Source: Natrarchaeobaculum sulfurireducens | GTDB lineage: Archaea; Halobacteriota; Halobacteria; Halobacteriales; Natrialbaceae | Assembly (NCBI RefSeq): GCF_003430825.1 | Contig: NZ_CP024047.1 | Span: 2,604,001-2,668,000 of the forward strand | Reading direction: 5' to 3' | DNA length: 64,000 bases | In this document: piece after piece, positions 1-64,000 of the stretch | How the letters are laid out: every line of letters begins with the position of its first letter | How positions within the stretch are numbered: the first letter of the stretch is position 1 | Notes under the pieces: model-generated | The model's input: the letters and a program-made list of their open reading frames with translations, nothing else | What the model was told of the DNA's origin: nothing | Databases searched by the model: none | Program-made: the position numbers and the translations under genes

Positions 1-904
1 CCCCGACGGCTTCCTCGGCGTCGACGGGCCGACGCTGGCCTCACTCGTCTTCGTGGCCATGTTCCTCGGCTTCGCGGTGAAAGTGCCGGTCGTCCCGTTC
101 CATACGTGGCTGCCGGACGCTCACGTCGAAGCACCGACGCCAGCGTCGGTGCTACTGGCAGGCGTCCTCCTGAAAATGGGGACCTACGCCCTGCTCCGAT
201 TCAACTTCACGATGTTCCCAGAGCAGGTCGCAGCCTACGCGGTCCCGATCGCCGCGGTCGCGGTGATCAGCGTCATCTACGGCGCGATGCTCGCACTGGC
301 CCAGACAGACCTCAAACGAATCGTCGCCTACTCGTCCGTCTCGTCGATGGGGTACGTCATCCTTGGACTGATCGCGTACACCCAGTTCGGAGTCGGCGGC
401 GCAACCTTCCAGATGGTCTCTCACGGCCTCATTTCGGGGCTGATGTTCATGGCCGTCGGCGTTATCTACAACGCCACCCACACCCGGATGGTCACCGATA
501 TGTCCGGGATGGCCGACCGAATGCCGGTCGCCGTCGGCATCCTGATCGCCGGTGCGTTCGGCTACATGGGTCTGCCGCTGATGAGCGGGTTCGCCGCCGA
601 GTACTTCATCTTCTTCGGGGCGTTCGGCTCCGAACTGCTCGCGTACGCACCCGTCTTCACGGCGCTGGCGATGTTCGGCATCGTCATCGTCGCGGGCTAC
701 CTGCTGTTTGCACTTCAGCGGGCTGTCTTCGGGCCGTACAGTCTGGAAACCGATTACGAGGTGAGTCGCGCCCCGCTTCACGACGTCGCACCGATGTTCG
801 TGTTACTCGGGCTCATCATCGCCCTGGGCGTGGCTCCCGAGTTGATCTTCGAGATGATTACCGACGCAGTCGATCCGATCCTGGCGAACGGAGGTGACCT
901 GTGA
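1..904 (+). CDS. nuoM: NADH dehydrogenase-like complex I subunit NuoM (5' truncated)
   Basis: Proton-translocating, antiporter-like membrane subunit of respiratory complex I, acting in the cytoplasmic membrane. The reading frame is open from base 2, so about 300 codons are visible of a family usually near 500; the N-terminus lies outside the window. Visible hallmarks are WLPDAHVEAPTPASV, the lysine in VLLKMGTY, TDLKRIVAYSS and SHGLISGLMF, spread over many hydrophobic segments. The stop overlaps the start of nuoN, as expected in a nuo operon. Haloarchaeal complexes of this type usually lack the NuoEFG NADH-input module; that is family knowledge and cannot be seen here. Confidence 0.95.
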   Translation, partial: PDGFLGVDGPTLASLVFVAMFLGFAVKVPVVPFHTWLPDAHVEAPTPASVLLAGVLLKMGTYALLRFNFTMFPEQVAAYAVPIAAVAVISVIYGAMLALAQTDLKRIVAYSSVSSMGYVILGLIAYTQFGVGGATFQMVSHGLISGLMFMAVGVIYNATHTRMVTDMSGMADRMPVAVGILIAGAFGYMGLPLMSGFAAEYFIFFGAFGSELLAYAPVFTALAMFGIVIVAGYLLFALQRAVFGPYSLETDYEVSRAPLHDVAPMFVLLGLIIALGVAPELIFEMITDAVDPILANGGDL

Positions 905-2442
905 TGGCGCTAGTCGAACTTCCCGAGTGGGCTGCACTCGCGCCGGCACTGTTGCTCGTCGCAACGGCGATGGTGCTGTTCATCATCGACAGTATCAATC
1001 CGCGATCGACGAACCGAGAGCTACTCGCTGGCACCGCTGTCGTCGGCTCGCTCGCGTCACTCGGCGTCGCCGTCTGGTTTATCTTCGCCGGAGTCGGCCA
1101 ACCCGGTACGGACGGCTTCGGCGTCATCGAACTGTTCGACGGCCAGCTCGTCGTCGACCAGATGGCGCTGTTCTTCATGATCGTCGTCGCGATCGTCACC
1201 GCCCTGGTGTCGGTCGCGAGCTACGATTACATGGATGGCCACTCCTATCAGGCCGAGTACTACTCGCTCGTCTTGCTCGCGGCGACCGGGATGGCGACGA
1301 TGGCTGCCGCCAACAGCCTCGTCACCATCTTCATCGCCATGGAGCTGGCAAGTCTCCCGTCCTACGCGCTCGTCTCGATCCTCAAAGACAACCGTGGAAG
1401 TATCGAAGGGGGCCTGAAGTACTTCCTGATCGGCGCGCTCTCCTCGGCGATCATGCTCTACGGGATCTCGCTGATCTACGGCGCGACCGGTCACCTGCAA
1501 CTCGACGCCATCGCGGCCGAACTCGAGGCGCTTTCGGCCGACGGCGATGCAGGCTACGGTGGCCTGCTCGGACTCGGTATCCTGATGCTGATCGGTGGCT
1601 TCGCGTTCAAGACCGCGAGCGTGCCGTTTCACTTCTGGGCGCCCGAAGCGTACGAGGGTGGTCCTGCGCCGATCAGCGCGTTCCTCTCGTCGGCGTCGAA
1701 GGCCGCCGGCTTCGTGATCGCGTTCCGCGTGTTCACGACGGCCTTCCCGATCGACGTCACGGGCGAGCTGATCGGTATCGACTGGACGCTCGCGTTCGTC
1801 ATCCTGGCGATCGTGACGATGACGGTCGGTAATTTCGCCGCGGCGACCCAGAACAACGTCAAGCGGATGCTCGCGTACTCCTCGATCGGCCACGCCGGGT
1901 ACGCGCTGATCGGGCTCGCGGGCCTCACCGTCGGCGGCGGCGAACTCGTCATGGGTGCGGCGATGATGCACCTGCTCGTCTACGGCTTCATGAACACGGG
2001 TGCGTTCCTGTTCGTCGCCCTCGCCGAACACTGGGGCGTCGGTCGCACCTTCGAAGATTACAACGGCCTCGCACGACGGGCGCCGGTCGCCTGTTTCGCG
2101 TTGGCCATCTTCATGTTCAGCCTCGCGGGTATCCCGCCGCTCGGCGGCTTCTGGAGCAAGTACTTCCTGTTCGTCGGCGCGATCAGCGTCGGCACCACGG
2201 CGATGCTCCTGGTCGCCGCCGCACTCGTCGTCAACAGTGCACTCTCGCTGTATTACTACTCGCGACTGGTCAAAGCCGTCTGGATCGAAGAGCCGGTCGT
2301 CGAGCGTGACGCGCTCTCCCAGCCGACCGGCCTCTACGCAGCGATCGTCTTCGCCGCCGTCATGACGGTCGTCTTACTGCCCGGCTTCGGCCCGGTCGTC
2401 GACATCGCAGTCGAGGCCGCGTCAGTCGTGCTGGCTTCGTAG
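904..2442 (+). CDS. nuoN: NADH dehydrogenase-like complex I subunit NuoN
   Basis: Second antiporter-like membrane subunit of complex I, 512 residues and about 14 hydrophobic segments. Motifs include GGLKYFLIGALSSA, FKTASVPFHFWAPEAYEG and NNVKRMLAYSSIGHAGY, which hold the lysines and glutamate of the proton channel. The ATG at 904 overlaps the nuoM stop (TGATG), and GGAGGTGA at 889-896 is a good Shine-Dalgarno site for it. A GTG at 901 is an alternative start. Translation is probably coupled to nuoM. No further nuo gene follows, so this is the operon end. Confidence 0.96.
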   Translation: MALVELPEWAALAPALLLVATAMVLFIIDSINPRSTNRELLAGTAVVGSLASLGVAVWFIFAGVGQPGTDGFGVIELFDGQLVVDQMALFFMIVVAIVTALVSVASYDYMDGHSYQAEYYSLVLLAATGMATMAAANSLVTIFIAMELASLPSYALVSILKDNRGSIEGGLKYFLIGALSSAIMLYGISLIYGATGHLQLDAIAAELEALSADGDAGYGGLLGLGILMLIGGFAFKTASVPFHFWAPEAYEGGPAPISAFLSSASKAAGFVIAFRVFTTAFPIDVTGELIGIDWTLAFVILAIVTMTVGNFAAATQNNVKRMLAYSSIGHAGYALIGLAGLTVGGGELVMGAAMMHLLVYGFMNTGAFLFVALAEHWGVGRTFEDYNGLARRAPVACFALAIFMFSLAGIPPLGGFWSKYFLFVGAISVGTTAMLLVAAALVVNSALSLYYYSRLVKAVWIEEPVVERDALSQPTGLYAAIVFAAVMTVVLLPGFGPVVDIAVEAASVVLAS

Positions 2443-2593
2443 GCGACTGGCCTCGTTTTCGAGTTTTTCGTTCGGACGTATCCGAGAGGAGTGGTTTCGG
2501 GTTCGACACACGACGCAGCAGAGAATACACAGAGTGTCACGACCCGAGGGCGACCCGGTAGTTTTTACCCCTCCCGGTTGCAAGCCGCGACAA

Positions 2594-4105
2594 ATGGGGT
2601 TACAGCTCGTACTCGGATGTGGGACCGTCGGCCGACAGGTAGTCGACGGGCTCGTCGATCGAGCTGGAACCGACCAGCTGTTCGTTGTCACCGACGACGA
2701 GAACGTCGTCGAAGCCCTTCGGGATGAGAGCATTCGGGCTCGAGCGGCCGATCCGGCCGATCCGGCCGATCCCGACGCGATCGCCGTAGACGAAGAGCCC
2801 ACGACTGTCTTCGTCGGGGGCGATCGCACGGACGAAAATCTCAGCACGCTAGAGAACGCCCGCGAGCGCTTTCCCGACGCGTCGATCGTCGCCTCACTCG
2901 GCGGCAATCCGATCGCGACCGACCGCACGCGTTTTCGGGAACTCGCTGATTACGTCGTCGATGCGAACAGCGCGATCACCGATCGGGTTCTCGAGGAGAC
3001 CGTCGGGCCGTCCGTCGAGTCGATGCTCGGGCTCCGCCAACAGCTGTCGTCGATCGACGGGCGCCTGGCGGTCGTGATGCACGACAATCCAGATCCCGAC
3101 GCGATCGCGAGTGCGGTCGCGCTCGTCGACATCGCCGACGCACTCGGCGTCGACGCCGAGGCCTGTTACTTCGGCGAGATCTCCCATCAGGAGAATCGGG
3201 CGATGGTCAACCTGCTCGAACTCGAGTTACGACAGCTCGACGACGACGAGTCACTCGAGGAGTTCTCGGCGTTCGCACTGGTCGATCACTCCCGGCCGGG
3301 TGTCAACGACGGGTTACCCGAATCGCTCCACGTCGACGTGGTCATCGACCACCACCCGCCGCGGGGACCGGTCCCCGGTGCGTTCGTCGAACTGCGCGAA
3401 CAAGTCGGCGCGACCAGTACGATCATGACGGAGTACCTCGACGGGCTCGGCCTCGAATTCGACCCGGCGACGGCGACGGCACTGTTGTACGGCATCCGCA
3501 TCGACACGAACGACTTTACCCGCGAGGTCTCGCCCGCCGACTTCCGGGCGGCCTCGATCCTCAGCGAGTACGCCGACGCAGGCATCCTGGCACAGGTCGA
3601 ACAGCCGACGATCGACGGTGAGACGCTCGAGACGATCGCCCGTGCGATCAAAAATCGCATCCAGAGCGGGTCAGTCACCGTTGCGAGCGTCGGACAGCTC
3701 ACAAACCGCGACGCCTTGCCACAGGCTGCCGACCAGCTACTGGCGATCGAGGGCATCGAAACGACGCTCGTCTTCGGCTTCACTGACGAGATGGCGTATC
3801 TCTCCGCACGTTCGCGGGCGACCGACGTCGACCTCGGGGAGACGCTTCGCGACGCCTTCGACCGGATCGGCAGCGCCGGCGGCCACGCCGACATGGCCGG
3901 CGCACAACTCGAGGTGGGTATCCTCGGCGACGTCGACGACGAAGAGGAAGTCGGCTCGATCGTCAGCGTCGTCGAGGAAGTGATTACAAACCGATTTCTC
4001 GAGGCAATTCAGACGCGCCCCGGAACTCCTGTCGGCGCGTACATGCGAACCAGCGAGTGGTTGTTCACCGACACTGCCGAAAGCGAGGACGGCGAATCGG
4101 CCTGA
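2594..4105 (+). CDS. DHH-family phosphoesterase with N-terminal TrkA-like domain
   Basis: A 503-residue fusion. Residues 1 to about 135 look like a TrkA-N/Rossmann nucleotide-binding domain (LVLGCGTVGRQVVDGL). Then comes a DHH phosphoesterase domain with motifs MHDNPDPDAIAS, DHS and DHHPP and the metal-binding GIRIDTNDF region, followed by a DHHA1 domain (GSAGGHADMAG). DHH-DHHA1 proteins hydrolyse small nucleotides or oligonucleotides with manganese; the substrate here is unknown. The ATG at 2594 is chosen because the domain begins there; an upstream GTG at 2534 would add 20 unconserved residues. A triple gatccggcc repeat near 2750 encodes an ADPADPADP linker. Confidence 0.85.
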   Translation: MGLQLVLGCGTVGRQVVDGLVDRAGTDQLFVVTDDENVVEALRDESIRARAADPADPADPDAIAVDEEPTTVFVGGDRTDENLSTLENARERFPDASIVASLGGNPIATDRTRFRELADYVVDANSAITDRVLEETVGPSVESMLGLRQQLSSIDGRLAVVMHDNPDPDAIASAVALVDIADALGVDAEACYFGEISHQENRAMVNLLELELRQLDDDESLEEFSAFALVDHSRPGVNDGLPESLHVDVVIDHHPPRGPVPGAFVELREQVGATSTIMTEYLDGLGLEFDPATATALLYGIRIDTNDFTREVSPADFRAASILSEYADAGILAQVEQPTIDGETLETIARAIKNRIQSGSVTVASVGQLTNRDALPQAADQLLAIEGIETTLVFGFTDEMAYLSARSRATDVDLGETLRDAFDRIGSAGGHADMAGAQLEVGILGDVDDEEEVGSIVSVVEEVITNRFLEAIQTRPGTPVGAYMRTSEWLFTDTAESEDGESA

Positions 4106-4179
4106 AACCCGAAAGTGACAGGAGATATGTAGTTCCGTCAGTAACAGTGCTTTTGCGCGTTCACCCCGTACCGGCGTGT

Positions 4180-4986
4180 ATGGAGGTCACGTCAGACAGA
4201 CGAAAGCCCCAGGTCAAAGACTACATGACCCGTGACGTGGCCACGGTTTCACCCGACGCCAACGTCGGCGCCGTCGCCAAGCGGATCGCTGAAAGTGACG
4301 ACCACAGCGGCTATCCGGTCTGTGAACGCCGTCGCGTCGATGGGTTCGTTAGCGCCCGAGACCTGTTGCTCGCCGACGAGGACGAACCGATTTTCAAGGT
4401 GATGACGACGGACTTGCTGGTCGCCCACCCGGAGATGAAGGTGACCGACGCCGCTCGCGTCATCCTCCGATCGGGGATCAAGAAACTCCCCGTAGTGGAC
4501 GACGCTGGAAACCTCGTGGGGATCATCTCGAACTCCGACGTCATCCGCAGTCAGATCGAGCGCGCAACGCCCGAGAAGGTCGGAAAACTGATGCGTACGC
4601 TCGAGCAGATCCACGACATCGAACTCAGCCAGGAACGACACACGGTGACCCTGGCCGAGTTGACCCCGACACAGGGGCGAGTTTACGCCGACGAACTCGA
4701 GGGACGGCGCTACGAACTCGAGCGCGGGTTGGCCGAACCGCTCGTGGTCATCGACAACGGTGGTACGTTGTTGCTCGCCGACGGCCACCACCGTGTGCTT
4801 GCGGCCGATCGGCTCGGAATCGATGAGATGGATGCGTACGTAATCGTCGTCGACTACGAAATCGACCTCGGGATGGCCCGGACAGCCGAGAAAGAAGGGC
4901 TCGAGCGAATCGACGACATCGACGTCGTCGACTACGCACGACATCCGCTGGTCCAGACGACGAAACGACTGCAGTCGGGCGACTGA
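4180..4986 (+). CDS. CBS-pair protein with C-terminal ParB-like domain
   Basis: A 268-residue cytoplasmic protein. Residues about 8-125 hold two CBS motifs (VKDYMTRDVATVSPDANV and VMTTDLLVAHPEMKVTDAA), which usually bind adenosine nucleotides. Residues about 150-260 resemble a ParB/Srx-type domain, including LLLADGHHRVLAADRLG, the typical DGHHR signature. The role is probably regulatory or nucleotide-sensing; the target is unknown. The ATG at 4180 has a TTTTG-rich TATA-like stretch about 28 nt upstream and no SD site, so it is probably leaderless. Confidence 0.8.
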   Translation: MEVTSDRRKPQVKDYMTRDVATVSPDANVGAVAKRIAESDDHSGYPVCERRRVDGFVSARDLLLADEDEPIFKVMTTDLLVAHPEMKVTDAARVILRSGIKKLPVVDDAGNLVGIISNSDVIRSQIERATPEKVGKLMRTLEQIHDIELSQERHTVTLAELTPTQGRVYADELEGRRYELERGLAEPLVVIDNGGTLLLADGHHRVLAADRLGIDEMDAYVIVVDYEIDLGMARTAEKEGLERIDDIDVVDYARHPLVQTTKRLQSGD

Positions 4987-5133
4987 TCGCGCCGCCGAGT
5001 GACAGGCGCGGTTGCGAGCGATGACGTCGACGTAGACGACTGGACGAAACATCGCTTGCTCGAGCAGAGACGACGAGCAAAAGCGGTGAGTCCGAGCCCC
5101 GTCTCGTTTTGGTCGGTATACTGTCCGACAGTG

Positions 5134-5598
5134 CTACTCCATGACGTCCAAATCCCGGAAGTACGTGACCGGGCAGGGTGCCTGAAGGATAATGTCCTGT
5201 GAAACCGAGCCGAGGACGGCTTTTTCGGCCGGGGACCGACGGCGGCCGCCGAGGACCAGCCGATCGGCACCGACGTCGATCGCCATGTCGACGACCTCCG
5301 AAGACACCTCACCGAGTGCGCCGCGTACCTCGTACTCGACGTCGGCTTCTGCGAAGATCTCTTCTAGGTCGCCGACTGGTGGGCGTCGTGCGGCGACGTC
5401 GTCGGGGTCGACGTTCTCGACTCGCTCTTCGAAGCCTAAGTCCTCGCGAAACTCCTCGTACTCGTCTTCGGTGAACGCGTGGCCGATCACGACCGACGCG
5501 TCGAGCGGTTCCGCGATCTCGAGGACGGTGTCGGCCAGCCCCTCGGCGCGTACCGTATCCATTGGACCCACTGCGAGCAAAACCGTATCGATGGCCAT
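5134..5598 (-). CDS. Universal stress protein (UspA family)
   Basis: A 154-residue single-domain Usp. The ATP-binding signature GGRRRSPAEKAVLGSVSQDI is near the C-terminus, and the N-terminal strand is IDTVLLAVG. It lies 66 bp downstream of a second Usp on the same strand with the same layout, so the two are probably tandem duplicates. The start at 5598 is supported by a TATA-like ACTTAAG (minus strand) at about 5622-5630, 25-30 nt upstream, with no SD site. Confidence 0.93.
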   Translation of the reverse strand: MAIDTVLLAVGPMDTVRAEGLADTVLEIAEPLDASVVIGHAFTEDEYEEFREDLGFEERVENVDPDDVAARRPPVGDLEEIFAEADVEYEVRGALGEVSSEVVDMAIDVGADRLVLGGRRRSPAEKAVLGSVSQDIILQAPCPVTYFRDLDVME

Positions 5599-5620
5599 AC
5601 CTTGACAGTGCCAGTGCAAC

Positions 5621-5633
5621 CTGCTTAAGTATT
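5621..5633 (-). promoter_or_regulatory. TATA-like promoter element of the 5134-5598 usp gene
   Basis: Minus-strand AATACTTAAGCAG is centred about 29 nt upstream of the ATG, the spacing expected for a leaderless haloarchaeal transcript. Confidence 0.55.
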
Positions 5634-5664
5634 CCCGTCAGTGCAGTATTGCCGGAACTGGCGG

Positions 5665-6126
5665 CTAGCTCTGCTCGTCGTCGCTGCGGACGAACGTCAC
5701 GGGAGCCGGTGCCGAGAGCAAGACTTCCTGTGCCGTCGAGCCGAAAACGGCTTTCCCAGTCGGCGACCGGCGGCGGCCGCCGACGACGACACGGTCCGCG
5801 TCGACTTCGGTCGCGAGATCGACGATCGCTGCTCCGTGATCGCCGACAGCCCCACGGACCTCGTACGTGACGTCGGACTCGTCGAAGGCCGCCTGCAGGT
5901 CACGGATCGTCGAGTGGCTGACAGCGACGGTGTCGGGGTCGATGTCTACGTCGTCGTCGAACTCGAGTCTAGTGACGACCTCGTCGTACTCGGATTGGGT
6001 GAAGACGTGTGCGAGGACGACGGTCGCCTCGGCCGGCGTGGCGACCTCGAGGACGGCATCGGCCAGTTCGTGGCTGCGTTCGGCATCGCCGGGACCGACG
6101 GCGAGCAACACGGTTTCGAGCGTCAT
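5665..6126 (-). CDS. Universal stress protein (UspA family)
   Basis: A 153-residue Usp, paralogous to the neighbour at 5134-5598. It opens with TLETVLLAVG and carries the nucleotide-binding motif GGRRRSPTGKAVFGSTAQEV. The ATG at 6126 is where family similarity begins; an extension upstream to 6222 is not conserved in character. It probably binds ATP and modulates stress survival, as Usp proteins generally do; no specific partner can be inferred. Confidence 0.93.
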   Translation of the reverse strand: MTLETVLLAVGPGDAERSHELADAVLEVATPAEATVVLAHVFTQSEYDEVVTRLEFDDDVDIDPDTVAVSHSTIRDLQAAFDESDVTYEVRGAVGDHGAAIVDLATEVDADRVVVGGRRRSPTGKAVFGSTAQEVLLSAPAPVTFVRSDDEQS

Positions 6127-6266
6127 GCAGACGACTACGGTGCTCGGCCACCGTAAATCCACGCCTCGCAGGCCCGCTCGGCACCACCGAGTACCGGTTG
6201 GCCGGACGACGCGGCCGTTCACATTACCACCGGCCCTTTTAGGACCGTCCCGACCCAGAGACAGGT

Positions 6267-7007
6267 ATGGATGAACCCGATCTCACCGGTCAGACCGCCC
6301 TCGTGACGGGGAGTGCCCGCGGCGTCGGTCGCGAACTCCTGTTGGCGATTGCCGACTGCGGTGCCAAGACGGCGGTCCACTACCACACGAGCGCCGACGC
6401 CGCCCGCGACGTCGCTGAGACCGCCCGGGAGCGCGGCGCGAGCGAGGCGATGACCGTCCAGGGTGACGTGACCGATCCCGATAGCGTCGACGACCTCTTC
6501 GCTGCAGTCGAGTCAGCGCTCGGCTCGGTCGACCTGCTGGTCAACAACGTCGGCGATTTCGCTCCGGATCACTGGGCCGACCTCGAGTTCGAGACCTGGA
6601 ATCGGGTCCTCGAGACGAACCTCAACGGGACCTACCTCTGTGCGAAGCGGGCACTGCCGGGAATGCGTGAGTCGGGCGACGGTCGCATCGTCAATCTCGG
6701 CTACGCCTCCTCGGAGAAGGGGCTCGTGAGCCCGAAGAACTTCCCGTACTTCGTCGCGAAGACCGGCGTCCTGATGTTCACGCGGATGCTCGCGGCCGAC
6801 ACCGCCGACGACGGGATCACGGTGAACGCCATCTCCCCGTACGTCGTGGAGAACTCGGACGAGTTCCCCGAGGACCTCCCGCGCGACCGGCCCGCGAGTT
6901 TCGAGGATCTGATCGGCCCACTGTATTTCTTCCTGGACCCGGACACCGACTACGTCAGCGGCGAGAATGTCGAGGTCGACGGCGGCTGGCTGCCCGAGAC
7001 GGTCTGA
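6267..7007 (+). CDS. Short-chain dehydrogenase/reductase (SDR)
   Basis: A 246-residue classical SDR, FabG-like in length. The NAD(P) Rossmann motif is TGSARGVG, NNVG follows, the conserved Asn is in ETNLNGTYLC, and the active-site YxxxK is YFVAK. The catalytic serine is in the NLGYASS region. The end (YVSGENVEVDGGWLPE) is typical. The substrate is unknown. A CCTTTTAGG element at about 6234-6242 lies roughly 28 nt upstream of the ATG, suggesting a leaderless message. Confidence 0.9.
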   Translation: MDEPDLTGQTALVTGSARGVGRELLLAIADCGAKTAVHYHTSADAARDVAETARERGASEAMTVQGDVTDPDSVDDLFAAVESALGSVDLLVNNVGDFAPDHWADLEFETWNRVLETNLNGTYLCAKRALPGMRESGDGRIVNLGYASSEKGLVSPKNFPYFVAKTGVLMFTRMLAADTADDGITVNAISPYVVENSDEFPEDLPRDRPASFEDLIGPLYFFLDPDTDYVSGENVEVDGGWLPETV

Positions 7008-7153
7008 GAGGCGAGCGATTGTACCGTGGCGCGGTGGGCTACGGGCCGTTTTTGGTCCAGATTTTTGCGTGAGCGGTCGCGACCCGTGTGAGCGACCCGA
7101 ACGGAAAAAGGTGGGTGGCAAACGGAGCCCCACCGGCGTGTCCGCACGCGGGT

Positions 7154-7987
7154 TCAGGCGACGCCGATGCCCTCCACCACCAGGATGATCGCGAGGGTCA
7201 CGAGTCCACCGGCCAGCGAGCCCGCGGCGAGTTCGAGGTGTCCACGGCCCGGCAACGAGCGGCCCGCCTCGAGGCCGGCCGGGAGAAACTCCACGAAGAC
7301 GAGATAAAAGAGGGCGCCCGCGGCGAACCCGAAGCTCACCGCGAGTAATCCCTCGAACGTGCTGACGAAGAGGTAGGCGGCGACGGCGCCGATCGGTTGT
7401 GGCAGGCCCGAGAAGACGGCCCAGCCGACGACCTTCCAGGGGCGGATGCCGTACGCGATGAGCGGGATGGCGATCGCGAGCCCCTCGGGGACGTTCAGGA
7501 TCGATATTGCGACGCCCATGAAGACGGCCAGCGCTGGCAGGGTGAGACCTGCGAAGTCGACAGTCGGCGCAGGCCCCGGATCGGCGAATGCGACGCCGAC
7601 GGCGATCCCCTCGGGAATGCTGTGGATGGTCAACACCCCGACGGTCAACACGAGGGTCCGGACCTCGAGCGCCGAGGCCGCCGGTCGCTCGCCTGGTGCG
7701 ATCTGTCGTGGTGAGAACTCGTAGCCAGCGACGAGCCGGTCTGCGAGAAATACGAACGCGACGCCAGCGAGGACGCCGATCAGGACGTGACTGACGGACC
7801 CGACGGCGATCCCCTCCCCGACGAGGCCGAACAGCGACGCCGTAAGCAAGATGCCGACGGCGAGTCCCCAGAGCAGTGCCAGCCACCGAGCGCTGAGTTC
7901 GCGGACGACGAAAAACGGCGCGACACCGAGTCCCGTCGCGAGACCGGTGACGAGGCCGACGGCGAAGACGAGTAACAGGTCGTCCAT
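7154..7987 (-). CDS. ZIP-family metal transporter, GufA-like
   Basis: A 277-residue membrane protein with about 8 hydrophobic segments. The metal-site motif HSIPEG is in the fourth helix. The paired motif in the fifth helix reads LNVPEG, so the His found in ZupT (HNIPEG) is replaced, as in GufA-type ZIPs where this position varies. It is probably a zinc or other divalent-cation transporter. The start at 7987 is the only ATG before the first helix. Confidence 0.85.
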   Translation of the reverse strand: MDDLLLVFAVGLVTGLATGLGVAPFFVVRELSARWLALLWGLAVGILLTASLFGLVGEGIAVGSVSHVLIGVLAGVAFVFLADRLVAGYEFSPRQIAPGERPAASALEVRTLVLTVGVLTIHSIPEGIAVGVAFADPGPAPTVDFAGLTLPALAVFMGVAISILNVPEGLAIAIPLIAYGIRPWKVVGWAVFSGLPQPIGAVAAYLFVSTFEGLLAVSFGFAAGALFYLVFVEFLPAGLEAGRSLPGRGHLELAAGSLAGGLVTLAIILVVEGIGVA

Positions 7988-8167
7988 GAGGGGAACTATG
8001 TTGGCCTTCGAGACCAGTCTGGTGGCGACGGTTGGTGTCGGCGGTGTTTCTTTCGGGACGTCTCGGACGTGGCGAGGGCGAACTGGATCGTGACTGTCGA
8101 TCGAGAGAGCCGACGGATAGGGCGGGTTTCAAGGCCGAAACCGACACTCGACCAGTGCCGGTCGGCG

Positions 8168-9412
8168 TTACGGGAGGACGTCGGGGACGAACTCCCGTTT
8201 GGCGAACTTCGCGAGCATCGGCAGGTCGCCCGGCTTCAGCAGGCGTGCAACCGCCAAGGGGTCACCGTTGTTGGCCTTCGCCAGCGTGTCGTGACCGAGG
8301 GTATTGAGGTCCGACATGAGTTGATCGTAGCGTTCGTTCTCCGGGAGATAGAGCAACTTCGTCATCAACAGCCGCGTTCGCATGTTCGGCGCGACGTCGC
8401 GGTGCCAGAGCGTCTCGTAGACCTCGAGGTTCTCCGCGGTCGGGACGAGGTCGCCGTGTTTGAGACAGCTATCGACGGTCGCCGCGGCGGCACGGCCGGA
8501 TTTCATACACTGGTGGATCCCCTCGCCCCAGAGCGGATCGACCGTCGGGACGGTGTCACCGATGGCGATGAATCGGTCAGTGTGGAGTGTGCCGGGCATC
8601 TGGATGTGTGCCGAACCCCGGTGTTGTTTGCCCTCGAGCCGTTCGGCATCGGCCAGCCGCGGATCGGTCTCGAGCCAGTGCTCGAGGTAGTCGTCGATGG
8701 TGTAGCCGTCTTTCGAGTACCGGGTGTGGTAGTCGTTTTGGATGTAACAGAGGCCGACTTTCGCCGTGTCGCCGCCCGTGTGGAAGATCCACGAGTAGCC
8801 GCCGGGAGCGATCTCGTGGTCGAGTCGAAGCATCATCGCGTCGTTGAGGTCGGCAAATCCGGGACGATCGACTTCGACCCCTTCGAACTCGTATTCGACG
8901 CCGATAGCGTGGTTCTTTCGCTCGAGGTCGCTGACACCGAGTTTCTTCGCCAGCGGCGCGGCTGGGCCGGTCGCGTCGATCGTTATCTCGGCGTAGACTT
9001 CCTGGTCTCCGTTGTATCGGACACCGATCGGTTCGCCGTTTTTCATGATCGGTTCCGTCGCACGGGCACCGAAGCGGAACTCTGCGCCGTCTTCGCGCGC
9101 GTCCTCGACGAGGAACCGCTTGAAGTCGGCGAACTCGAGGACGGCACCAGGTTGCTCTTTGACGAAGTAGTCCGTCGGTGACTCGAGAACGACGCTGTCG
9201 GTGTACTGCATCACCACGTCGTCTGGAATCGCAAACGACGACATCATGGAGGGAAACGTTCCCGCAGTTGATTTGTTGCTCGCGCGCGGGAACTCGTCTT
9301 CAGGTTCGGTCTCGAGGACAACGACGTCGTAGTCCCTGGCAGCCAGGTCGCGGGCACACTGGGCACCTGCTGGACCGGCACCGGCGATCACTACGTCGTA
9401 GCGGTCGTTCAT
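8168..9412 (-). CDS. Geranylgeranyl reductase family FAD-dependent oxidoreductase
   Basis: A 414-residue flavoprotein. The N-terminal dinucleotide-binding motif is VVIAGAGPAGAQCARDLA, and the second FAD motif FIAIGDTVPTVDPLWGEGIH is typical of the GGR/PHBH fold. In archaea this family saturates isoprenoid chains of lipids or quinones; several paralogues usually coexist, so the exact substrate is open. The ATG at 9412 is taken because it sits just before the first beta strand. Confidence 0.85.
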   Translation of the reverse strand: MNDRYDVVIAGAGPAGAQCARDLAARDYDVVVLETEPEDEFPRASNKSTAGTFPSMMSSFAIPDDVVMQYTDSVVLESPTDYFVKEQPGAVLEFADFKRFLVEDAREDGAEFRFGARATEPIMKNGEPIGVRYNGDQEVYAEITIDATGPAAPLAKKLGVSDLERKNHAIGVEYEFEGVEVDRPGFADLNDAMMLRLDHEIAPGGYSWIFHTGGDTAKVGLCYIQNDYHTRYSKDGYTIDDYLEHWLETDPRLADAERLEGKQHRGSAHIQMPGTLHTDRFIAIGDTVPTVDPLWGEGIHQCMKSGRAAAATVDSCLKHGDLVPTAENLEVYETLWHRDVAPNMRTRLLMTKLLYLPENERYDQLMSDLNTLGHDTLAKANNGDPLAVARLLKPGDLPMLAKFAKREFVPDVLP

Positions 9413-9581
9413 ACTCTGTTGACTCTCTTCTAGCCTAATGAGTTTGTCCAGTCGCCGTCCAGAGACAGATACCATACACTTTTTCGAGACACCCGGTTAC
9501 TGTGAGTAGTACCCTGTCGACGATCACACAGCCGACAACGGCTTCCATCGACTTCGGTATTGGCCCATCGGCAGGACATAG

Positions 9582-9656
9582 TAGCCACTACACGTCAGTG
9601 CGCACCTGCTCGCCAGACGGATCGGTGATCGGTGTGTGACTCGGTGCAGTTGTTAC
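9582..9656. repeat. 75-bp dispersed repeat, copy 1
   Basis: This stretch matches 60198-60272 over 75 bp without gaps; the differences are a few single bases and one five-base patch. It ends 49 bp upstream of the HTH gene at 9706. The central part reads CACGTCAGTGCGCACCTG, and the flanking arms can pair imperfectly (CACTA...CAGTG). It is not coding on either strand. The function is unknown. Confidence 0.85.
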
Positions 9657-9705
9657 TACGGTACGCGTCGACCGCGTACCTTTTTACCGCGCTCGAAGTA
9701 ACCTT

Positions 9706-10491
9706 ATGGGTATGGTCGACGTCCTCGACAACAAGCGGGCCGCAACGCGATTCCGGATCCTCGTCCAGATCGCCGAGCGCCAGCCAGCCGTCAGCCAGGG
9801 GGAGATCGCCGAGGAAGTCGGCGTCACGAGCCAGGCCGTCAGCGAGTACATTCGCGAACTCGTGGACGACGGTCTCGTCGAGAAAGAAGCACGCTCGCGC
9901 TATCGAGTCACTCGGGAGGGTGTCGACTGGCTCTTTCGTGTCGCCGACGACGTCCGCCGATTCGCAGACCACGTCACGAGCGACGTGCTAGGCGCGATGA
10001 GCGAGGACGCCTACGTTGCGACCGAAGACATCGCCGAAGGCGACACCGTCTCGCTGTCGCTCGAGGACGGCCTGCTCTACGCCGAACCCGGTGGTGAAGG
10101 GCCTGCGACTGGCATCGCGACTACCGATGCGAAAGCCGGCACTGACGTCGGAGTCACCAGCTTCGAGGGGGTCATGGAACTCGAGCCCGGATCTGTCACC
10201 GTCTTGCAGGTCCCGAGCGTACGTGCCGGCGGCAGTCGCGCACTCGCCGACGAGGCGGTCGTCGACCGCTGTGCCGACGCCGACCGCGTCCTCGCGACCG
10301 GCGTCGAAGCCGTCATCGCCTGTCGGCAGGCCAACGTCGAGCCCGCGACGACGTTCGCTGTCGGCGACGTCGCTGCTGATGCTGCAAACCATGGCATCGA
10401 TGTGACCGTCGTCGCGACCACCGACGCCGTCGGCCGCGTTACCGACGTCCTTCGCGACGCTGACGTCTCGTACGAAGTCCTCGAGGAGTGA
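9706..10491 (+). CDS. Winged-helix transcriptional regulator with C-terminal sensor-like domain
   Basis: A 261-residue protein. Residues about 8-75 form a winged HTH (QGEIAEEVGVTSQAVSEYIRELVDDGLVEK). The remaining 180 residues form an acidic alpha/beta domain of a type I recognise only as recurring in haloarchaeal regulators. The ligand and targets are unknown. ATG 9706 and ATG 9712 are both possible. CTTTTTACC at about 9679-9687 fits a TATA box for a leaderless start. The 75-bp repeat at 9582-9656 lies directly upstream and could be part of its control region. Confidence 0.8.
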   Translation: MGMVDVLDNKRAATRFRILVQIAERQPAVSQGEIAEEVGVTSQAVSEYIRELVDDGLVEKEARSRYRVTREGVDWLFRVADDVRRFADHVTSDVLGAMSEDAYVATEDIAEGDTVSLSLEDGLLYAEPGGEGPATGIATTDAKAGTDVGVTSFEGVMELEPGSVTVLQVPSVRAGGSRALADEAVVDRCADADRVLATGVEAVIACRQANVEPATTFAVGDVAADAANHGIDVTVVATTDAVGRVTDVLRDADVSYEVLEE

Positions 10492-10564
10492 GTCGGATCG
10501 TCGAAGAGCCAGTTCGTCTCTGTGTCGGTTCGCCTCGCCGTTAGTCCCTGTCTCAGTGATTGTC

Positions 10565-11929
10565 TCAACTCGAGTGACGTTCTCTGATCTCGGTCGCAAC
10601 TCGCCGGCCAGATCGGACCGCACCTTCCATGAATCCCGACCATTCCGTCGCGGTTTCGGCGCCCGCCCAGTAAAGCCGGTCGACAGGACCACAGAGTGCG
10701 TCACCACAGGTGGTCATCGTCCCTGGCGCCATCGACGCATTGTACCCACCCGCTGACCACGGGGTCGTCGACCAAGCTTTGTCGACGTACTCGATCGGAT
10801 CGCCAGCCCTCGGGCCGAAGTACCGAGCGAGGTCGTCGAGGACGCGGTCGCGACGCTCGGCAACGGGACGATCCGTCCACTCGAGTGCGTCGGCTCCGGC
10901 GACGAACCCGACGAGTGCACCACGGCCGGTTTCGGGGAGTGTTGCGTCAGCGACCTCAGAGAGGATACCGTCGGTCGCCAGCACCGACCCTGAGTACCCA
11001 TCGCTACGCCAAAACGGCTCCTCGTAGACAGCGAAGCACTTGATGACCGATCCCATCGGCATCCGTTGGGTCAGTGCCTCCCGACGCCCCGATAGGGGCG
11101 GATCGTACTCGATCCGCCCGGCGAGTGGCGGCGACATCGCCACGATCGCATCCGAAACCGTGTAGTTCGCCTCCGCGGTGACGAGCGAAACCGTGTCACC
11201 AGTCCGGTCGATCCGTCGGACTGGCTCGCCCAATCGGATCGCATCGCCGAGGTCCTCGGCTAGCCGTCTCGAGAGTTGGTGGATACCACCGACGAGACGG
11301 TACGCCTCCGTTCGACCGTCTCCGTTCGTAACCGCTTCGAGTCCGCCGCTCGCGTCGACGGCGGAGAGAAAAGACAGGAGCGAAATCTGGCTCGGTTCGA
11401 CGGTGAACTCGGCACGGACGAACGCATCGAACGCCTCACATGCAGCGTCCGTCGTGATCGTCTCTCGTTTCCAGGTCTCGAGCGTGGTCCCGTCCCACGC
11501 TCCGGCAGTCGGAGCATCCTGGGGTGACTCAAGCGGGACCGATTTCCGAAGCGTTTCGATGCGCTCGAACGCCTCCCGTAGCGTCGCCTCCGATTCGGCT
11601 GGCAGCGCCCGATACCGCTCGTCGTGTTCGAAGATCTCACCGGCCACCGCAACCTGGTCAGTCCCGTCGTCGTACTGCGACCATAGCTCGAGATCGAACG
11701 CCTCGACCAGATCGAGCACGCGGTCGTGGTTCGTTCCGATCCACTGGGCACCGAGGTCGATCGGCTCGCCGATCGACAGAGTGTGTTCTGCGGTTCGACC
11801 GCCGACGCGGTCTCTGGCCTCGAGAACGACCACGTCGAATCCGTCAGCGGTCAGCGCTCGAGCCGCAGCCAGTCCGGCCAGTCCGGCCCCAACGATACCG
11901 ACGTCGTGAGTGGAGTGTGTCGTGGTCAT
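10565..11929 (-). CDS. FAD-dependent amine oxidase (monoamine oxidase-like)
   Basis: A 454-residue flavoprotein amine oxidase. The N-terminus is DVGIVGAGLAGLAAARAL followed by VVVLEARDRVGGRT; the substrate-domain motif is IDLGAQWIG. The C-terminal FAD contact is LYWAGAETATEWSGFMEGA. The family oxidises primary or secondary amines, and some members act as phytoene-desaturase-like enzymes; the GGYNASMAPG region favours amine oxidases. It converges with the 9706 gene. The substrate is not deducible. Confidence 0.88.
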   Translation of the reverse strand: MTTTHSTHDVGIVGAGLAGLAAARALTADGFDVVVLEARDRVGGRTAEHTLSIGEPIDLGAQWIGTNHDRVLDLVEAFDLELWSQYDDGTDQVAVAGEIFEHDERYRALPAESEATLREAFERIETLRKSVPLESPQDAPTAGAWDGTTLETWKRETITTDAACEAFDAFVRAEFTVEPSQISLLSFLSAVDASGGLEAVTNGDGRTEAYRLVGGIHQLSRRLAEDLGDAIRLGEPVRRIDRTGDTVSLVTAEANYTVSDAIVAMSPPLAGRIEYDPPLSGRREALTQRMPMGSVIKCFAVYEEPFWRSDGYSGSVLATDGILSEVADATLPETGRGALVGFVAGADALEWTDRPVAERRDRVLDDLARYFGPRAGDPIEYVDKAWSTTPWSAGGYNASMAPGTMTTCGDALCGPVDRLYWAGAETATEWSGFMEGAVRSGRRVATEIRERHSS

Positions 11930-12052
11930 GGAAGCACCTCGATCGGAGACGACAGCGTCTCCGGGTAGGGCTCTGGTCGAGCCGAATAAAGAGTCTTTTC
12001 GGTCGCGTCGAAACCGCCGGGCAGCGACTCGACGGAGATCCGACGGCCCGCC

Positions 12053-12820
12053 TCAGCCGATGTACCGCAGGTCGTCGTCCGTCGGCACGTCCATCTGCTG
12101 TTGCTGTTCCATCTCCTGGATCTTGCCGATGACGTCTTCCATCTCGTCGGCGCGCTCGTCGAGCGTCTCGTAGTCGACGTCGAAGCCAAGCAGGTCCTCG
12201 AGGGCCTCGAGCACCGCGCGGGCGCTTTTCGGGTCGACAAGGTAGCCGCTGGTCTCGCCCATCAGGCAGGCCGCCTCGAAGCCGCGGCGTTCGCCAAGTC
12301 CCAGGAGGAGCCCGGAGACGCCCACGATACCGCCGGCGGGTTCGTTCTCGCGAAACTCGACGCCAGCCTCCTCGAGCGACTCGAGTAGTGACTCGTCGCT
12401 GACAGCGCCGACGACGGCGTACTCGTCGATGAGTTCGCCTGTCGGAACGCCACCTAAGGCGTAGACCTCGCTCGCGCCGAACTCCTCGGCGACGTCGAGA
12501 AACGCGCTCGTCAACACGTAGTGGCCCGCGTTCGTCTGTGCCTGGTGATCTCCCGTCAACAAGAGTAGATCTCGGCCCTCGGGGAACGAGACGGCGTGGA
12601 TCTCCGTACACGTCAGGTCCGCGACGCCGTCTTCGACGGTCACCTGTGGTGGGAACTCCTGAGAGTATATTCGTCGGACGAGTGTACAGTCACCCGCACA
12701 CTCCTCGAGTACGTGGTCGACGGCGAGTTTTCCAACGTGTCCAACGCCGGGTAGGCCCTCGACGAGTACGGGATCGTCGAGGTCGACCTCGGCGACCGTC
12801 TCGATGTCGAGTTCGTCCAT
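12053..12820 (-). CDS. PAC2-family proteasome assembly chaperone homologue
   Basis: A 255-residue protein of the PAC2 family (PbaB-like). Typical motifs are VLVEGLPGVGHVGKLAV, LLLLTGDHQAQT, YALGGVPTG and GVSGLLLGLGERRG. The end holds a Q-rich run (EMEQQQQMD) before a DDDLRYIG tail, loosely like C-terminal HbYX-type ends that contact proteasomes. It follows nop10 by 6 bp and ends the eL42-eS27-aIF2alpha-Nop10 operon, a common archaeal arrangement. Confidence 0.9.
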   Translation of the reverse strand: MDELDIETVAEVDLDDPVLVEGLPGVGHVGKLAVDHVLEECAGDCTLVRRIYSQEFPPQVTVEDGVADLTCTEIHAVSFPEGRDLLLLTGDHQAQTNAGHYVLTSAFLDVAEEFGASEVYALGGVPTGELIDEYAVVGAVSDESLLESLEEAGVEFRENEPAGGIVGVSGLLLGLGERRGFEAACLMGETSGYLVDPKSARAVLEALEDLLGFDVDYETLDERADEMEDVIGKIQEMEQQQQMDVPTDDDLRYIG

Positions 12821-12826
12821 ACCGTA

Positions 12827-13006
12827 TCAGCGACCGGGACGGTTAAGAGCGCGTCGGTACTCGCCGTATGGATCGCCTGGGTTGAACGGTGCCGGCGCGG
12901 TGTTCTCAGTCGCAGCGCCGCAGTCGGGACAGCGATCGCCGAGTGAGTAGACCGGGCGGTCGTGTCGCTCACGCCATGCCGAACAGACCCGAATGTCAGA
13001 TTTCAT
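12827..13006 (-). CDS. nop10: H/ACA RNP protein Nop10
   Basis: A 59-residue protein found by direct translation. It begins MKSDIRVCSAWRERHDRPVY, with the metal-site pair CPDCG, then PAPFNPGDPYGEYRR. This matches archaeal Nop10 in length and signature, although only three cysteines are visible. Nop10 is a core subunit of the H/ACA guide-RNA pseudouridylation complex. It lies 36 bp after tif2a and 6 bp before the PAC2 gene on the same strand, the expected operon order. Confidence 0.93.
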   Translation of the reverse strand: MKSDIRVCSAWRERHDRPVYSLGDRCPDCGAATENTAPAPFNPGDPYGEYRRALNRPGR

Positions 13007-13042
13007 ACTCGAAAGCGTGTCGATAGACTCGAGACAGCCTCG

Positions 13043-13840
13043 TTACTCGTCGTCGGTTCGGCGTTCACGGTGGTACTCACCGACGCCATCGTGGTCTTCG
13101 ATCGCCGCGACCGCACGCTCGGCGCTTTCTTCGAGCTGTGCCTCGGCGGTCTTGTAGTTGGGTGCCTGAACCTCGATTCGATACTCGGGCGCACCGACGT
13201 AGCTGACCTCGAGGTCGACTTCGTCCGGTACCTCGCCGTTCCCTTCGGCGGCTTTGAGCGCCTCGCGGATGCCGTCGACGCCGGTCGGCGACGGGTTCTC
13301 GAGATCGACGTAGCCGGTGACGTTGACGTACGGCACCGAAACGTTCTCGCGGGCGGTTTCGACGATCGCCTCGAGTTCGTCGGTCGAGATATCGGTGCTC
13401 TCGAGGGCCTCTTCGCCGTGGATCGCGGCCTGCTTGAAGCCTTCGTAGAGGCTTCCGTGGGCCCCAATCAACTCGTTCGCGACAGCGGTATAGGATTCGT
13501 CGTCTAGGCCCTCGAACGCCAGATCCATCCAGTTGTCGGCCTTTTGCTCGTTTTTCCACTGCTGGATCTTCTCCGAGCGCTGGTGGTCGTTGACGTCTTT
13601 GAGCGAGAGGTCGATCTGTTCGTGTCCCTCGTCGACGTCTAAGACCTTGCAGACGACGATCTGGCCCTCACGGACGTGATCGCGGACGTTTTTGATCCAG
13701 CCGCTTGCGACTTCGGAGATGTGGATCAGCCCGCGTTTGTCCTCGTACTCCTCGAGATCGACGAAGACGCCGAAGTCTTCGATCTCGTCGATCTTGCCGA
13801 CGACGAGTTCGCCGGGGTCAGGCCAGCCGCTGTACTTCAT
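13043..13840 (-). CDS. tif2a: Translation initiation factor aIF2 subunit alpha
   Basis: A 265-residue protein. An N-terminal S1/OB domain ([33 protein letters not shown]) is followed by a helical domain and a C-terminal alpha/beta domain. It is part of the aIF2 trimer that delivers initiator tRNA to the ribosome. Its ATG overlaps the stop of eS27 by 4 bp (ATGA), so translation is probably coupled. Confidence 0.97.
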
Positions 13841-14010
13841 CGTGACTCGACGGTTTCGACGATCTCGTGTTCGATCTCGGCTTTGCCTCCCGTCGGGCGG
13901 GCAAGCGTCGTCCCACAGACGGCACAGGCGACCTCCGTCGAGGCTTTGCCGAAGACGGTCTGTTCGTTCTCGCAGTCACCGCAACGGACGCTGTAGAAAT
14001 TTCCTGCCAT
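13837..14010 (-). CDS. rps27e: Ribosomal protein eS27
   Basis: A 57-residue zinc-ribbon small-subunit protein. CGDC and CAVCG provide the four cysteines, and the start [10 protein letters not shown] is typical. The ATG at 14010 is used; a longer frame to 14076 runs into the preceding eL42 gene. It lies 5 bp after eL42 and overlaps tif2a by 4 bp. Confidence 0.96.
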
Positions 14011-14015
14011 CGTAA

Positions 14016-14300
14016 TCACTCCTGGAACTCGAGTCGGCCGGCGCGCCATCCCTTGCGGAGGTGGGCTTTGCCACACTCGCTGCAGCGGTATTTCAGGTCG
14101 GTCTTCTTGGTCGGCTTTTCGCCACTGGGGACCTTCGAGAACTTCCCGGAGTTACCGATGCTCGAGGTCTGGCGTTTTCGCTGTCGGTCGGCGACCTTCT
14201 TCATGCCAGTCGAGGCGCCGGTTCGGGTCTTCTCGACTTCGTGTTCGTAGTGTGCGTGGCAGTGCGGGCAGTACGTATTGAATCGGCGTGGCATCTGCAT
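14016..14300 (-). CDS. rpl44e: Ribosomal protein eL42 (L44e)
   Basis: A 94-residue large-subunit zinc-ribbon protein. It opens [14 protein letters not shown] and ends [22 protein letters not shown], with the conserved [18 protein letters not shown] block. It is the first gene of the translation operon that runs down to the PAC2 gene. A TTTTAAAC element lies about 36 nt upstream. Confidence 0.97.
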
Positions 14301-14334
14301 GGTTATCTCACTTGCCGAGGGCTAAGGTAGCCCC

Positions 14335-14343
14335 GTTTAAAAC
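14335..14343 (-). promoter_or_regulatory. TATA-like promoter of the eL42-eS27-aIF2alpha-Nop10-PAC2 operon
   Basis: Minus-strand GTTTTAAAC lies about 36-40 nt upstream of the eL42 start, giving a short leader. It is the only AT-rich element between eL42 and the divergent gene at 14538 that fits the operon promoter. Confidence 0.5.
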
Positions 14344-14537
14344 CCGTTTGGTTCGCGGTCGATCCTGATCTCTCGCGAGCGAGCGATTGAATTATATGAG
14401 CGTCTCCAACCTCATTTGGGGCCGCCGTCGATCACGCGATCCCTCGAGGTGCCCGTTGGTCAACTCTTTCCGAGAGCGATCAATCACAACGCCCAGCCAT
14501 CGAAGCGTTTAATCCGCCATCACGTGAACTCGAGGCC

Positions 14538-14804
14538 ATGAAGCGGCTCATCATCCACGGCGACCCAGGGATCCGGAAAGGGGCCATCATCGAGCACGCG
14601 GGGGAGCAACTGGTCTGTTTCGGGATCAGCCGCAACGGCGAGTGGCACGGACCCGAGGAGGTCCAGCTCTGGTGTACCGTCGGCGAGGAGTCTGAGTTCG
14701 AAGACTTCGAACGCCGAAACTTCATCCCACACTTCCTCGACGTCGAACGCGTCGACGCTGACGAGGTCGACGTCGTCCGACCGAAAGGCGAACTCACGGT
14801 CTAA
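14538..14804 (+). CDS. Small conserved haloarchaeal protein (HAH_0734-like)
   Basis: An 88-residue protein beginning MKRLIIHGDPGIRKGA, with ISRNGEWHGPEEVQLWC and RRNFIPHFLDVERV. I recognise it as a widespread small haloarchaeal family of unknown function. There is no signal or membrane segment. A GTTTAATCC TATA-like element at about 14506-14514 is 25-30 nt upstream, consistent with a leaderless start. Confidence 0.75.
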   Translation: MKRLIIHGDPGIRKGAIIEHAGEQLVCFGISRNGEWHGPEEVQLWCTVGEESEFEDFERRNFIPHFLDVERVDADEVDVVRPKGELTV

Positions 14805-14931
14805 CGCCGCAGTCGCGGTCGGTCGCCGTTTTGCTGCCGTCGGCTCGAGGTGGAACTCGTCGCATCGTCGTTTTCGAGCACAGCTTACGGACGGCAAGCC
14901 GCGTCAGTTTTCGGCCACTCACAGAAGTGCA

Positions 14932-14970
14932 AAGAGGAAGCCCACGGGTTTAGCCGTGGGTGGATGATGG
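14932..14970 (+). mobile_element. Solo IS200/IS605 (IS1341-type) end hairpin, no transposase
   Basis: The hairpin CCCACGG-GTTTA(A)-CCGTGGG at 14941-14960, flanked by GAGGAAG and TGGATGATG, looks like the right-end hairpin of haloarchaeal tnpB elements, where the TnpB guide RNA ends. No tnpA or tnpB frame is present between 14804 and 15066, so only the end remains. Confidence 0.6.
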
Positions 14971-15065
14971 GACAGCGCACCTACCTTGATAGAAACAGAC
15001 ACAAAGCTGGTCAGGGGCGGAGCCACGACACGCTGGGTTCGGACCGTTCTCGGCGGACTGAGACG

Positions 15066-15902
15066 TCAGGGAACCGGTTCAGACACGCTCGAGGCGACCG
15101 CGCCGTCCAGATCGGTGACCGACCGGTAGAATAGCACCGAGAAGACCAGAAAGACGGCTCCGAAGGCGGCTGCGACGACCGTCGAGCTGCCGAGCACGAC
15201 GAGGGTGGGACCGAGTTCCAGGGTGGCTGGAGGCTCACCCGGCGCTGGCGGCTCTGAAAGCCAGTGGAACACGCCCGCATAAACCCCACCCAGCAGGACT
15301 CCACCGAGAGCGGTCACGAGCACGTAGCCGACGACCGAACGGAGGTTGTCCCTGACGACCTCGAGGCTGCGTCCCAGACTATCGATCGCTCGAGCGCCCT
15401 CGAGAACGATCGCGTGACCGTAGAACTGGAATGCGACGAAGATCGCCAGATATAGCGCGGCCATTACGAGTGCAATCACGGCCACGAACGCGAGCGCAAC
15501 CAGCCCCCCGTCGGCGGCGATCATTCCGAGGACGCCGATTACCGCCGTGAAGAACACCACCAGTCCGAGTGCAAGCACGATCGCGAGCACGAGGAGGTAG
15601 GCACCGAGCATCGAGAGGTAACACGACGTCCCATGAGAGACGAACCGACTGACGGTGGGCCGGTCGTCCGTCGCGGCATCGTTCGCGATCCCGAGCAGTC
15701 CGCCCCAGAAGAACGGATACACGAAGATTGAGATGCCAGTGACACCCCACGTGGCGGCGAGCACGACGACCGGGTCCTGAACGACATACTGCGGGAGTTG
15801 TCCCAGAAGCGCAACGAGGCCGTACGCGAGGGCGAGGCCGAATACGATCGGATTCGCACGGAGGACAGCGGGGGTTCGTTTGAGAGAGCGGATGACAGCC
15901 AT
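15066..15902 (-). CDS. Polytopic membrane protein, unknown function
   Basis: A 278-residue protein with about 6-7 hydrophobic segments (for example LVLAIVLALGLVVFFTAVIG). The N-terminal segment reads SLKRTPAVLRANPIVFG, and the FQFYGHAIVLEG loop sits between membrane helices. The layout resembles a haloarchaeal family of integral membrane proteins without assigned function; I do not recognise a transport motif. A TATA-like ATTTATGG (minus strand) at about 15923-15935 suits the ATG at 15902. Confidence 0.75.
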   Translation of the reverse strand: MAVIRSLKRTPAVLRANPIVFGLALAYGLVALLGQLPQYVVQDPVVVLAATWGVTGISIFVYPFFWGGLLGIANDAATDDRPTVSRFVSHGTSCYLSMLGAYLLVLAIVLALGLVVFFTAVIGVLGMIAADGGLVALAFVAVIALVMAALYLAIFVAFQFYGHAIVLEGARAIDSLGRSLEVVRDNLRSVVGYVLVTALGGVLLGGVYAGVFHWLSEPPAPGEPPATLELGPTLVVLGSSTVVAAAFGAVFLVFSVLFYRSVTDLDGAVASSVSEPVP

Positions 15903-15997
15903 ACCGAGTTCTTGTCAGCGATCCATAAATACGTTAGCGAGAGCGACGTGGCGACGTCCAGCACGCTTTTTGCACGGCGGGCCCACGCTCGGGACGA

Positions 15998-16181
15998 ATG
16001 AGTCGGACGGACGACCTCGTCATCCCGGCGTTTCGCCCCCACCCTCGACGTGCTGCGCTCGTTCGTCCTCGGTCTCCCAGACCGGGTGGCACCGGAGATG
16101 ATCCTGATCGAACTCGACGACCCCAGATCAGCAACGCTCGAGGGCGAACCGGACCGTCGATTCGGCTCGGGTCATGAGTGA
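15998..16181 (+). pseudogene. Glycosyltransferase family 2 remnant (frameshifted, truncated)
   Basis: ATG 15998 opens SRTDDLVIPAFRP, the usual start of haloarchaeal GT2 enzymes linked to GtrA. After a run of five C at 16036-16040 the homologous continuation lies in another frame: TLDVLRSFVLGLPDR, then ILIELDDPRSAT. It stops at 16181 after about 60 codons; a whole enzyme would be several hundred. So it has one frameshift plus loss of the remainder. The end overlaps the GtrA start by 8 bp. Confidence 0.7.
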
Positions 16182-16620
16182 CTCGCTTCTCGAGGCCGTT
16201 CAGATGCGCCTACGCGCGCTGGTCGACCCGACCCGGTTCGGACAGTTCGCTGGCGTCGGCTTCGCTGGGGCCGCCGTAGACAACGTTGTGCTCTTCTTGC
16301 TGGTCGAGCTCACCGTTCTGGGGCCGGTCGTCGCGAAGGTCATCGCCTGGGAACTGGCGATCGTGGTCATCTTCGTGATCAACGAACGCTGGACGTTCGC
16401 AAACTACGGACAGGTCGGGCCGCGGGCGCTCGGTCGACGATTCCTGCGATCGAACGGCGTCAGGTTCGGTGGCTTTCTCGTGACGCTTTCAGTGCTTGCA
16501 ATACTCGTCTACGGCTTCGACGTCTGGTATATGACCGCGAACGTGATCGGCATCGGCGTCGGATTCTTCGTCAACTACACCTGTGAGAGCCTCTACACGT
16601 GGAAGGTCCACCGGGGGTAA
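16174..16620 (+). CDS. GtrA-family membrane protein
   Basis: A 148-residue protein with four transmembrane helices. GtrA motifs are FGQFAGVGFAGAAVDN at the first helix, NERWTFAN after the second and a final helix before NYTCESLYTWKVHR. GtrA-type proteins are thought to move lipid-linked sugars across the membrane, with a glycosyltransferase partner. Here that partner is the wrecked remnant just upstream, so this copy may have lost its original role. Confidence 0.88.
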   Translation: MSDSLLEAVQMRLRALVDPTRFGQFAGVGFAGAAVDNVVLFLLVELTVLGPVVAKVIAWELAIVVIFVINERWTFANYGQVGPRALGRRFLRSNGVRFGGFLVTLSVLAILVYGFDVWYMTANVIGIGVGFFVNYTCESLYTWKVHRG

Positions 16621-16686
16621 CGGGAGAAACCCGCATACGGCATCCGAATCACAACCCTTAATTAGTCCACTCGGTTAGAGAGAGGT

Positions 16687-16761
16687 AGCGGGATGGGATA
16701 GCCAGGAGATTCCGGCGGGCTCATAACCCGCAGATCGGTAGTTCAAATCTACCTCCCGCTA
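16687..16761 (+). tRNA. Initiator tRNA-Met (anticodon CAT)
   Basis: A 75-nt cloverleaf. Acceptor AGCGGGA pairs with TCCCGCT, with an A discriminator. The anticodon loop CTCATAA is closed by GGG/CCC pairs, and the T arm is GGTAGTTCAAATCTACC. The A1:U72 first pair and the three G:C pairs in the anticodon stem are hallmarks of archaeal initiator tRNA. CCA is not encoded and there is no intron. Confidence 0.95.
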
Positions 16762-16778
16762 CTTTTCGACGCGAACAA
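16738..16778 (+). repeat. Putative att repeat, copy 1 (tRNA 3' end)
   Basis: The last 24 bases of the initiator tRNA plus 17 bases downstream. They recur at 16886-16926 with one difference. A tRNA 3' end duplicated as a direct repeat is the classic mark left by tyrosine-recombinase integration. Confidence 0.8.
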
Positions 16779-16885
16779 CAGCGAGGAACGCAGTGACGAG
16801 TGTCGTGAGCGCCAAAAATAGGTTAGTGGTAGTTTGAACTAGAAAAGTCGCAACCTGTGAGCTATGCGAGCAGGTCCGTCTTTGC
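16779..16885. other. 107-bp remnant between the two att-like repeats
   Basis: Non-coding. It contains a GAGGAACGCAGTGACGAG stretch of the kind common in haloarchaeal intergenic repeats, then an AT-richer part. It probably represents what is left of a deleted integrated element. Confidence 0.45.
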
Positions 16886-16926
16886 GTAGTTCAAATCTAC
16901 CTCCCGCTACGTTTCGACGCGAACAA
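16886..16926 (+). repeat. Putative att repeat, copy 2
   Basis: GTAGTTCAAATCTACCTCCC and the following 21 bases repeat 16738-16778 with a single T-to-G change. It has no cloverleaf 5' half, so it is not a second tRNA. Confidence 0.8.
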
Positions 16927-16963
16927 TACCGAAGAGCACAGCCACATCGGTTCGAGCGGCTGA

Positions 16964-17230
16964 TTGCGTCCACAGCATCACGTTGTAAAGGGGAGTGGCA
17001 GTATCCGGTGGGTGAGAGCCAATCGGTTGCAACACGCCGTCCACGAGCGAGCGGGCGAGCCAGCAGAAGAGATTGTTGCGGCAGCAGCGGCGTTCGATAG
17101 CGACCTCGTTGTCCTCGGCGTCCGGAAACGCTCCCCGGTCGGAAAAGTGCTGTTCGGCAGCGTCACGCAGGCAGTAATCTTCGACACCGATCGGCCGGTC
17201 ACGGCCGTCGCACCGGCCGACAACGTCTGA
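16964..17230 (+). pseudogene. Truncated universal stress protein (C-terminal half only)
   Basis: An open frame whose last 55-60 codons (from about 17048) are clearly Usp: EPAEEIVAAAAAF, DLVVLGVRKRSPVGKVLFGS, and PVTAVAPADN at the end. The N-terminal half of a normal 140-150 residue Usp is missing and replaced by unrelated sequence that begins just after att-like repeat copy 2. It is probably a casualty of the integration or deletion at the tRNA. Confidence 0.7.
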
Positions 17231-17322
17231 TCGAGGGTGCTGTCCGTCGGAGTAGCGCCGTCGGGTCTTTCAGGTCACTCATTGCTCTCCCCTCCTCCAC
17301 CGACCATCACGTACTGCCATCC

Positions 17323-17368
17323 TACACCAGTCGTGGCTCACCATCTTCTTACACCAGTCGTGGCTCAC
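17323..17368. repeat. 19-bp direct repeat covering the end of the 17349 gene
   Basis: TACACCAGTCGTGGCTCAC occurs at 17323-17341 and 17350-17368, 27 bp apart. The second copy includes the last codons and stop of the minus-strand gene. A short duplication; no function is apparent. Confidence 0.7.
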
Positions 17369-17861
17369 AGATTTCGACAGTACACCGACCGATCAGGCCG
17401 CGAGCCTCGGCGTCGTCCCGAGCAATCTTCGCCTCAAGTACGTACCGACCGGGGCCGACGGGCTGCCACTCCCGCTCGTCGACGCGGAGCCGCTGGGACC
17501 ACCGTCGGCGGAATCGCTTGCGTTCCCCGCGGGCGAACGCGATGGTCGACGGCCGATCGGGAATTCCCCGAGGGTGACACGAGGCGGCCGGATGGCCGTC
17601 GACGGCCCAGTACCAGCGTTCCGGCGAGTCGGTCCGAAGCCGGATCGGGACGGGCAGTCGATTCTCGAGCGTGACGTCGATCGAAACGGGCTCGCCGAGA
17701 CGGTATTCATCGCGGTCGGTCGAGATAGTGACGTCGATCGCCCGGCACCGAATAGCCTGTGGGAGAACGGCGTCACTCAGCGCGCTCCAGTCGATCGTTC
17801 GGCCGCTCGAGGCAGGGCTCCGTCGTGAGTGCTCGAGAGGGGACGACTCGTCACGGCGCAT
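17349..17861 (-). CDS. BsuPI-like Ig-fold protein at the end of the peptide ABC operon
   Basis: A 170-residue protein. Residues about 45-165 resemble the BsuPI (intracellular proteinase inhibitor) beta-sandwich: ISTDRDEYRLGEPVSIDVTL, ENRLPVPIRLRTDSPERWYW, and the G-x-Y turn VGPGRYVLEAKI. No signal peptide is seen. It starts 13 bp after the stop of the second transporter ATPase, so it is probably the last gene of that operon. A role in peptide handling or protease control is inference only. ATG 17861 is chosen; upstream codons overlap the ATPase. Confidence 0.65.
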   Translation of the reverse strand: MRRDESSPLEHSRRSPASSGRTIDWSALSDAVLPQAIRCRAIDVTISTDRDEYRLGEPVSIDVTLENRLPVPIRLRTDSPERWYWAVDGHPAASCHPRGIPDRPSTIAFARGERKRFRRRWSQRLRVDEREWQPVGPGRYVLEAKIARDDAEARGLIGRCTVEICEPRLV

Positions 17862-17874
17862 CGGGTCGACGCTC

Positions 17875-19236
17875 TCATCGTGGGCCGAAAAACGTGTCGT
17901 CACCCGAGCCGTCGGCTGCGGGGTCGTCGTACCGGTGGCAGGCAACGACGTGTCCGCACGAGTCACCGCCGGTGTCAGAGACGGACTGAAACGACGGGGC
18001 GGAAGTTTCACACGGCGTCTCGAACGCCTCTGCGAGTTGCGTTCGGGCCGACGCGAGGTCGCCGTCGGCGACTCGCTCGAGTGCGTCTTCGAGGATGGCG
18101 TCCGCGTCGGGGTCCGAAAGCGGCGTTGGAACGCCGACTGCCTCCCGGATTGCCGACGCATTGGCACCAGTTTCGGTGGCGTCGTCGCGAGCGGGCGCGA
18201 CCCCGAGCGCTGCGAGGCCGTCGTCGGTCGAGTCGTCGATCGCGTCCTCGAGCCGAGCCCGAAGCACCATTACGGGCCGAAACTCGTCTGCCTCGAGATC
18301 GAACGCGTCGGGTGGGACGATACGTGGACAGCGCGTGTGGAACCGACAGCCCGACGGCGGGTCGATCGGCGAGGGGACTTCGCCTTCGAGGACGATTCGC
18401 TCGCCTACCCAGCATGGGTCGGGTTCGGGGAGTGCCGACAGCAGCGCCTCGGTGTAGGGGTGGACCTCGCGGGACCCCTCCCCGTGGCTACCGAAGAGGT
18501 CGGTCGGGGACCCCCGTTCGACGATCCGTCCGAGGTACATGACGGCGATCCGGTCGGAGACGTGTTCGATCACGGAGAGATCGTGACTGACGACGAGGAT
18601 CGAGAGGCCGAACTCGTCCTGGAGGTCCGCGAGCAGATTGAGGATACGGGCCTGTTCGCTGGCGTCGAGCGCCGAGACGGGTTCGTCACAGACGAGCACC
18701 TCGGGCTCGAGCGCGAGTGCGCGGGCAATCGCGATCCGCTGGCGCTGCCCGCCGGAGCACTCGTGGGGGTAGCGACTCGCGTAGGTGGCGTCCAGACCGA
18801 CGCACTCGAGCAGCTCCGCGATGCGCTCGTCCCGACGTGGCGCGGATACGAGTTCGTGGGCCTCGAGTGGCTCGGCCACGAGGGCTCGAACGGGCAACTG
18901 CGGGTTCAGGCTGGCGTCGGGGTTCTGAAAGAGGTACTGGACGCTCGTCCGGAACGCCTCGCGCTCACGACCTGTGAGGGTGGTGACGTCGGTACCGCGG
19001 TAGCTGACCGTCCCGGCCGTGGGCTCGAGCAGCCCGACCAGCGTCTGTGCGAGCGTCGTCTTGCCACAGCCGCTCTCGCCGACGAGTCCCAGCGTCTCGC
19101 CGGCCGCAAGTTCGAGGTCAACGCCGTCGACTGCGCGGACGGTTTCACCGCGGCCAAGCAGTCGCTCGAGGAGGCCGTCCGTCGTCTCGTAGTGCGTCTG
19201 CAGGTTCTCGGCGCGCAAGCGGACGTCGTCGGTCAT
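17875..19236 (-). CDS. Peptide/nickel-type ABC transporter ATPase (second, DppF/OppF-like), extended
   Basis: A 453-residue ABC ATPase: Walker A GLVGESGCGKTTLAQ, signature ECSGGQRQRIAIARAL, Walker B LVCDEPVSALDASEQ. The oligopeptide C-terminal module begins PSGCRFHTRCP but is split. Its usual closing part (SCGHVVACHRYD) comes only about 120 residues later, after an acidic insert (residues about 310-405). Normal members have about 330 residues. The ATG overlaps the stop of the first ATPase by 4 bp. The enzyme powers the permease pair encoded upstream. Confidence 0.9.
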   Translation of the reverse strand: MTDDVRLRAENLQTHYETTDGLLERLLGRGETVRAVDGVDLELAAGETLGLVGESGCGKTTLAQTLVGLLEPTAGTVSYRGTDVTTLTGREREAFRTSVQYLFQNPDASLNPQLPVRALVAEPLEAHELVSAPRRDERIAELLECVGLDATYASRYPHECSGGQRQRIAIARALALEPEVLVCDEPVSALDASEQARILNLLADLQDEFGLSILVVSHDLSVIEHVSDRIAVMYLGRIVERGSPTDLFGSHGEGSREVHPYTEALLSALPEPDPCWVGERIVLEGEVPSPIDPPSGCRFHTRCPRIVPPDAFDLEADEFRPVMVLRARLEDAIDDSTDDGLAALGVAPARDDATETGANASAIREAVGVPTPLSDPDADAILEDALERVADGDLASARTQLAEAFETPCETSAPSFQSVSDTGGDSCGHVVACHRYDDPAADGSGDDTFFGPR

Positions 19237-20303
19237 CGACGATCACCCCCAGTTTCCTCCTCCTCGCCGACGATTCGCACCTCGTACTCGAGGCCGCCGT
19301 CGAGGTCGCCCGTGTACTCGTGACAAGCGGCGACGTGAACGTCGGAGCCGCCGCTCGCCACGTCCGTCACGGGCCGTCCGGTATCAGCCTCGAGCAACGG
19401 TGGATCCCGCGTCGCACAGACTGCCTCGGCGTACGGACACCGCGGGTGAAATCGACAGCCGGTCGGACGGTCGACCGGATCGGGCATCGAACCGGGGATT
19501 GGTGGCAGCCGATCCCGTCCGTCGCCGATGCGCGGGATCGAGGCCATGAGACCCGCAGTGTAGGGGTGTTTGGGATCGTAGAACAGTTCCTCGACCGGCG
19601 CGCGTTCGACCGCATCGCCGGCGTAAAGCACCAGCGCCCGATCACAACAGGCTGCGACGACGCCCAGATCGTGGGTGACGAGCTGAATGGCCATCTCGTC
19701 GTCGCGTGCGAGGATCTCGAGCAACTCGAGCAGCTGTGCCTGGACGGTGACGTCGAGCCCGGTCGTGGGCTCGTCGAGGATCAGGAGGTCGGGGTCACAG
19801 GCGAGCGCCATGGCGACGGCGGCCCGCTGGAGCATCCCGCCGGAGAACTCGTGGGGGTAGTCGGCGTACCGGCTCGCTGATGCGGCGATTTCGACGCGCT
19901 CGAGGAGATCGATCGTCCGCTCGCGGGCTGTACGTCGGGAGACGGCTTCGTGGGCACGGATCGTCTCGGCGATCTGCTCGCCGACGGTGTAGACGGGGTT
20001 GAACGTCGCCGCTGCGTTCTGGAACGACATCGAGAGGCGATTGCCACGGATCGCACGGAGTTCCGAGGGCGAACACGAGAGTAGCTCCCGGCCGTCGAAC
20101 CGGATCGTCCCGTCGACGATCTCGCCGTCTCCGACGAGCCCGAGCAGTGCCAGGCTCGCGACGGTCTTCCCGGCCCCGCTCTCGCCGACGATCCCAAACG
20201 TCTCGCCGCGCTCGAGCCGGTAACTGAGGCCGTCGACGGCGCGGACGACGCCAGCGTCAGTGTAGAAGTCGACGGTGAGCGATTCGACCTCGAGCAGCGC
20301 CAC
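19233..20303 (-). CDS. Peptide/nickel-type ABC transporter ATPase (first, DppD/OppD-like)
   Basis: A 356-residue ABC ATPase: Walker [15 protein letters not shown], signature [16 protein letters not shown], Walker [15 protein letters not shown], and C-terminal oligopeptide module [15 protein letters not shown] with a closing VAACHEY. It pairs with the other ATPase of the operon, as in Dpp/Opp systems. The start overlaps the permease stop by one base. Confidence 0.93.
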
Positions 20304-21394
20304 TACCGACCCCTCCGTTCGGCGTCGTCGGTTCGTGGGTCGAGCGCGACGGCCACTCCATCACCGACGAGATTGATCGCGAGTACGAACAAGAACAGGG
20401 CCAGGCCTGGGAAGACGGTGACGTGCCAGTGGCCCTGGAGCAGGGCGGTCTGCCCGCGGGCGAGCATCGTCCCCCACTCGGGCGTCCCGGGGGGTAATCC
20501 GAGCCCCAAAAACCCGAGCGCGGCGGCCGCGAGGACGACCGTGCCGACGTTCAACGTCGCCTGGACGATCACCGGCGCGATCGCATTGGGGACGACGTGT
20601 CTGGTGAGGATCGTTCGAGTTGACGTTCCGAGCGCGCTCGAGGCGCGGACGTACTGGGCATCCCGAATCGAGAGGACCTCACCGCGCAGGAGTCGGGCGT
20701 ACGAGAGCCAGCCGGTGACGACGAGCGCGGCGACGACGTTCCAGAAGCCCTGCCCGAGGAGCGCGACGACGGCGATCGCCAGGACGAGAAACGGGAACGC
20801 ATAGAGCGCGTCGACGAGACGCATGAGCAGTTCGTCGACCCAGCCGCCGACGTACCCCGCGACCGCCCCGACGGGAATCCCGATTCCCAGGGCCAGTGCG
20901 ACTGCAATCGCGCCGATTGCCAGACTGTACCGACCGCCGACCAGCACACGCGAGAACACGTCTCGGCCCGCCCAGTCGGTCCCGAACGGGTGTGCGAGCG
21001 ACGGCCCGGCGTTCGGTGGTCCGACGTACATCGCCGCGGGATCGTACGGCGCCAGCGCGAACGGCTGGAGCGTGATTCGATACCCCATCGTCGCGACCTC
21101 GAGCGGCCGGGCGAAAACTGCGACCAGCGCCAGTCCGAAGACGAGCACCGCACCGAGGGTGGCCGACCGGTTCGTTCGAAACCGAGCCCAGACGCCCGCC
21201 GTCTGCGACCGTGATCCAGCGGCGTCGGTGGACGGAGTGGCCTCGGCAAGCGGCCTCGAGCGAGTCGACTCGAAGTCGTCGTCTCGAACAGCCCTCTCGC
21301 TGGTCGACGCACGGACCGTCGTTTCGTCGACGTCTCGGTCGAAGCCCTCGATCCGGATACGTCCGCGTCGCGTGGTTGGGCCTGGTCGGGTCAT
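20303..21394 (-). CDS. Peptide/nickel-type ABC transporter permease (DppC-like)
   Basis: A 363-residue membrane protein with about 6 helices. The N-terminal tail is charged and unusually long (about 70 residues before the first helix at FRTNRSATLGAVLVFG). The binding-protein-dependent permease signature is near IRDAQYVRASSALGTS. HPFGTDWAGRDVFSRVLVGG is typical of the DppC branch. Its ATG overlaps the DppB-like stop by 4 bp. Confidence 0.93.
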   Translation of the reverse strand: MTRPGPTTRRGRIRIEGFDRDVDETTVRASTSERAVRDDDFESTRSRPLAEATPSTDAAGSRSQTAGVWARFRTNRSATLGAVLVFGLALVAVFARPLEVATMGYRITLQPFALAPYDPAAMYVGPPNAGPSLAHPFGTDWAGRDVFSRVLVGGRYSLAIGAIAVALALGIGIPVGAVAGYVGGWVDELLMRLVDALYAFPFLVLAIAVVALLGQGFWNVVAALVVTGWLSYARLLRGEVLSIRDAQYVRASSALGTSTRTILTRHVVPNAIAPVIVQATLNVGTVVLAAAALGFLGLGLPPGTPEWGTMLARGQTALLQGHWHVTVFPGLALFLFVLAINLVGDGVAVALDPRTDDAERRGR

Positions 21395-22344
21395 CGGTCG
21401 TACCTGATTCGTGGATCGAGGACGGCGTAGACGATGTCGACGAGCAGATTTGCGACGACGACGGAAACCGCGATCAACAGCACCGCAGCCTGGACGACGG
21501 GGAAATCACGCTGGTCGATCGCCTCGACGAGCAACTGGCCCATCCCTGGCCAGGAGAACACCTGCTCGACGACGACGGCACCGTCGACGAGAAACGCGAT
21601 CTGTAAGCCAGTGACGGTGACGACCGCGGCCAGCGAGTTCCGAAGGACGTGTTTCAGAAGTACCGTCCGCTCGCGAAGCCCCCTCGCGCGGGCAGCCCGG
21701 ACGTACTCTTTCTCGAGTTCACGACGCATCGACGCGCGTAGCAGTCGCATAACCAGGGCGGCCGAGGCCGCCGCCAACGTGAGCGTCGGCAACAGCATAA
21801 ACCACAGCATCTCGAGGCTCAGCAAGGACGCGTCGGGCGGCGTCACTCGGACCCAACCCAGCTGGACGCCGAAGACGAACAGAAGGACGAGCCCGAGCCA
21901 GAAGTTCGGCGTCGCGATCGCAGCCAGGGCGGCGAGACGACCGACTTCGTCGGCGGTTCGGCTGGCGGTGGTCGCCGCGAGTACACCCGCAGGAATGCCA
22001 ACGGCGAGCGAGACGACCCACGCGGAAAGCCCGAGCAGGAGCGTCGCTGGCAAGCGCTCGGCGATCGTGGCCTCGACGTCGCGGCCGGTGATCGGGGACT
22101 CACCGAACTCCAGAAAGAGCACGTCGTGTACCCAGCCGAGATACTGCTGCCAGACGGGATCGTCGAAGCCGTACTCCGTTCGCAGGTCGTCTCGAACTGC
22201 TGGATCGATCCCTTCGAACCCGACGAGGACGTCGATCGGATCGCCAGGCGCGAGGTGGAGTAGCCCGAACGTAATCGCCGACACACCGACCAGTACCGGC
22301 ATTGCGAGCAGCGTTCGTTCGAGAACGTACTTTCCAAGCGCCAT
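21391..22344 (-). CDS. Peptide/nickel-type ABC transporter permease (DppB-like)
   Basis: A 317-residue permease with 6 helices. The N-terminus LERTLLAMPVLVGVSAITFG followed by LAPGDPIDVL is characteristic of DppB. The cytoplasmic EAA-like loop is EKEYVRAARARGLRERTVL. It begins 21 bp after the substrate-binding protein gene. Confidence 0.94.
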   Translation of the reverse strand: MALGKYVLERTLLAMPVLVGVSAITFGLLHLAPGDPIDVLVGFEGIDPAVRDDLRTEYGFDDPVWQQYLGWVHDVLFLEFGESPITGRDVEATIAERLPATLLLGLSAWVVSLAVGIPAGVLAATTASRTADEVGRLAALAAIATPNFWLGLVLLFVFGVQLGWVRVTPPDASLLSLEMLWFMLLPTLTLAAASAALVMRLLRASMRRELEKEYVRAARARGLRERTVLLKHVLRNSLAAVVTVTGLQIAFLVDGAVVVEQVFSWPGMGQLLVEAIDQRDFPVVQAAVLLIAVSVVVANLLVDIVYAVLDPRIRYDR

Positions 22345-22365
22345 TACTGATCCGTTCAGGTGGTG

Positions 22366-24018
22366 TCAACCGAAGAACTCGTCGAGGATATGCGCTTCGA
22401 ACGCCGGATCGACGAACGACTCGAGCAGCGGTGGCACCGGCGTGTAGGCGACGGTCCCAGAACCGGCGTAGACGGTCTCGACGATCCGGTCGCGCGGGAG
22501 GAGACGGTCGATTCCCCGGCGAACGTCGACCTCGTCGAACGGTGCGAGGTAGGTCGGATAGATGAGGAAGTCGTACTGACCGGCGACGGTTCGCTCGACG
22601 CCGTACGTCTCGTCGCTCGCGAGTTGGTCGACGCTCTCGGCGGTGAGTCCTGTCGCAACGTCGATCTCGCCAGCCTCGAGTGCGGCCTGTCTGGCGGCCG
22701 CATCGGTAAGAACCCGCAGGCGGATCGTCTCGACCGGCTGGCTGTCGACGCCGCCCTCGTCGACAGCCCAGTGATCTTCGAACCGCTCGAGGTCCCAGTA
22801 TTCGCCGCTCGACTGGCCTGCGAACTGGTAGGGTCCGGTTCCGACCGGCGTCTCGACGAGGTCGACGTCGCCGTCCTCGCCGGCCGCAAGCGGGACGATC
22901 GGCACGTTGGCGGACGTCTCGAACGGCCCGTACGGCTCCGTGAGGCTGATCTCGAGCGTCGAGTCATCGAGCACGTCGACGGCGTCGAGCCACTCGAAAA
23001 CGTCGGCCTCGCGTGGCGTCCCGTCGTAGCGCTCGAGGGAGAACTGGACGTGCTCGGCGGTGAGCGACTCGCCGTTGTGGAAGGTCACGTCCGATCGCAA
23101 GTCGAAGCGATACGTCGTTTCGTCGAGTCGCTCCCAGTCGGTGGCGAGTTGTGGCCGAGGCGTCCCGTCGAAGTCGACGCCGAGGAGCCCCTCATAAAGA
23201 AGCGTCGTCGCCATATTCGACGTGGTGTCGTGCATCTGGACCGGGTCAGTGTTCGAGATCGACGCGATTGCATCGCCGACGAGTCGGTCGGTGTTCGAGA
23301 TCGAGACGGCGGTTTCAGCGTACGGAGCGAAGACGGACTCGTACTCGCTGCCCGGCAACGGATAGCTCCGCCAGTCGTCGACGACGTCGCGCCGGTAGAC
23401 GGTAGCCGATTCGCCGAACCGAACGATCGACACGGGGGCCCGACGGACGAGTTCCTCCTGAAGCTCCGCGTACAGCTCCCGCCGATGCGTCTCGTCTGAC
23501 TCGGCAAGGCCAGCCTCGAGTAGTTCGTCGACGGTCTCGCTTTCGAAGTGGTTGAAGTTGAGACCGGACGGGGCGGCCTTTTCGGAGTGAAACAGCGGCT
23601 CGAGGTACGTGTGCGGATCCCAGCCGCCGCTGACGTCGAGCGTGACGAGGGCGTTTTCCTCGCTGTCGGCCATACTGAAACAGAGATCCTGGTACTGACC
23701 CCACTCGAGTTGCTCGAACGAGACGTCGAACAACCCCGTCTCGTTCAGTTCCTGCTGGACGAGCTGGGCCCACCGGACCCGCTCGTCGTTCTCGACGTTC
23801 GCGTAGATCGTCGTCTCGACCGGCGGATCGACGCCCGCCGCCTCGAGGCCGCGCTCGACGAGTGCAATCGCCTCGTCGTCAGCCCCCTCGCTGTCGGAGC
23901 GAGTCTCGTTCTCGTCGGCAGTCACGCAGCCAGCCAGCCCGACGGTTACGGCGGCACCGATCCGACTCAGAACCGATCGTCGGCTCCCACGCCGCCTCCA
24001 TCCCTCCGACGCATCCAT
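22366..24018 (-). CDS. Tat-exported lipoprotein, family-5 solute-binding protein with swapped halves
   Basis: A 550-residue protein. The signal holds SRRSVLSRIG, a twin-arginine motif, then GLAGC (lipid Cys31). Residues about 48-235 match what is normally the C-terminal part of SBP_bac_5/DppA proteins: ALVERGLEAAG, QLVQQEL, WDPHTYLEPLF, VDELLEAG, RRELYAELQEELVRRAP. Residues about 250-550 match the usual N-terminal part: LLYEGLLGVDFDG, TYRFDLRSDVTFHNGESLTA, VGTGPYQF, ALEAGEIDVATG, PFDEVDVRRGIDRLLPRD. The order is therefore circularly permuted. It heads the transporter operon and probably captures peptides or a nickel-type ligand outside the cell. A TATA element lies at 24042-24051. Confidence 0.88.
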   Translation of the reverse strand: MDASEGWRRRGSRRSVLSRIGAAVTVGLAGCVTADENETRSDSEGADDEAIALVERGLEAAGVDPPVETTIYANVENDERVRWAQLVQQELNETGLFDVSFEQLEWGQYQDLCFSMADSEENALVTLDVSGGWDPHTYLEPLFHSEKAAPSGLNFNHFESETVDELLEAGLAESDETHRRELYAELQEELVRRAPVSIVRFGESATVYRRDVVDDWRSYPLPGSEYESVFAPYAETAVSISNTDRLVGDAIASISNTDPVQMHDTTSNMATTLLYEGLLGVDFDGTPRPQLATDWERLDETTYRFDLRSDVTFHNGESLTAEHVQFSLERYDGTPREADVFEWLDAVDVLDDSTLEISLTEPYGPFETSANVPIVPLAAGEDGDVDLVETPVGTGPYQFAGQSSGEYWDLERFEDHWAVDEGGVDSQPVETIRLRVLTDAAARQAALEAGEIDVATGLTAESVDQLASDETYGVERTVAGQYDFLIYPTYLAPFDEVDVRRGIDRLLPRDRIVETVYAGSGTVAYTPVPPLLESFVDPAFEAHILDEFFG

Positions 24019-24041
24019 ACGCCACCAGTTGCGACGCCGTC

Positions 24042-24051
24042 GGTATATACT
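24042..24051 (-). promoter_or_regulatory. TATA box of the peptide ABC transporter operon
   Basis: Minus-strand GTATATACCG lies 24-33 nt upstream of the ATG at 24018. It fits a leaderless message for the whole six-gene operon (24018 to 17349). Confidence 0.6.
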
Positions 24052-24246
24052 GTTCGCCGTCAGAGACCGTCGTGTCAACCGGAGAGTGATCTGTCTGGAA
24101 CGGGTCGCTGTTCGGAGAGACACGCAGCCGGTTGTAAACTGTGTCAGAAATCGGGACCGAAGCCCGCCGCGGAACGATCGTTGTCATCGCTTTCGGGCAC
24201 TCACTGTCCCGAGAGACGATCACCGATACCGGGTTGCACTCCAGTC

Positions 24247-24816
24247 TCAGTCGTCGCCAGTCTCGTCGACGATCACGACGTCACCGTCGACGACGTCGAC
24301 GTTGATCAGTGTCTTGACGTCGTAGCCCGCGTCGTCGACTTTGTTCTCACCGCCGACCTTCTTGATCACCGCGACGGTGTCGACGACTTCGGCCCCGATA
24401 CCGTCGAGCGCCTCGAGCACCGAAGCGAGCGTCCCGCCCGTCGAGAGCACGTCGTCGATGACGAGGACGCGTTCGCCCTCGGTAACGTCGTTGATGTACA
24501 TCTCGTTTTCGGAGTAACCGGTCTGCTGAGAGATGGCGACCTCGTGTTCGAGCCCGTACTCGCGTTTACGGATGACGGTCAGCGGAATGTCGGTCATTAG
24601 CGAGACGGCCGTCGAGATGTGAATGCCCATCGCCGCCGGCGTGACGATCCGGTCGACGTCCTCGAGTTTCGCCTTGCGGATGATTCGGATGACGATCTCG
24701 CGAAGCAGACCAGGGTCGAGTTTCGGCACCCCGTCGCTGATCGGGTGTACAAAGTAGTGATAGCCGTTTTTCTCGACGATCGGCGCCTCGAGAAGCGACT
24801 GCTTCAACTGATCCAT
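24247..24816 (-). CDS. hpt: Hypoxanthine/guanine phosphoribosyltransferase
   Basis: A 189-residue type I phosphoribosyltransferase for purine salvage. The PRPP-binding loop is [17 protein letters not shown], and the start ([20 protein letters not shown]) matches archaeal Hpt proteins. ATG 24816 is chosen at the start of similarity. A TTTTAC element about 25 nt upstream (around 24838-24844, minus strand) suggests a leaderless start. Confidence 0.92.
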
Positions 24817-25008
24817 GTCGCAGGTGGGGTGGAAGCGAAGTAAAAGGTGACGATCCGGTCGACGGCGTGTGAGCGGCGATACCAGCCCGCGAGCCACTTC
24901 GGGAGGTCACGAGCGACCCGGCCAGTGCGGCCGGTTTCGTGGCCGCTCGAGCAGTCGGTCGAACAGCAGACGGCAACCCAGCCCCACCAGTCAGACAGCG
25001 GTCGGTCG

Positions 25009-25623
25009 TCAGCCGTCAGAGCCGTAACTGAGTTCCGGTGGCTCGTCGCCGTGGCCCAGACGCATGTGGCGTTCGTAGTAGATGTGAGCGGCCGCTGTCG
25101 CAGTGAACGTGACGGCGACGATCCCCATCCAGGTCAGGTCCGAAAGCGCCGTGAACGGATCGATCTCGAGCCAGAGCGCTGCGGCCAGCGCACAGCTTAT
25201 CGCGCCCAGCGAGAGATACAGTTCGCGCCAGGCGAACTCGTGGCCGGGGACGATCTCGAGGTAGACGCTGATATCGTGGGTCCGGTCGGTCGCCTGGATC
25301 ACGCCGTGGTCGGAGTCGAACGTGAGGATACCTACCTCGTCCATCTTCGGCAGATGGGTCTGTTGAAGCGTCGTGTAGACGCGCTTTCGTTGGGCCGATG
25401 TCACTTCCTCGGTCGTCGTCTCGTACTCCCAGGCGGCGACCTGCTGGGCGAGATCGCCGAGTTCGACCGGTCGATCGTCGCGTTTCAGATAGTGGAGGAC
25501 GTAGCGACGGCGCTGGTTGCGAAGTACCTCGAAGACGTCACCCTTGGTAAGTTCGGGTGGATCGACGTCGGCGTCGGCGTCGGCGTCGGTTTCCGACGGC
25601 GGCTGGCGTCGTTGCGTCGCCAT
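25009..25623 (-). CDS. HTH-domain membrane protein (DUF7344-like regulator)
   Basis: A 204-residue protein. After a simple DADADADVD stretch (GTCGGC repeats), residues about 28-125 form a winged-HTH domain of the haloarchaeal type (DVFEVLRNQRRRYVLHYLKR, with PVELGDLAQQVAAWE). Two hydrophobic helices follow near the C-terminus. It is probably a membrane-tethered regulator with unknown targets. The ATG at 25623 precedes ATQRRQPP. An AATTATATAGG element at about 25700-25710 may be its TATA box with a roughly 50-nt leader. Confidence 0.75.
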   Translation of the reverse strand: MATQRRQPPSETDADADADVDPPELTKGDVFEVLRNQRRRYVLHYLKRDDRPVELGDLAQQVAAWEYETTTEEVTSAQRKRVYTTLQQTHLPKMDEVGILTFDSDHGVIQATDRTHDISVYLEIVPGHEFAWRELYLSLGAISCALAAALWLEIDPFTALSDLTWMGIVAVTFTATAAAHIYYERHMRLGHGDEPPELSYGSDG

Positions 25624-25762
25624 ATAGGTCACCGTCGGCTGGAGGGATTGTTGCGTTCCAGACCCGCTCGTTCAGCCATTACGTCGTCGCATGAACGCCA
25701 CCTATATAATTCTCCTGTCCTCCGCGAGAAAGTTACAGTGCAGACACGACAACCGAGACCAA

Positions 25763-25797
25763 TTGACCTCCTCCACGCCCTGAAGGACGTGGAATCC
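25763..25797 (-). mobile_element. Solo IS200/IS605-type end hairpin, no transposase
   Basis: Minus-strand GGATTCCACG, CTTCAGGG loop region, CGTGGAGGAGGTCAA. A CCACG/CGTGG stem followed by GGAGGAGGTCAA is the usual form of haloarchaeal tnpB-element right ends. No tnpA or tnpB frame lies nearby. A second such remnant is at 14932-14970 in the opposite orientation. Confidence 0.5.
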
Positions 25798-25827
25798 GGC
25801 CATCGGATTTCCGCCAAGCGTGGCGTA

Positions 25828-26997
25828 TCACGCCGTCGAGTTACCGGTACTGATCGTCACGATCGATTCGGCGATCTCTGCGGCGAGTCCGTCTTTCGAT
25901 CCTTCGTACCGGGCGGCGTCTTCACGGTGGACGAACAGTGCTCGCGTCCGGTCGCCACCCATGACGCTCGCGTCGTTGGCGACGACGAACGCGAGAGCAG
26001 CCCGCTCGAGGGTGTGTCTGGCCGCCTCGATCATCGCCGCGTCGTCGCCGGAGGTTTCGGTTTTGAAGCCGACGATCGGCAGGTCGGGCCGTGCCTCGCG
26101 GAGTTCGTCGATGAGCTTCGGCGTTGGCTCGAGCTCGAGCGTCAGCTCCTGGCCGGAGCGAATCTTCTCTGGGCTTTTCTCGACGGTGTAGTCGCCGATT
26201 GCGGCCGCCGAAACGAGGACACCGGCGTCGGTACAGGCTTCGTGGGTCGCCTCGAGCATCTCGGCAGCGCTTTCGACCGCACGGACGTCAGCGTAGGGGA
26301 CCTCGGGACCGTCGTGGACCAGCGTGACGTCGGCACCGCGGATGTAACAGGCCCTGGCGACGGCGTTGCCCATCTTCCCCGAGGAACGGTTCGTCAGCAC
26401 TCGGACGGGGTCGATCGACTCGCTGGTCGCCCCGCTGGTGACGACGACGTGCTCGCCGGAAAGCGGTCGGTCACCCGCTGCGCGAGCGACGTCACAGACG
26501 ATGGCCTCCTCGCTCGCGATCTTGGCTTTCCCCTCCTCGATCCGTGGGTCAACGAAGTCGACGCCCCACTCTTCGACGGTCTCGATGGCCTCGAGTACGC
26601 CGGGATGGTCGTACATCGGTTCGTGCATCGCAGGGGCGATTACGACCGGCGTGTCGGCGCCGAGTGCGGTCGTCGCCGTCGTCGTCACGGGAGTGTCGTC
26701 GACCGCACCGGCGATCTTGCCGACCGTGTTCGCCGTCGCTGGCGCGATCAGGAAGACGTCGGCCCAGCCATCGTAGCCACAAAGTTCGACGTGTTCGACG
26801 CGGCCCGTGATCTCGGTGACGACCTCGTTTTCGGTCGCGAACTCGAGCGCCCAGGGGTGGATGATTCCCTGTGCGCTGGCGGTGGTTACGGCCCGAACCT
26901 CGGCCCCCTGGCGTCGCAACTCGTGGGCCAGTTCGACGGTCTTGACGGCCGCGATCGACCCCGTCACCCCGAGTGCGACGTTGACTCCCTCGAGCAT
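25828..26997 (-). CDS. coaBC: Coenzyme A biosynthesis bifunctional protein CoaBC
   Basis: A 389-residue fusion of phosphopantothenoylcysteine decarboxylase (residues about 1-175, flavoprotein: GVTGSIAAVKTVEL, IAPATANTVGKIAGA, PAMHEPMY) and phosphopantothenate-cysteine ligase (about 185-389: VVVTSGATSESIDPVR, NRSSGKMG, NDASVMGGD). It catalyses two consecutive steps of CoA synthesis. The ATG at 26997 has a CCCTTAACAC TATA-like element about 25 nt upstream. Confidence 0.95.
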   Translation of the reverse strand: MLEGVNVALGVTGSIAAVKTVELAHELRRQGAEVRAVTTASAQGIIHPWALEFATENEVVTEITGRVEHVELCGYDGWADVFLIAPATANTVGKIAGAVDDTPVTTTATTALGADTPVVIAPAMHEPMYDHPGVLEAIETVEEWGVDFVDPRIEEGKAKIASEEAIVCDVARAAGDRPLSGEHVVVTSGATSESIDPVRVLTNRSSGKMGNAVARACYIRGADVTLVHDGPEVPYADVRAVESAAEMLEATHEACTDAGVLVSAAAIGDYTVEKSPEKIRSGQELTLELEPTPKLIDELREARPDLPIVGFKTETSGDDAAMIEAARHTLERAALAFVVANDASVMGGDRTRALFVHREDAARYEGSKDGLAAEIAESIVTISTGNSTA

Positions 26998-27085
26998 TTG
27001 GCTGGTGTTCACACGGCGACGTGTTAAGGGTAGCGAGCCCCGCCGACGGTCGCCGTCGTCGTCCCCGTCGCCGGTGCCGCGTCGA

Positions 27086-27823
27086 TCACTCCCGTTCGAC
27101 GCTCGGGTGCATCGTCGGCTGCTCGTCGAGCGGTTCAGCGAAGGCCTCGAGGATCGTCTCTCGAGCCTGTTCGTCGCGTCGTCGTCGCTCCGCGTCGTCG
27201 ATCTCCTCACAGCCCGGTGGAATGTTCCGGTCACGAGCGGTGAAGTACCCCTCCGGGGCGACCCAATCGTGGTAGAAGTTGGCGTCGGAGTCGTGGATCA
27301 CCGCGAGGGCGACCTTCGCGCCGTGTCCCGCAGCGACGATCGTCTGGTGGGGTTCGCCGGCGATCCGACCGGCGGCGTAGACGCCGTCGACGGCCGTCCG
27401 TCCTGCGTCGTCGACGTCGACGTGATACTTGCTCCCGCGCTGGATTCGGCCCACGTCGAGCGGGACGAGGTACTCGCTGTTTGGCCAGGACGCGGCGATC
27501 ACGCGCCGGGCAGAGAGCGGGTCGCCGCCGTCTGTCTCGAGGACGAACCCCTGCTCGAGGTCGGATTCGTCGATCGGTTCGACGCTTGTCACCCGGCCGA
27601 GTTCAAACGTTACGCCCGCGTTTCGGGCTTGCTTGCGGGCGAGCCGTAGGTACCGACGGGCGTCGACACCGTCCGGAAAGCCGGGGTAGTTCTCGAGGCT
27701 GGCATTTCGTGCGAGGATCGACTCGCCGCCGTCGACGACGAGGGTGTCGAGTCCTGCTCTCTCGGTGAACATCGAGGCGGCGAGACCGGCGACACCACCG
27801 CCGACGATACAGATGTCACGCAT
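27086..27823 (-). CDS. Thioredoxin-reductase-like FAD protein without redox cysteines
   Basis: A 245-residue flavoprotein. FAD motif CIVGGGVAGLAASMFTERAG and closing motif VDGVYAAGRIAGEPHQTIVAAGHGAK resemble thioredoxin reductase. The NADPH domain and the CxxC centre of that enzyme are absent: the protein is about 70 residues short, and its lone Cys pattern does not form CxxC. A helical, charged tail ends the chain. It is probably a single-domain oxidoreductase of unknown substrate. Confidence 0.78.
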   Translation of the reverse strand: MRDICIVGGGVAGLAASMFTERAGLDTLVVDGGESILARNASLENYPGFPDGVDARRYLRLARKQARNAGVTFELGRVTSVEPIDESDLEQGFVLETDGGDPLSARRVIAASWPNSEYLVPLDVGRIQRGSKYHVDVDDAGRTAVDGVYAAGRIAGEPHQTIVAAGHGAKVALAVIHDSDANFYHDWVAPEGYFTARDRNIPPGCEEIDDAERRRRDEQARETILEAFAEPLDEQPTMHPSVERE

Positions 27824-27905
27824 GTGTCGTCGTTCCTGCCGACAGCTATCAAAGGTTGCTACCTCGGTTGCGACACCGTCGGACTGAGCGGATTCCGATA
27901 CGTAC

Positions 27906-27992
27906 CTGTCGGACAGCAGTCACTGACATGAATCAGTCACTGACGAAGTCGCTCGAGGCACGGCGAATGCTCACGCTCGTTCTGTCCGACAG
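27906..27992. promoter_or_regulatory. Palindromes and direct repeats upstream of the 28017 gene
   Basis: Two CTGTC(G/C)GACAG palindromes at 27906-27916 and 27982-27992 flank a direct repeat CAGTCACTGAC at 27917-27927 and 27934-27944. The second palindrome is just upstream of ATTACTTTCG. The arrangement suggests an operator region for the 28017 gene; no regulator is identified. Confidence 0.4.
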
Positions 27993-28016
27993 TATTACTT
28001 TCGCCTGTCGTGTACG

Positions 28017-28544
28017 ATGGGTGTGGACAGAATTCTCCTCAGCACCGTCGCCTATCGTTCGCCCGAGGAGGTCTTTCCGTACGTCTGCTCGTTCAAGGAG
28101 TATCCGCGCTATACGAACCACCTCGAGGAGGTGCGGGTCCACGGTGACGGCGGCGTCGGCTCGGTCTACGACCTTCGGCTCGGGTGGTGGAAGCTCACGT
28201 ACACCGCCCGGTCGAAGGTAGTCGACATCACCGAACCCGAGTCGCTCGAGTGGCGACTGGTCAACGACATCGACGCCCGCGGTACGTGGCGCGTCGAGGC
28301 CGAACCCGAGTCGGCACCGCCGGACGTAGAGACCGCGAGCCGGATCTACTTCGAGGCGATGTACGACCCACACTCTGCGAATAAAGACGCTATCTCGTTG
28401 CCGCGGTTCGTCTCGCTCGACTGGGTGATCAAGAAGGTTCGGCCACGGCTCCTCAACGAGGCCCAGACCGTCGTCGAACGGCTCGTCGCCGATATCGAGG
28501 GCAGTCACCGCGACGTGGAACTGACGATTCACGAAGTACCCTGA
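28017..28544 (+). CDS. SRPBCC (START-like) family protein
   Basis: A 175-residue protein with the helix-grip layout of the coenzyme-Q-binding/polyketide-cyclase superfamily: YRSPEEVFPYVCSFKEYPRY at the start, LEWRLVNDIDARGTW in the sheet and a long C-terminal helix. It probably binds a hydrophobic ligand. The start at ATG 28017 is close to a TATA-like GTATTACTT at about 27991-27999. Confidence 0.8.
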   Translation: MGVDRILLSTVAYRSPEEVFPYVCSFKEYPRYTNHLEEVRVHGDGGVGSVYDLRLGWWKLTYTARSKVVDITEPESLEWRLVNDIDARGTWRVEAEPESAPPDVETASRIYFEAMYDPHSANKDAISLPRFVSLDWVIKKVRPRLLNEAQTVVERLVADIEGSHRDVELTIHEVP

Positions 28545-28677
28545 GCATGGCCGACCAGTATGGGTCCCCAGCGGAACCGCCGCCGGAGAGTCGTGTTGTG
28601 GCCCCGACGACAACTCACTTGACACTGGCCCCGGTAGCACGGAGTATGGCACCGGTCGAGCCGTGGGAGGGACAGCC

Positions 28678-30015
28678 GTGCGGGTGATCGTCGTCGGCGC
28701 AGGCGAAGTCGGAACGAACATCGCCGAACGGCTCCAAGACGCCCACGACGTGGTCATGATCGACCGGGACCGCGAGCGGGTCGAGTCGATCACCTACGAT
28801 CAGGACGTACTCGCACTCGAGGGCAATGGCACGTCACTCGAAACACTCGAAGAAGCCGGTCTCGAGCGGGCGGACATGGTGATTGCGAGCACCGACGTCG
28901 ACGAAACAAACGTGGTCATCTGCGGCGCGGCGAAGGCTATGGACGACGCGTTTACGATCGCACGAATCAAACGCACGAATCTGTTGCGGACCTGGGAGCG
29001 ATCAGAAGAGGCCTTCGGCGTCGATTTCATGGTCTGTACCGACCTTCATGCCGCGGAGGCGATCGTCGACATCGCGGGACTGCCGGGCGCTCGCGACGTG
29101 GATAGCTTCGCGAACGGACTCGTCCGGATGGCCGAATTCGACGTGAAACCGACGAGCCCGATCGCCGGCGAGACCGTCGCCGAAGCCGACCGATACGAGT
29201 CGCTGACGTTCGCAGCGATTCTCCGTGACGACGACGTCGTGATCCCCGAAGGCGAGACGGTGATCCAGCCCCACGACGCCGTCGTCGTCATCGGCTCCGA
29301 AGAGAGCGTCCGCGAGTTCGCCGGCTCGTTGACGCCCGCTCCGACGCTCGAGCAGGCTAACGAAGTCGTCGTCGTCGGCGGGAGCGAGGTCGGGTACCAG
29401 ACGGCCCGCCTATTCGAGGCCGCTGGGTTGGAACCCCGACTCCTCGAGCGCGACCCCGACCGGGCACGTGAGCTAGCCGAACGGCTCCCGCAGACGCTCG
29501 TCTTACAAAGCGATGCGACGGACATCGACTTCCTCGTTCGCGAGCACGTCGACGAATCCGACATCGTCGTCGCCGCCCTCGAGAGCGACGAGAAGAACCT
29601 GCTCGTCTCGTTGCTCGCGAAACGCATCGGCGTCGGGCGCACCATCGGCGTCGTCGAGTACGGCGAGTACGCTGACCTCTTCGAGACCGTCGGGATGGAC
29701 GTCGCGATCAACCCGCGACTGGTCACCGCCGAAGAGATCACCCGGTTCACTCGCGAACACCGAACCGAGAAACTCGCGATGCTCGAGCACGACCGTGCCG
29801 AAGTGCTCGAGATCGAAGTCGACGCGGACAGCGTGCTCTGTAAGACCCGGATTCGCGAGGTAATGGCCGACCTCCCGGAAGGGGTCGTGATCGGTGCCGT
29901 CACCCGCGACGGGGAGTTGATCACGCCCCGGGGTGAGACCGTCCTCGAAGGTGGTGACCACGTCGTCGTCTTCGTCGACACCGAGGTGCTCGACGAGGTC
30001 GCCGCGGCGCTGTGA
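28678..30015 (+). CDS. trkA: Trk potassium uptake regulatory subunit TrkA
   Basis: A 445-residue peripheral NAD(H)-binding subunit with two repeats of RCK-N plus RCK-C. The first is RVIVVGAGEVGTNIAE (about 1-215); the second starts EVVVVGGSEVGYQTARL. The start is GTG 28678 with SD GGAGGGA at about 28664-28670; an in-frame GTG at 28663 is less likely. It gates a TrkH/KtrB-type channel that is not in this window. Confidence 0.93.
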   Translation: MRVIVVGAGEVGTNIAERLQDAHDVVMIDRDRERVESITYDQDVLALEGNGTSLETLEEAGLERADMVIASTDVDETNVVICGAAKAMDDAFTIARIKRTNLLRTWERSEEAFGVDFMVCTDLHAAEAIVDIAGLPGARDVDSFANGLVRMAEFDVKPTSPIAGETVAEADRYESLTFAAILRDDDVVIPEGETVIQPHDAVVVIGSEESVREFAGSLTPAPTLEQANEVVVVGGSEVGYQTARLFEAAGLEPRLLERDPDRARELAERLPQTLVLQSDATDIDFLVREHVDESDIVVAALESDEKNLLVSLLAKRIGVGRTIGVVEYGEYADLFETVGMDVAINPRLVTAEEITRFTREHRTEKLAMLEHDRAEVLEIEVDADSVLCKTRIREVMADLPEGVVIGAVTRDGELITPRGETVLEGGDHVVVFVDTEVLDEVAAAL

Positions 30016-30054
30016 TGCCGTCCGATAGCGTACGAACTCGGTCGAGCAGTTGGC

Positions 30055-31122
30055 TCAGAGCGTGTACTCGTGGCTCCCGTCTTCGGTCTCGAGGAATGCC
30101 TCGAGCAAGTCGATCGTGCCTGCGATATCGTCGACGTGGGCAGTCTCGGTGACGGTGTGGAGGTAACGCGTCGGGATCGAGATGGCGCCGACGGGCTTTG
30201 CGCCGGCGGTGTGCTGGAATCCGGCTGTGTCGGTGCCGCCGGCGGGGAGGATCTCGAGTTGGTAGTCGATTTCGCGGTCCTCGGCGACGGCTTTCATCCG
30301 ACGGTGGACCTTCGGGTTGGTGATGACGCTCGAGTCTTTGAGTTTGATTGCAGTGCCGTCGCCGAGTGCCGTGACGCGCTCGCCGGCGTCGAAGCCGGGG
30401 ACGTCGTTCGCGACGGTGACGTCGAGTGCGATAGCAAGGTCGGGATCGACGTCGACGCCGAGTGCACGGGCGCCACGCAGGCCGACTTCCTCCTGGGCCG
30501 TTGCACAGAAGTGGATCGTCGCGTCGGGCTCCTCGAGTCGGCGGGCGGCCTCGAGCATGGCGAACAGACAGACGCGGTCGTCGAGGGCTTTGCCGGTGAT
30601 CGTCTCGCCGACGCGTTCGGTGGTCTGGTCCATCGTCACGAGGTTGCCGGGCGAGATGCGCTCGGTGGCCTCCTCGGAGGGAAGGCCGACGTCGACGACG
30701 ACGTCCGAGACCTCGGGGGTCTTCTCGCGTTCTTTCTCGTCGAGGGTGTGTGGCGGGGGCGAGCCGATGACGCCAGGGACGTCGCCGTCTTCGGTGTGGA
30801 TCGTCACTCGCTGGGCTTTGAGCACGCGGGCATCCCAGCCGCCGAGCGGGTCGAGTTCGACGAACCCGAAGCCGTCGTCGTCGCCTTTCACATATCTCAC
30901 CATGAACCCGATCTCGTCCATGTGGGCCGCGACGGCCACCTCGTGGTCGGTGTCTCCCTCGAGCGTGCCGACGACGTTCCCCATCGCGTCGGTTCGGACG
31001 CGGTCGACACTGTCTGCTAGCTCGCGGACGACGAGTTGTCGAATTCGGTCCTCGTAGCCGGGGACCCCGCTCGTCTCGGTCAGTTCCGTCAGGAGTTCGA
31101 CGTCGAGGGATGTCGAAGTCAT
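30055..31122 (-). CDS. M42-family metallopeptidase (TET aminopeptidase-like)
   Basis: A 355-residue dinuclear-metal aminopeptidase. Visible ligand motifs are AAHMDEIGFMV, GKALDDRVC, the catalytic TAQEEVGLRGA, ALDVTVAND and the final HVDD near the C-terminus. Archaeal M42 enzymes form dodecameric TET particles that degrade peptides after proteasome action. ATG 31122 has a TATA-like GTTTATAGC about 25 nt upstream (31145-31153, minus strand). Confidence 0.92.
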   Translation of the reverse strand: MTSTSLDVELLTELTETSGVPGYEDRIRQLVVRELADSVDRVRTDAMGNVVGTLEGDTDHEVAVAAHMDEIGFMVRYVKGDDDGFGFVELDPLGGWDARVLKAQRVTIHTEDGDVPGVIGSPPPHTLDEKEREKTPEVSDVVVDVGLPSEEATERISPGNLVTMDQTTERVGETITGKALDDRVCLFAMLEAARRLEEPDATIHFCATAQEEVGLRGARALGVDVDPDLAIALDVTVANDVPGFDAGERVTALGDGTAIKLKDSSVITNPKVHRRMKAVAEDREIDYQLEILPAGGTDTAGFQHTAGAKPVGAISIPTRYLHTVTETAHVDDIAGTIDLLEAFLETEDGSHEYTL

Positions 31123-31283
31123 GACTAGACGTGTTCCGTTCTGGGCTATAAACACGTGGTTCTCGGCTGTCTGGACGGGGGCTCAACCGCGACTCCCGAT
31201 CCCCGGTCGGCTCCTTCGGGACTGATCGCAGAGTTCGATGGTACCCGCTGGATATTAGCCCGTCGGTATAGTACTGTGTGTTC

Positions 31284-32450
31284 ATGAGTGACGTACGTGT
31301 TGCAGGAACAGGGTTGACCGCGTTCGGGAACGCACCCGAGCGGACCGGCCGCGACCTCTTCGCGGAGGCGAGTATCGCAGCCTTCGAAGACAGCGGTGTC
31401 CCCCGTGAGGACGTCGACGCCGTCTTCTACGGGAATTTTATGGGCGAACTCGCCGAACACCAGGGCCACCAGGGGCCGCTGATGGCCGAAGCCGCCGGAG
31501 TCGACGCCCCGGCGACCCGCTACGAAGCCGCGTGTGCCTCGAGCGGCGTGGCCGTCCGTGATGCTGTGGTTCGAATCCGCAGCGGTGCGGCCGATGTCGT
31601 CCTCGTCGGCGGCGTCGAGCGGATGACGAACCTCGGGACGGCGGGGGCAACGGAGGCGCTCGCCATCGCCGCCGACGAACTCTGGGAGGTGCGAGCCGGG
31701 ATGACGTTCCCCGGTGCATACGCGCTGATGGCGCAGGCCTATTTCACCGAGTACGGCGGCGAACACGAGGATCTGGCCCACATCGCCGTCAAGAACCACG
31801 AGAACGCACTGCCAAACGACAACGCGCAGTACCAGAACGCGATCGAGGTCTCGGACGTCCTCGAGGCCCCGCAGGTCTCGAGCCCGCTCGGACTGTACGA
31901 CTCCTGTCCGATCTCCGATGGGGCCGCAGCGGTCGTCCTGACGAGTGCGGCCTACGCCGAAGCCCACGGGCTCGAAGCTCCGGTCGCGATCACCGGCTCG
32001 GGACAGGGTGGCGACAGATTCGCCTTACACGACCGAGACTACCTCGCACGCTCGCCGGCCGCCCGCGAGGCCGGCGAAGAAGCCTACGCAGACGCCGGCG
32101 TCGATGCAGGAGACGTCGACGTCGCCGAGGTCCACGACTGCTTTACGATCGCCGAAGTGCTCGCGATCGAGGCGCTCGGTCTCGAGCCGGTCGGTAAGGG
32201 GATCACGGCGGCCCGTGACGGTCGGACGACCGCCGAGGGAGAGACGCCGATCAACCTCTCGGGCGGGCTGAAAGCGAAGGGTCACCCCGTCGGCGCGACC
32301 GGTGCCTCTCAGATCGCCGAGATCACGACCCTGCTCGCTGGGACCCATCCCAACAGCGAGTCCGTCGACGACGCGACGATCGGCGTCACCCACAACGCAG
32401 GTGGCACCGTCGCCAGCGCGGTCGTCCACGTTTTGGAGGTGGTTGCGTGA
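31284..32450 (+). CDS. Thiolase-family acetyl-CoA acetyltransferase
   Basis: A 388-residue thiolase of the archaeal/SCP2-like branch. The nucleophile Cys is in YEAACASSGVAV; EVHDCFTIAE and GGLKAKGHPVGATG provide the His motifs. In archaea this enzyme works with a DUF35 Zn-ribbon/OB-fold partner, and with HMG-CoA synthase in mevalonate synthesis; the partner gene follows at 32742. The last codons (LEVVA, TGA) form the first copy of a sequence then repeated in tandem. A GATATTAG element is about 30 nt upstream of the ATG. Confidence 0.92.
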   Translation: MSDVRVAGTGLTAFGNAPERTGRDLFAEASIAAFEDSGVPREDVDAVFYGNFMGELAEHQGHQGPLMAEAAGVDAPATRYEAACASSGVAVRDAVVRIRSGAADVVLVGGVERMTNLGTAGATEALAIAADELWEVRAGMTFPGAYALMAQAYFTEYGGEHEDLAHIAVKNHENALPNDNAQYQNAIEVSDVLEAPQVSSPLGLYDSCPISDGAAAVVLTSAAYAEAHGLEAPVAITGSGQGGDRFALHDRDYLARSPAAREAGEEAYADAGVDAGDVDVAEVHDCFTIAEVLAIEALGLEPVGKGITAARDGRTTAEGETPINLSGGLKAKGHPVGATGASQIAEITTLLAGTHPNSESVDDATIGVTHNAGGTVASAVVHVLEVVA

Positions 32451-32748
32451 GCGAACGTAGTGAAGCGAACGCAATGACGCCAGCGTATGCTCTGGAGGTG
32501 GTTGCGTGAGCAAACGTAGTGAAGCGAACGCAATGACGCCAGCGTATGCTCTGGAGGTGGTTGCGTGAGCGAACGTAGTGAAGCGAACGCAATGACGCCA
32601 GCGTATGCTCTGGAGGTGGTTGCGTGAGCGAACGTAGTGAAGCGAACGCAATGACGCCAGCGTATGCTCTGGAGGTGGTTGCGTGAGCGAACGTAGTGAA
32701 GCGAACGCAATGACGCCAGCGTATGCTCTGGAGGTGGTTGCGTGAGCG
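32435..32748 (+). repeat. 59-bp tandem repeat, 5.3 copies
   Basis: Units start at 32435, 32494, 32553, 32612 and 32671, with a partial sixth at 32730. The unit runs GGAGGTGGTTGCGTGAGCGA...TATGCTCT. Copies are identical except for a G-to-A change at 32512 in the second. The repeat bridges the thiolase stop and the start of its OB-fold partner. There are no variable spacers, so it is not CRISPR. Confidence 0.97.
32447..32745 (+). other. Five chained 20-codon mini-ORFs inside the tandem repeat
   Basis: Each unit encodes GTG start, [23 protein letters not shown]: ORFs 32447-32509, 32506-32568, 32565-32627, 32624-32686 and 32683-32745. Every stop overlaps the next start as GTGA, and each start has GGAGGTG about 6 nt upstream, inside the previous ORF. 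The last GTGA is the start of the Zn-ribbon gene at 32742. In the second ORF the third residue is Lys instead of Glu. Whether the peptides are made or useful is unknown. Confidence 0.6.
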
Positions 32749-33131
32749 AAAACACCGTCCGGGATGCTGGCTTCGACGACTGGCTCGACGCCGTCGAGGA
32801 GGGCCAAGCGTACTACCTCGAGTGTCCAAACGATCACGGTTCGCTGCCACCGCGGCGTGTCTGTCCCGACTGCGGCTCGACCGATCTCGAGGAAGTCCCC
32901 CTGCCAGAGAGCGGCGAAATCGAGACGTTCACCGTCACGTACGTCCCGACGCCAGCGTTCGAAGACGACGCCCCCTACGCGACGGCCATCGCGAACTTCG
33001 GCCCCGTCCGTATTACGGGGCAGGTCATCGGCGTCGACGTCGACGCGGTCGAGAGCGGCCTCGAGATCGAACTCGAAGTGACGGTCTCGGAGACGACCGA
33101 CGAGCGCGTCCTCGGGTTCAGTCCGGTCTGA
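32742..33131 (+). CDS. DUF35-type Zn-ribbon/OB-fold acyl-CoA-binding protein
   Basis: A 129-residue protein. A rubredoxin-like Zn ribbon ([10 protein letters not shown] and RRVCPDCGS) is followed by an OB fold ([33 protein letters not shown]). It is the usual partner of the upstream thiolase. The first metal pair has only one Cys, with a His nearby, so the zinc site may be modified. The GTG start overlaps the last mini-ORF stop and has GGAGGTG at 32730-32736. Confidence 0.88.
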
Positions 33132-33204
33132 TCGACCTACCGGTTCCCCATCGCGTTCACCGCCAGCGAACGGCCTTTGTTATTGCGGCACGTTCACACG
33201 AGGT

Positions 33205-33552
33205 ATGGCCCTCGCCGATCAGGAGTGTGAAGCCTGTACGTCCGAGGACGAACCGCTCACCGAGCCGGAGTACGCGGACTACCTCGGGGAACTCGAGGAC
33301 GACGTCTGGGCGGTCGTTGACGACCACCATCTCGAGGGAGCCTACGAGTTCCCGGACTTCCGCAACGCGCTCGAGTTCACCTACGAGGTCGGCGAACTCG
33401 CCGAAGAGGAGTGGCACCACCCGGACATCCACCTCCAGTGGGGCGAAGTCCGGATCGAGGTGTGGACACACAAGATCGACGGCTTACACGAGTCGGATTT
33501 CGTCATGGCCGCGAAGATGGACCGGTGCTACGAGGAGTATCCCGAGGAGTGA
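33205..33552 (+). CDS. Pterin-4a-carbinolamine dehydratase-like protein
   Basis: A 115-residue protein. The second half carries the PCD/DCoH motif: [20 protein letters not shown], then TH, GLHESDF. These hold the conserved His and Trp positions of the active site. An N-terminal CEAC adds a Cys pair. The family recycles tetrahydrobiopterin, but archaeal members have also been linked to molybdopterin metabolism; the role here is open. Confidence 0.8.
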
Positions 33553-33573
33553 CGATCAGCCGACGCGAGTAGC

Positions 33574-35541
<1,968 letters not shown>

Positions 35542-35733
35542 AGAATCGTTCGTACGACCCCGATGCATCTGTATGTTGTGCTCGATGTCATCAGTGGACA
35601 TACGGGTCGTCGACAGAGCAGATCCACCACGTGGTGTCAGGTCGACGATCTCGAGAGTTCGGACCCGACTCGATCGCACGACCGGAGCGTTCGGTCAGCT
35701 AAATGGGCGATCTGAGAGGTGAAGGCACTGTGA

Positions 35734-36678
35734 TTACTCGTCGAGTTCGACGTCGGTGTGGGCCAGTTCGGCGGTCAGGTACTCGACGAACTCCGCCGGA
35801 TGTTCAGCGTGGGGCAACTGCGTTGCGTAGTCGATGACGACCAGTTCGAGATCGGCGGCGTCGGCGAGGTCACGGCCGTCACGAAGCGGGACGAGTTCGG
35901 CGTCTCGACCCCAGACGAGCGTCGTGGGCATCTCGAGGGCGGCGAGTTCCGTCGCGAGGTCGAACTCGGGGTCGAGCGTACCGGCAGCGAACGACGCCGG
36001 CGCGTAGCGAGCGCCTGGTTGGTGGGCGCTGTTCCAGGTGTAGGCGACGTCCTCGGGCTCAAGGGCGTCGGCGTCGTAGTACCCATCGCGGACGTAGTAC
36101 CGTCGAATCGAGGGCTTGCTCGCAAGCAGGTTGTAGACGGTCGTCCCGAGGATCGGCGTCCGCAAAAGAGTCCGAAGCCAGGGCCGTTCGGGGGCGGTCT
36201 CGTCGGTAGGACAGATCAACACCAGGTGTTCGAAGTCGGCCTCTCCTGCGGCGTCGGCGACGAACGCCCCGGTGAGCGAGGAGGCGACCACGATGGGATC
36301 GTCGGTGACGTCGTCGGCGAAATCACGGACGAACTCAGCGTACAGCGACGGCGAGTAAAGCAACGGCGGTCGCTCGGACCGAGCGAAGCCGGGAAGGTCG
36401 ATGGCGTAGACGTGATACTCCTCCGCGAGGCGCTCGAAAACCGGTTCGAACTCGTACCCGCTCGCGCCGGCGTAGATGCCGTGATAGAGCAACAAGTCTG
36501 GATCGTTCGGATCGCCAGCGACGGTATAGGTGGTCTCGATACCCCGCCACCGGTAGGTCCGTTCGACGCCCGGCAACGGGTTCTCGAGGTCGCCAGCGCG
36601 CGCTTTCAGAAACCGGTTGCCGACGACGGCCGCGCCGACGGCACCGAGGGTCGCGCCGAGGACTGATCGGGCTCGCAT
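35734..36678 (-). CDS. Alpha/beta hydrolase
   Basis: A 314-residue protein. An N-terminal hydrophobic segment (ATLGAVGAAVVG) is followed by an alpha/beta-hydrolase domain: LLYHGIYAGASGYEF (oxyanion region), nucleophile elbow VVASSLTGAF (Ser, but flanked by Ala and Thr rather than Gly), Asp in VWGRDAELVP and His in LPHAEHP. It is probably an esterase-like enzyme, perhaps membrane-anchored. The atypical elbow weakens any specific call. Confidence 0.82.
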   Translation of the reverse strand: MRARSVLGATLGAVGAAVVGNRFLKARAGDLENPLPGVERTYRWRGIETTYTVAGDPNDPDLLLYHGIYAGASGYEFEPVFERLAEEYHVYAIDLPGFARSERPPLLYSPSLYAEFVRDFADDVTDDPIVVASSLTGAFVADAAGEADFEHLVLICPTDETAPERPWLRTLLRTPILGTTVYNLLASKPSIRRYYVRDGYYDADALEPEDVAYTWNSAHQPGARYAPASFAAGTLDPEFDLATELAALEMPTTLVWGRDAELVPLRDGRDLADAADLELVVIDYATQLPHAEHPAEFVEYLTAELAHTDVELDE

Positions 36679-36763
36679 ACGCCGTCGTACGTCGCCGTCG
36701 GTCTTCAAGGTGGGGCTATCTCTCACGAGCGCGATTGTGAGCAGGTCCAGCCCCCACGAAGCG

Positions 36764-37852
36764 TTACTCGGTGCCGGCCGAGTCGGTACCGAGTTCCGAC
36801 ACGCAGGCTTCGACCGGCTCGAGCAGCTCGTCGGCGATGGTGTACGGGTCGGTCTCGCCCGCCCGGACAGCGTCGGCGAGGTCGTCGATCCCGCCGACGC
36901 GGTCGAGTTCGTCCTCGAGGATAGCGTGGACGTCCTCGCGCAGCAGGGTTCGGATCTCCTCGGCGTAGCGCTGGCGGGCCATCGCCGCGTGGGTTCCGGA
37001 GTCGACGAGGTACGTCTGGTGGGCGGTGAACTCGTCGATGAGGTCGTCGATGCCCGTCGCCGTCGTGGCGACGGTTTCGACGATCGGTGGGGACCAGTCG
37101 GCGGCGACCTCGGCTGTGTCACCGTCCGTCTCGTCCGGGCCGTCCCAGTCGGGATGGTGGTCGGTGATCTCGTCTGCGCCGTGGTGGCCGCTGCCGAAGC
37201 CGCTTCCCTCGCCGAGGTGGATCATCTCTCGGAGTTCCTGGACGGTTCGATCGGCCCCGTCACGGTCGGCCTTGTTGACGACGAAGACGTCGCCGATCTC
37301 GAGGATCCCGGCTTTGAGCGTCTGGATGTCGTCGCCCGATCCCGGCGGGACGAGGACGGCGACCGTATCGGCGGTGCGAACGATGTCGATCTCGTTCTGG
37401 CCGGCACCGACGGTCTCGATGATGATCTTGTCCTTGCCGAAGGCGTCCATCGCCTTGACGGCGTCCGCCGTCGCCGTCGAGAGGCCGCCGAGCGTGCCGC
37501 GGGCGCTCATCGAGCGAACGAAGACGTCCATATCGCCGACCGTCGAGGCCATCCGGATACGGTCGCCAAGCACCGCCCCGCCCGTAAACGGCGAGGAGGG
37601 GTCGATCGCGATGACGCCGACGGTCTCGCCGCGCTCGCGGTAGGTTTCGGCGAGCTTGTCGACGAGCGTCGATTTGCCCGCGCCGGGGCTGCCCGTGACG
37701 CCGATCACGTCGGCGTCGCCCGCGTGAGCGTACAGCGCCGAGACGAGCTCGCGGTGGCCCGGCGCACGGTTCTCGATCTTCGAGATGACTCGAGCCAGCG
37801 CGCGGTGTTCGCCGGCCAGCAGGTCCTCGAGCAGCGTCTCGTCGCCGGTCAT
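36764..37852 (-). CDS. meaB: Methylmalonyl-CoA mutase-associated GTPase MeaB
   Basis: A 362-residue G3E-type GTPase. The P-loop is GSPGAGKSTLVDKL, Walker B-like VIAIDPSSPFTGGAVLGDR, IIIETVGAGQNE, and base recognition VVNKADRDG. It protects and reloads the B12 cofactor of methylmalonyl-CoA mutase. A His-rich insert (SGHHGADEITDHHPD) is present. The start overlaps the stop of the B12-binding subunit by 4 bp, so the two are co-translated. Confidence 0.94.
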   Translation of the reverse strand: MTGDETLLEDLLAGEHRALARVISKIENRAPGHRELVSALYAHAGDADVIGVTGSPGAGKSTLVDKLAETYRERGETVGVIAIDPSSPFTGGAVLGDRIRMASTVGDMDVFVRSMSARGTLGGLSTATADAVKAMDAFGKDKIIIETVGAGQNEIDIVRTADTVAVLVPPGSGDDIQTLKAGILEIGDVFVVNKADRDGADRTVQELREMIHLGEGSGFGSGHHGADEITDHHPDWDGPDETDGDTAEVAADWSPPIVETVATTATGIDDLIDEFTAHQTYLVDSGTHAAMARQRYAEEIRTLLREDVHAILEDELDRVGGIDDLADAVRAGETDPYTIADELLEPVEACVSELGTDSAGTE

Positions 37853-38265
37853 CGCTCGGGCGCGTTCTCGCGGACGAACTCGATCGTCTCTTCGATCGAC
37901 GTCCCGGGGCCGAAAATCGCCGAGACGCCCTCCGCCTTCAGGTTCTCGCGGTCTTCCTCGGGAACGACGCCGCCGACGAGGACGAGCGTGTCATCTTTCG
38001 CACCGTACTCCTCGAGTCCACTCATGATCTTCGGGACGAGGGTATCGTGTGCGCCGGAGAGGATGGAGATCCCCAGCACGTCGACGTCCTCCTGAACCGC
38101 TGCCTGGACGATTTCGTCCGGTGCACGGTGCAACCCGGAGTAGATAACCTCGAAACCGGCGTCTCGGAACGCCCGCGCGATGACGTGTGCCCCACGGTCG
38201 TGACCGTCGAGACCGACTTTGGCGACCAGACACCGGATCGACTCCCCTTGCTGTTCACTGCTCAT
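37849..38265 (-). CDS. Methylmalonyl-CoA mutase B12-binding subunit
   Basis: A 138-residue stand-alone cobalamin-binding domain. The lower-ligand motif is KVGLDGHDRGAHVIARAF (DxHxxG); then SILSGAHDTLVP and LVGGVVPEED. Archaeal mutases use a separate large catalytic subunit, which is not in this window. The gene is directly followed by meaB. A TTTAACGG-type element at about 38291-38300 may serve as promoter. Confidence 0.94.
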   Translation of the reverse strand: MSSEQQGESIRCLVAKVGLDGHDRGAHVIARAFRDAGFEVIYSGLHRAPDEIVQAAVQEDVDVLGISILSGAHDTLVPKIMSGLEEYGAKDDTLVLVGGVVPEEDRENLKAEGVSAIFGPGTSIEETIEFVRENAPER

Positions 38266-38610
38266 ACCTCATCTTCCCCGGCCGTGTGTTTGACTTTAAC
38301 GGAAAACCGTGTTAGTCCCGGCGACACTGAGAGTGCCCCGACGAGCCAAGATCGATCATCGAACGAATGGGCCCCCATCGCTCGACCCCGCCGACCGTGA
38401 GAAACCGAGTCGAAATCGTCACCGAAACCCCGCCTCGAGCCCTGCCAGTCGTCGCCAACACTCTCGCTTCGAGGACCCGTTTCGCTCGAGGAGTGTGTCC
38501 CGCTCGTGACCGTCCTCGCGGCCGTAACCATCCCGAACCAAAGGCTAAAGAGTGCTACGAACGAACATTCCTGCAATGACTATCGTTCGTCTATTGCGGA
38601 GGGATCTTTC
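38266..38610. other. Intergenic region with an inverted repeat near the HD gene
   Basis: No gene is recognised here. ACGAACGA at 38557-38564 and TCGTTCGT at 38583-38590 form an 8-bp inverted repeat. A CTAAAGAG TATA-like element lies just before it at about 38545-38552, so the repeat would fall in the 5' leader or at the transcription start of the 38611 gene. Confidence 0.45.
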
Positions 38611-39279
38611 GTGGGTGTCGAGATAAAAGAGACCAGGGTCACCGACGCGGAGTTCGAGGAAATGAAACGGTTCGTCTACGAGTACCTCGCGGCAAGCGTA
38701 CAGAAAGAGACTGAAGGCGGCCGAATGCGATGGTACCCGTGGCACTCCGCCGAGTACCGGTTCAACCACATCCTGAACGTCGTCGAGTTGGCCGAAGAGA
38801 TCGCTCGTGGCGAGGGTGCAGACGTCGACATTACCCGCGTTGCGGCACTCTTTCACGACGTCGCCAAACTCGAGACCGACCAGGAACTGCATGCCGAAGC
38901 CGGCGCTCGCGTCGCCCGTGAATATCTCGAGGCCCGCGCGGACTACCCCGAGTCGTTCATCAGCCAGGTGTGTCGCGCGATCGAACACCACTCCTACCAG
39001 GGCGACCTGACGGATCTGGCCCTCGAGACGCAGTGTCTGATCGAAGCCGATCTGCTCGATAAAATCGGTGCCAACGGGACGACGCTTATGCTGTTGCGCA
39101 TGGGCTATGAGGCCCGCACACACATGCAGGCCGACGAGATGGTCGACCGGGTACTCGAGCGGGGCTACGACGCCGCTTCGCGCGTGAAAAGTGATACTGG
39201 CCAGGGAATCGCCCATCAGCGACTCAAGCGTGCGAAGTGGTTCAGCGAGTGGCTCGAAGACGAGATCGCTGGACTATAG
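38611..39279 (+). CDS. HD-domain phosphohydrolase
   Basis: A 222-residue protein. HD-superfamily motifs are RFNHILNVVELAEEIA, AALFHDVAKLETDQELHAEAG and IEHHSYQG, the usual His and Asp metal ligands. It is probably a nucleotide or phosphate-ester hydrolase of unknown substrate. The GTG at 38611 is preferred because GGAGGG lies 8-13 nt upstream and similarity begins here; upstream in-frame codons run through the inverted repeat. Confidence 0.82.
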   Translation: MGVEIKETRVTDAEFEEMKRFVYEYLAASVQKETEGGRMRWYPWHSAEYRFNHILNVVELAEEIARGEGADVDITRVAALFHDVAKLETDQELHAEAGARVAREYLEARADYPESFISQVCRAIEHHSYQGDLTDLALETQCLIEADLLDKIGANGTTLMLLRMGYEARTHMQADEMVDRVLERGYDAASRVKSDTGQGIAHQRLKRAKWFSEWLEDEIAGL

Positions 39280-39419
39280 CCGTTCTGACAGCGTTTTCAG
39301 CCGACCATGGCTCCCGTGTCCGGTCTCTTCGACGGCCCACCGAGGGCGGCGAGGGTCGGTCACCGAACGGTCGTTACACCAGAACAGACTTATCAGGTGG
39401 AGAGTAGTAATCTGATAGG

Positions 39420-40703
39420 ATGTACGCCGCCGATAGTCTCACCGACGCCCTCCACCTGACGAAACGGTATCTCTCGGCCCTCTGGCTCCAGGGCTGGCTG
39501 AAACTCGGAATCGTTCTCGCATTTCTCGGCGGGTTCGGCGCGTTTCTCCAGGTGTTCAACGTCCCCGTCGAACTGGGTATCCAGGCCCTCGAGGGGTCCG
39601 ACGAACTCCCCCTCGTGGCCGCCGGGGCGGTGGCCGTCCTCGTGATATACGTCGCGTTCAGATACGTCGCCGCACTGCTCGAGTTCGTTTTCGTCGAATC
39701 GCTTCGATCGGAGACGATGTCCGTCCGGCGATACCTCCGGGCGAACGTGCGACGAGGCCTGTCGTTGCTCGTGTTTCGGTTCGCAGTCGGGATCGGCGTG
39801 GTCGTCGCCATCGCTGCCCCACTCGTGGCACTCGTCGTTCTGGGTGACGTGTCCGACCCGAACGCACTGTCAGCCGGGGCCGTCGCCGCGCTCGTCGCCT
39901 ACGCAGTGGCCGTGGTACTGGGTTGGTTCGTCGTCGACACTCTCACGAACGGCTTCGTCGTCCCGATCATGCTCCACGACGAGCGGGGCCCGATTAGCGC
40001 CTGGCGGCGATTCGTGCCGGTGATCGGCGCGAACTGGGTCGGCGTTCTCGCGTTCGTGCTCGTCGCCTGGACGATCGGCTTCGCCCTCTGGGCGGTCTTC
40101 GCCGTCGTCGGCTTTTTCGCCGCGTTCTTCGGGCTGTTCCTCTGGATTCTCTTCGCTGCCCTCCTGACAGAACTTCACGACTCGCTCGTGCTCGTCGCAG
40201 TCGTCGGGCTGCTGGTCGGCTACCTCGCCTACCAGTACGCGGTGGCGCTCGTCGAATCGCCCGTCCGGAGCTACGTTCGCTACTACGCGATCGGGATCCT
40301 CGGCGCAACCGACGACTCGCTCGACCTGGTCGCCGACCGACGGGCCGCGATCACCGCTGGAACTGCTTCGGGTGACGATCCGGGACCGATGCAACCGACG
40401 TCGGACCTCGAGCGCACCGACCGTCCGATGGATGTCGATGGCCCCGGCGGTGAGCCATCGACGGGAGACGAATCCGGTGGCTCCAGCGACAGAGCGTTCG
40501 ACGACCCCGTCTGGGAGGGCGAAAGCGTCTGGGACCAGCCGGTCGAGTCACGGGCCGACGACACGAGCGAGCCGTTGGACTCGAGCAACGACAGTACCGA
40601 CTCGAGCAACGACGGAGCCACCGAGACTCGGTCGGAAGCAGACGACAGGACGGACGAGGAAGCAGACGACAGGACGGACGAGGAAGCCGACGACTCGCGT
40701 TGA
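39420..40703 (+). CDS. Polytopic membrane protein (DUF7544-like) with acidic tail
   Basis: A 427-residue protein. It opens MYAADSLTDALHLTKRYLSA, which I associate with a haloarchaeal membrane family of unknown function. About 6 helices occupy residues 25-280. The last 130 residues are hydrophilic and acidic and end with a duplicated EADDRTDE, produced by a 24-bp tandem repeat near 40634-40682. A TATA-like stretch lies about 25 nt upstream of the ATG. Confidence 0.78.
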   Translation: MYAADSLTDALHLTKRYLSALWLQGWLKLGIVLAFLGGFGAFLQVFNVPVELGIQALEGSDELPLVAAGAVAVLVIYVAFRYVAALLEFVFVESLRSETMSVRRYLRANVRRGLSLLVFRFAVGIGVVVAIAAPLVALVVLGDVSDPNALSAGAVAALVAYAVAVVLGWFVVDTLTNGFVVPIMLHDERGPISAWRRFVPVIGANWVGVLAFVLVAWTIGFALWAVFAVVGFFAAFFGLFLWILFAALLTELHDSLVLVAVVGLLVGYLAYQYAVALVESPVRSYVRYYAIGILGATDDSLDLVADRRAAITAGTASGDDPGPMQPTSDLERTDRPMDVDGPGGEPSTGDESGGSSDRAFDDPVWEGESVWDQPVESRADDTSEPLDSSNDSTDSSNDGATETRSEADDRTDEEADDRTDEEADDSR

Positions 40704-40730
40704 GAGACTCGATACTCGGTGTCCCGGGCG

Positions 40731-41444
40731 TTAGAACAGGCGAACCACACCCATTGCGAGAAAGAGCAGACCGAAACCGGCCAGCACGGCGGCACTAAGA
40801 GCGGCGACGATCGGAGCGAGGGCATCGACACGTCGCCCCGCCGAAACGAGCGCGGCGGGATAAACGACGATCCAAACCGCGATACCCGCGAAGAAACCGA
40901 CCAGGAGCGTCGTCGAGCCGGTCTGGACCAGCAGGGAACCGGCGAGAAGGTCGCCGACGGCGGGGACGTGGGCGAAGACGTCGAGTTGGCCGGGCTCGAG
41001 TAAGCCGACGCCGACGGTGAGCCAGAAGCCGATCTGGTAGGGGTTAGAGAGCGAGAGCGCGAACGTCTTTCGAAAGCCCGCCGCGGTCGGCTCGCCGCCG
41101 TCGGTAAAGGAAGCGGCGGCCCGCGCTTCGTCGACCGCGCCCACCGCGAAGTAACACATCAGCAGGCCGCCGACCAGATAGAGGACGGGACGAACGGCCG
41201 GGACGCCGTCGACGAGCGCGACAACGCCACCAAGCGTGAGGACGAAAAAGAGCACGTCAGCGGTCATCGCTCCCAGGCCAGCCCGGAAGCCGGCCGTCCA
41301 GCCGCGGACGACGCTCTCCTCGGCGATGATGGCGTTCATCGGCCCCGGTGGGGCCGCGAGCGCGAGGCCGAAGACGACCCCTGCGAACACCGTCGTCAGC
41401 GTCGTGAACACAGTCTCGAGTCGGGTCCAGATCGTGAAAAACAC
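40731..41444 (-). CDS. LysE/RhtB-family exporter
   Basis: A 237-residue membrane protein with about 6 helices. The first helix ends in the family signature LALAAPPGPMNAII, followed by GLGAMTADVLFF and SLSNPYQIGFWLTVG. The family exports amino acids or related compounds; the substrate is unknown. It converges with the DUF7544-like gene, 27 bp apart. Confidence 0.87.
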   Translation of the reverse strand: MFFTIWTRLETVFTTLTTVFAGVVFGLALAAPPGPMNAIIAEESVVRGWTAGFRAGLGAMTADVLFFVLTLGGVVALVDGVPAVRPVLYLVGGLLMCYFAVGAVDEARAAASFTDGGEPTAAGFRKTFALSLSNPYQIGFWLTVGVGLLEPGQLDVFAHVPAVGDLLAGSLLVQTGSTTLLVGFFAGIAVWIVVYPAALVSAGRRVDALAPIVAALSAAVLAGFGLLFLAMGVVRLF

Positions 41445-41588
41445 AGCGACTGGCTCGAGCGAGTCGGTCGAACTCCCTGACCGGGAGCCCTACGTTCGGT
41501 CGGCTGGTACGCCATCGGTGACTCGAACGCACATCGACGTCGACCGACGAATGCGGAGCTACATTACGCGACAGTCGAAAGCAGGTGT

Positions 41589-42143
41589 ATGGGCTTTCAC
41601 ACATTCGACCCCGACCGCGCTGCGGACTTAGAGGACGTCACTCGCTACCGGTGGTGTTCTCAGGAGGAACTGCTAACCTGGCTCGAGCCCCACGATGGAC
41701 AGGTCGTCGCCGACCTCGGCAGCGGGACGGGCTTTTATGCCGACGACGTGGCTCGCTACGTTGGGTCCGTCTACGCGGTCGACCTCCAGGCGGAGATGCA
41801 CGAGTTCTACCGCGAGAAAGGCGTCCCGGAGAACGTCGAACTGGTCCAGGCACCCGTCGACGACCTCCCGCTGGCCGACGACAGCCTCGACGGTGCGTTC
41901 TCGGTCGACACCTACCACGAGTACGAAAGCGAGGAGAGCCTGGCCGAACTGGCCCGAGTCATCCGCCCTGGCGGCCGCGTCGTCACCATCGACTGGTCGG
42001 CAACGGGCGACCGCATCGCGGGACCGCCGCTCGAGGAACGCTACGCACTCGGCGACGCCGTCTCACACTTCACCGACGCTGGCTTCACCGTCACCCACGC
42101 CGTCGACCGCCACGAGACCTACGTCTGCGTCGCGCGGCGCTAA
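41589..42143 (+). CDS. Class I SAM-dependent methyltransferase
   Basis: A 184-residue protein. SAM motif I is VVADLGSGTGFYADDVA, motif II VYAVDLQAEM, and post-motif LARVIRPGGRVVTIDW. The small size suggests a UbiE/Menaquinone-type or small-molecule methylase; the substrate is unknown. It is followed 92 bp later by a thioredoxin-like lipoprotein, an arrangement repeated at 42870-44396 with the methyltransferase on the other strand. Confidence 0.85.
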   Translation: MGFHTFDPDRAADLEDVTRYRWCSQEELLTWLEPHDGQVVADLGSGTGFYADDVARYVGSVYAVDLQAEMHEFYREKGVPENVELVQAPVDDLPLADDSLDGAFSVDTYHEYESEESLAELARVIRPGGRVVTIDWSATGDRIAGPPLEERYALGDAVSHFTDAGFTVTHAVDRHETYVCVARR

Positions 42144-42235
42144 CCGACGACGACCGCTGCCCGACGGTGGACCGACCGCTGACACCCGTCGTCTGCCGGC
42201 CCAGACCTTTGTCACTCGACCCCATAGTTGGTGCT

Positions 42236-42832
42236 ATGGATCGCGGACGGACCGTCAGACTCGGTCTTTCGCCGACCCGACGGCGGCTTCTCATCGGAGC
42301 CAGTCTGGTGGCGACCGCGGGTTGTCTCGAGGCCGACACGGGCGACGAACCGGCGGCCGGGAGCGACGACGAACCCGACGGCCCACCGTTCGAACTCACC
42401 ACCGTCGACGCCCCTGGCAGCGAGGCTGGAACGACGACCGTCCCCGCGAGCGACCGCTCGCTGCTCGTCAACTTCACCCGAACCGGCTGTCCGACCAGCG
42501 AGAGCCTGCTCGAGAACGTCGACGACGCGGCCGATCGGCTGGGTGCTGCCCGCGACCTCGAGCCGAACGACAGTCTCGCCGTCCTCTCGGTGACCGACAC
42601 CACCTTCGGAAGCGACGAGTCGGCCGACGAACTCGCCGACTGGTGGACGAGTCACGACGGTAACTGGCCGCTCGGCATCGACGAGGACGGCGCACTCACC
42701 GATCACTACGACGTGGGCGGGTTCCCCGTGCTCGTCGTGATCGACGCCGACGGCGCGGTCCGCTGGCACGAGACGGATGCGACGGCAACCGACAGCATCG
42801 TCGACGGCGTCGCCGACGCCCTCGAGGACTGA
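42236..42832 (+). CDS. Thioredoxin-like Tat lipoprotein, CPTS motif
   Basis: A 198-residue protein. The signal carries PTRRRLLIGASLVATAGC: a twin-arginine motif and lipobox. The TlpA/thioredoxin fold follows (ELTTVDAPGSEAG; LLVNFTRTGCPTSE; GGFPVLVVIDADG). The redox site reads C-P-T-S instead of CxxC, so it has only one active Cys, and cis-Pro is in FPVLV. It is paralogous to 43725-44396. It is probably an extracellular isomerase-like or metal-binding protein. Confidence 0.83.
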   Translation: MDRGRTVRLGLSPTRRRLLIGASLVATAGCLEADTGDEPAAGSDDEPDGPPFELTTVDAPGSEAGTTTVPASDRSLLVNFTRTGCPTSESLLENVDDAADRLGAARDLEPNDSLAVLSVTDTTFGSDESADELADWWTSHDGNWPLGIDEDGALTDHYDVGGFPVLVVIDADGAVRWHETDATATDSIVDGVADALED

Positions 42833-42869
42833 CGACCAGGCACGCATGAGCCGTCACCCGACGACGCGC

Positions 42870-43487
42870 TCACTCGTCTGGCTCGGCTAGCAGCGGATAC
42901 GACTGCACACCGCCGTGAGAGTTGCGGGCGACGAGCGTCGCGACGGCAGCCGTCCCGTCGATCACCGACCGGCGGCGCTCTTCGTACGAGAGAATCGTCA
43001 GGTCGAGACAGGCCCGAAGCAGGTCGTTCGACCGGTAGCGGTGGCGATCGCTCGAGGGGCCGACCTCGATCTGGTCGCTCGAGCGCAGGTGGTGTTCGTA
43101 AACGAGCACACCGCCGGGAGCCAAGGCCTCTTTCAACGCGGGGAGGTGTTCAAGCGCGGCGAAAAAGGCCACCGTAATCACGTCGTAGCGATCGGTCTCG
43201 AGGTCGGTCTCCGCGAGGTCGGCACGTCTCCAGTTTACGTCGAGGGCGCGCTGGTCGGCACGCTGTCGGGCCTGCTCGAGCGCGACGTCAGAGACGTCGA
43301 TGGCGTCGACGGCGTAGCCGTTGGCGGCGAGAAAGAGGGCGTTTCGCCCGGTTCCGGTCGCGACGTCGAGCGCGCGGCCTTCCGGCAGCGTCTCGATGCG
43401 CCGCTCGAGTTCGGGGATCGGGTCGTCGGGGAGGTCGAACGACGGATCCTGATAGCGATCGTTCCAGCGGTCGCGATCGGACGGCAT
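42870..43487 (-). CDS. SAM-dependent methyltransferase (TehB-like)
   Basis: A 205-residue class I methyltransferase. It begins DRDRWNDRYQ; SAM motif I is ALDVATGTGRNALFLAANG, motif II AIDVSDVALEQAR, and post-motif ALAPGGVLVYEHH. This type is often annotated as tellurite-resistance-like or thiol methyltransferase; the substrate is not known. ATG 43487 is chosen at the start of similarity. Confidence 0.85.
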   Translation of the reverse strand: MPSDRDRWNDRYQDPSFDLPDDPIPELERRIETLPEGRALDVATGTGRNALFLAANGYAVDAIDVSDVALEQARQRADQRALDVNWRRADLAETDLETDRYDVITVAFFAALEHLPALKEALAPGGVLVYEHHLRSSDQIEVGPSSDRHRYRSNDLLRACLDLTILSYEERRRSVIDGTAAVATLVARNSHGGVQSYPLLAEPDE

Positions 43488-43724
43488 GGTTCGATTCACG
43501 AACTGACCGCTCTTGTACGTACCCACTCGGCGACCACGTTCGGGAACCGAACCAGTGAACGTTTTGACCCGACAGCCCCTACGGCTGTGCATGCTCGAGC
43601 GCCCGAGCGACGACGCGACGCGTGACTACCCCGACACTCGGGACGGCCACCGCGAGCACGGCGCTCACGAGAGACGAGTGCGGCGTCGACAGCCACGGCC
43701 GGCGCGGACGGAGGTACGGGTCAG

Positions 43725-44396
43725 ATGAAGCGCCGCGAGGCCGTCGCCGGCTTAGCGAGCGTCGGACTCCTCGGTGGCGGCGTCGCGCTCTGGCGTCGCA
43801 CGTCAATCACGCCAGCGGCACCCGACGAAACCGAAGAGACTGAGGAGGACTCGTCGGGCGAACCCGAGTTCGAACTCGAGACGATCGACGCCGGCGAGAG
43901 CGAGGCCGGGACGATTCCGGTCCCCACCGACGGCGTCCTGCTGCTCAACTTCACCTCGCCGTCCTGTGGCACCTGTCAGCGGCTGATGCCTCCCCTCGAG
44001 GACGCCGTCGCAGAGCTAACTCAGTCGTACGCGGACGTCCTCACCGTCGTCTCGGTGACGGCTCCCTTCCCGGAAGACGACCTCCGGGAGTGGTGGGCCG
44101 AGCACAACGCCGACTGGTCGCTCGGATTCGACCCCAGAGGCCGGCTCAGCACCTGGTATCGGATCACCGGCTACCCCGTCCTCGCCGCGGTCGATTCCGA
44201 CGGCGAACTACGCTGGGACGACGACGGCGTCGTCGACACCAACGTCATCGTCAGAAATCTCGAGCCGATCCTCGAGGAGGCCGCCACAGCCGACGGGGAA
44301 GACGAACGAGACGTCGGAAGCGCCGAACACAGTGGGAACAGCTCCACCGAGGAGCGTGCCGACGACGGAGAGACCGACGCCGAGACGGCTCAGTGA
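43725..44396 (+). CDS. TlpA-like thioredoxin-fold exported protein, CGTC motif
   Basis: A 223-residue protein. A hydrophobic N-terminal signal (KRREAVAGLASVGLLGGGVAL, twin Arg) lacks a lipobox Cys. The thioredoxin domain contains LLLNFTSPSCGTCQRL, a complete CxxC site, and the cis-Pro in ITGYPVLAAV. The C-terminal 40 residues are acidic and low-complexity. It is a paralogue of 42236-42832, which lacks the second Cys. Probably an extracellular thiol-disulfide oxidoreductase. Confidence 0.85.
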   Translation: MKRREAVAGLASVGLLGGGVALWRRTSITPAAPDETEETEEDSSGEPEFELETIDAGESEAGTIPVPTDGVLLLNFTSPSCGTCQRLMPPLEDAVAELTQSYADVLTVVSVTAPFPEDDLREWWAEHNADWSLGFDPRGRLSTWYRITGYPVLAAVDSDGELRWDDDGVVDTNVIVRNLEPILEEAATADGEDERDVGSAEHSGNSSTEERADDGETDAETAQ

Positions 44397-44451
44397 GGAG
44401 CGATCGAGAAACTGCGACCGTCGATCACGAGGCCCGGAACGGTGGGCCGAA

Positions 44452-46935
44452 TCAGGCCTCCGCCTGCCAGGTCCGAACCCGGTCGGCGCTGACGCCGTCG
44501 ACGTCTTCGGCGATGGCGTCGGGGTCGGCCTCGGTAAGGTCCTCGAGGCTCTCGATTCCCGCGTCGGCGAGCTTTTCGACCGTTTTCGCGCCGATGCCGT
44601 CGATCGACTCGAGGTCGGAGCCGCTTTCGGAGTCTCGAGCCTGGAACTCCCGGTAGTTACAGATCGGACAGCCCAGTTCCCAGGGCTCGTCGCCGCTGTG
44701 GACGACGAGTTCGGGCAGGTCGTGTTCGTCACAGCGCATCTCGGTGACCTCGATCTCGCCCCGACGGGGCAGCGGCAGCGAGTATTCACAGTCGGGGTAG
44801 CGCGTACAGCCGACGAGCCGGGAGCCGCTCTGGAGCGTCTTGATCGCGAGTTCGCCGCCCTCCTCCGAATTACAGTCCGGACACGCCCCGAGGATCGGTC
44901 CCTCGCCGGCGTCTTCGGCCTTACAGAGCGGACAGCCGTGGACGAACGTCTGCCGACCCGCGAGCATCTTGACCTCGTTCAGCCCGTGGTCTGCACACTC
45001 GCGTTCCATGATCAGCGGCTTGCCCGTCGAGGGCAGCGGGAGCGTAAACTCACAGTCGGGATAGCCGTCACAGCCGACGAAGTACGAGCCGTGACGGCTC
45101 CGTCGGACCAACAGGTCCTCGCCACAGTCCGGACACGGCCCCAGGCGCTTGTCGTCTTTGAGCGACTTCCGAAGGTGGTCGCCGATCTCCTCGCGGGAGT
45201 CACCGAGGTTCTCGAAGATCGCCTCGAGCATCTCCCGAGATTCGTCAGTGACGTTCTCGAGGGTTGCCTCGCCGCCCGCGATGGCGTCCATATCCGCCTC
45301 GAGCTGGGCGGTCATCTCTTCTGAGACGACCCGGTCGGCGTAGTTCTCGGCAGCCTCGACGACGGCCATCGCGAGTTTCGTCGGCCGCGGCGGGTCGCTC
45401 TCGACGTAGCCGCGGTCGTACAGTTTCTCGAGGATGTCGTGGCGGGTCGCTTTCGTCCCGATGCCCATCTTCTCCATCGTCTCGATGAGCCGCGACTGGC
45501 CGTAGCGTCGCGGCGGCTGGGTCTCTTTCTCCTCGAGTTCGACGTCGGAGAGCCCGAGTTCTTCGCCTTCTTCGACGGCCGGGACGTAGTTCTCCGCGGT
45601 GCTGAAGTACGGATAGACGTCGTGGTAGCCGGGTTCGACGAGCCGCTTGCCGTTGGCTTTGAGTCGGCAGTCATCGACTTCGGCGACGACCTTGAGGTGC
45701 TCCCAGACGGCCGCGTCGGCGACCGTCGCGTAGAACCGACGGACGACGAGTTCGTAGATCTCCCACTCGTCGTCGCTCACGTCGCCGCCGCGAGCGGGGA
45801 TCTCGCCGGTCGGGTGGATCGGCGGGTGGTCGGTCGTCTCCTCGTCGCCCTCCGTGGGGACGATCTCGTCGGCCTCGAGCAGGCTTTCGGCGGACTCGCC
45901 GAGCGTCGGGTGGCCGACGAACTCGTCGAGCAACTCGTCGGGCTCTAAGTCGTCGGGGTAGACGGTGTTGTCCGTCCGCGGGTAGGTGATATAGCCGGCG
46001 GTGTAGAGGTCCTCGGCGATCGACATCGCTCGCTGGGCGGAGTAGCCGAGTGCGCTGGCCGCGCGGATGAACTGGGTGGTGTTGAACGGCGTCGGCGGCG
46101 TATCGGTCCGGGTGCGGCCGGTGACGTCGACGACGGTCGCCGCGTCGTGACTCGAGAGCGTCTCGTAGACCTCCTCGGCGACGGCCTCCTCCCAGACGCG
46201 TTCGGCCTCGTTGTCCTCGTCGTCGCGGTAGAAGTACTGGGCCTCGAAGGATTCGTCGGCTTTCGCTAGCTCTGCGAACAGCTCCCAGTACTGTTCGGGA
46301 TCGAACGCCTCGATCTCACGCTCGCGATCGACGATCAGCTTCAGCGTCGGCGACTGGACGCGCCCGACGGAGATGAAGTCGTTGCCGAGCTGGCCGGCCG
46401 ACAGCGAGAGGAATCGGGTGAGTGCCGCCCCCCAGACGAGGTCGATGATCTGTCGAGCCTCGCCGGCAGCCGCCAGATCGAAGTCGAGATCGTCGGGTTC
46501 GTCGAAGGCGTTCTGAACCTCGTTTTCGGTGATCGAGGAGAACCGAACGCGCCGAATCGGGACCTCTTCGTCCACCTCGCGGACGATATCGTAGGCTTCC
46601 TTCCCGATGAGTTCACCCTCACGGTCGTAGTCGGTCGCGATCGTCACGCGATTTGCCTTCCGCGAGAGGATGCGCAGCGTCGCGACGATGTTCTCTTTCG
46701 TCGCCGTCTTCTCGACGGCGGCGTCGATCAGTTCGACGGGTTCGACGTCCCGCCAGTCAGCGTATTCAGCGGGGAAGTCGACACCGACGACGTGACCCGA
46801 CAGTCCCACACAACGTTTGCCACCCCAGGCGTAGACGTTGACGCCGTTCTCTCGGCTCGAGTCGTAGGTGCCACCGCTCAGGATGTCGGCGATCCGCCTG
46901 GCGGCGTTGTCCTTCTCGGTGATGATCAACTCCAC
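44452..46935 (-). CDS. topA: DNA topoisomerase I (type IA)
   Basis: An 827-residue enzyme. An N-terminal Toprim domain (ELIITEKDNAARRIADILSG; TIATDYDREGELIG) precedes the topoisomerase core with the catalytic Tyr in YITYPRTDNTVY. Three or more C-terminal zinc ribbons of the CPDCG / CDGYPDCEFTLPLP type follow, and the end is a helix-hairpin-helix (IDGIGAKTVEKLADAGIESL). It relaxes negative supercoils. The start is a GTG at 46935 with GGTGAT about 6 nt upstream. Confidence 0.96.
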   Translation of the reverse strand: MELIITEKDNAARRIADILSGGTYDSSRENGVNVYAWGGKRCVGLSGHVVGVDFPAEYADWRDVEPVELIDAAVEKTATKENIVATLRILSRKANRVTIATDYDREGELIGKEAYDIVREVDEEVPIRRVRFSSITENEVQNAFDEPDDLDFDLAAAGEARQIIDLVWGAALTRFLSLSAGQLGNDFISVGRVQSPTLKLIVDREREIEAFDPEQYWELFAELAKADESFEAQYFYRDDEDNEAERVWEEAVAEEVYETLSSHDAATVVDVTGRTRTDTPPTPFNTTQFIRAASALGYSAQRAMSIAEDLYTAGYITYPRTDNTVYPDDLEPDELLDEFVGHPTLGESAESLLEADEIVPTEGDEETTDHPPIHPTGEIPARGGDVSDDEWEIYELVVRRFYATVADAAVWEHLKVVAEVDDCRLKANGKRLVEPGYHDVYPYFSTAENYVPAVEEGEELGLSDVELEEKETQPPRRYGQSRLIETMEKMGIGTKATRHDILEKLYDRGYVESDPPRPTKLAMAVVEAAENYADRVVSEEMTAQLEADMDAIAGGEATLENVTDESREMLEAIFENLGDSREEIGDHLRKSLKDDKRLGPCPDCGEDLLVRRSRHGSYFVGCDGYPDCEFTLPLPSTGKPLIMERECADHGLNEVKMLAGRQTFVHGCPLCKAEDAGEGPILGACPDCNSEEGGELAIKTLQSGSRLVGCTRYPDCEYSLPLPRRGEIEVTEMRCDEHDLPELVVHSGDEPWELGCPICNYREFQARDSESGSDLESIDGIGAKTVEKLADAGIESLEDLTEADPDAIAEDVDGVSADRVRTWQAEA

Positions 46936-47149
46936 CGCGAATCACCCCCTGGCACGGTTGGCCCCGGTCCCAGCAACGAGCGAGTGTCGCACATTGTCCG
47001 GCGCTACGCCTGAGTATCTGATAACGCTTTCGCCAAAACCGACCGACAGCGCGGGTGTGCGTGCGATCGGGCACGGCGCGTGCTCGCGGGCGTTTGCCGG
47101 ACGATCAGGATCGACGCATCCAGGGTCAGCGTCGAACCCCGCCGACCGG

Positions 47150-49387
47150 CTACCGTTCGCACGGAAGCGTGACGTCCGTCGGTGCCGCAGCCGGGAACGC
47201 GAACGTGATGGCGGTTCCATCACCGTCGTCGGTATCGATCGAGAGCGAGCCGTCGACGCTCGAGACGATCCAGTCGACGAGCCAGAGCCCGAGCCCGCTC
47301 GAATGTTCGAGTTGTGAGCGTTGTCGGTCGCCGGTGAGGAGCTCTCGTTCGGTTGGGGGAACGCCGGGCCCGTTGTCCGCGACCTCGAGGATGACGACGT
47401 CATCGTCGGGAGCTGCATCCGCCGTGACCTCGATCCGGGGGGTCGACGCGTCGTTGTGTTCGATCGCGTTTTCGAGGACGTTTTCGAGAGCGAGTCCGAT
47501 GGCTTCAGACCCCCAGATCCAGAGTCCATCGTCGAGATCGCAGTCATACTCGAGTTCGTCGTGCGTTTCGGTCACCTCGTCGAGTGCGTCTTCGACGAGC
47601 AGGTCGACCGGGAGTGGAATCACCTCCGTCTCATCCGAGAGCAACTGGTTTGCGGTTCTGATCCGCTCGCTGATCGAGACCAGCTCGTCTGCAACTGACC
47701 TGATAGTTTCAGCGAGTGGTGTCGGCTCGTCAGATCGTTCTTCGAGCAACGCAGCGTAGCCGGCGATGACGTTCATCCGATTTCGCACGTCGTGGCGAAC
47801 GATTCGGTTCAGAATCTCGAGGTGTTCGTTCTGGGCCTCGAGACGTCGTTCGTACGTCTTGCGGTCGGTGATGTCTTGGACGACGCCGATCGCGCTTACC
47901 GGCTCACCGTCGGCGAACGACAGTTCGGCTTTTTGTCTGACCCATTTCGTCTCGTTGTCGGTGGTCACGATCCGGTGTTCGACATCGTAGGGCGCGCCGC
48001 GTTTGGCTCGCTCCCACTCCCGGTCGACTCGCTGTCGGTCCTCAGGGTGGACGAGCGAAAGAAACCGCTGATGGTCGATCGGCTCGTCGTCTCTCTCGAG
48101 GCCGTAAATCGCGTAAACCTCGTCGGACCAGGAGATTTCGTCCGACTGGAGGTCTTTCGACCAACTGCCGAGATTGGCCACCGACTGTGCCTGTGAGAGG
48201 TGTGCCTCCCGCTGGTTGAGCTCCGATTGAGCCTCCATCCAATCGGTGACGTCCCAGATCGCTCCACGGAGTCTGACGGTTTCGCCGTTTCGTTGGTAGG
48301 CTTCCCCGCGGAGTCGAAGTTGTCTAACCGGGCCGTCGGTCGTCTCGAGGCGTGCCATCTCCTCGAAGCCGACGCCCGTCTGAATCGCGGCCGAGACGGC
48401 CTCGTCGAGGCGGGAACGATCCGACGGGTGGTATTTCATTAGCACATCGTCGATCGTCGGCGTCGCGTCCGCCTCGAGGCCGAGAATGTGCCGAGTGCCA
48501 TCGGTCAACCGCAACGAATCGCTTCGAACGTCTAGTTCCCAGCCACCAGCGTTTGCGATCTCTTCTGTCTGTTCGAGCAAGTCGAGGCTGCGCTCGAGGT
48601 CGCGTTCGCGAGCTTTCAGTTCCGAGAGGTCACGAAGTGATGCAATGACTCGCGGCCCCGTCCCGTCGTCGATGCGACGGAAGCTGACCCGCACGGGGAT
48701 TTCGGTTCCGTCCGCCCGCTCGTTTCGTCCCTCGACTGTCTTCGACTCGCCGGGTTCGAGTTCGACGACCATCGACTCGAGCGCCTCGGCGTCGAACGTC
48801 GTCTCGAGGTCGTCAACCGAGAGGTCGTATAGCGTCGCTTCATCGTATCCGAGCAGCGTCGATACCTCGCGGTTCACCTCGAGAAACGAACCCGACTGAT
48901 CGTGGACGACGGCGGCGTCAGGCAGGTGTTCGAAGATCGACCAGTACGTGGTCGCCGAACGTGCTGCCCGATACCGCTCGGCAACCGTTCTGATGCGGCG
49001 TGCGACGACTCGAGCGCGGTCGTCAGCGAGCGACGGGTCGATAACGTCTGCAGCGCCGTTTTCGAGTACCGACCCCGGCTCGTCGGCGGTCCCCCAGCAG
49101 ACGATCGGTGGCGGTCGCAGTTCGTCGGCCGACCGGTCGAGTGCCGTCTGAGTCCGGTCGAACGAGTCGACGCGACAGAGCAAGCAGTCGATCACGTCGG
49201 CTCTGAGGCGCTCGAGCGCGCTGTCGACGTCCGCTTCGGTCTCGACGGTCAACGGCTCGGGTGTACTCTCGAGCGTCGACGAGACGGTGGCGACCCACTC
49301 GGGAGCGTCTCCGATGACGAGAACCGTCGCTGACGCTGTGGAGTCCGTTGGTGACCACGCTCCGTTATCCACCGGCTCGTCGAACAT
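47150..49387 (-). CDS. Multi-PAS sensor histidine kinase
   Basis: A 745-residue cytoplasmic kinase. An N-terminal receiver-like domain (TVLVIGDAPEWVATVSST) is followed by three PAS/PAC domains (EHLPDAAVVHDQSGSFLEVN; a second around LDVRSDSLRLTDGTRHILGL; a third at DEISWSDEVYAIYGLE). Then the HisKA box RIVRHDVRNRMNVIAGY and the HATPase motifs ENAIEHND, ADNGPGVP and SSGLGLWLVDWIV. No membrane helix is present. ATG 49387 is preferred; an upstream TTG would add ten residues. The partner regulator is not in view. Confidence 0.9.
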   Translation of the reverse strand: MFDEPVDNGAWSPTDSTASATVLVIGDAPEWVATVSSTLESTPEPLTVETEADVDSALERLRADVIDCLLCRVDSFDRTQTALDRSADELRPPPIVCWGTADEPGSVLENGAADVIDPSLADDRARVVARRIRTVAERYRAARSATTYWSIFEHLPDAAVVHDQSGSFLEVNREVSTLLGYDEATLYDLSVDDLETTFDAEALESMVVELEPGESKTVEGRNERADGTEIPVRVSFRRIDDGTGPRVIASLRDLSELKARERDLERSLDLLEQTEEIANAGGWELDVRSDSLRLTDGTRHILGLEADATPTIDDVLMKYHPSDRSRLDEAVSAAIQTGVGFEEMARLETTDGPVRQLRLRGEAYQRNGETVRLRGAIWDVTDWMEAQSELNQREAHLSQAQSVANLGSWSKDLQSDEISWSDEVYAIYGLERDDEPIDHQRFLSLVHPEDRQRVDREWERAKRGAPYDVEHRIVTTDNETKWVRQKAELSFADGEPVSAIGVVQDITDRKTYERRLEAQNEHLEILNRIVRHDVRNRMNVIAGYAALLEERSDEPTPLAETIRSVADELVSISERIRTANQLLSDETEVIPLPVDLLVEDALDEVTETHDELEYDCDLDDGLWIWGSEAIGLALENVLENAIEHNDASTPRIEVTADAAPDDDVVILEVADNGPGVPPTERELLTGDRQRSQLEHSSGLGLWLVDWIVSSVDGSLSIDTDDGDGTAITFAFPAAAPTDVTLPCER

Positions 49388-49897
49388 TCGTTCCGTGTAA
49401 GCGTACCTCGTTGACAACTAATTCAACCTTTCGGCCCAAGAACAGCCAACAGACGGGTGTTCTCGTCCAGCAATGGTGGGCGAGTGTCGTTCTGTTGGGT
49501 GCGCATGCCTCGTGACCTCCTCGCCGGAAACGGAGAGGAAGCGAAGCTCCCGCAGGCAGTCGGCCGATGCCCGACGACGGCGAGGCTTCCCACGGCACTG
49601 CACCGCTGAAATCGATCCCTCGAGGCTCGTCAGTCGATTCGCTGTCGCAGTGGTTCGGAAAGAGAGAAGTGACGGTAGGAGGGGGGGATGGCTGCGACAG
49701 CGGTGGGGATGGGATGGCAGCGGACTGGTGGCCGGGGTGAGCCGTCGGGTCCGCTGCGTCCGGACATGGCACTGCCCCAATAGTAATCGCACAGCCAACG
49801 TATGTAGGTGCGTCGCAAGCCGACTGCTGGCCTGGGACGAATCAGCCGCCTCCGACGATAGGCACGTTCAAGGGACTGCTCGAGTCACGAATCAGTT
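49388..49897. other. 510-bp intergenic region, no gene recognised
   Basis: Open frames here lack haloarchaeal codon bias and acidic composition. There is a G-rich tract near 49680 and an AATAGTAATCGC AT-rich spot near 49779-49790. Nothing more can be supported. Confidence 0.5.
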
Positions 49898-50398
49898 ATG
49901 CTCAGATCGTTCGACGGACGAGAACCACAGATCGCCGACTCGGCTTACGTCGACGAGGCCGCGGTCGTCATCGGCGACGTGATCGTCGAGGCCGACGCCA
50001 GTGTCTGGCCGAACGTGACCCTCCGCGGTGACCACGGCACGATCACCGTCGGCGAGGGTGCGAACGTCCAGGACAACGCCGTCTGTCACGAGTCGGCCGT
50101 CCTCGAGCCGTATTCGACGGTCGGCCACAGCGCCATCGTCCACGACGCCACCGTCGGTGAACGCGCGCTGGTCGGGATGAATGCGGTCGTCCTCGACGGT
50201 GCTCGTGTCGGTGATGGCGCCGTCGTCGCCGCCGGCAGCGTCGTCACCGAAGGGACCGACGTCCCGCCGAAGACCCTCGTCGCTGGCGCTCCCGCCGAAC
50301 CCAAGACCGAAGTCGACGATCCTCGACTCGAGACGACGGCCGACCGGTACGTCGAACTCTCGAGGCGCTACGCCGAGACGTCGCGTCGGCTCGAGTGA
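49898..50398 (+). CDS. Gamma-carbonic-anhydrase-like hexapeptide-repeat protein
   Basis: A 166-residue left-handed beta-helix protein. Motifs follow the gamma-CA pattern: NVTLRGDHGTITVGEGANVQ, the His positions in DNAVCHE, VGHSAIVH, and VGMNAVVLDGARVGDGAVV. A C-terminal helix closes the chain. The three His suggest a metal site as in Cam/YrdA proteins; the activity is unproven. ATG 49898. Confidence 0.87.
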   Translation: MLRSFDGREPQIADSAYVDEAAVVIGDVIVEADASVWPNVTLRGDHGTITVGEGANVQDNAVCHESAVLEPYSTVGHSAIVHDATVGERALVGMNAVVLDGARVGDGAVVAAGSVVTEGTDVPPKTLVAGAPAEPKTEVDDPRLETTADRYVELSRRYAETSRRLE

Positions 50399-50494
50399 GC
50401 CGATTACCACTGGCGAGCCACCGCCGCCAGTGGCGTCACAACGCCCGTTCCAGCGAGGGAAACCCTGATACGACAACCGATCCAAGGGGGTGCC

Positions 50495-50959
50495 ATGAGC
50501 GACTCGCCGTGGACCGACCGGATCGTCGGCGACCGAATGACCGTCGACCAGGAGTTCGCTTCGCGAATCGCGAACTCCGAGTTTTCGAACCAGCAGTGGA
50601 GCCTCATCATGACCGCGACGGAGTTCGAGATCGACCACCCCGACGACCCCGATCGAGCGCGGATCGTCGCCAACACGGAGAAGGTCGACCAGATCATCCC
50701 CGAACTCGAGAACGTCCAGGCCGGGATGGGCGCGATGGGCGGCCCCGGAGGCGCTCAAGGCTCGAACGGTAGCTCCTCTGGCGGCCTCGTCGACTCGATC
50801 AAGGGCGCACTCGGCTTCGGCGACGGTGGGGATGCTCACGACGACCAACTCGAGGCCGCCGAACGGCTCACCCAGGAGTACGCCGAGGAGTTACAGGCCC
50901 ACCTCGAGGCCCAAGGCAAGTGGGACACGGTGCGGGAGGCTGCTGCCACTCGGGACTAA
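50495..50959 (+). CDS. Conserved haloarchaeal protein (DUF5799-like)
   Basis: A 154-residue protein with no membrane segment. It begins SDSPWTDRIVGDRMTVDQEF and has TEFEIDHPDDPDRARIVANT in the middle, then a Gly/Ser linker (GGPGGAQGSNGSSSGG) and a helical C-terminus. I associate it with DUF5799, a haloarchaeal family without known function. Confidence 0.75.
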   Translation: MSDSPWTDRIVGDRMTVDQEFASRIANSEFSNQQWSLIMTATEFEIDHPDDPDRARIVANTEKVDQIIPELENVQAGMGAMGGPGGAQGSNGSSSGGLVDSIKGALGFGDGGDAHDDQLEAAERLTQEYAEELQAHLEAQGKWDTVREAAATRD

Positions 50960-51167
50960 CGGACTGACTTGACACCGGTCCGGCTCCGAATTCGACGCGG
51001 ATTCAGCCGCGGCGAGCGTCGGTTCCGTTGGCTCACCGGCCTGCCAAATCGTCAGTCACGGGCACGAACGAGCGTGAGCAAGACACCACCACGGTGTGGC
51101 GGCGTAGCCGTTAGCCGAGCCGGTGCAAGCCACAGCATCTTTAGGTACGCCTCCCCAGGGTTGGGAT

Positions 51168-51458
51168 ATGTCTGACGACGTAGCAACTGTAACCCTCACG
51201 ATCGACGCCGACGACGACACGACTGACGAAGTCGAGGTTCCTGCGGGCCTGCTCGACCTCGTCGCGGAAGGCGATCAGTCGTCTGCTGAGACGGTCGGTG
51301 ACGTGGTCTTGCTCTCCTTTGCCAGCCGCGCCCACCATATCGTCCACCACGGCCACGACGCCGACGAAGAGCTCGAGGCCCAGGAACAGCACATCATGGA
51401 CCTCTTCGAAGAGCGATTCGGCGTCACCTTCGGCGAAGCGACCGGCCACCAGCACTGA
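51168..51458 (+). CDS. Small acidic haloarchaeal protein (DUF7545-like)
   Basis: A 96-residue acidic protein, SDDVATVTLTIDADDDTTDE at the start and a HHIVHHGHDADEELEAQEQH helix with a His cluster. The function is unknown. ATG 51168 has a TATA-like CTTTAGGTA about 25 nt upstream (51139-51147) and no SD, suggesting a leaderless start. Confidence 0.75.
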   Translation: MSDDVATVTLTIDADDDTTDEVEVPAGLLDLVAEGDQSSAETVGDVVLLSFASRAHHIVHHGHDADEELEAQEQHIMDLFEERFGVTFGEATGHQH

Positions 51459-51578
51459 GCTGTCCGCCGACCGACACCGAGTTGCCCGCTCACTTCTCAC
51501 TGCCGCCGAGCTCGAAAAGCCACGGCTGTACCGGCCGGAAAGACAGCGCAAGCGGACACGAAAACCACCGGAGTAGGG

Positions 51579-54500
51579 TCACCCTGCGACCGCAAACACG
51601 GTTCCGGTAGTTACACCAGACTCGCTGCCGGACTCGAGTGAGTCTCCGCCGGTTCCGGCGACGGCCGACTCGGCATCCTCGTCGTCAGGGTCGTCGGTCG
51701 GCTCGTCGAAGCCGGCTTCGTCGTCAGCGCCGTCATCCTCGTCCTCGGGTGGCTCATCGTCGATGTCCGGATCGTCGGCGTCCGTCGCGTCGTCGTCTGG
51801 CGGTGGAACCTCCTCGTCCGGTTCGGTGTCGTCCGGCTCATCGGGATCGTCCTCGTCTTCGACGTCGTCCCCGGGAACTTCATCCGCTGGGACTTCGTCC
51901 GTACCGGGGACCTCGAGGCCCTCGATGGTCAGCGAGGCCTCGTCATCGTCGGTCGAAACGGTGTGGGTCGACTCACCCGCCGACAGCGTCGACGAGAACG
52001 TCACCGTCGTGAAGCCGCCGGAATCGAGTTCGACCGTCTCTTCGTCGAGCACCTCGTCGTCGACGCTGTAGGTCACCGTTTGCTCGTCCGGGCCGTCGCC
52101 GGCGTTCGTGATCGTCGCGGCGACGGTCACGCCTTCGCCTGCCACGCCGCTCGAGGGGCCCGAAAGGTCGACGATCACGAACTCGCCCGCTTCGTCTACG
52201 GGCTCGATCGTGACGGTGCCCTCGGCCGTCTCGTCCTCGCTCGAGACCGAGATGGGGTACTCGCCGGGCTCGAGGTCGTCGGTCTCGCCAGTCAGGGTGA
52301 CGGACTCGGTGTCGCCGGGCTCGAGTGACACCTCGATCACGTCGCGTTCGTCGTCGTCGACCGCGAGCGTGACGTTCTGTGTCGCCGCCTCCTCGCCGAC
52401 GTTCTCGAGTTCGGCGTCGACCTCAAGTGGGTCACCCTGCGTCACTGGATCGGTGACGTCGACGATCGAGACGGCGAACTCGCCCTCGTCGGGCTCGGGT
52501 GGGTCGATCTCACCGGCCGGCGGCGTCTCGGCGGTCAGCACCTCGTCGTACTCGTAGAAGCTCATATCGACCGCCCAGACGAGTCGTTCGTCGTCCGTTT
52601 CTGGCGTCCACTCGGCGGTGAACTCGCCTGTGCCAGCCTCGAGTTCCTCAATCGGGTCGTCTGCGGTGGTGCCCTCGACGAACTCGCTGCCGACGAACAG
52701 CGCGGCGTCGTTGGGGTTCTCGTACCCGAAGGTGACGTCGATGGCGTCTTCGCCGGGTTCAGTCTCGAGGACGGTGATCTCGGGCAGTTCGGGTCGGACC
52801 TCGGCGATACAGTCGCTCGCGTCGGGGTTCGGGTGATCGATCTCACCGGGGATCGCTTCAGGCGAGGCGATGCCAGTGATCGCCGCGCCGAAGTCACCCG
52901 GTGGGACCTCGACGGTCGCGCCCTCGTCGGTCTCCGTTATCGTGAAGTCCTCGCCGATCTCGAACGAGATCGTCCCCTCGAGCGGCGCGTCGACGTCCGC
53001 ACCGACCGTGAGGCCGTACTCGCCCAGGGTGTTGCCGAAGCCGCCGGATTCGTAGAACCCGGTGGCGACGATCACCGAGTCGCCGTCCTCGAACTCGCCG
53101 GTGATCTCCGCCTGCTGGCAGGTGACGAACTCGACGTCGTAGGCGGGTGGCGTCGGATCGATCGTGTACTCGAGCGTCTCGCTCGCGAGCACCGGTTCGT
53201 CGCCGTCGATTTCGTCGGCCTCGCCGGGGTCGTCCAGGCCGTCGAGCGAGACGACGCTCACCTCGAGCGGGCCGTCGTCCTCGAGCGCCGGGTCGAGCCC
53301 GATCGACTCGTTCTCGACGGTCTCGTCGGCCGTGAACGGAATACTCAGTCCCAGTTGTTCGCCAGCCTCGTCGGTGACAGCGAGCGCGTACGGAACCGTC
53401 GCACTCGCCTCGTCGACGACGACCGACTCGCCGTCACCCGCCTGGTCCGAGACCTCGAGCGTCGCCTCGGGTTCGGGTGGCTCCGGCGGTTCTTCCTCGA
53501 GCGTGTACTCGATCGACTCGCTCTCGAGGACCTCGTCGTCGGCCGCGTCGACAACGGCCACCTCGAGCGTTGCGTCGCCCTCGAGCGCCGGATCGAGCGG
53601 GACGGGAACGCTCGAGATCGTTTCGTTTCCGGTGTACGGGCCGTTTTCGCCGATTCGCTCGCCGTCGGCGTCGGTGACGGTCAGGAGGGAGTCGACCGAC
53701 GCGCTCGCCTCGTCGACGAAGAGCAGTTCGCCGTCACCGTCCTGGTCGGCCACGGAGAGGCTGGCCTCCGGTTCGGAGGGGTCTGGTGGCACCTCCTCGA
53801 ACGTGTACGCGATCGTCTCGCTCGCCAGTTCGTCGTCGGTCTCGGCGTCGCGAACCGAGACGTCGACCGTCGCGTCGTCCTCGAGTGCTGGCTCGAGTGT
53901 GAGATCGAACGCCTCGACGGACTCGTCGGCGTCGAACACCTCGCTGTCGACGCGTTCGCCGTCGTACTCGGCGCTGATCAGGGAGTCGACGCTCGCGTTG
54001 GCCTCGTCGATCAGGAGCGTCTCGCCATCGCCCTCCTGGTCGGCCACGGAGAGGGTGGCCTCGGGCTCCGGCTCGGGGTCGTCGACCGTGACGAACGCGC
54101 CGTCGACGACCGGTGCGCCGCCCTCGGTGACGTACGGCTCGTCCTCCGTTCCGTCGGTCTCAGCGTACTGGAACGTCTCGTCGCCGGTCGTGTCGTGGTG
54201 GGCCGCGGCGACGATCGGGCCGCTCTCCTCGAGCGGTTCGTCGAGTTCGATCTCGAGGTCCTCATGCTCGCCCGGCTCGAGGTAGCCCGATGCACCCAGG
54301 AGGGCGTCGGGATCGACGTCCGCGGCGACGCCGCCGTAGATCGCCACGAAGCCACCTTCAGAGAGGTCGACCTGATCGACGACGACCGTCTCGCCGTCGC
54401 TCTCCTGATCCGAGATAGAGATCGAGGCCGTCCCCTCGAGTTCGTCGATCTCCTCGAGGTTCTGGACGACCTCTACTTCGACGTACTGGACGATCTCGAG

Positions 54501-56174
54501 TTCGTCGGTGATCCCTTCGGCGACGGCGTAGGCGGTCGCGTCCGCGGCCGTCTCGCCGGCCAGGATCTGGAGTTGCGTGACGCTGATCCGCTGGTCCTGG
54601 ACGACCCTGGCGGTCTCCTCGCAGGCGCTTTTGGCCGCGAACTGGAGCTGTTCGACCGTCGCTTCCTGGTGCTGGAGCAACGCGCCGCCCGCGCCGCCTC
54701 TCGCGAGCTGCTGGACCTGCGTGACGTCGACGAGCTGCGTCTGTGTCACCGTTCCTTCGCTCGCGCCCCACGCGGCGGCCTGGATCTGTTCGACCTCGAC
54801 GATCTGTTCCTGAACGGCCGTCTCGAGCGCCCCTTTGGCGGCTCCCGTCGCCGCGTACTGGACCTGCGTGATCGAAACTGCCTGATGCTGGACGAGCGCG
54901 CCGTGTGCTGCGCCGTCAGCCGCGGCCTGGATCTGCTCGACGGTCGCCTCCTGACTCTGACTGATCGCCCCGTGTGCCGCGCCGTGGGCCGCTTCCTGGA
55001 GCTGACCGATCGAGGCGCGCTGGACCTGCTCGACGTCGACCGACTGCACCTGTTTCAGTGCTCCTGCACTCGCCCCCCAGGCTGCCGACTGGGTTTGCTC
55101 GACTGTCACGTCCTGGCGCTGCTCGAGTGCGCCCTTTGCGGCCCCTTTCGCGGCCTTCTGAACCTGTTTGAAGTCGACCATCTGACCCTGTTCGACCTCG
55201 ATCCGCTGGTCCTGCGTCAGGGCGGCTTCGGTCGATCCCTCGACCGCGCCCGCGGCGGCCCCCGCTGCAGCGTGCTGGACGTGCTCGAGGGTGATCTGCT
55301 GGCGCTGTTCGGCCGTGATCGTCTGGTACTGCTCGAGGACGCCGTAAGCAGCACCCTGGGCAGCCTCCTGGATCGTCGGCTTGTGGTCGACTCCCTGTTC
55401 GCCAGCCTCGGTCGCAGCGCCTGCGGCCCCGCCAGCCGCGGCGACCTGGAGCTGTTCGACGGTCACGCGCTGTTCCTGGGCGATGGCACCGTGGGTCGCC
55501 CCCCAGGCGGCGTGTTGCAACTGTGTTGCGTTCGCCGTCTGGTACTGCGAGAGCGCCCCGTCGGTCGCACCGCCGACGGCGTACTGGATCTGTTCGCCAT
55601 CGACGCGCTGTTCTTGCAACAGGGCGCCGGAGACGCTCCCCGTCGTCGCAGCCTGGACCTGCTCGGCCGACGCCTCCTGGTGCTGGGCAGCAGACGCGCT
55701 GGCCCCCTCGAGCGCCGCGGTCTCCTGTTCCTGGCTCACCTCGACGCCCTGGGCCTGAACCAGTTCGATCGCGGCCTCGACGCCCGCTTCGACGGCGTCG
55801 GCGTCGTCTTCAGTCTCCTGGGCGAGCGTCGTGTAGGTGACGCCGCCGTCGGTCGCTGCGTCCGAATCGTTCCCGGGGGACGACTGTTCGCCGTCTTCGA
55901 GCGGTGACTGCTCGGACGGAGCCGCCATCGAAACCAACTCGAGGTCGGATCCATCGATGTCGATCACCTCGCCGTCGATTCCCTCGCCATCGTCGGTCGC
56001 TGACCCGGAACCGTCGTTCTCGATCGCTTCCTCGAACCCGGTCTCCCGGTCGTCGCCCGGTTCGGATTCGTCTCCGGTGAGTCCATCGAACCCGCCACCG
56101 AGAAGCGGCAACGCGATACCGCTTGCGACGAGCGCAAGCGCGACGGTCACGACCACGAGCGTTCCGGGCTTCAT
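51579..56174 (-). CDS. Large exported protein with Gln/Ala/Gly-rich repeats, DUF7282-like and CARDB-like domains
   Basis: A 1531-residue secreted or surface protein. The N-terminal hydrophobic segment is LVVVTVALALVASGIALPLL. Residues about 140-560 are about 15 repeats of roughly 23 residues with consensus AAxGAAxGAxxQxQxVTVEQxQ. Next come a DUF7282-like domain (about 588-715: ISDQESDGETVVVDQVDLSE) and three related copies beginning LSVADQEGDGETLLIDEA (about 720-1010). A further beta domain with two Cys, two CARDB-like domains (about 1270-1440) and an acidic D/E/P linker follow. There is no PGF-CTERM motif. SD GGAGGTG lies 8 nt before the ATG. The function is unknown. Confidence 0.88.
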   Translation of the reverse strand: MKPGTLVVVTVALALVASGIALPLLGGGFDGLTGDESEPGDDRETGFEEAIENDGSGSATDDGEGIDGEVIDIDGSDLELVSMAAPSEQSPLEDGEQSSPGNDSDAATDGGVTYTTLAQETEDDADAVEAGVEAAIELVQAQGVEVSQEQETAALEGASASAAQHQEASAEQVQAATTGSVSGALLQEQRVDGEQIQYAVGGATDGALSQYQTANATQLQHAAWGATHGAIAQEQRVTVEQLQVAAAGGAAGAATEAGEQGVDHKPTIQEAAQGAAYGVLEQYQTITAEQRQQITLEHVQHAAAGAAAGAVEGSTEAALTQDQRIEVEQGQMVDFKQVQKAAKGAAKGALEQRQDVTVEQTQSAAWGASAGALKQVQSVDVEQVQRASIGQLQEAAHGAAHGAISQSQEATVEQIQAAADGAAHGALVQHQAVSITQVQYAATGAAKGALETAVQEQIVEVEQIQAAAWGASEGTVTQTQLVDVTQVQQLARGGAGGALLQHQEATVEQLQFAAKSACEETARVVQDQRISVTQLQILAGETAADATAYAVAEGITDELEIVQYVEVEVVQNLEEIDELEGTASISISDQESDGETVVVDQVDLSEGGFVAIYGGVAADVDPDALLGASGYLEPGEHEDLEIELDEPLEESGPIVAAAHHDTTGDETFQYAETDGTEDEPYVTEGGAPVVDGAFVTVDDPEPEPEATLSVADQEGDGETLLIDEANASVDSLISAEYDGERVDSEVFDADESVEAFDLTLEPALEDDATVDVSVRDAETDDELASETIAYTFEEVPPDPSEPEASLSVADQDGDGELLFVDEASASVDSLLTVTDADGERIGENGPYTGNETISSVPVPLDPALEGDATLEVAVVDAADDEVLESESIEYTLEEEPPEPPEPEATLEVSDQAGDGESVVVDEASATVPYALAVTDEAGEQLGLSIPFTADETVENESIGLDPALEDDGPLEVSVVSLDGLDDPGEADEIDGDEPVLASETLEYTIDPTPPAYDVEFVTCQQAEITGEFEDGDSVIVATGFYESGGFGNTLGEYGLTVGADVDAPLEGTISFEIGEDFTITETDEGATVEVPPGDFGAAITGIASPEAIPGEIDHPNPDASDCIAEVRPELPEITVLETEPGEDAIDVTFGYENPNDAALFVGSEFVEGTTADDPIEELEAGTGEFTAEWTPETDDERLVWAVDMSFYEYDEVLTAETPPAGEIDPPEPDEGEFAVSIVDVTDPVTQGDPLEVDAELENVGEEAATQNVTLAVDDDERDVIEVSLEPGDTESVTLTGETDDLEPGEYPISVSSEDETAEGTVTIEPVDEAGEFVIVDLSGPSSGVAGEGVTVAATITNAGDGPDEQTVTYSVDDEVLDEETVELDSGGFTTVTFSSTLSAGESTHTVSTDDDEASLTIEGLEVPGTDEVPADEVPGDDVEDEDDPDEPDDTEPDEEVPPPDDDATDADDPDIDDEPPEDEDDGADDEAGFDEPTDDPDDEDAESAVAGTGGDSLESGSESGVTTGTVFAVAG
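54482..55757 (-). repeat. Coding repeat array: about 15 units of about 69 bp
   Basis: This DNA encodes the Gln/Ala/Gly repeats of the 1531-residue protein. Units diverge at the DNA level, so the array is old or under selection at the protein level. Some units carry short insertions (for example around 55230 and 55380). Confidence 0.8.
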
Positions 56175-56815
56175 CGGACACCTCCGTCCAGCCCGATCCG
56201 GCCGTCGCTTCGGCTCTGGCCGCTAGGCCGCATTCGACCGGACCCGATGGCTCGCTCGTCAGCCCGTGTCCGTGGTGGCCGCCCACTCGAGGCGACGCCG
56301 TCGCCCGACGCAGTCGCGATTCGACCAGTGCTCAACCAGCAGCGATTCCGCCCCCGCCCATACCGCACACTCCGCTGTCGCATCGTTTCGCGACAGGCGG
56401 CGGAATCGAAGCATAAGGGCGCCGGTCGTTTCAGCTAGCCCACCGATACAAGCAGTGATTACCCGGAACGATCCGGGCGATGTGTCGTTCGAGGGGCCTC
56501 GGTCGATGGATTCCGAGCGATCACCTGGAAGCCCCCACGAGAGCCAATCTCCGCTCGAGTGAGAAAGAAATCACCGGTTGTAGCGGGGTTACACCGCCGA
56601 TCGATGAGCGCCGTCCTCGGAGTCACGCTCGATGGACTGTCTGCGACCGGGTGCTCGAGCAACCGCCACCAGATCGACGGTCGACACGCCGAGGACAAAA
56701 GCTCTCAGCCCGACGGAAGGTCCCACAGATCGAAGAGAGTGACCTCACTTCGAATGCAGCCGATCCGATCTCGGAAACCGAAGTTTTCATCCCGGTTTAC
56801 GAGAGAGGCGACGGT
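56175..56815. other. 641-bp divergent intergenic region
   Basis: It separates the large surface protein (minus) from bioY (plus). Minus-strand CCCTTATGC near 56406-56414 could be a promoter for the surface protein with a long leader. Frames extending bioY upstream to 56480 look non-coding. No biotin-operator-like palindrome was recognised. Confidence 0.4.
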
Positions 56816-57403
56816 ATGGAAACCGAACGATCCTCGGCCGAACTCGTCGACGACGCCGTCGTCGGCCAGTTCGCTCGAGCCGCGTTACTCGCGGCCCTGC
56901 TCGGGGCCGTCGCACCGGTGGCGATCCCACTGCCGCTGTCCCCGGCCCCGATTACACTTCAGGTACTCTTCGTCTTCCTCGCCGGCCTGTTGCTCGGGCC
57001 GGTCTGGGGGGGTATCTCCATCCTGCTCTACCTCACAGCCGGTGCCATCGGCCTCCCGGTGTTCTCCGGGATGGTCGGCGGCCTCGGGGTGCTCGTTGGC
57101 GAGACTGGTGGCTACCTCTGGTCGTATCCCATCGCCGCGGCACTGGTCGGACTACTCGTCCACGGCGGGACCGACCTGCGCGATCCGGCTGACGTCTCAA
57201 CCCCGTTTCTCGTCGGCGTCCTGGTGGCCGCGACGATACTCATCTACGGGATGGGGACCGCGTACATGGCCTGGCTGCTCGAACTCGAGGTCTGGGAGGC
57301 CATCACCGTCGGCGCCCTGCCGTTCATCCCCGGCGAACTGCTCAAAATGGCCGCCGCGATCGCGATCGTAAAACGCGGCGTCGTCAGCCCGCTCCGCTCG
57401 TGA
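56816..57403 (+). CDS. bioY: Biotin ECF transporter substrate-binding subunit BioY
   Basis: A 195-residue membrane protein with 6 helices. BioY motifs are PLSPAPITLQVLFVFLAGLL, GLPVFSGMVGGLGVLVGETG and GYLWSYPIAAALVG. It binds biotin as the S component. ATG 56816 gives the usual length; GGTTTACG lies about 22-25 nt upstream. The ATPase gene follows 19 bp later. Confidence 0.95.
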   Translation: METERSSAELVDDAVVGQFARAALLAALLGAVAPVAIPLPLSPAPITLQVLFVFLAGLLLGPVWGGISILLYLTAGAIGLPVFSGMVGGLGVLVGETGGYLWSYPIAAALVGLLVHGGTDLRDPADVSTPFLVGVLVAATILIYGMGTAYMAWLLELEVWEAITVGALPFIPGELLKMAAAIAIVKRGVVSPLRS

Positions 57404-57422
57404 GCGCCACCCTGATCCACCG

Positions 57423-58145
57423 ATGATCGAGTTTCGCTCTGTCTCGCACGCGTTCGACGGCGTCCCCGTCCTCTCGGAGCTCTCGCTTACGATCGACGAC
57501 GGCGAGTTCGTCCTCCTCGCCGGCGCCAACGGCAGCGGCAAGACGACCCTGCTGCGCCACTGCAACGGCCTGTTGACGCCCGACGATGGAACGGTCCTCG
57601 TCGACGGAACGCCCGTCGAGGACGACCTGATCGGCGCACGCTCGAGCGTGGGCATGGTGTTTCAACACCCCCGCGATCAGTTCGTCGCCGCGACGATCGG
57701 CGAGGACATCGCGTTCGGCCCCGAGAACCTCGGCCTCGACCGAACCGAGATCGACCGTCGCGTCGAGCACGCACTTGAGGCGGTGAACTTAGCCGGCCGC
57801 GAAGCCGACCGGATCGACCAGCTCTCCGGCGGCGAGCAGGCTCGGGTCGCCATCGCCGGCGCTCTCGCGATGGCCCCCTCACACCTCGTGCTCGATGAAC
57901 CCTTTACTGGACTCGACGAGCCCGCCCGTCGATCGGTCCTCTCGCGACTCGAGTCACTCGCTGCCGAGGGGACCGGTGTCGTTCTTGCGACCCACGACCT
58001 CCGGGACGTCCTGGGGCTCGCCGACCGTGTGATCGCGATGGCCGACGGACGGGTCGTCCTCGATGAGCCGTCAACAGGGGCGCTCGAGGGACTCCCTGCC
58101 CTCGCAGTTCGCGTACCCGATCGGCAGTCGACACCGACGGAGTAG
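57423..58145 (+). CDS. bioM: Energy-coupling factor ATPase of the biotin transporter (BioM)
   Basis: A 240-residue ABC ATPase: Walker A LAGANGSGKTTLLRH, Q-loop FQHPRDQF, signature QLSGGEQARVAIAGAL, Walker B HLVLDEPFTGLDEPA, switch His in VLATHDL. It hydrolyses ATP for the BioY/BioN complex. It sits between bioY and bioN, all on the same strand. Confidence 0.94.
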   Translation: MIEFRSVSHAFDGVPVLSELSLTIDDGEFVLLAGANGSGKTTLLRHCNGLLTPDDGTVLVDGTPVEDDLIGARSSVGMVFQHPRDQFVAATIGEDIAFGPENLGLDRTEIDRRVEHALEAVNLAGREADRIDQLSGGEQARVAIAGALAMAPSHLVLDEPFTGLDEPARRSVLSRLESLAAEGTGVVLATHDLRDVLGLADRVIAMADGRVVLDEPSTGALEGLPALAVRVPDRQSTPTE

Positions 58146-58153
58146 CCAGACCG

Positions 58154-58858
58154 ATGCTTACCTACGAACCGGACGAGACGCTCGCCCACCGACTCGATCC
58201 ACGCTCGAAGCTCGCGATCCAGATCGGGTTCGCGGCGACCGCACTCGCTCACACGAGTCCGCGAGCGCTGGCTACACTCACCGTTCTGACCGGTGCCATC
58301 CTCGCCGTCGCTCGCGTACACCCGCTACGAACGCTGTATGCCTACCGCTTCGCGCTCGTCTTGCTCGCCATCGCGCCGATCGTCGCTGCGGTCACGTTTG
58401 GCCCACCGTGGGTCGCCCTCGAGGACGGCCTGGCCTCCGCACAGGCGAGCTACCGCGTCCTCCTCATCCTGCTCGTCAGCGCGGCGTACATCCGGTCGAC
58501 GCCGGTCAGAGCCTCACGTGCCGCGATCCAGCGAACGATCCCCGGCAAGCCCGGACAGGTGCTCGGCATCGGCGTTGCGCTCGTCATCCGCTTCTTACCC
58601 GTTCTCCAGGCCGACCTCCGAACGATCCGCGAGGCGATCGCAGCCCGACTCGGCACCGAACGTGGCCCGCTCGAGCGTACCACGACGATCGGGCAGCTCG
58701 GACTCAGGCGGGCGTTCGATCGTGCGGATCGGCTCTCGCTTGCGCTCCGGGCTCGGTGTTTTGCCTGGAATCCGACGCTCCCGTCGCTGTCCCTTTCCAG
58801 ACTCGATATCCCGGCACTCACGCTGGCCATCGTGCTGGCGCTCTCGGCACTGGTCTAA
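58154..58858 (+). CDS. bioN: Energy-coupling factor transmembrane protein (BioN/EcfT)
   Basis: A 234-residue membrane protein with about 5 helices. It begins YEPDETLAHRLDPRSKLAIQ, typical of EcfT. The coupling helices carry GVALVIRFLPVLQADLRTIR and the final SLALRARCFAW, matching the conserved A-R-x motif. It links BioY to the ATPase. It starts 8 bp after the bioM stop. Confidence 0.93.
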   Translation: MLTYEPDETLAHRLDPRSKLAIQIGFAATALAHTSPRALATLTVLTGAILAVARVHPLRTLYAYRFALVLLAIAPIVAAVTFGPPWVALEDGLASAQASYRVLLILLVSAAYIRSTPVRASRAAIQRTIPGKPGQVLGIGVALVIRFLPVLQADLRTIREAIAARLGTERGPLERTTTIGQLGLRRAFDRADRLSLALRARCFAWNPTLPSLSLSRLDIPALTLAIVLALSALV

Positions 58859-58909
58859 CCCACTGTCGACGCTGCACGACGTCGCTCGCGATCGCTGCAA
58901 CACAGCCCA

Positions 58910-59683
58910 CTACCCGAAATAACCGGACACCCGAGACGAATCAGCAGCCCGTGCCCGCCCCGACTCCCGGCTCGACTCTGTCGGTCGGCGTTCGTCGACC
59001 GAGGGCACGTCTTCTGGGCCGACGAGCTCTCGCTCGAAGAAGTCACGATTGGCCCGGATCGTTCGCTCGTCCCACTCCCACCACTCGAGTTCGAGGAGCT
59101 TCTCTCGGACCGATTCAGGGAACCGCCACTTGACCCGCTCGGCAGGGATGCCCGCGACGACCGCGTACGGCTCGACGTCATCGGTGACGATCGCGCCGGC
59201 TCCGATCACCGCACCGTGGCCGATCTCGACCCCCGAGAGGATCGTCGCACGTGCCCCGATCCAGACGTCGCTACCGACCGTGATCGGCCCCTTCGAGGCC
59301 GGATGGAGGTCGCTATCGAGCACCCGATCGTAGAGCCGAATCTGCAGCGATGGCTGGGCCATCTCGTGGTTCGTCTCCTGGAAGACGGTTTCCCTGGCGA
59401 TCGCACAGTATCGCCCGAGGTCGACGTCGCCGACGAGTTCACACTCCGGCTCGAGGTTCGTTCCCCGACCGACGGAGACGTCTCCGTTGAGGATACAGCC
59501 ACGGCTCAGTCGCGCCCGCGACGCGAGGTCGACCTGCCCGCGAAGTAGACAGCCCGTCGCGATCCGGGCCGTTGGATCGACCTCGAGTCTCGTCTCGTCC
59601 CTGAATCGATTGACCAGTCCGTGCGTCGGCCGGGGATAGCCCAGCACCGACAGCGTTCGATCCAGGACAGTGGCAAGCGTCAC
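58910..59683 (-). CDS. Hexapeptide-repeat acyltransferase (WcaF/LbH type)
   Basis: A 257-residue left-handed beta-helix transferase: RGQVDLASRARLSRGCILNG, GSDVWIGARATILSGVEIGH, GAVIGAGAIVTDDVEPYAVV, then GIPAERVKWRFPESVREKLL. The family transfers acetyl groups to sugars or other surface molecules. An N-terminal 50-residue segment precedes the coils. Minus-strand AACTATTTGTG at 59711-59722 is a TATA-like element at the right distance. Confidence 0.87.
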   Translation of the reverse strand: MTLATVLDRTLSVLGYPRPTHGLVNRFRDETRLEVDPTARIATGCLLRGQVDLASRARLSRGCILNGDVSVGRGTNLEPECELVGDVDLGRYCAIARETVFQETNHEMAQPSLQIRLYDRVLDSDLHPASKGPITVGSDVWIGARATILSGVEIGHGAVIGAGAIVTDDVEPYAVVAGIPAERVKWRFPESVREKLLELEWWEWDERTIRANRDFFERELVGPEDVPSVDERRPTESSRESGRARAADSSRVSGYFG

Positions 59684-59710
59684 GCGTATCTCACGAACCG
59701 CTCCCTCGAC

Positions 59711-59722
59711 ACAAATAGTTCA
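59711..59722 (-). promoter_or_regulatory. TATA-like element of the acyltransferase gene
   Basis: Minus-strand GAACTATTTGTG is centred about 33 nt upstream of the ATG at 59683, with no SD before the start. Confidence 0.45.
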
Positions 59723-60197
59723 TTGACCACCGGCGGACACTCAGCGACCCGTATCGATCGAAACATCAGCATACTCCGTTCAGGCGTCGCTACCACCTCT
59801 CGAGTTCGCCTTCGACGCACCCGTGAACGGCCGACTGTGGCTGTAGGGTCCGATTTCTCGAGGAGGTATCTCGAAACCTCGTTCCGACATTCTCGTCTCG
59901 ACAGCACTCGATCACCGTCGCTCGCGTCGCCGACGATCGGTCAGAAGGGGGAGCCGGTTGCGAGGGTGGGGGAACCCTCGTGTCGGCAGCTCCCAACCGC
60001 GGGATGTCATTGGGTGGGGGATGGAGTGACAAGCGGTTGGGGTGCCTCCAGACGAACTCGCCTGGATGGGCACTTGATAGTTAATGGTGATTGCTATTAA
60101 TGGTTTTGATCTCGGGGATCGATAGGGCTCAGCGGTGACTCGAGTTTGGTTTCCGACCGGGCGGTCAGTTCGGGCGTACTGCCGATACTCGCTATAC
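59723..60197. other. 475-bp intergenic region, compositionally mixed
   Basis: No gene is recognised. G-rich tracts (59948-60030) are followed by an AT-rich patch TTAATGGTGATTGCTATTAA near 60081-60100. The base composition differs from the neighbours, in line with an element boundary nearby. Confidence 0.45.
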
Positions 60198-60272
60198 TAG
60201 CCACTGCACGTCAGTGCGCACCTGCTCGCCAGACGGATCGGCGATCAGTGTACACATCGTTGCAGTTGTTAC
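60198..60272. repeat. 75-bp dispersed repeat, copy 2
   Basis: It matches 9582-9656 over 75 bp. It contains a clean inverted repeat CACTGCACGTCAGTG (5-bp arms, 5-bp spacer) and a GTGCGCAC palindrome. It lies about 100 bp upstream of the recombinase start. It could be an attachment or binding site, or the end of a decayed mobile element. Confidence 0.85.
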
Positions 60273-60337
60273 AGCCCACGAGTAACCGTGCGACAAAAGT
60301 AAGCCGGTGGAGGGCCGCGAACCAGAGGTTCAAAGCC

Positions 60338-60346
60338 ACACCTTTA
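60338..60346 (+). promoter_or_regulatory. TATA-like element of the recombinase gene
   Basis: CACCTTTATG lies about 28-35 nt before ATG 60373 and makes that start, not the upstream in-frame ones, the likely one. Confidence 0.5.
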
Positions 60347-60372
60347 TGATAGCCGACATCATCGACCTCTTC

Positions 60373-61587
60373 ATGGCGTCGACACCACGCAAGCGAATCG
60401 ACTCGCTCCGCGACCGAATCCAGGACGGTGACGAGATCGGCGATCGGGATCGTGACGTCCTCCTCGAGTTCAGCGACCGACTCGATCTCCTCGCTCAGCA
60501 ATACTCCGACTACCGCCACGAGAAGCTCCTCCGACACTGTACGATCATCGCCGAGTCCCTCGAGGACGGCACGCTCGCCGATGCCCTCGAAGACCGCGGC
60601 GCAGCCGAAACGATCGTCAGCTGGATCAACCGCACCTACAGCAACGAAGAGACCAACCGGGACTACCGCTCTGCACTGCGTGTCTTCGCAAAGCGCGTCA
60701 CCGACGGCGAAGAGCCACCCGAGTCGATCGAGTGGGTCCCAAGCGGAACCTCGAACAACTACGATCCCACGCCCGACCCGCGAAACATGCTCCGATGGGA
60801 CGACCATATCGAGCCGATGCTCGAGGAGTGTTACAACGCTCGCGACGCCGCGATGATCGCGCTGCAGTTCGACGCCGGCCTCCGCGGTGGGGAGTTCAAA
60901 GACCTCACCGTCGACGACGTCCAGGACCACAAACACGGCCTGCAGGTCACCGTCGAGGGCAAACAGGGCCGTCGGACGGTCATGCTGATCCCGTCGGTGC
61001 CGTGGGTCAACCGCTGGCTCGACGCCCATCCCGACCGACACGCGCCCAACGCCCCGCTGTGGAGTAAGATCACGAAGGCGGAGCCGATCTCCGACCGCAT
61101 GGTCTCGAAGGTGTTCGACGAGGTCGCCAAACGCGCTGGCGTCACCAAGCCCGTCACGTTGACGAACTTCCGCAAATCCAGCGCTGCCTTTCTCGCCTCG
61201 AGGAACCTCAACCAGGCCCACATCGAAGAGCACCACGGCTGGGTGCGTGGCTCGCGCGTCGCCGCGCGTTACATCTCGGTGTTCGCCGAAGAGAGCGATC
61301 GCGAGCTCGCGAAGATCCACGGCGTCGACGTCACCGACGACGAACCCGACCCGATCGCACCGCTCGAGTGCCCGCGATGCGCTCGAGAGACACCCCGAAA
61401 GGAACCGCTCTGTGTCTGGTGCGGTCAGGCGATGAACCCGCAGGCGGCGTCCGAACTCGACGAGGCGGACGAGCGTGAGTCCAAATCGCTGGCTGAACTC
61501 CCGCCCGAGAAGGCTCGAGAGGTCCTCGAGATGGTCGATGACGCCATCGACGACCCCGAGGTTCGCGCCTCGTTGCTCGACCGATAA
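60373..61587 (+). CDS. Tyrosine recombinase/integrase with C-terminal zinc ribbon
   Basis: A 404-residue site-specific recombinase. A SAM-like N-terminal helical domain (about 1-130) precedes the catalytic domain: Arg I in FDAGLRGGEFKDLTVDDV, Lys in the hairpin VEGKQGRRTVM, Arg II in LTNFRKSSAAFLAS (the usual HxxR His is Thr), and HHGWVRGSRVAARYISVF with the nucleophile Tyr. A zinc ribbon (CPRCARE and CVWCGQAM) follows, then an acidic helix. It probably integrates or resolves the element at the right edge. It converges with the cluster 61608-64000. Confidence 0.88.
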   Translation: MASTPRKRIDSLRDRIQDGDEIGDRDRDVLLEFSDRLDLLAQQYSDYRHEKLLRHCTIIAESLEDGTLADALEDRGAAETIVSWINRTYSNEETNRDYRSALRVFAKRVTDGEEPPESIEWVPSGTSNNYDPTPDPRNMLRWDDHIEPMLEECYNARDAAMIALQFDAGLRGGEFKDLTVDDVQDHKHGLQVTVEGKQGRRTVMLIPSVPWVNRWLDAHPDRHAPNAPLWSKITKAEPISDRMVSKVFDEVAKRAGVTKPVTLTNFRKSSAAFLASRNLNQAHIEEHHGWVRGSRVAARYISVFAEESDRELAKIHGVDVTDDEPDPIAPLECPRCARETPRKEPLCVWCGQAMNPQAASELDEADERESKSLAELPPEKAREVLEMVDDAIDDPEVRASLLDR

Positions 61588-61607
61588 ACCGCTCTGTGCG
61601 ATAGCAA

Positions 61608-61769
61608 TCATCGCAACCCCCGGTCTTCGAGCTCTTCGAGCAGGACTTCGGCGTCCTGGGCCATCGGGACGCCTTCTTCGATGAGCATCTCGAGCGTGTC
61701 TTCGTATTCGGCAAGGCGTTCCCACGGGTCGCGGTCGTCGTCAGCTGGTGGTGTCGTACTCTGGCTCAT
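61608..61769 (-). CDS. Small acidic protein, unknown
   Basis: 53 residues, mostly a charged helix (PWERLAEYEDTLEMLIEEGV). Its ATG overlaps the stop of the next gene upstream (61766) by 4 bp, which supports it being real. It is the last gene of the element cluster and converges with the recombinase. No function can be assigned. Confidence 0.6.
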   Translation of the reverse strand: MSQSTTPPADDDRDPWERLAEYEDTLEMLIEEGVPMAQDAEVLLEELEDRGLR

Positions 61770-62086
61770 CGGTCGGTCACCTCGATCTGGTCGCGGATGT
61801 AGCGCTGTTCGTCGTCCGGGCGGTCCTCGAGTCGGATGCAGGTGACTAGCCGTCCCTCTGGAGTTGCGAGTAAGAGCAGCTGCGTCACCTCGTGGTATCG
61901 CGTTCGGTCGGCTGGCGGCGTGGCGCTCGGATAGTCGACGGGGATCGACTCGAGCCACGCAATCGACGGGTTCAGCTGCGACCGTGGCGAGCGCTCGGCC
62001 CACCGGTCGTAGAAGTGCTCGTCGACGTGGAGTTCCTCGTAGCTGGGCGTGGGCTTGACCTCCGGGCCGCTCGTCGCGGCGCTCAT
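61766..62086 (-). CDS. Unknown 106-residue element protein
   Basis: Not recognised with confidence. HVDEHFYDRWAERSPRS at the start and EGRLVTCIRLEDRP near the end, with strands between, recall small RelE/BrnT-like or DUF4258-like folds (H...R...R then a beta hairpin), but the catalytic pattern is not clear. It overlaps both neighbours by 4 bp. Confidence 0.6.
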   Translation of the reverse strand: MSAATSGPEVKPTPSYEELHVDEHFYDRWAERSPRSQLNPSIAWLESIPVDYPSATPPADRTRYHEVTQLLLLATPEGRLVTCIRLEDRPDDEQRYIRDQIEVTDR

Positions 62087-63021
62087 AGGATCACCCCGTA
62101 GAACGCGAGCAAAACCCAGAACGTGAGGACGGCGATCACGCCGAGGCCGACCGTCTGTAGTGGCGTCAGCGAGGCGCGGTCGCGAGACGGCACGTCACGA
62201 ACGTCGCCGTAACACCCGAGTGCAACGGTGATTGTTCGAGCGCGACCGCGGGTGACGCCGATCTCCTGGCCGACGTCGCCGAGCGTTTCGCACTCGGCAA
62301 CCACAGCACGGACATCATCGGGCGTAACGCCATCGGGGAGTTCGACGTCCGGACCGTCGCCGCCGGAACACGCCTTCGGGCCATGGCCCTGCAGCGCTTC
62401 CCGGCTATCGAAGTGCTCTCCACACCCATCACAGGTGACGCCGTCGTCGATCGCGTCGACGGTGATCGACTCGGCTTCGATCTCGGTCTCGGGTTCGTCC
62501 TGGACGTCGTCGCCAGCATCGGTTTCTGGCGCGTCGTCCGCGACGTCCGCCTCGAGGTCGACGGTGCGTGCCTCTGACAAAGACTCGGTGGTGTCGTCCT
62601 CGGTGGCGGTGTCGCGTTCGGCTGTGCTGTTCGGCGTATGGACGCCGTGGTCTTTCATCCGCTTGAACACTGCCGAGTAGCTAACCTCGAAGTGTTCAGC
62701 GGCCTCGGAGATCCGACCATCGGCCTCGTCGTAGGCGTACTGAAGATCCTCGGTCGACGTGTGATCGAGGACTTCGGGGTTGTCTTCTCGGTCGGCTTTT
62801 TCGTCCTCTTCGATTTCGTTGACGCCGTCCGAACTGTCTTCGGCGGGGCCGACCTCGCCGATCTCGAGGGTGGCGTCCATCGGGATCGTCAGCGCGACCT
62901 GTGCCCGGAGTTCGTCGTCGGTCGCGTTGAGAACGCGTGCGCCGTCGACGTCGATTGGCGTCTCCTGGAGTTCGTCGACAACGGCCGCGAGGTGGCGCAG
63001 CGAGTCGGCATTGACCGTCAT
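62083..63021 (-). CDS. HTH and C2H2 zinc-finger protein with C-terminal membrane anchor
   Basis: 312 residues. An HTH-like segment (GRISEAAEHFEVSYSAVFKR, about 103-125) is followed by an acidic linker and a zinc finger CDGCGEHFDSREALQGHG plus a later Cys. A second HTH-like region follows (TLGDVGQEIGVTRGRARTIT), and a single hydrophobic helix ends the chain (VGLGVIAVLTFWVLLAFYG). The combination suggests a membrane-tethered DNA-binding protein. It overlaps the next gene by 4 bp and the 63021 gene by 1 bp. No known family is recognised. Confidence 0.65.
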   Translation of the reverse strand: MTVNADSLRHLAAVVDELQETPIDVDGARVLNATDDELRAQVALTIPMDATLEIGEVGPAEDSSDGVNEIEEDEKADREDNPEVLDHTSTEDLQYAYDEADGRISEAAEHFEVSYSAVFKRMKDHGVHTPNSTAERDTATEDDTTESLSEARTVDLEADVADDAPETDAGDDVQDEPETEIEAESITVDAIDDGVTCDGCGEHFDSREALQGHGPKACSGGDGPDVELPDGVTPDDVRAVVAECETLGDVGQEIGVTRGRARTITVALGCYGDVRDVPSRDRASLTPLQTVGLGVIAVLTFWVLLAFYGVIL

Positions 63022-64000
63022 CAGTTGTCACCCCCCTCGCGCGTGCGAGAACGTGGGACGGCAGCGTCACCGACGGCGATCCCGTCGTCAGTCGCGACGA
63101 TGGTCTCGCGGCGGAAGATTTCCTCGAGGCCGCCGTCGGTTTGAACGTCTTCGTCGTCGGTATCCGTGTGTAGTGTACGGCCACGATCTCCGTGGACTGG
63201 GATCTCGATCTGGCAGTACACCTCGTCCTTCGGTGGTTTCTGGTAGGCTTCGATGTACCGCACAGTCCGACCGGCGTCTCTTAGCGCGTCCAGGCCGTCA
63301 GGATCGATGTACTCCTGGGCCTCGAGGACGAAACATTTCTCCATCGACTCGTGGACCAGTCCCATCGCGAACCACTCTAGATCCGGCGAGTGGTCTGCGG
63401 CAGCCTCGTTGAATAGCTCAACGAGTGCCTCAGCCTCGGCTTCGGTATCGTCCACACACTGACCACCGTCGGTCACGATCTCTCGTTCACCGGTCTCGGG
63501 ATCGTAGCCCCTGGCCTCGAGCGCCTCACCGAGTGCTTTCCGAAGCGCAACAGCACCCTCGACGTCGAGTAAAAAGTGTTGCTTGCAGTCGTAGCCAGCG
63601 TAGCTGTATGCCGCGGCGATCTCGAAGCCGAACTTTCCACCGGGGACGTTCTGGGCCGAAAACCGGATCTCGTCGCGCTCCCAGTCTTCGACGCGGTAGT
63701 CGATCTCGGCAGAACTGATCTGCAGGAAGAATCGATCGGGGACTGGGAGATCGGTAAACCGGTCTACTTCCTCGCCGCCGTCGGTCACGATCTCTCGAGC
63801 GGTCTGGAACGCGACGTCGTCGGGGACCGTCTCTGCACGCGTGCCTTCGAGCGTGGCCACGCACTCGCGACAGACGGGAACGTCGGCGTAGCGATCGGGT
63901 GCCCAGCGGAGGTCTTCGGTACTCCACTCGAGCGGTGTCTCGACGTCGGTGCCACAGAGGCAGGCGTGTTCGTGCCCGTTGAAGCTTCCGGCGGCGTGCC
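63021..64000 (-). CDS. Zinc-binding element protein, unknown (5' end outside window)
   Basis: The frame stays open from 64000 to the stop, at least 326 codons. The visible N-terminal part has CLCGTDVETPLEW and VCRECVATL, two Cys pairs for a zinc ribbon. Farther on are three VTDGG/QTDGG-type spacers, which often mark domain boundaries in haloarchaeal proteins. No catalytic motif is recognised. A GTG at 63860 is internal and not the real start. Confidence 0.7.
   Translation of the reverse strand, partial: HAAGSFNGHEHACLCGTDVETPLEWSTEDLRWAPDRYADVPVCRECVATLEGTRAETVPDDVAFQTAREIVTDGGEEVDRFTDLPVPDRFFLQISSAEIDYRVEDWERDEIRFSAQNVPGGKFGFEIAAAYSYAGYDCKQHFLLDVEGAVALRKALGEALEARGYDPETGEREIVTDGGQCVDDTEAEAEALVELFNEAAADHSPDLEWFAMGLVHESMEKCFVLEAQEYIDPDGLDALRDAGRTVRYIEAYQKPPKDEVYCQIEIPVHGDRGRTLHTDTDDEDVQTDGGLEEIFRRETIVATDDGIAVGDAAVPRSRTREGGDN

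Follow-up and report, generated by a model that had tools for sequence, protein, structure and literature searches.

Does the gene running from position 24018 down to 22366 (minus strand, stop included) of the 64,000-nucleotide stretch of the Natrarchaeobaculum sulfurireducens genome analyzed here, which we call the window, encode a solute-binding protein (SBP) whose two parts have changed places, and if so, how did this order come about? The preliminary description of the locus had proposed a circularly permuted DppA-type protein with its C-terminal segment first, directly behind a Tat/lipoprotein signal and without a frameshift, in an intact operon. The gene translates into 550 residues without an internal stop or frameshift, and residues 13–31 (RRSVLSRIGAAVTVGLAGC) read as a Tat-type lipoprotein signal. 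This signal is followed by the approximately 190 residues that normally form the C-terminal part of such a protein and then by the approximately 305 residues that normally form its N-terminal part. The features of the gene and its neighbors are as follows.

23926..24018, minus strand: Tat-type signal peptide and lipobox, residues 1–31 (ending RRSVLSRIGAAVTVGLAGC), from the translation; RR and LAGC are invariant in comparison with two orthologues.
23878..23925, minus strand: short tether from the lipid-anchored Cys31 to the new N-terminal segment, residues 32–47, from the translation; varies among orthologues.
23314..23877, minus strand: normally C-terminal segment, residues 48–235, comprising most of lobe II and the last part of lobe I; profile columns 289–466, 5u4o chain 354–485.
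23284..23313, minus strand: short junction between the former C- and N-termini, about residues 236–245, flanked by the two matched stretches; variable among orthologues.
22369..23283, minus strand: normally N-terminal segment, residues 246–550, comprising the rest of lobe I and the first ~60 residues of lobe II; PF00496 profile 2–256, profile columns 11–300.
21391..22344, minus strand: DppB-type permease, 317 aa (PF00528 BPD_transp_1 and PF19300), starting 21 bases past the SBP stop.
20303..21394, minus strand: DppC-type permease, 363 aa (PF00528).
19233..20303, minus strand: DppD-type ATPase, 356 aa (PF00005 and PF08352 oligo_HPY).
17875..19236, minus strand: DppF-type ATPase, 453 aa (PF00005 and PF08352).
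24247..24897, minus strand: phosphoribosyltransferase (PRT) of the archaeal hypoxanthine/guanine type, used as a locus marker (NCBIfam HPT_Archaea, 248 bits, cut-off 200).

The sole Pfam match of the window protein, SBP_bac_5 (PF00496), scores 202.9 bits against a cut-off of 32.4, and its NCBIfam matches are all family-5 models of the peptide/nickel/glutathione type. PF00496 matches in two pieces, with residues 287–537 corresponding to profile positions 2–256 and a stretch upstream of these to positions 266–365. The best solved relative, 5u4o, aligns in the same swapped manner (residues 251–530 to chain 48–331 and residues 58–195 to chain 354–485), as does a custom profile of 477 columns built from 28 canonical haloarchaeal SBPs, in which columns 289–466 come first (98.7 bits) and columns 11–300 second (273.2 bits). 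A whole canonical SBP is thus represented with almost nothing missing, but the C-terminal part lies ahead of the N-terminal part instead of in the canonical N-to-C order, and no canonical SBP was found to match it co-linearly over the full length. Identity to the canonical SBP L081 is 40% for residues 48–235, compared with its C-terminal part, and 44% for residues 246–550, compared with its N-terminal part. Compared by eye with another canonical SBP, L020, the window protein ends in ...FVDPAFEAHILDEFFG (canonical FTSEEFNQQMGEEYLG) and its C-terminal part restarts at DDEAIALVERGLEAAG (canonical YNQEKANTLLEEGFANS), which puts the break neatly in the loop preceding one helix. Orthologues that are co-linear with the window protein over its whole length occur in Salinadaptatus halalkaliphilus (67% identity) and Natrarchaeobius chitinivorans (62%); given these, the swapped order is far beyond chance. 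At the level of sequence, the proposal of a circularly permuted family-5 SBP is confirmed, including its placement behind the signal in an uninterrupted frame.

The neighboring genes fit a functional protein. Two BPD_transp_1 permeases and two ATPases combining ABC_tran with oligo_HPY are adjacent to the SBP gene on the same strand, so that the operon reads as an intact, standard Dpp/Opp importer, as had been described. Both halves of the SBP gene are under purifying selection, with dN/dS of about 0.27–0.35 for the whole gene and 0.19–0.38 for single halves (Nei-Gojobori; rough values, as synonymous differences are high and GC-biased). The gene very probably encodes a working, lipid-anchored SBP of a Dpp/Opp-type, peptide-class ABC importer with a circularly permuted chain. 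Homology of both halves suggests that this chain would still fold into the normal two-lobed trap. AlphaFold, run on an alignment of only three sequences, returned a model of the window protein with pLDDT 36 and pTM 0.27; relatives to enlarge this alignment were sought in viral contigs, where none were found. When the PDB was searched by sequence with the window protein and two bacterial permuted SBPs, the best chains matched the canonical N-terminal part and none covered the permuted order.

The position of the cut would have consequences for the lipid anchor. In E. coli MppA, domain 1 consists of residues 23–285 and 509–540 and domain 2 of residues 288–506 (PMC6022919); in pneumococcal AliD, lobe 2 corresponds to domain III, residues 297–582 (PMC11192437). 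Mapped to mature DppA, the cut of the window protein and its like (class A, below) falls at about 320 and that of a second group (class B) at about 340, both inside lobe II, and the two cuts fall in the loops on either side of one helix of that lobe. Because the cut lies inside lobe II, the new N-terminus and with it the lipid anchor should shift from lobe I to lobe II; the earlier suggestion that the anchor moves to another face of the fold is thereby upheld, as far as published lobe boundaries can tell. The permuted chain would start in lobe II, pass once through all of lobe I and end in lobe II, making lobe I a continuous inserted lobe in which a short linker connects the old termini, both of which belong to this lobe. 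We infer that hinge crossings would still number two and that it is the anchor lobe that changes. The layout of a tether after the lipobox Cys is repeated in other permuted SBPs.

Docking may well be indifferent to chain order. The scoop of E. coli DppB enters the cleft between the DppA lobes and touches both (PMC12136057), so docking should need only a tether of sufficient reach and no given order of the chain. The DppBC-like permease would be expected to receive the ligand from the permuted SBP. In bacterial class B proteins the signal peptides are ordinary non-lipoprotein ones, apparently without a lipobox, which makes the relocated anchor a consequence in the anchored forms and not a general cause of permutation.

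A search of haloarchaea for the same order, which had been put forward as a check, placed the window protein within a larger set. Of 391 haloarchaeal genomes sampled, 35 encode a full-length protein with its order (class A); 33 of these belong to the same family as the window's genome and two to another. The host genome itself holds eight family-5 SBP genes: that of the window, three permuted class B genes (L004, L007 and L008, with a cut point that differs from the window's by profile) and four canonical ones. Class B is found in many haloarchaea and on alphaproteobacterial plasmids, plasmids being the bacterial side of this search. By profile, the permuted order is present on plasmids of Nitratireductor, Neorhizobium, Ketogulonicigenium and Maritalea; Microvirga and Roseomonas plasmids encode full-length class B relatives, and a protein from a Halalkalicoccus jeotgali plasmid shares 38% identity with the Nitratireductor class B protein over 98% of its length. 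A third group, class C (found via L036), has permuted members in 24 of the 242 haloarchaeal genomes, and canonical relatives of L036 exist at 52–59% identity. In total, 79 distinct permuted SBPs (one cut by the end of its locus) and 85 canonical SBPs were collected. By profile, the cut lies before the helix in class A and after it in classes B and C. Family 5 includes several groups that were permuted separately, that of the window protein among them; two are common in haloarchaea, and a third is also alphaproteobacterial.

The surroundings of these genes vary. Four canonical loci (L081–L084) show the same gene order as the window, and their permease B is 52–60% identical to that of the window, against 30–37% for class B operons. 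Many class A and class C operons retain a purine-type PRT gene beside them; that of the window also scores above the cut-off of an adenine-PRT subfamily model. The PRT may hint at the substrate or may be a mere marker of an old locus, and its retention makes a purine-related substrate worth testing besides peptides. Class B operons often adjoin genes for peptidases (M20, M28, M81, TldD) or hydantoinase/oxoprolinase (L073–L076, L079, L080), which suggests peptide-like substrates. Two class B genes of the host genome, L007/L092 (G000 C3:2136908-2138524) and L008/L093 (C3:1719032-1720006 and upstream), may be orphan SBPs, as nothing within about 6 kb of them matches the permeases or ATPases of the window. 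G117 and G175 (L186, L204) have both kinds at one locus: some 9–10 kb separate a permuted class C SBP and its permeases from an operon, on the other strand, with a more distant canonical SBP. In G157 (C1, L192 6595–8001) a permuted class B-like SBP, truncated where the sequence of its locus ends, is divergent beside a canonical SBP of the class C family. One class A locus (L157, G233 C5:155005-156580) is split into two open frames, one for each half, of 276 and 343 aa, and is either a broken copy or a sequencing error.

How the order changed is best seen in the clearest pair of loci, which come from different genera of one family: G144 (L136/L195) carries a permuted SBP and G169 (L149/L193) a canonical one. 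The two SBPs are sisters with support of 100/100 (1.0 and 0.96 for each half alone), and their halves are 74.6% and 75.8% identical in opposite order. The operons match gene by gene, with identities of 86% for the PRT, 86% for permease B, 90% for permease C, and 86% and 73% for the ATPases. At the DNA level (stretches K and P), the upstream region and signal peptide align (K 145–325 with P 145–328), the bodies are exchanged (K 418–1628 with P 946–2156, K 1668–2075 with P 384–794), and alignment resumes in the downstream flank, where the permease gene begins (K 2257–2355 with P 2247–2345). The difference between the two loci is an in-place swap involving no foreign gene.

This bears on the possibility that a C-terminal fragment of one SBP gene was fused ahead of an N-terminal fragment of another paralogue. 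Fission and fusion is known for other permuted proteins (PMC3320104), and the host genome offers at least seven other family-5 SBP genes as possible donors. However, the halves of the window protein (P0001) share their nearest relatives, permuted L155/L156/L170 and canonical L020/L158, at similar identities (46–49% for the N part, 42–44% for the C part), and the trees built from either half alone agree on a group of 47 proteins, 36 permuted and 11 canonical. Descent of both halves from one kind of canonical SBP is thereby shown, and in the L193/L195 pair a single orthologue at the corresponding locus matches both halves at 75–76% identity. A chimeric origin is largely refuted and we regard it as very unlikely.

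A single origin of the permuted order, inherited by all permuted family-5 SBPs, is contradicted by trees in which permuted sequences were restored to canonical order on profile columns, with junction columns dropped. Permuted and canonical forms are interleaved in these trees: in a 92-row tree the permuted/canonical label needs seven changes, four of them forced by well-supported branches, and the class C tree shows 4–5 order changes in bootstrap trees. In AU tests, one clade of class A and class B permuted forms was rejected (p = 7.9e-27), as was one clade of class C permuted forms (p = 4e-7); as the groups were partly named after seeing a first tree, these p-values are somewhat optimistic, but the log-likelihood gaps are large (102 and 98 units). 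A single clade of class A permuted forms alone was not rejected (p = 0.137), which speaks for a single origin there, and we therefore do not claim several origins within class A. The cuts also differ, lying on opposite sides of the helix in class A and in classes B and C. Only repeated restoration of the canonical order, itself no less remarkable, could save a family-wide single origin, which is otherwise refuted and highly improbable. Gene decay and errors of assembly or annotation can be dismissed as explanations of the window gene: the split-frame relative in G233 suggests that individual copies may break, but independent assemblies refute this reading for the window gene (35 full-length co-linear copies in independent genomes and 24 of class C, dN/dS of about 0.2–0.4, an intact operon).

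The window permutation is one of several separate order switches in family 5. It would have arisen within the gene body, between an unchanged signal peptide upstream and an unchanged permease gene downstream, most likely when the body behind the signal peptide was duplicated in tandem and then trimmed at both ends. We favor this route because it is the standard model (PMC3320104) and because the flanks are preserved; no intermediate with a duplicated body was found among the collected loci. Canonical outgroups imply for class C either one gain and several reversals or several gains, and the shared cut position leans toward reversals. A wider reading, possible though somewhat short of probable, is that chain order in family 5 is switchable, with at least three permutations at two neighboring loops of lobe II, at least one return to canonical order in haloarchaea, conserved operons and a permease that takes either form.

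Natural circular permutation is usually viewed as an ancient link between distant proteins. The family-5 cases amount to a repeated topology switch in a very common transporter family, which annotation at the family level hides behind a single Pfam hit and the name “ABC transporter substrate-binding protein”, and order swaps within one family are a natural experiment on whether chain order matters for the SBP fold. Operons whose permeases are 86–90% identical and which occur with both SBP orders are near-matched natural controls, so that the L195/L193 pair allows a test of how folding, ligand capture and docking depend on the order of the chain and the place of the anchor.

Canonical family-5 or cluster C SBPs include E. 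coli DppA, OppA, NikA and GsiB. The window protein resembles canonical cluster C SBPs in profile (PF00496) and operon type (two BPD_transp_1 permeases, two oligo_HPY ATPases), but differs from them in having the C-part before the N-part and a predicted anchor on lobe II rather than lobe I. The preliminary description knew of no named family with this order. This stands for family 5, where no report of permuted SBPs was found in the open-access papers searched (the subject of one paper on ABC transporters, PMC3688454, is permeases), but not for SBPs at large: TpMglB-2 (Tp0684) of Treponema pallidum, assigned to “Type Ic / Cluster Bc”, is a membrane-tethered, naturally permuted SBP with a crystal structure (PMC4990184). 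Both are natural circular permutations of a membrane-tethered SBP. TpMglB-2, however, has a sugar-binding Type I/cluster B fold and another cut, which adds a fourth hinge cross-over, and its type occurs mostly in treponemes and Gram-positive bacteria (PMC4990184); the window protein, with PF00496 as its only Pfam match, does not have an MglB-like cluster B sequence. DNA methyltransferases and swaposins are further natural permutations, explained by duplication and trimming (PMC3320104). They are unrelated proteins without a secreted signal to preserve, whereas the switch described here took place inside one operon, between orthologues that are about 75% identical.

Follow-up and report, generated by a model that had tools for sequence, protein, structure and literature searches.

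In mycobacteria, MIRUs occur as tandem copies that vary. They are apparently mobile repeats found at start codons, and they contain an internal ORF coupled at -4 (PMC12548453). Two further systems are known from haloarchaea. In Haloferax volcanii, overlapping gene pairs are translationally coupled; the Shine-Dalgarno (SD) sequence is not used for de novo initiation but contributes to reinitiation, which often depends on it (PMC6728339), and coupling is about halved at 13-14 nt between the genes and almost lost at 22-23 nt (PMC10666635). PATEs belong to the small mobile repeats of haloarchaea that lack a transposase; they have a palindrome close to each end, and terminal-only PATEs of 52 bp have been described in Haloquadratum (PMC3119063).

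In the present study, a window of 64,000 nucleotides from Natrarchaeobaculum sulfurireducens (NZ_CP024047.1, positions 2,604,001 to 2,668,000) was analyzed, in which an array of five repeat units stands between a thiolase gene and its partner. From the comparison of sequences, we consider it about three-quarters probable (0.74) that this array represents the fivefold tandem amplification of a small interspersed haloarchaeal element that inserts at translationally coupled junctions. In our best reading, the element is MIRU-like, translationally transparent and apparently mobile, and it preserves termination-reinitiation. Several features are common to this element and the MIRUs. First, the internal ORF overlaps the flanking stop and start: the mini-ORF closes onto the next gene in 101 of 104 distinct junction units and runs into it in frame in the other three, a count that leaves out L219, the one non-closing NTGA hit, which is a different intergenic repeat. 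Second, the insertions are interspersed at coupled gene junctions, as observed from empty and filled sites and many host pairs. Third, single or tandem copies vary between related genomes, here between species. The element differs from MIRUs in its archaeal host (Halobacteriales), in its two hairpins that covary, and in being targeted to the position immediately 3' of an SD. By analogy, the haloarchaeal element probably works like a MIRU; it is classed as MIRU-like rather than as a MIRU because the host differs and the two were compared by description. The junctions studied here show the -4 or -1 overlap, and the SD within the upstream ORF, that characterize termination-reinitiation. The SD in the upstream 3' end and the frequent subunit pairs are also consistent with the overlapping pairs of H. 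volcanii (PMC6728339, PMC10666635), although in that species the two genes meet directly, and here they are separated by a dispersed insert. The near-terminal palindromes (H1 and H2) resemble those of PATEs, but the reports on PATEs describe them as lacking target duplication and do not present them as coding.

The upstream gene (31284..32450, + strand) is an ORF of 388 aa with Pfam Thiolase_N and Thiolase_C_1 domains. The downstream gene (32742..33131, + strand; 129 aa) encodes, according to Pfam, an OB-fold/zinc-ribbon partner (DUF35, ChsH2-like), with OB_ChsH2_C over the cut-off and zf-ChsH2 slightly under its own; a pterin-4a-carbinolamine dehydratase gene follows the pair at 33205-33552 of the window. 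Between the two genes, Tandem Repeats Finder reported a repeat at 32434-32750 (period 59, 5.4 copies, 99% match), and, combined with the listing of units, the inserted array was placed at 32442..32736 (+ strand) as five 59-bp units of the form GTTGC-GTGA...GGAGGTG, with boundaries set by analogy with the empty and filled sites of relatives. The mini-ORFs, each of 20 aa and on the + strand, occupy 32447..32509, 32506..32568, 32565..32627, 32624..32686, and 32683..32745. They form a chain from the thiolase TGA stop (32448-32450), which overlaps the start of the first mini-ORF, to the partner GTG at 32742, which is overlapped by the stop of the fifth, and every overlap is GTGA. The native SD, GGAGGTG, is located at 32435..32441 (+ strand) within the 3' end of the thiolase gene, and the insertion point in the window, as judged from relatives, would be immediately 3' of it. 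Unit 1 supplies a second GGAGGTG at 32494..32500 (+ strand), and equivalent unit-supplied SDs start at 32553, 32612, 32671, and 32730 on the same strand, the last of which (32730-32736) serves the DUF35 gene. In each unit GGAGGTG is situated 5 nt before GTG, and the complementary CACCTCC is present in the 3' end of the 16S sequence of the same genome. An earlier note on this DNA had described a 59-bp tandem repeat bridging the thiolase and its partner, composed of five 63-nt ORFs that overlap by GTGA and each carry a GGAGGTG, and this description was borne out exactly. The peptide sequence it gave applies to four of the five units and not to unit 2 (VSKRSEAN...), in which the sole difference among the copies, one substitution of GAGCGA to GAGCAA, was found. 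A promoter inside the repeat, raised in that note as an argument against coupling, is unlikely in a unit with 42% A+T and A/T runs of 3 or fewer. The number of chance matches of the unit core expected in the window is 0, and no second site for the core was observed in the 3.79-Mb, three-contig genome of this organism. Elsewhere in the window, a short tandem repeat at 40634-40694 (GGAAGCAGACGACAGGACGGACGA; 24 bp x 2.5, 97% identical) has a period that is a multiple of three and is possibly coding.

The thiolase-partner junctions of relatives were collected using the partner protein as the query; one probe protein had a partly extrapolated tail, and its use was limited to fetching loci. Most of these junctions are plain short overlaps. 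Others contain one to three homologous units of 50-59 bp or slightly longer in the same layout: the SD GGAGGTGG and the start ATGAGCGA come first, followed by a tip GAGCGAACGnnGTGAGCGA, the spacer TACGCC, and a hairpin, after which SD and ATGA recur. No unit is present at L003, the closest locus, which comes from the same genus and has a thiolase 92% identical; because its spacer differs from that of the window, the boundary in the window is placed to the base by analogy. In three empty/filled pairs (L257/L255, L235/L225, and L240/L237), 59 bp have been added exactly 3' of the SD GGAGGTG. At leuCD in genus g12, the empty allele L257 reads CTTCCGGAGGTG-ACGGTATGA, and the filled allele L255 has the same two flanks separated by 59 bp that begin with GTCGCATGA and end with GCTCTGGAGGTG. 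At thiolase-DUF35 in genus g9, the sequence following the insert is common to the empty L235 and the filled L225 (ACGGATCGATGAGCGACGCCGAATCC vs ACGGAGCGATGAGCGACGCCGAATCC), and the empty L240 and the filled L237 both have ACGAACTGATGAGCGACTCCGA. The insert ends in a second GGAGGTG; GGAGGTG thus occurs on both flanks, and one of the two is possibly the element's own end. In the thiolase tree of g9, L225 falls beside L235 and L237 beside L240, and a third element subtype is observed in a separate clade of five species; this topology implies that the element was gained separately at the junction about three times, with two of these gains lying within groups of empty sites. As shown by these alleles, a single insertion adds 59 bp to a short-overlap gene pair at the position immediately following its SD, GGAGGTG. 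The upstream gene thereby acquires a new stop (typically ...EVVA*), where a mini-ORF starts at a -4 overlap, and the insert ends with a second SD, so that the downstream gene retains its own spacer and start.

Matches to a calibrated covariance model (R1) were observed in 50 of 125 genomes of Natrialbaceae (E up to 1e-3), where the weakest matches are other intergenic repeats, and in 106 of 392 Halobacteriales genomes (E up to 1e-6), representing 43 of 95 genera. The gene context was read for about 135 R1 hits, with hosts named by Pfam. The host pairs are unrelated to each other and often encode subunits of one complex; they include thiolase-DUF35, leuC-leuD, etfB-etfA, gcvP subunits, ATP synthase C/F, ribosomal L18e-L13, PTS EIIA-HPr, ABC ATPase-permease pairs, CbiQ with an ABC ATPase, ABC ATPase-amidohydrolase, HAD hydrolase-class II aldolase, F420 ligase-luciferase-like, DUF58-transglutaminase, and TrkA-domain pairs. 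The genes upstream of the element mostly end in EVVA, EVIA, EVVE, or EVVS, the codons for which come from the SD together with the first bases of the element. At leuC-leuD junctions of family f5 (L198, L202, L207, and L210), a subtype with a distinct H1 (ATGAGCTGTC..GACAGCGAATGCGA) is present, which suggests that the element inserted independently into this gene pair there. Other repeats with two hairpins were also encountered. A different interspersed intergenic repeat, GTGTCCCCGTGAGCGAGCCTGCGAGCGAACGGGGGCTCGTCGGAGCTTGCTCCGACGGTGGGACTGAAAG (L126-L131, L133, L134, and L139-L141, in G012, G062, and G063), has several near-identical copies away from coupled junctions. Another intergenic family, TTCGCGAACnnnGTGAGCGAAGGCTTGTCAGAGCTTGCTCTGACGGTGGATGAGCGA (L136, L137, L138, L142, L143, L218, and L219), shares the arrangement of H1 and H2, and the junction element may be related to it or derived from it.

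The earlier reader had missed two hairpins in each unit, as well as the existence of homologous units in further species and between further pairs of genes. In unit 1, H1 is located at 32443..32474 (+ strand; TTGCGT...ACGCAA), as revealed by covariation across 28 units and by folding, and H2 at 32480..32495 (+ strand; CCAGCGTATGCTCTGG), as revealed by covariation in homologous units; both recur every 59 bp, and H2 is degenerate in this genome. The 5' arm of H1 holds part of the mini-ORF start codon, and the 3' arm of H2 runs into the next SD, with GG common to both. In relatives, TCGCAT around the mini-ORF start pairs with ATGCGA (here TTGCGT/ACGCAA), and CCAGAGC pairs with GCTCTGG. The helices were derived from the alignment of the 28 units, in which 34 stem double-change cells were observed compared with 8.7 in shuffles, with a covariation score of 0.317 compared with 0.143; the seeds were partly gathered by a pattern fixing GGAGGTG, ACGCC, and some H2 positions, where invariance is partly by construction, and the independent covariation evidence comprises H1 and three free H2 pairs. 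Sliding the partner columns abolishes the signal. Between its paired segments H1 has tandem G-A mismatches, which are probably sheared pairs, and a GNA tip. In a larger set of units, the stems contain 73 G-U pairs compared with 28 A-C mismatches, which identifies the coding strand, whether RNA or single-stranded DNA, as the one that folds. In the folding of the five-unit array, the 3' arm of H1 is able to pair with the start region of the next unit, and the long structure has z = -6.6 for 401 nt. A scan of window positions 31000-34000 against Rfam 15 gave chance-level matches alone, with none above threshold. The H1-tip motif CGAACGNAGTGAGCG has 19 sites in this genome (up to 1 mismatch) compared with 0 for a reversed control; these sites (such as L310-L317) lie in varied hairpins, and L313 and L317 are apparently beside tRNA-like sequence. 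Because many of its copies in this genome lie outside the element, the motif alone is not diagnostic.

A chain at -4 requires a unit length of 2 mod 3. An NTGA start was found in 105 of 109 distinct hits, and the overlaps counted were of the -4 type in 111 cases, -1 in one, and -8 in two. Single-unit mini-ORFs are mostly 17 or 20 aa long (range 17-24), and arrays with 51-nt units close in total (51+59 in L022; 51+51+50 in L114, a 51-aa ORF). Among the aligned units, an extra base in H1 is associated with an H2 loop of 2 nt rather than 3 nt. Length changes inside the element are shown by the alignments to keep closure, and the hairpins to stay paired via compensatory changes. The units are related by descent, so the counts of closure and covariation are not independent; the host gene pairs are many, and several of the length changes look separate. 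With closure of the mini-ORF kept in essentially every homologous insert, the coupled, chained translation proposed in the earlier note is strongly supported at the level of sequence. Haloarchaeal coupling fails across about 20 untranslated nt, and a 59-nt insert with no ORF would therefore be expected to switch the partner off. Herein, we propose that the mini-ORF and its SD bridge this gap and make the insert tolerable. A ribosome finishing the upstream gene would reinitiate at the mini-ORF, translate its 17-24 codons, thereby melting the hairpin beside the second SD, and then reinitiate on the real downstream gene. In the five-unit array, six reinitiations would be needed from the thiolase to the partner.

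Alternatively, the element might be kept as a domesticated tuner, with the upstream-to-downstream protein ratio set by the extra reinitiations and by the hairpins that cover SDs, and with copy number as the dial. The favored hosts are subunit pairs, the clade of five species in one genus retains the element while the H2 stem changes by compensation, and in tandem arrays H1 is able to pair upstream or downstream, covering SDs and starts. However, most orthologous junctions work with no element, its presence is patchy, and copy number has no obvious pattern; a harmless passenger would also be expected to persist. We therefore regard such a regulatory role as doubtful. It is more improbable still that the repeat is a DNA-level palindrome element (IS200/IS605-derived, PATE-like) with an incidental ORF. 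The two near-terminal hairpins, the insertion 3' of a short fixed sequence, and the terminal-only 52-bp PATEs of Haloquadratum (PMC3119063) are consistent with this explanation, which could account for movement but not for frame closure, and closure is near-universal. Moreover, 15 Y1_Tnp loci had no convincing R1 match nearby, and the Y1_Tnp hit was absent in G151, G190, G183, and G157, of which G151 and G190 have many copies. With no matching ends and the enzyme missing from copy-rich genomes, the link to a Y1 (IS200/IS605) transposase was rejected. No mobilizing enzyme for the element was found in the search of copy-rich genomes for Y1 transposase and of the Y1 loci, and, regarding viruses as vectors, none of 25 exact hits of one pattern in viral contigs matched the model. 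Mobility of the MIRU-like element is what we infer from sequence comparison.

Local slippage, in which the native junction would have been duplicated by accident with the frame preserved by chance, is very improbable as the origin of the unit. The copies in the window are nearly identical and unique to this site, and the rise from one unit to five was probably a local event of ordinary tandem duplication; however, homologous single units are found at unrelated junctions across families, and the core is missing from empty alleles. Slippage is thus refuted for the origin and stands for amplification only. Across species, thiolase-DUF35 junctions have 0, 1, 2, 3, or 5 units, sister Natribaculum species have 1 and 2, and the array studied here is the largest among the loci read, the others having 1-3. 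The copy-number variation that the earlier note considered possible between strains was observed between species, and the unit itself is a dispersed inserted element that was later amplified in tandem here. A functional micropeptide is equally hard to credit. The length near 17 or 20 aa and the frequent MSE start and EVVA end might suggest one, but these terminal residues are encoded by the SD and start sequences themselves, some arrays have units fused into ORFs of 37-51 aa, and the core is read in two frames (...RMRVRQS... in 59 units and ...ANATTPE... in 30). A functional peptide was rejected on this two-frame reading, because of which the peptide is not the conserved thing; in these alignments, closure of the mini-ORF is conserved and the peptide is not. 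An assembly artefact is the least probable explanation of all. Near-identical tandem repeats are easily miscounted and the number five could be wrong, but the genome has three contigs, unit 2 has a distinguishing substitution, and independent arrays of 2-3 units occur in other genomes.

No published description of the element was found in the open-access literature, subscription papers being outside the scope of the search, and, as far as literature searches show, this would be the first MIRU-like element in Archaea, in a host group in which the SD serves reinitiation and not ordinary initiation. The inserts provide natural experiments on coupling, with junctions that have or lack a translated bridge and one to five successive reinitiations. 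These results suggest that, at many subunit pairs, coupling is important enough for inserts to persist only when they close the frame. They also suggest that continuity alone can maintain ORFs of 17-24 codons that annotation has overlooked. More tentatively, the element might belong to an undescribed, order-wide archaeal mobile family that homes to the SDs of reinitiation junctions and is made invisible to the host by its frame bridge and SD-gating hairpins, with arrays acting as a copy-number dial on subunit stoichiometry; we regard this wider proposal as possible rather than likely. In addition, units in frame with the downstream gene, which give it an N-terminal extension, were observed at L208, L209, and L213, a possible route to new protein N-termini.
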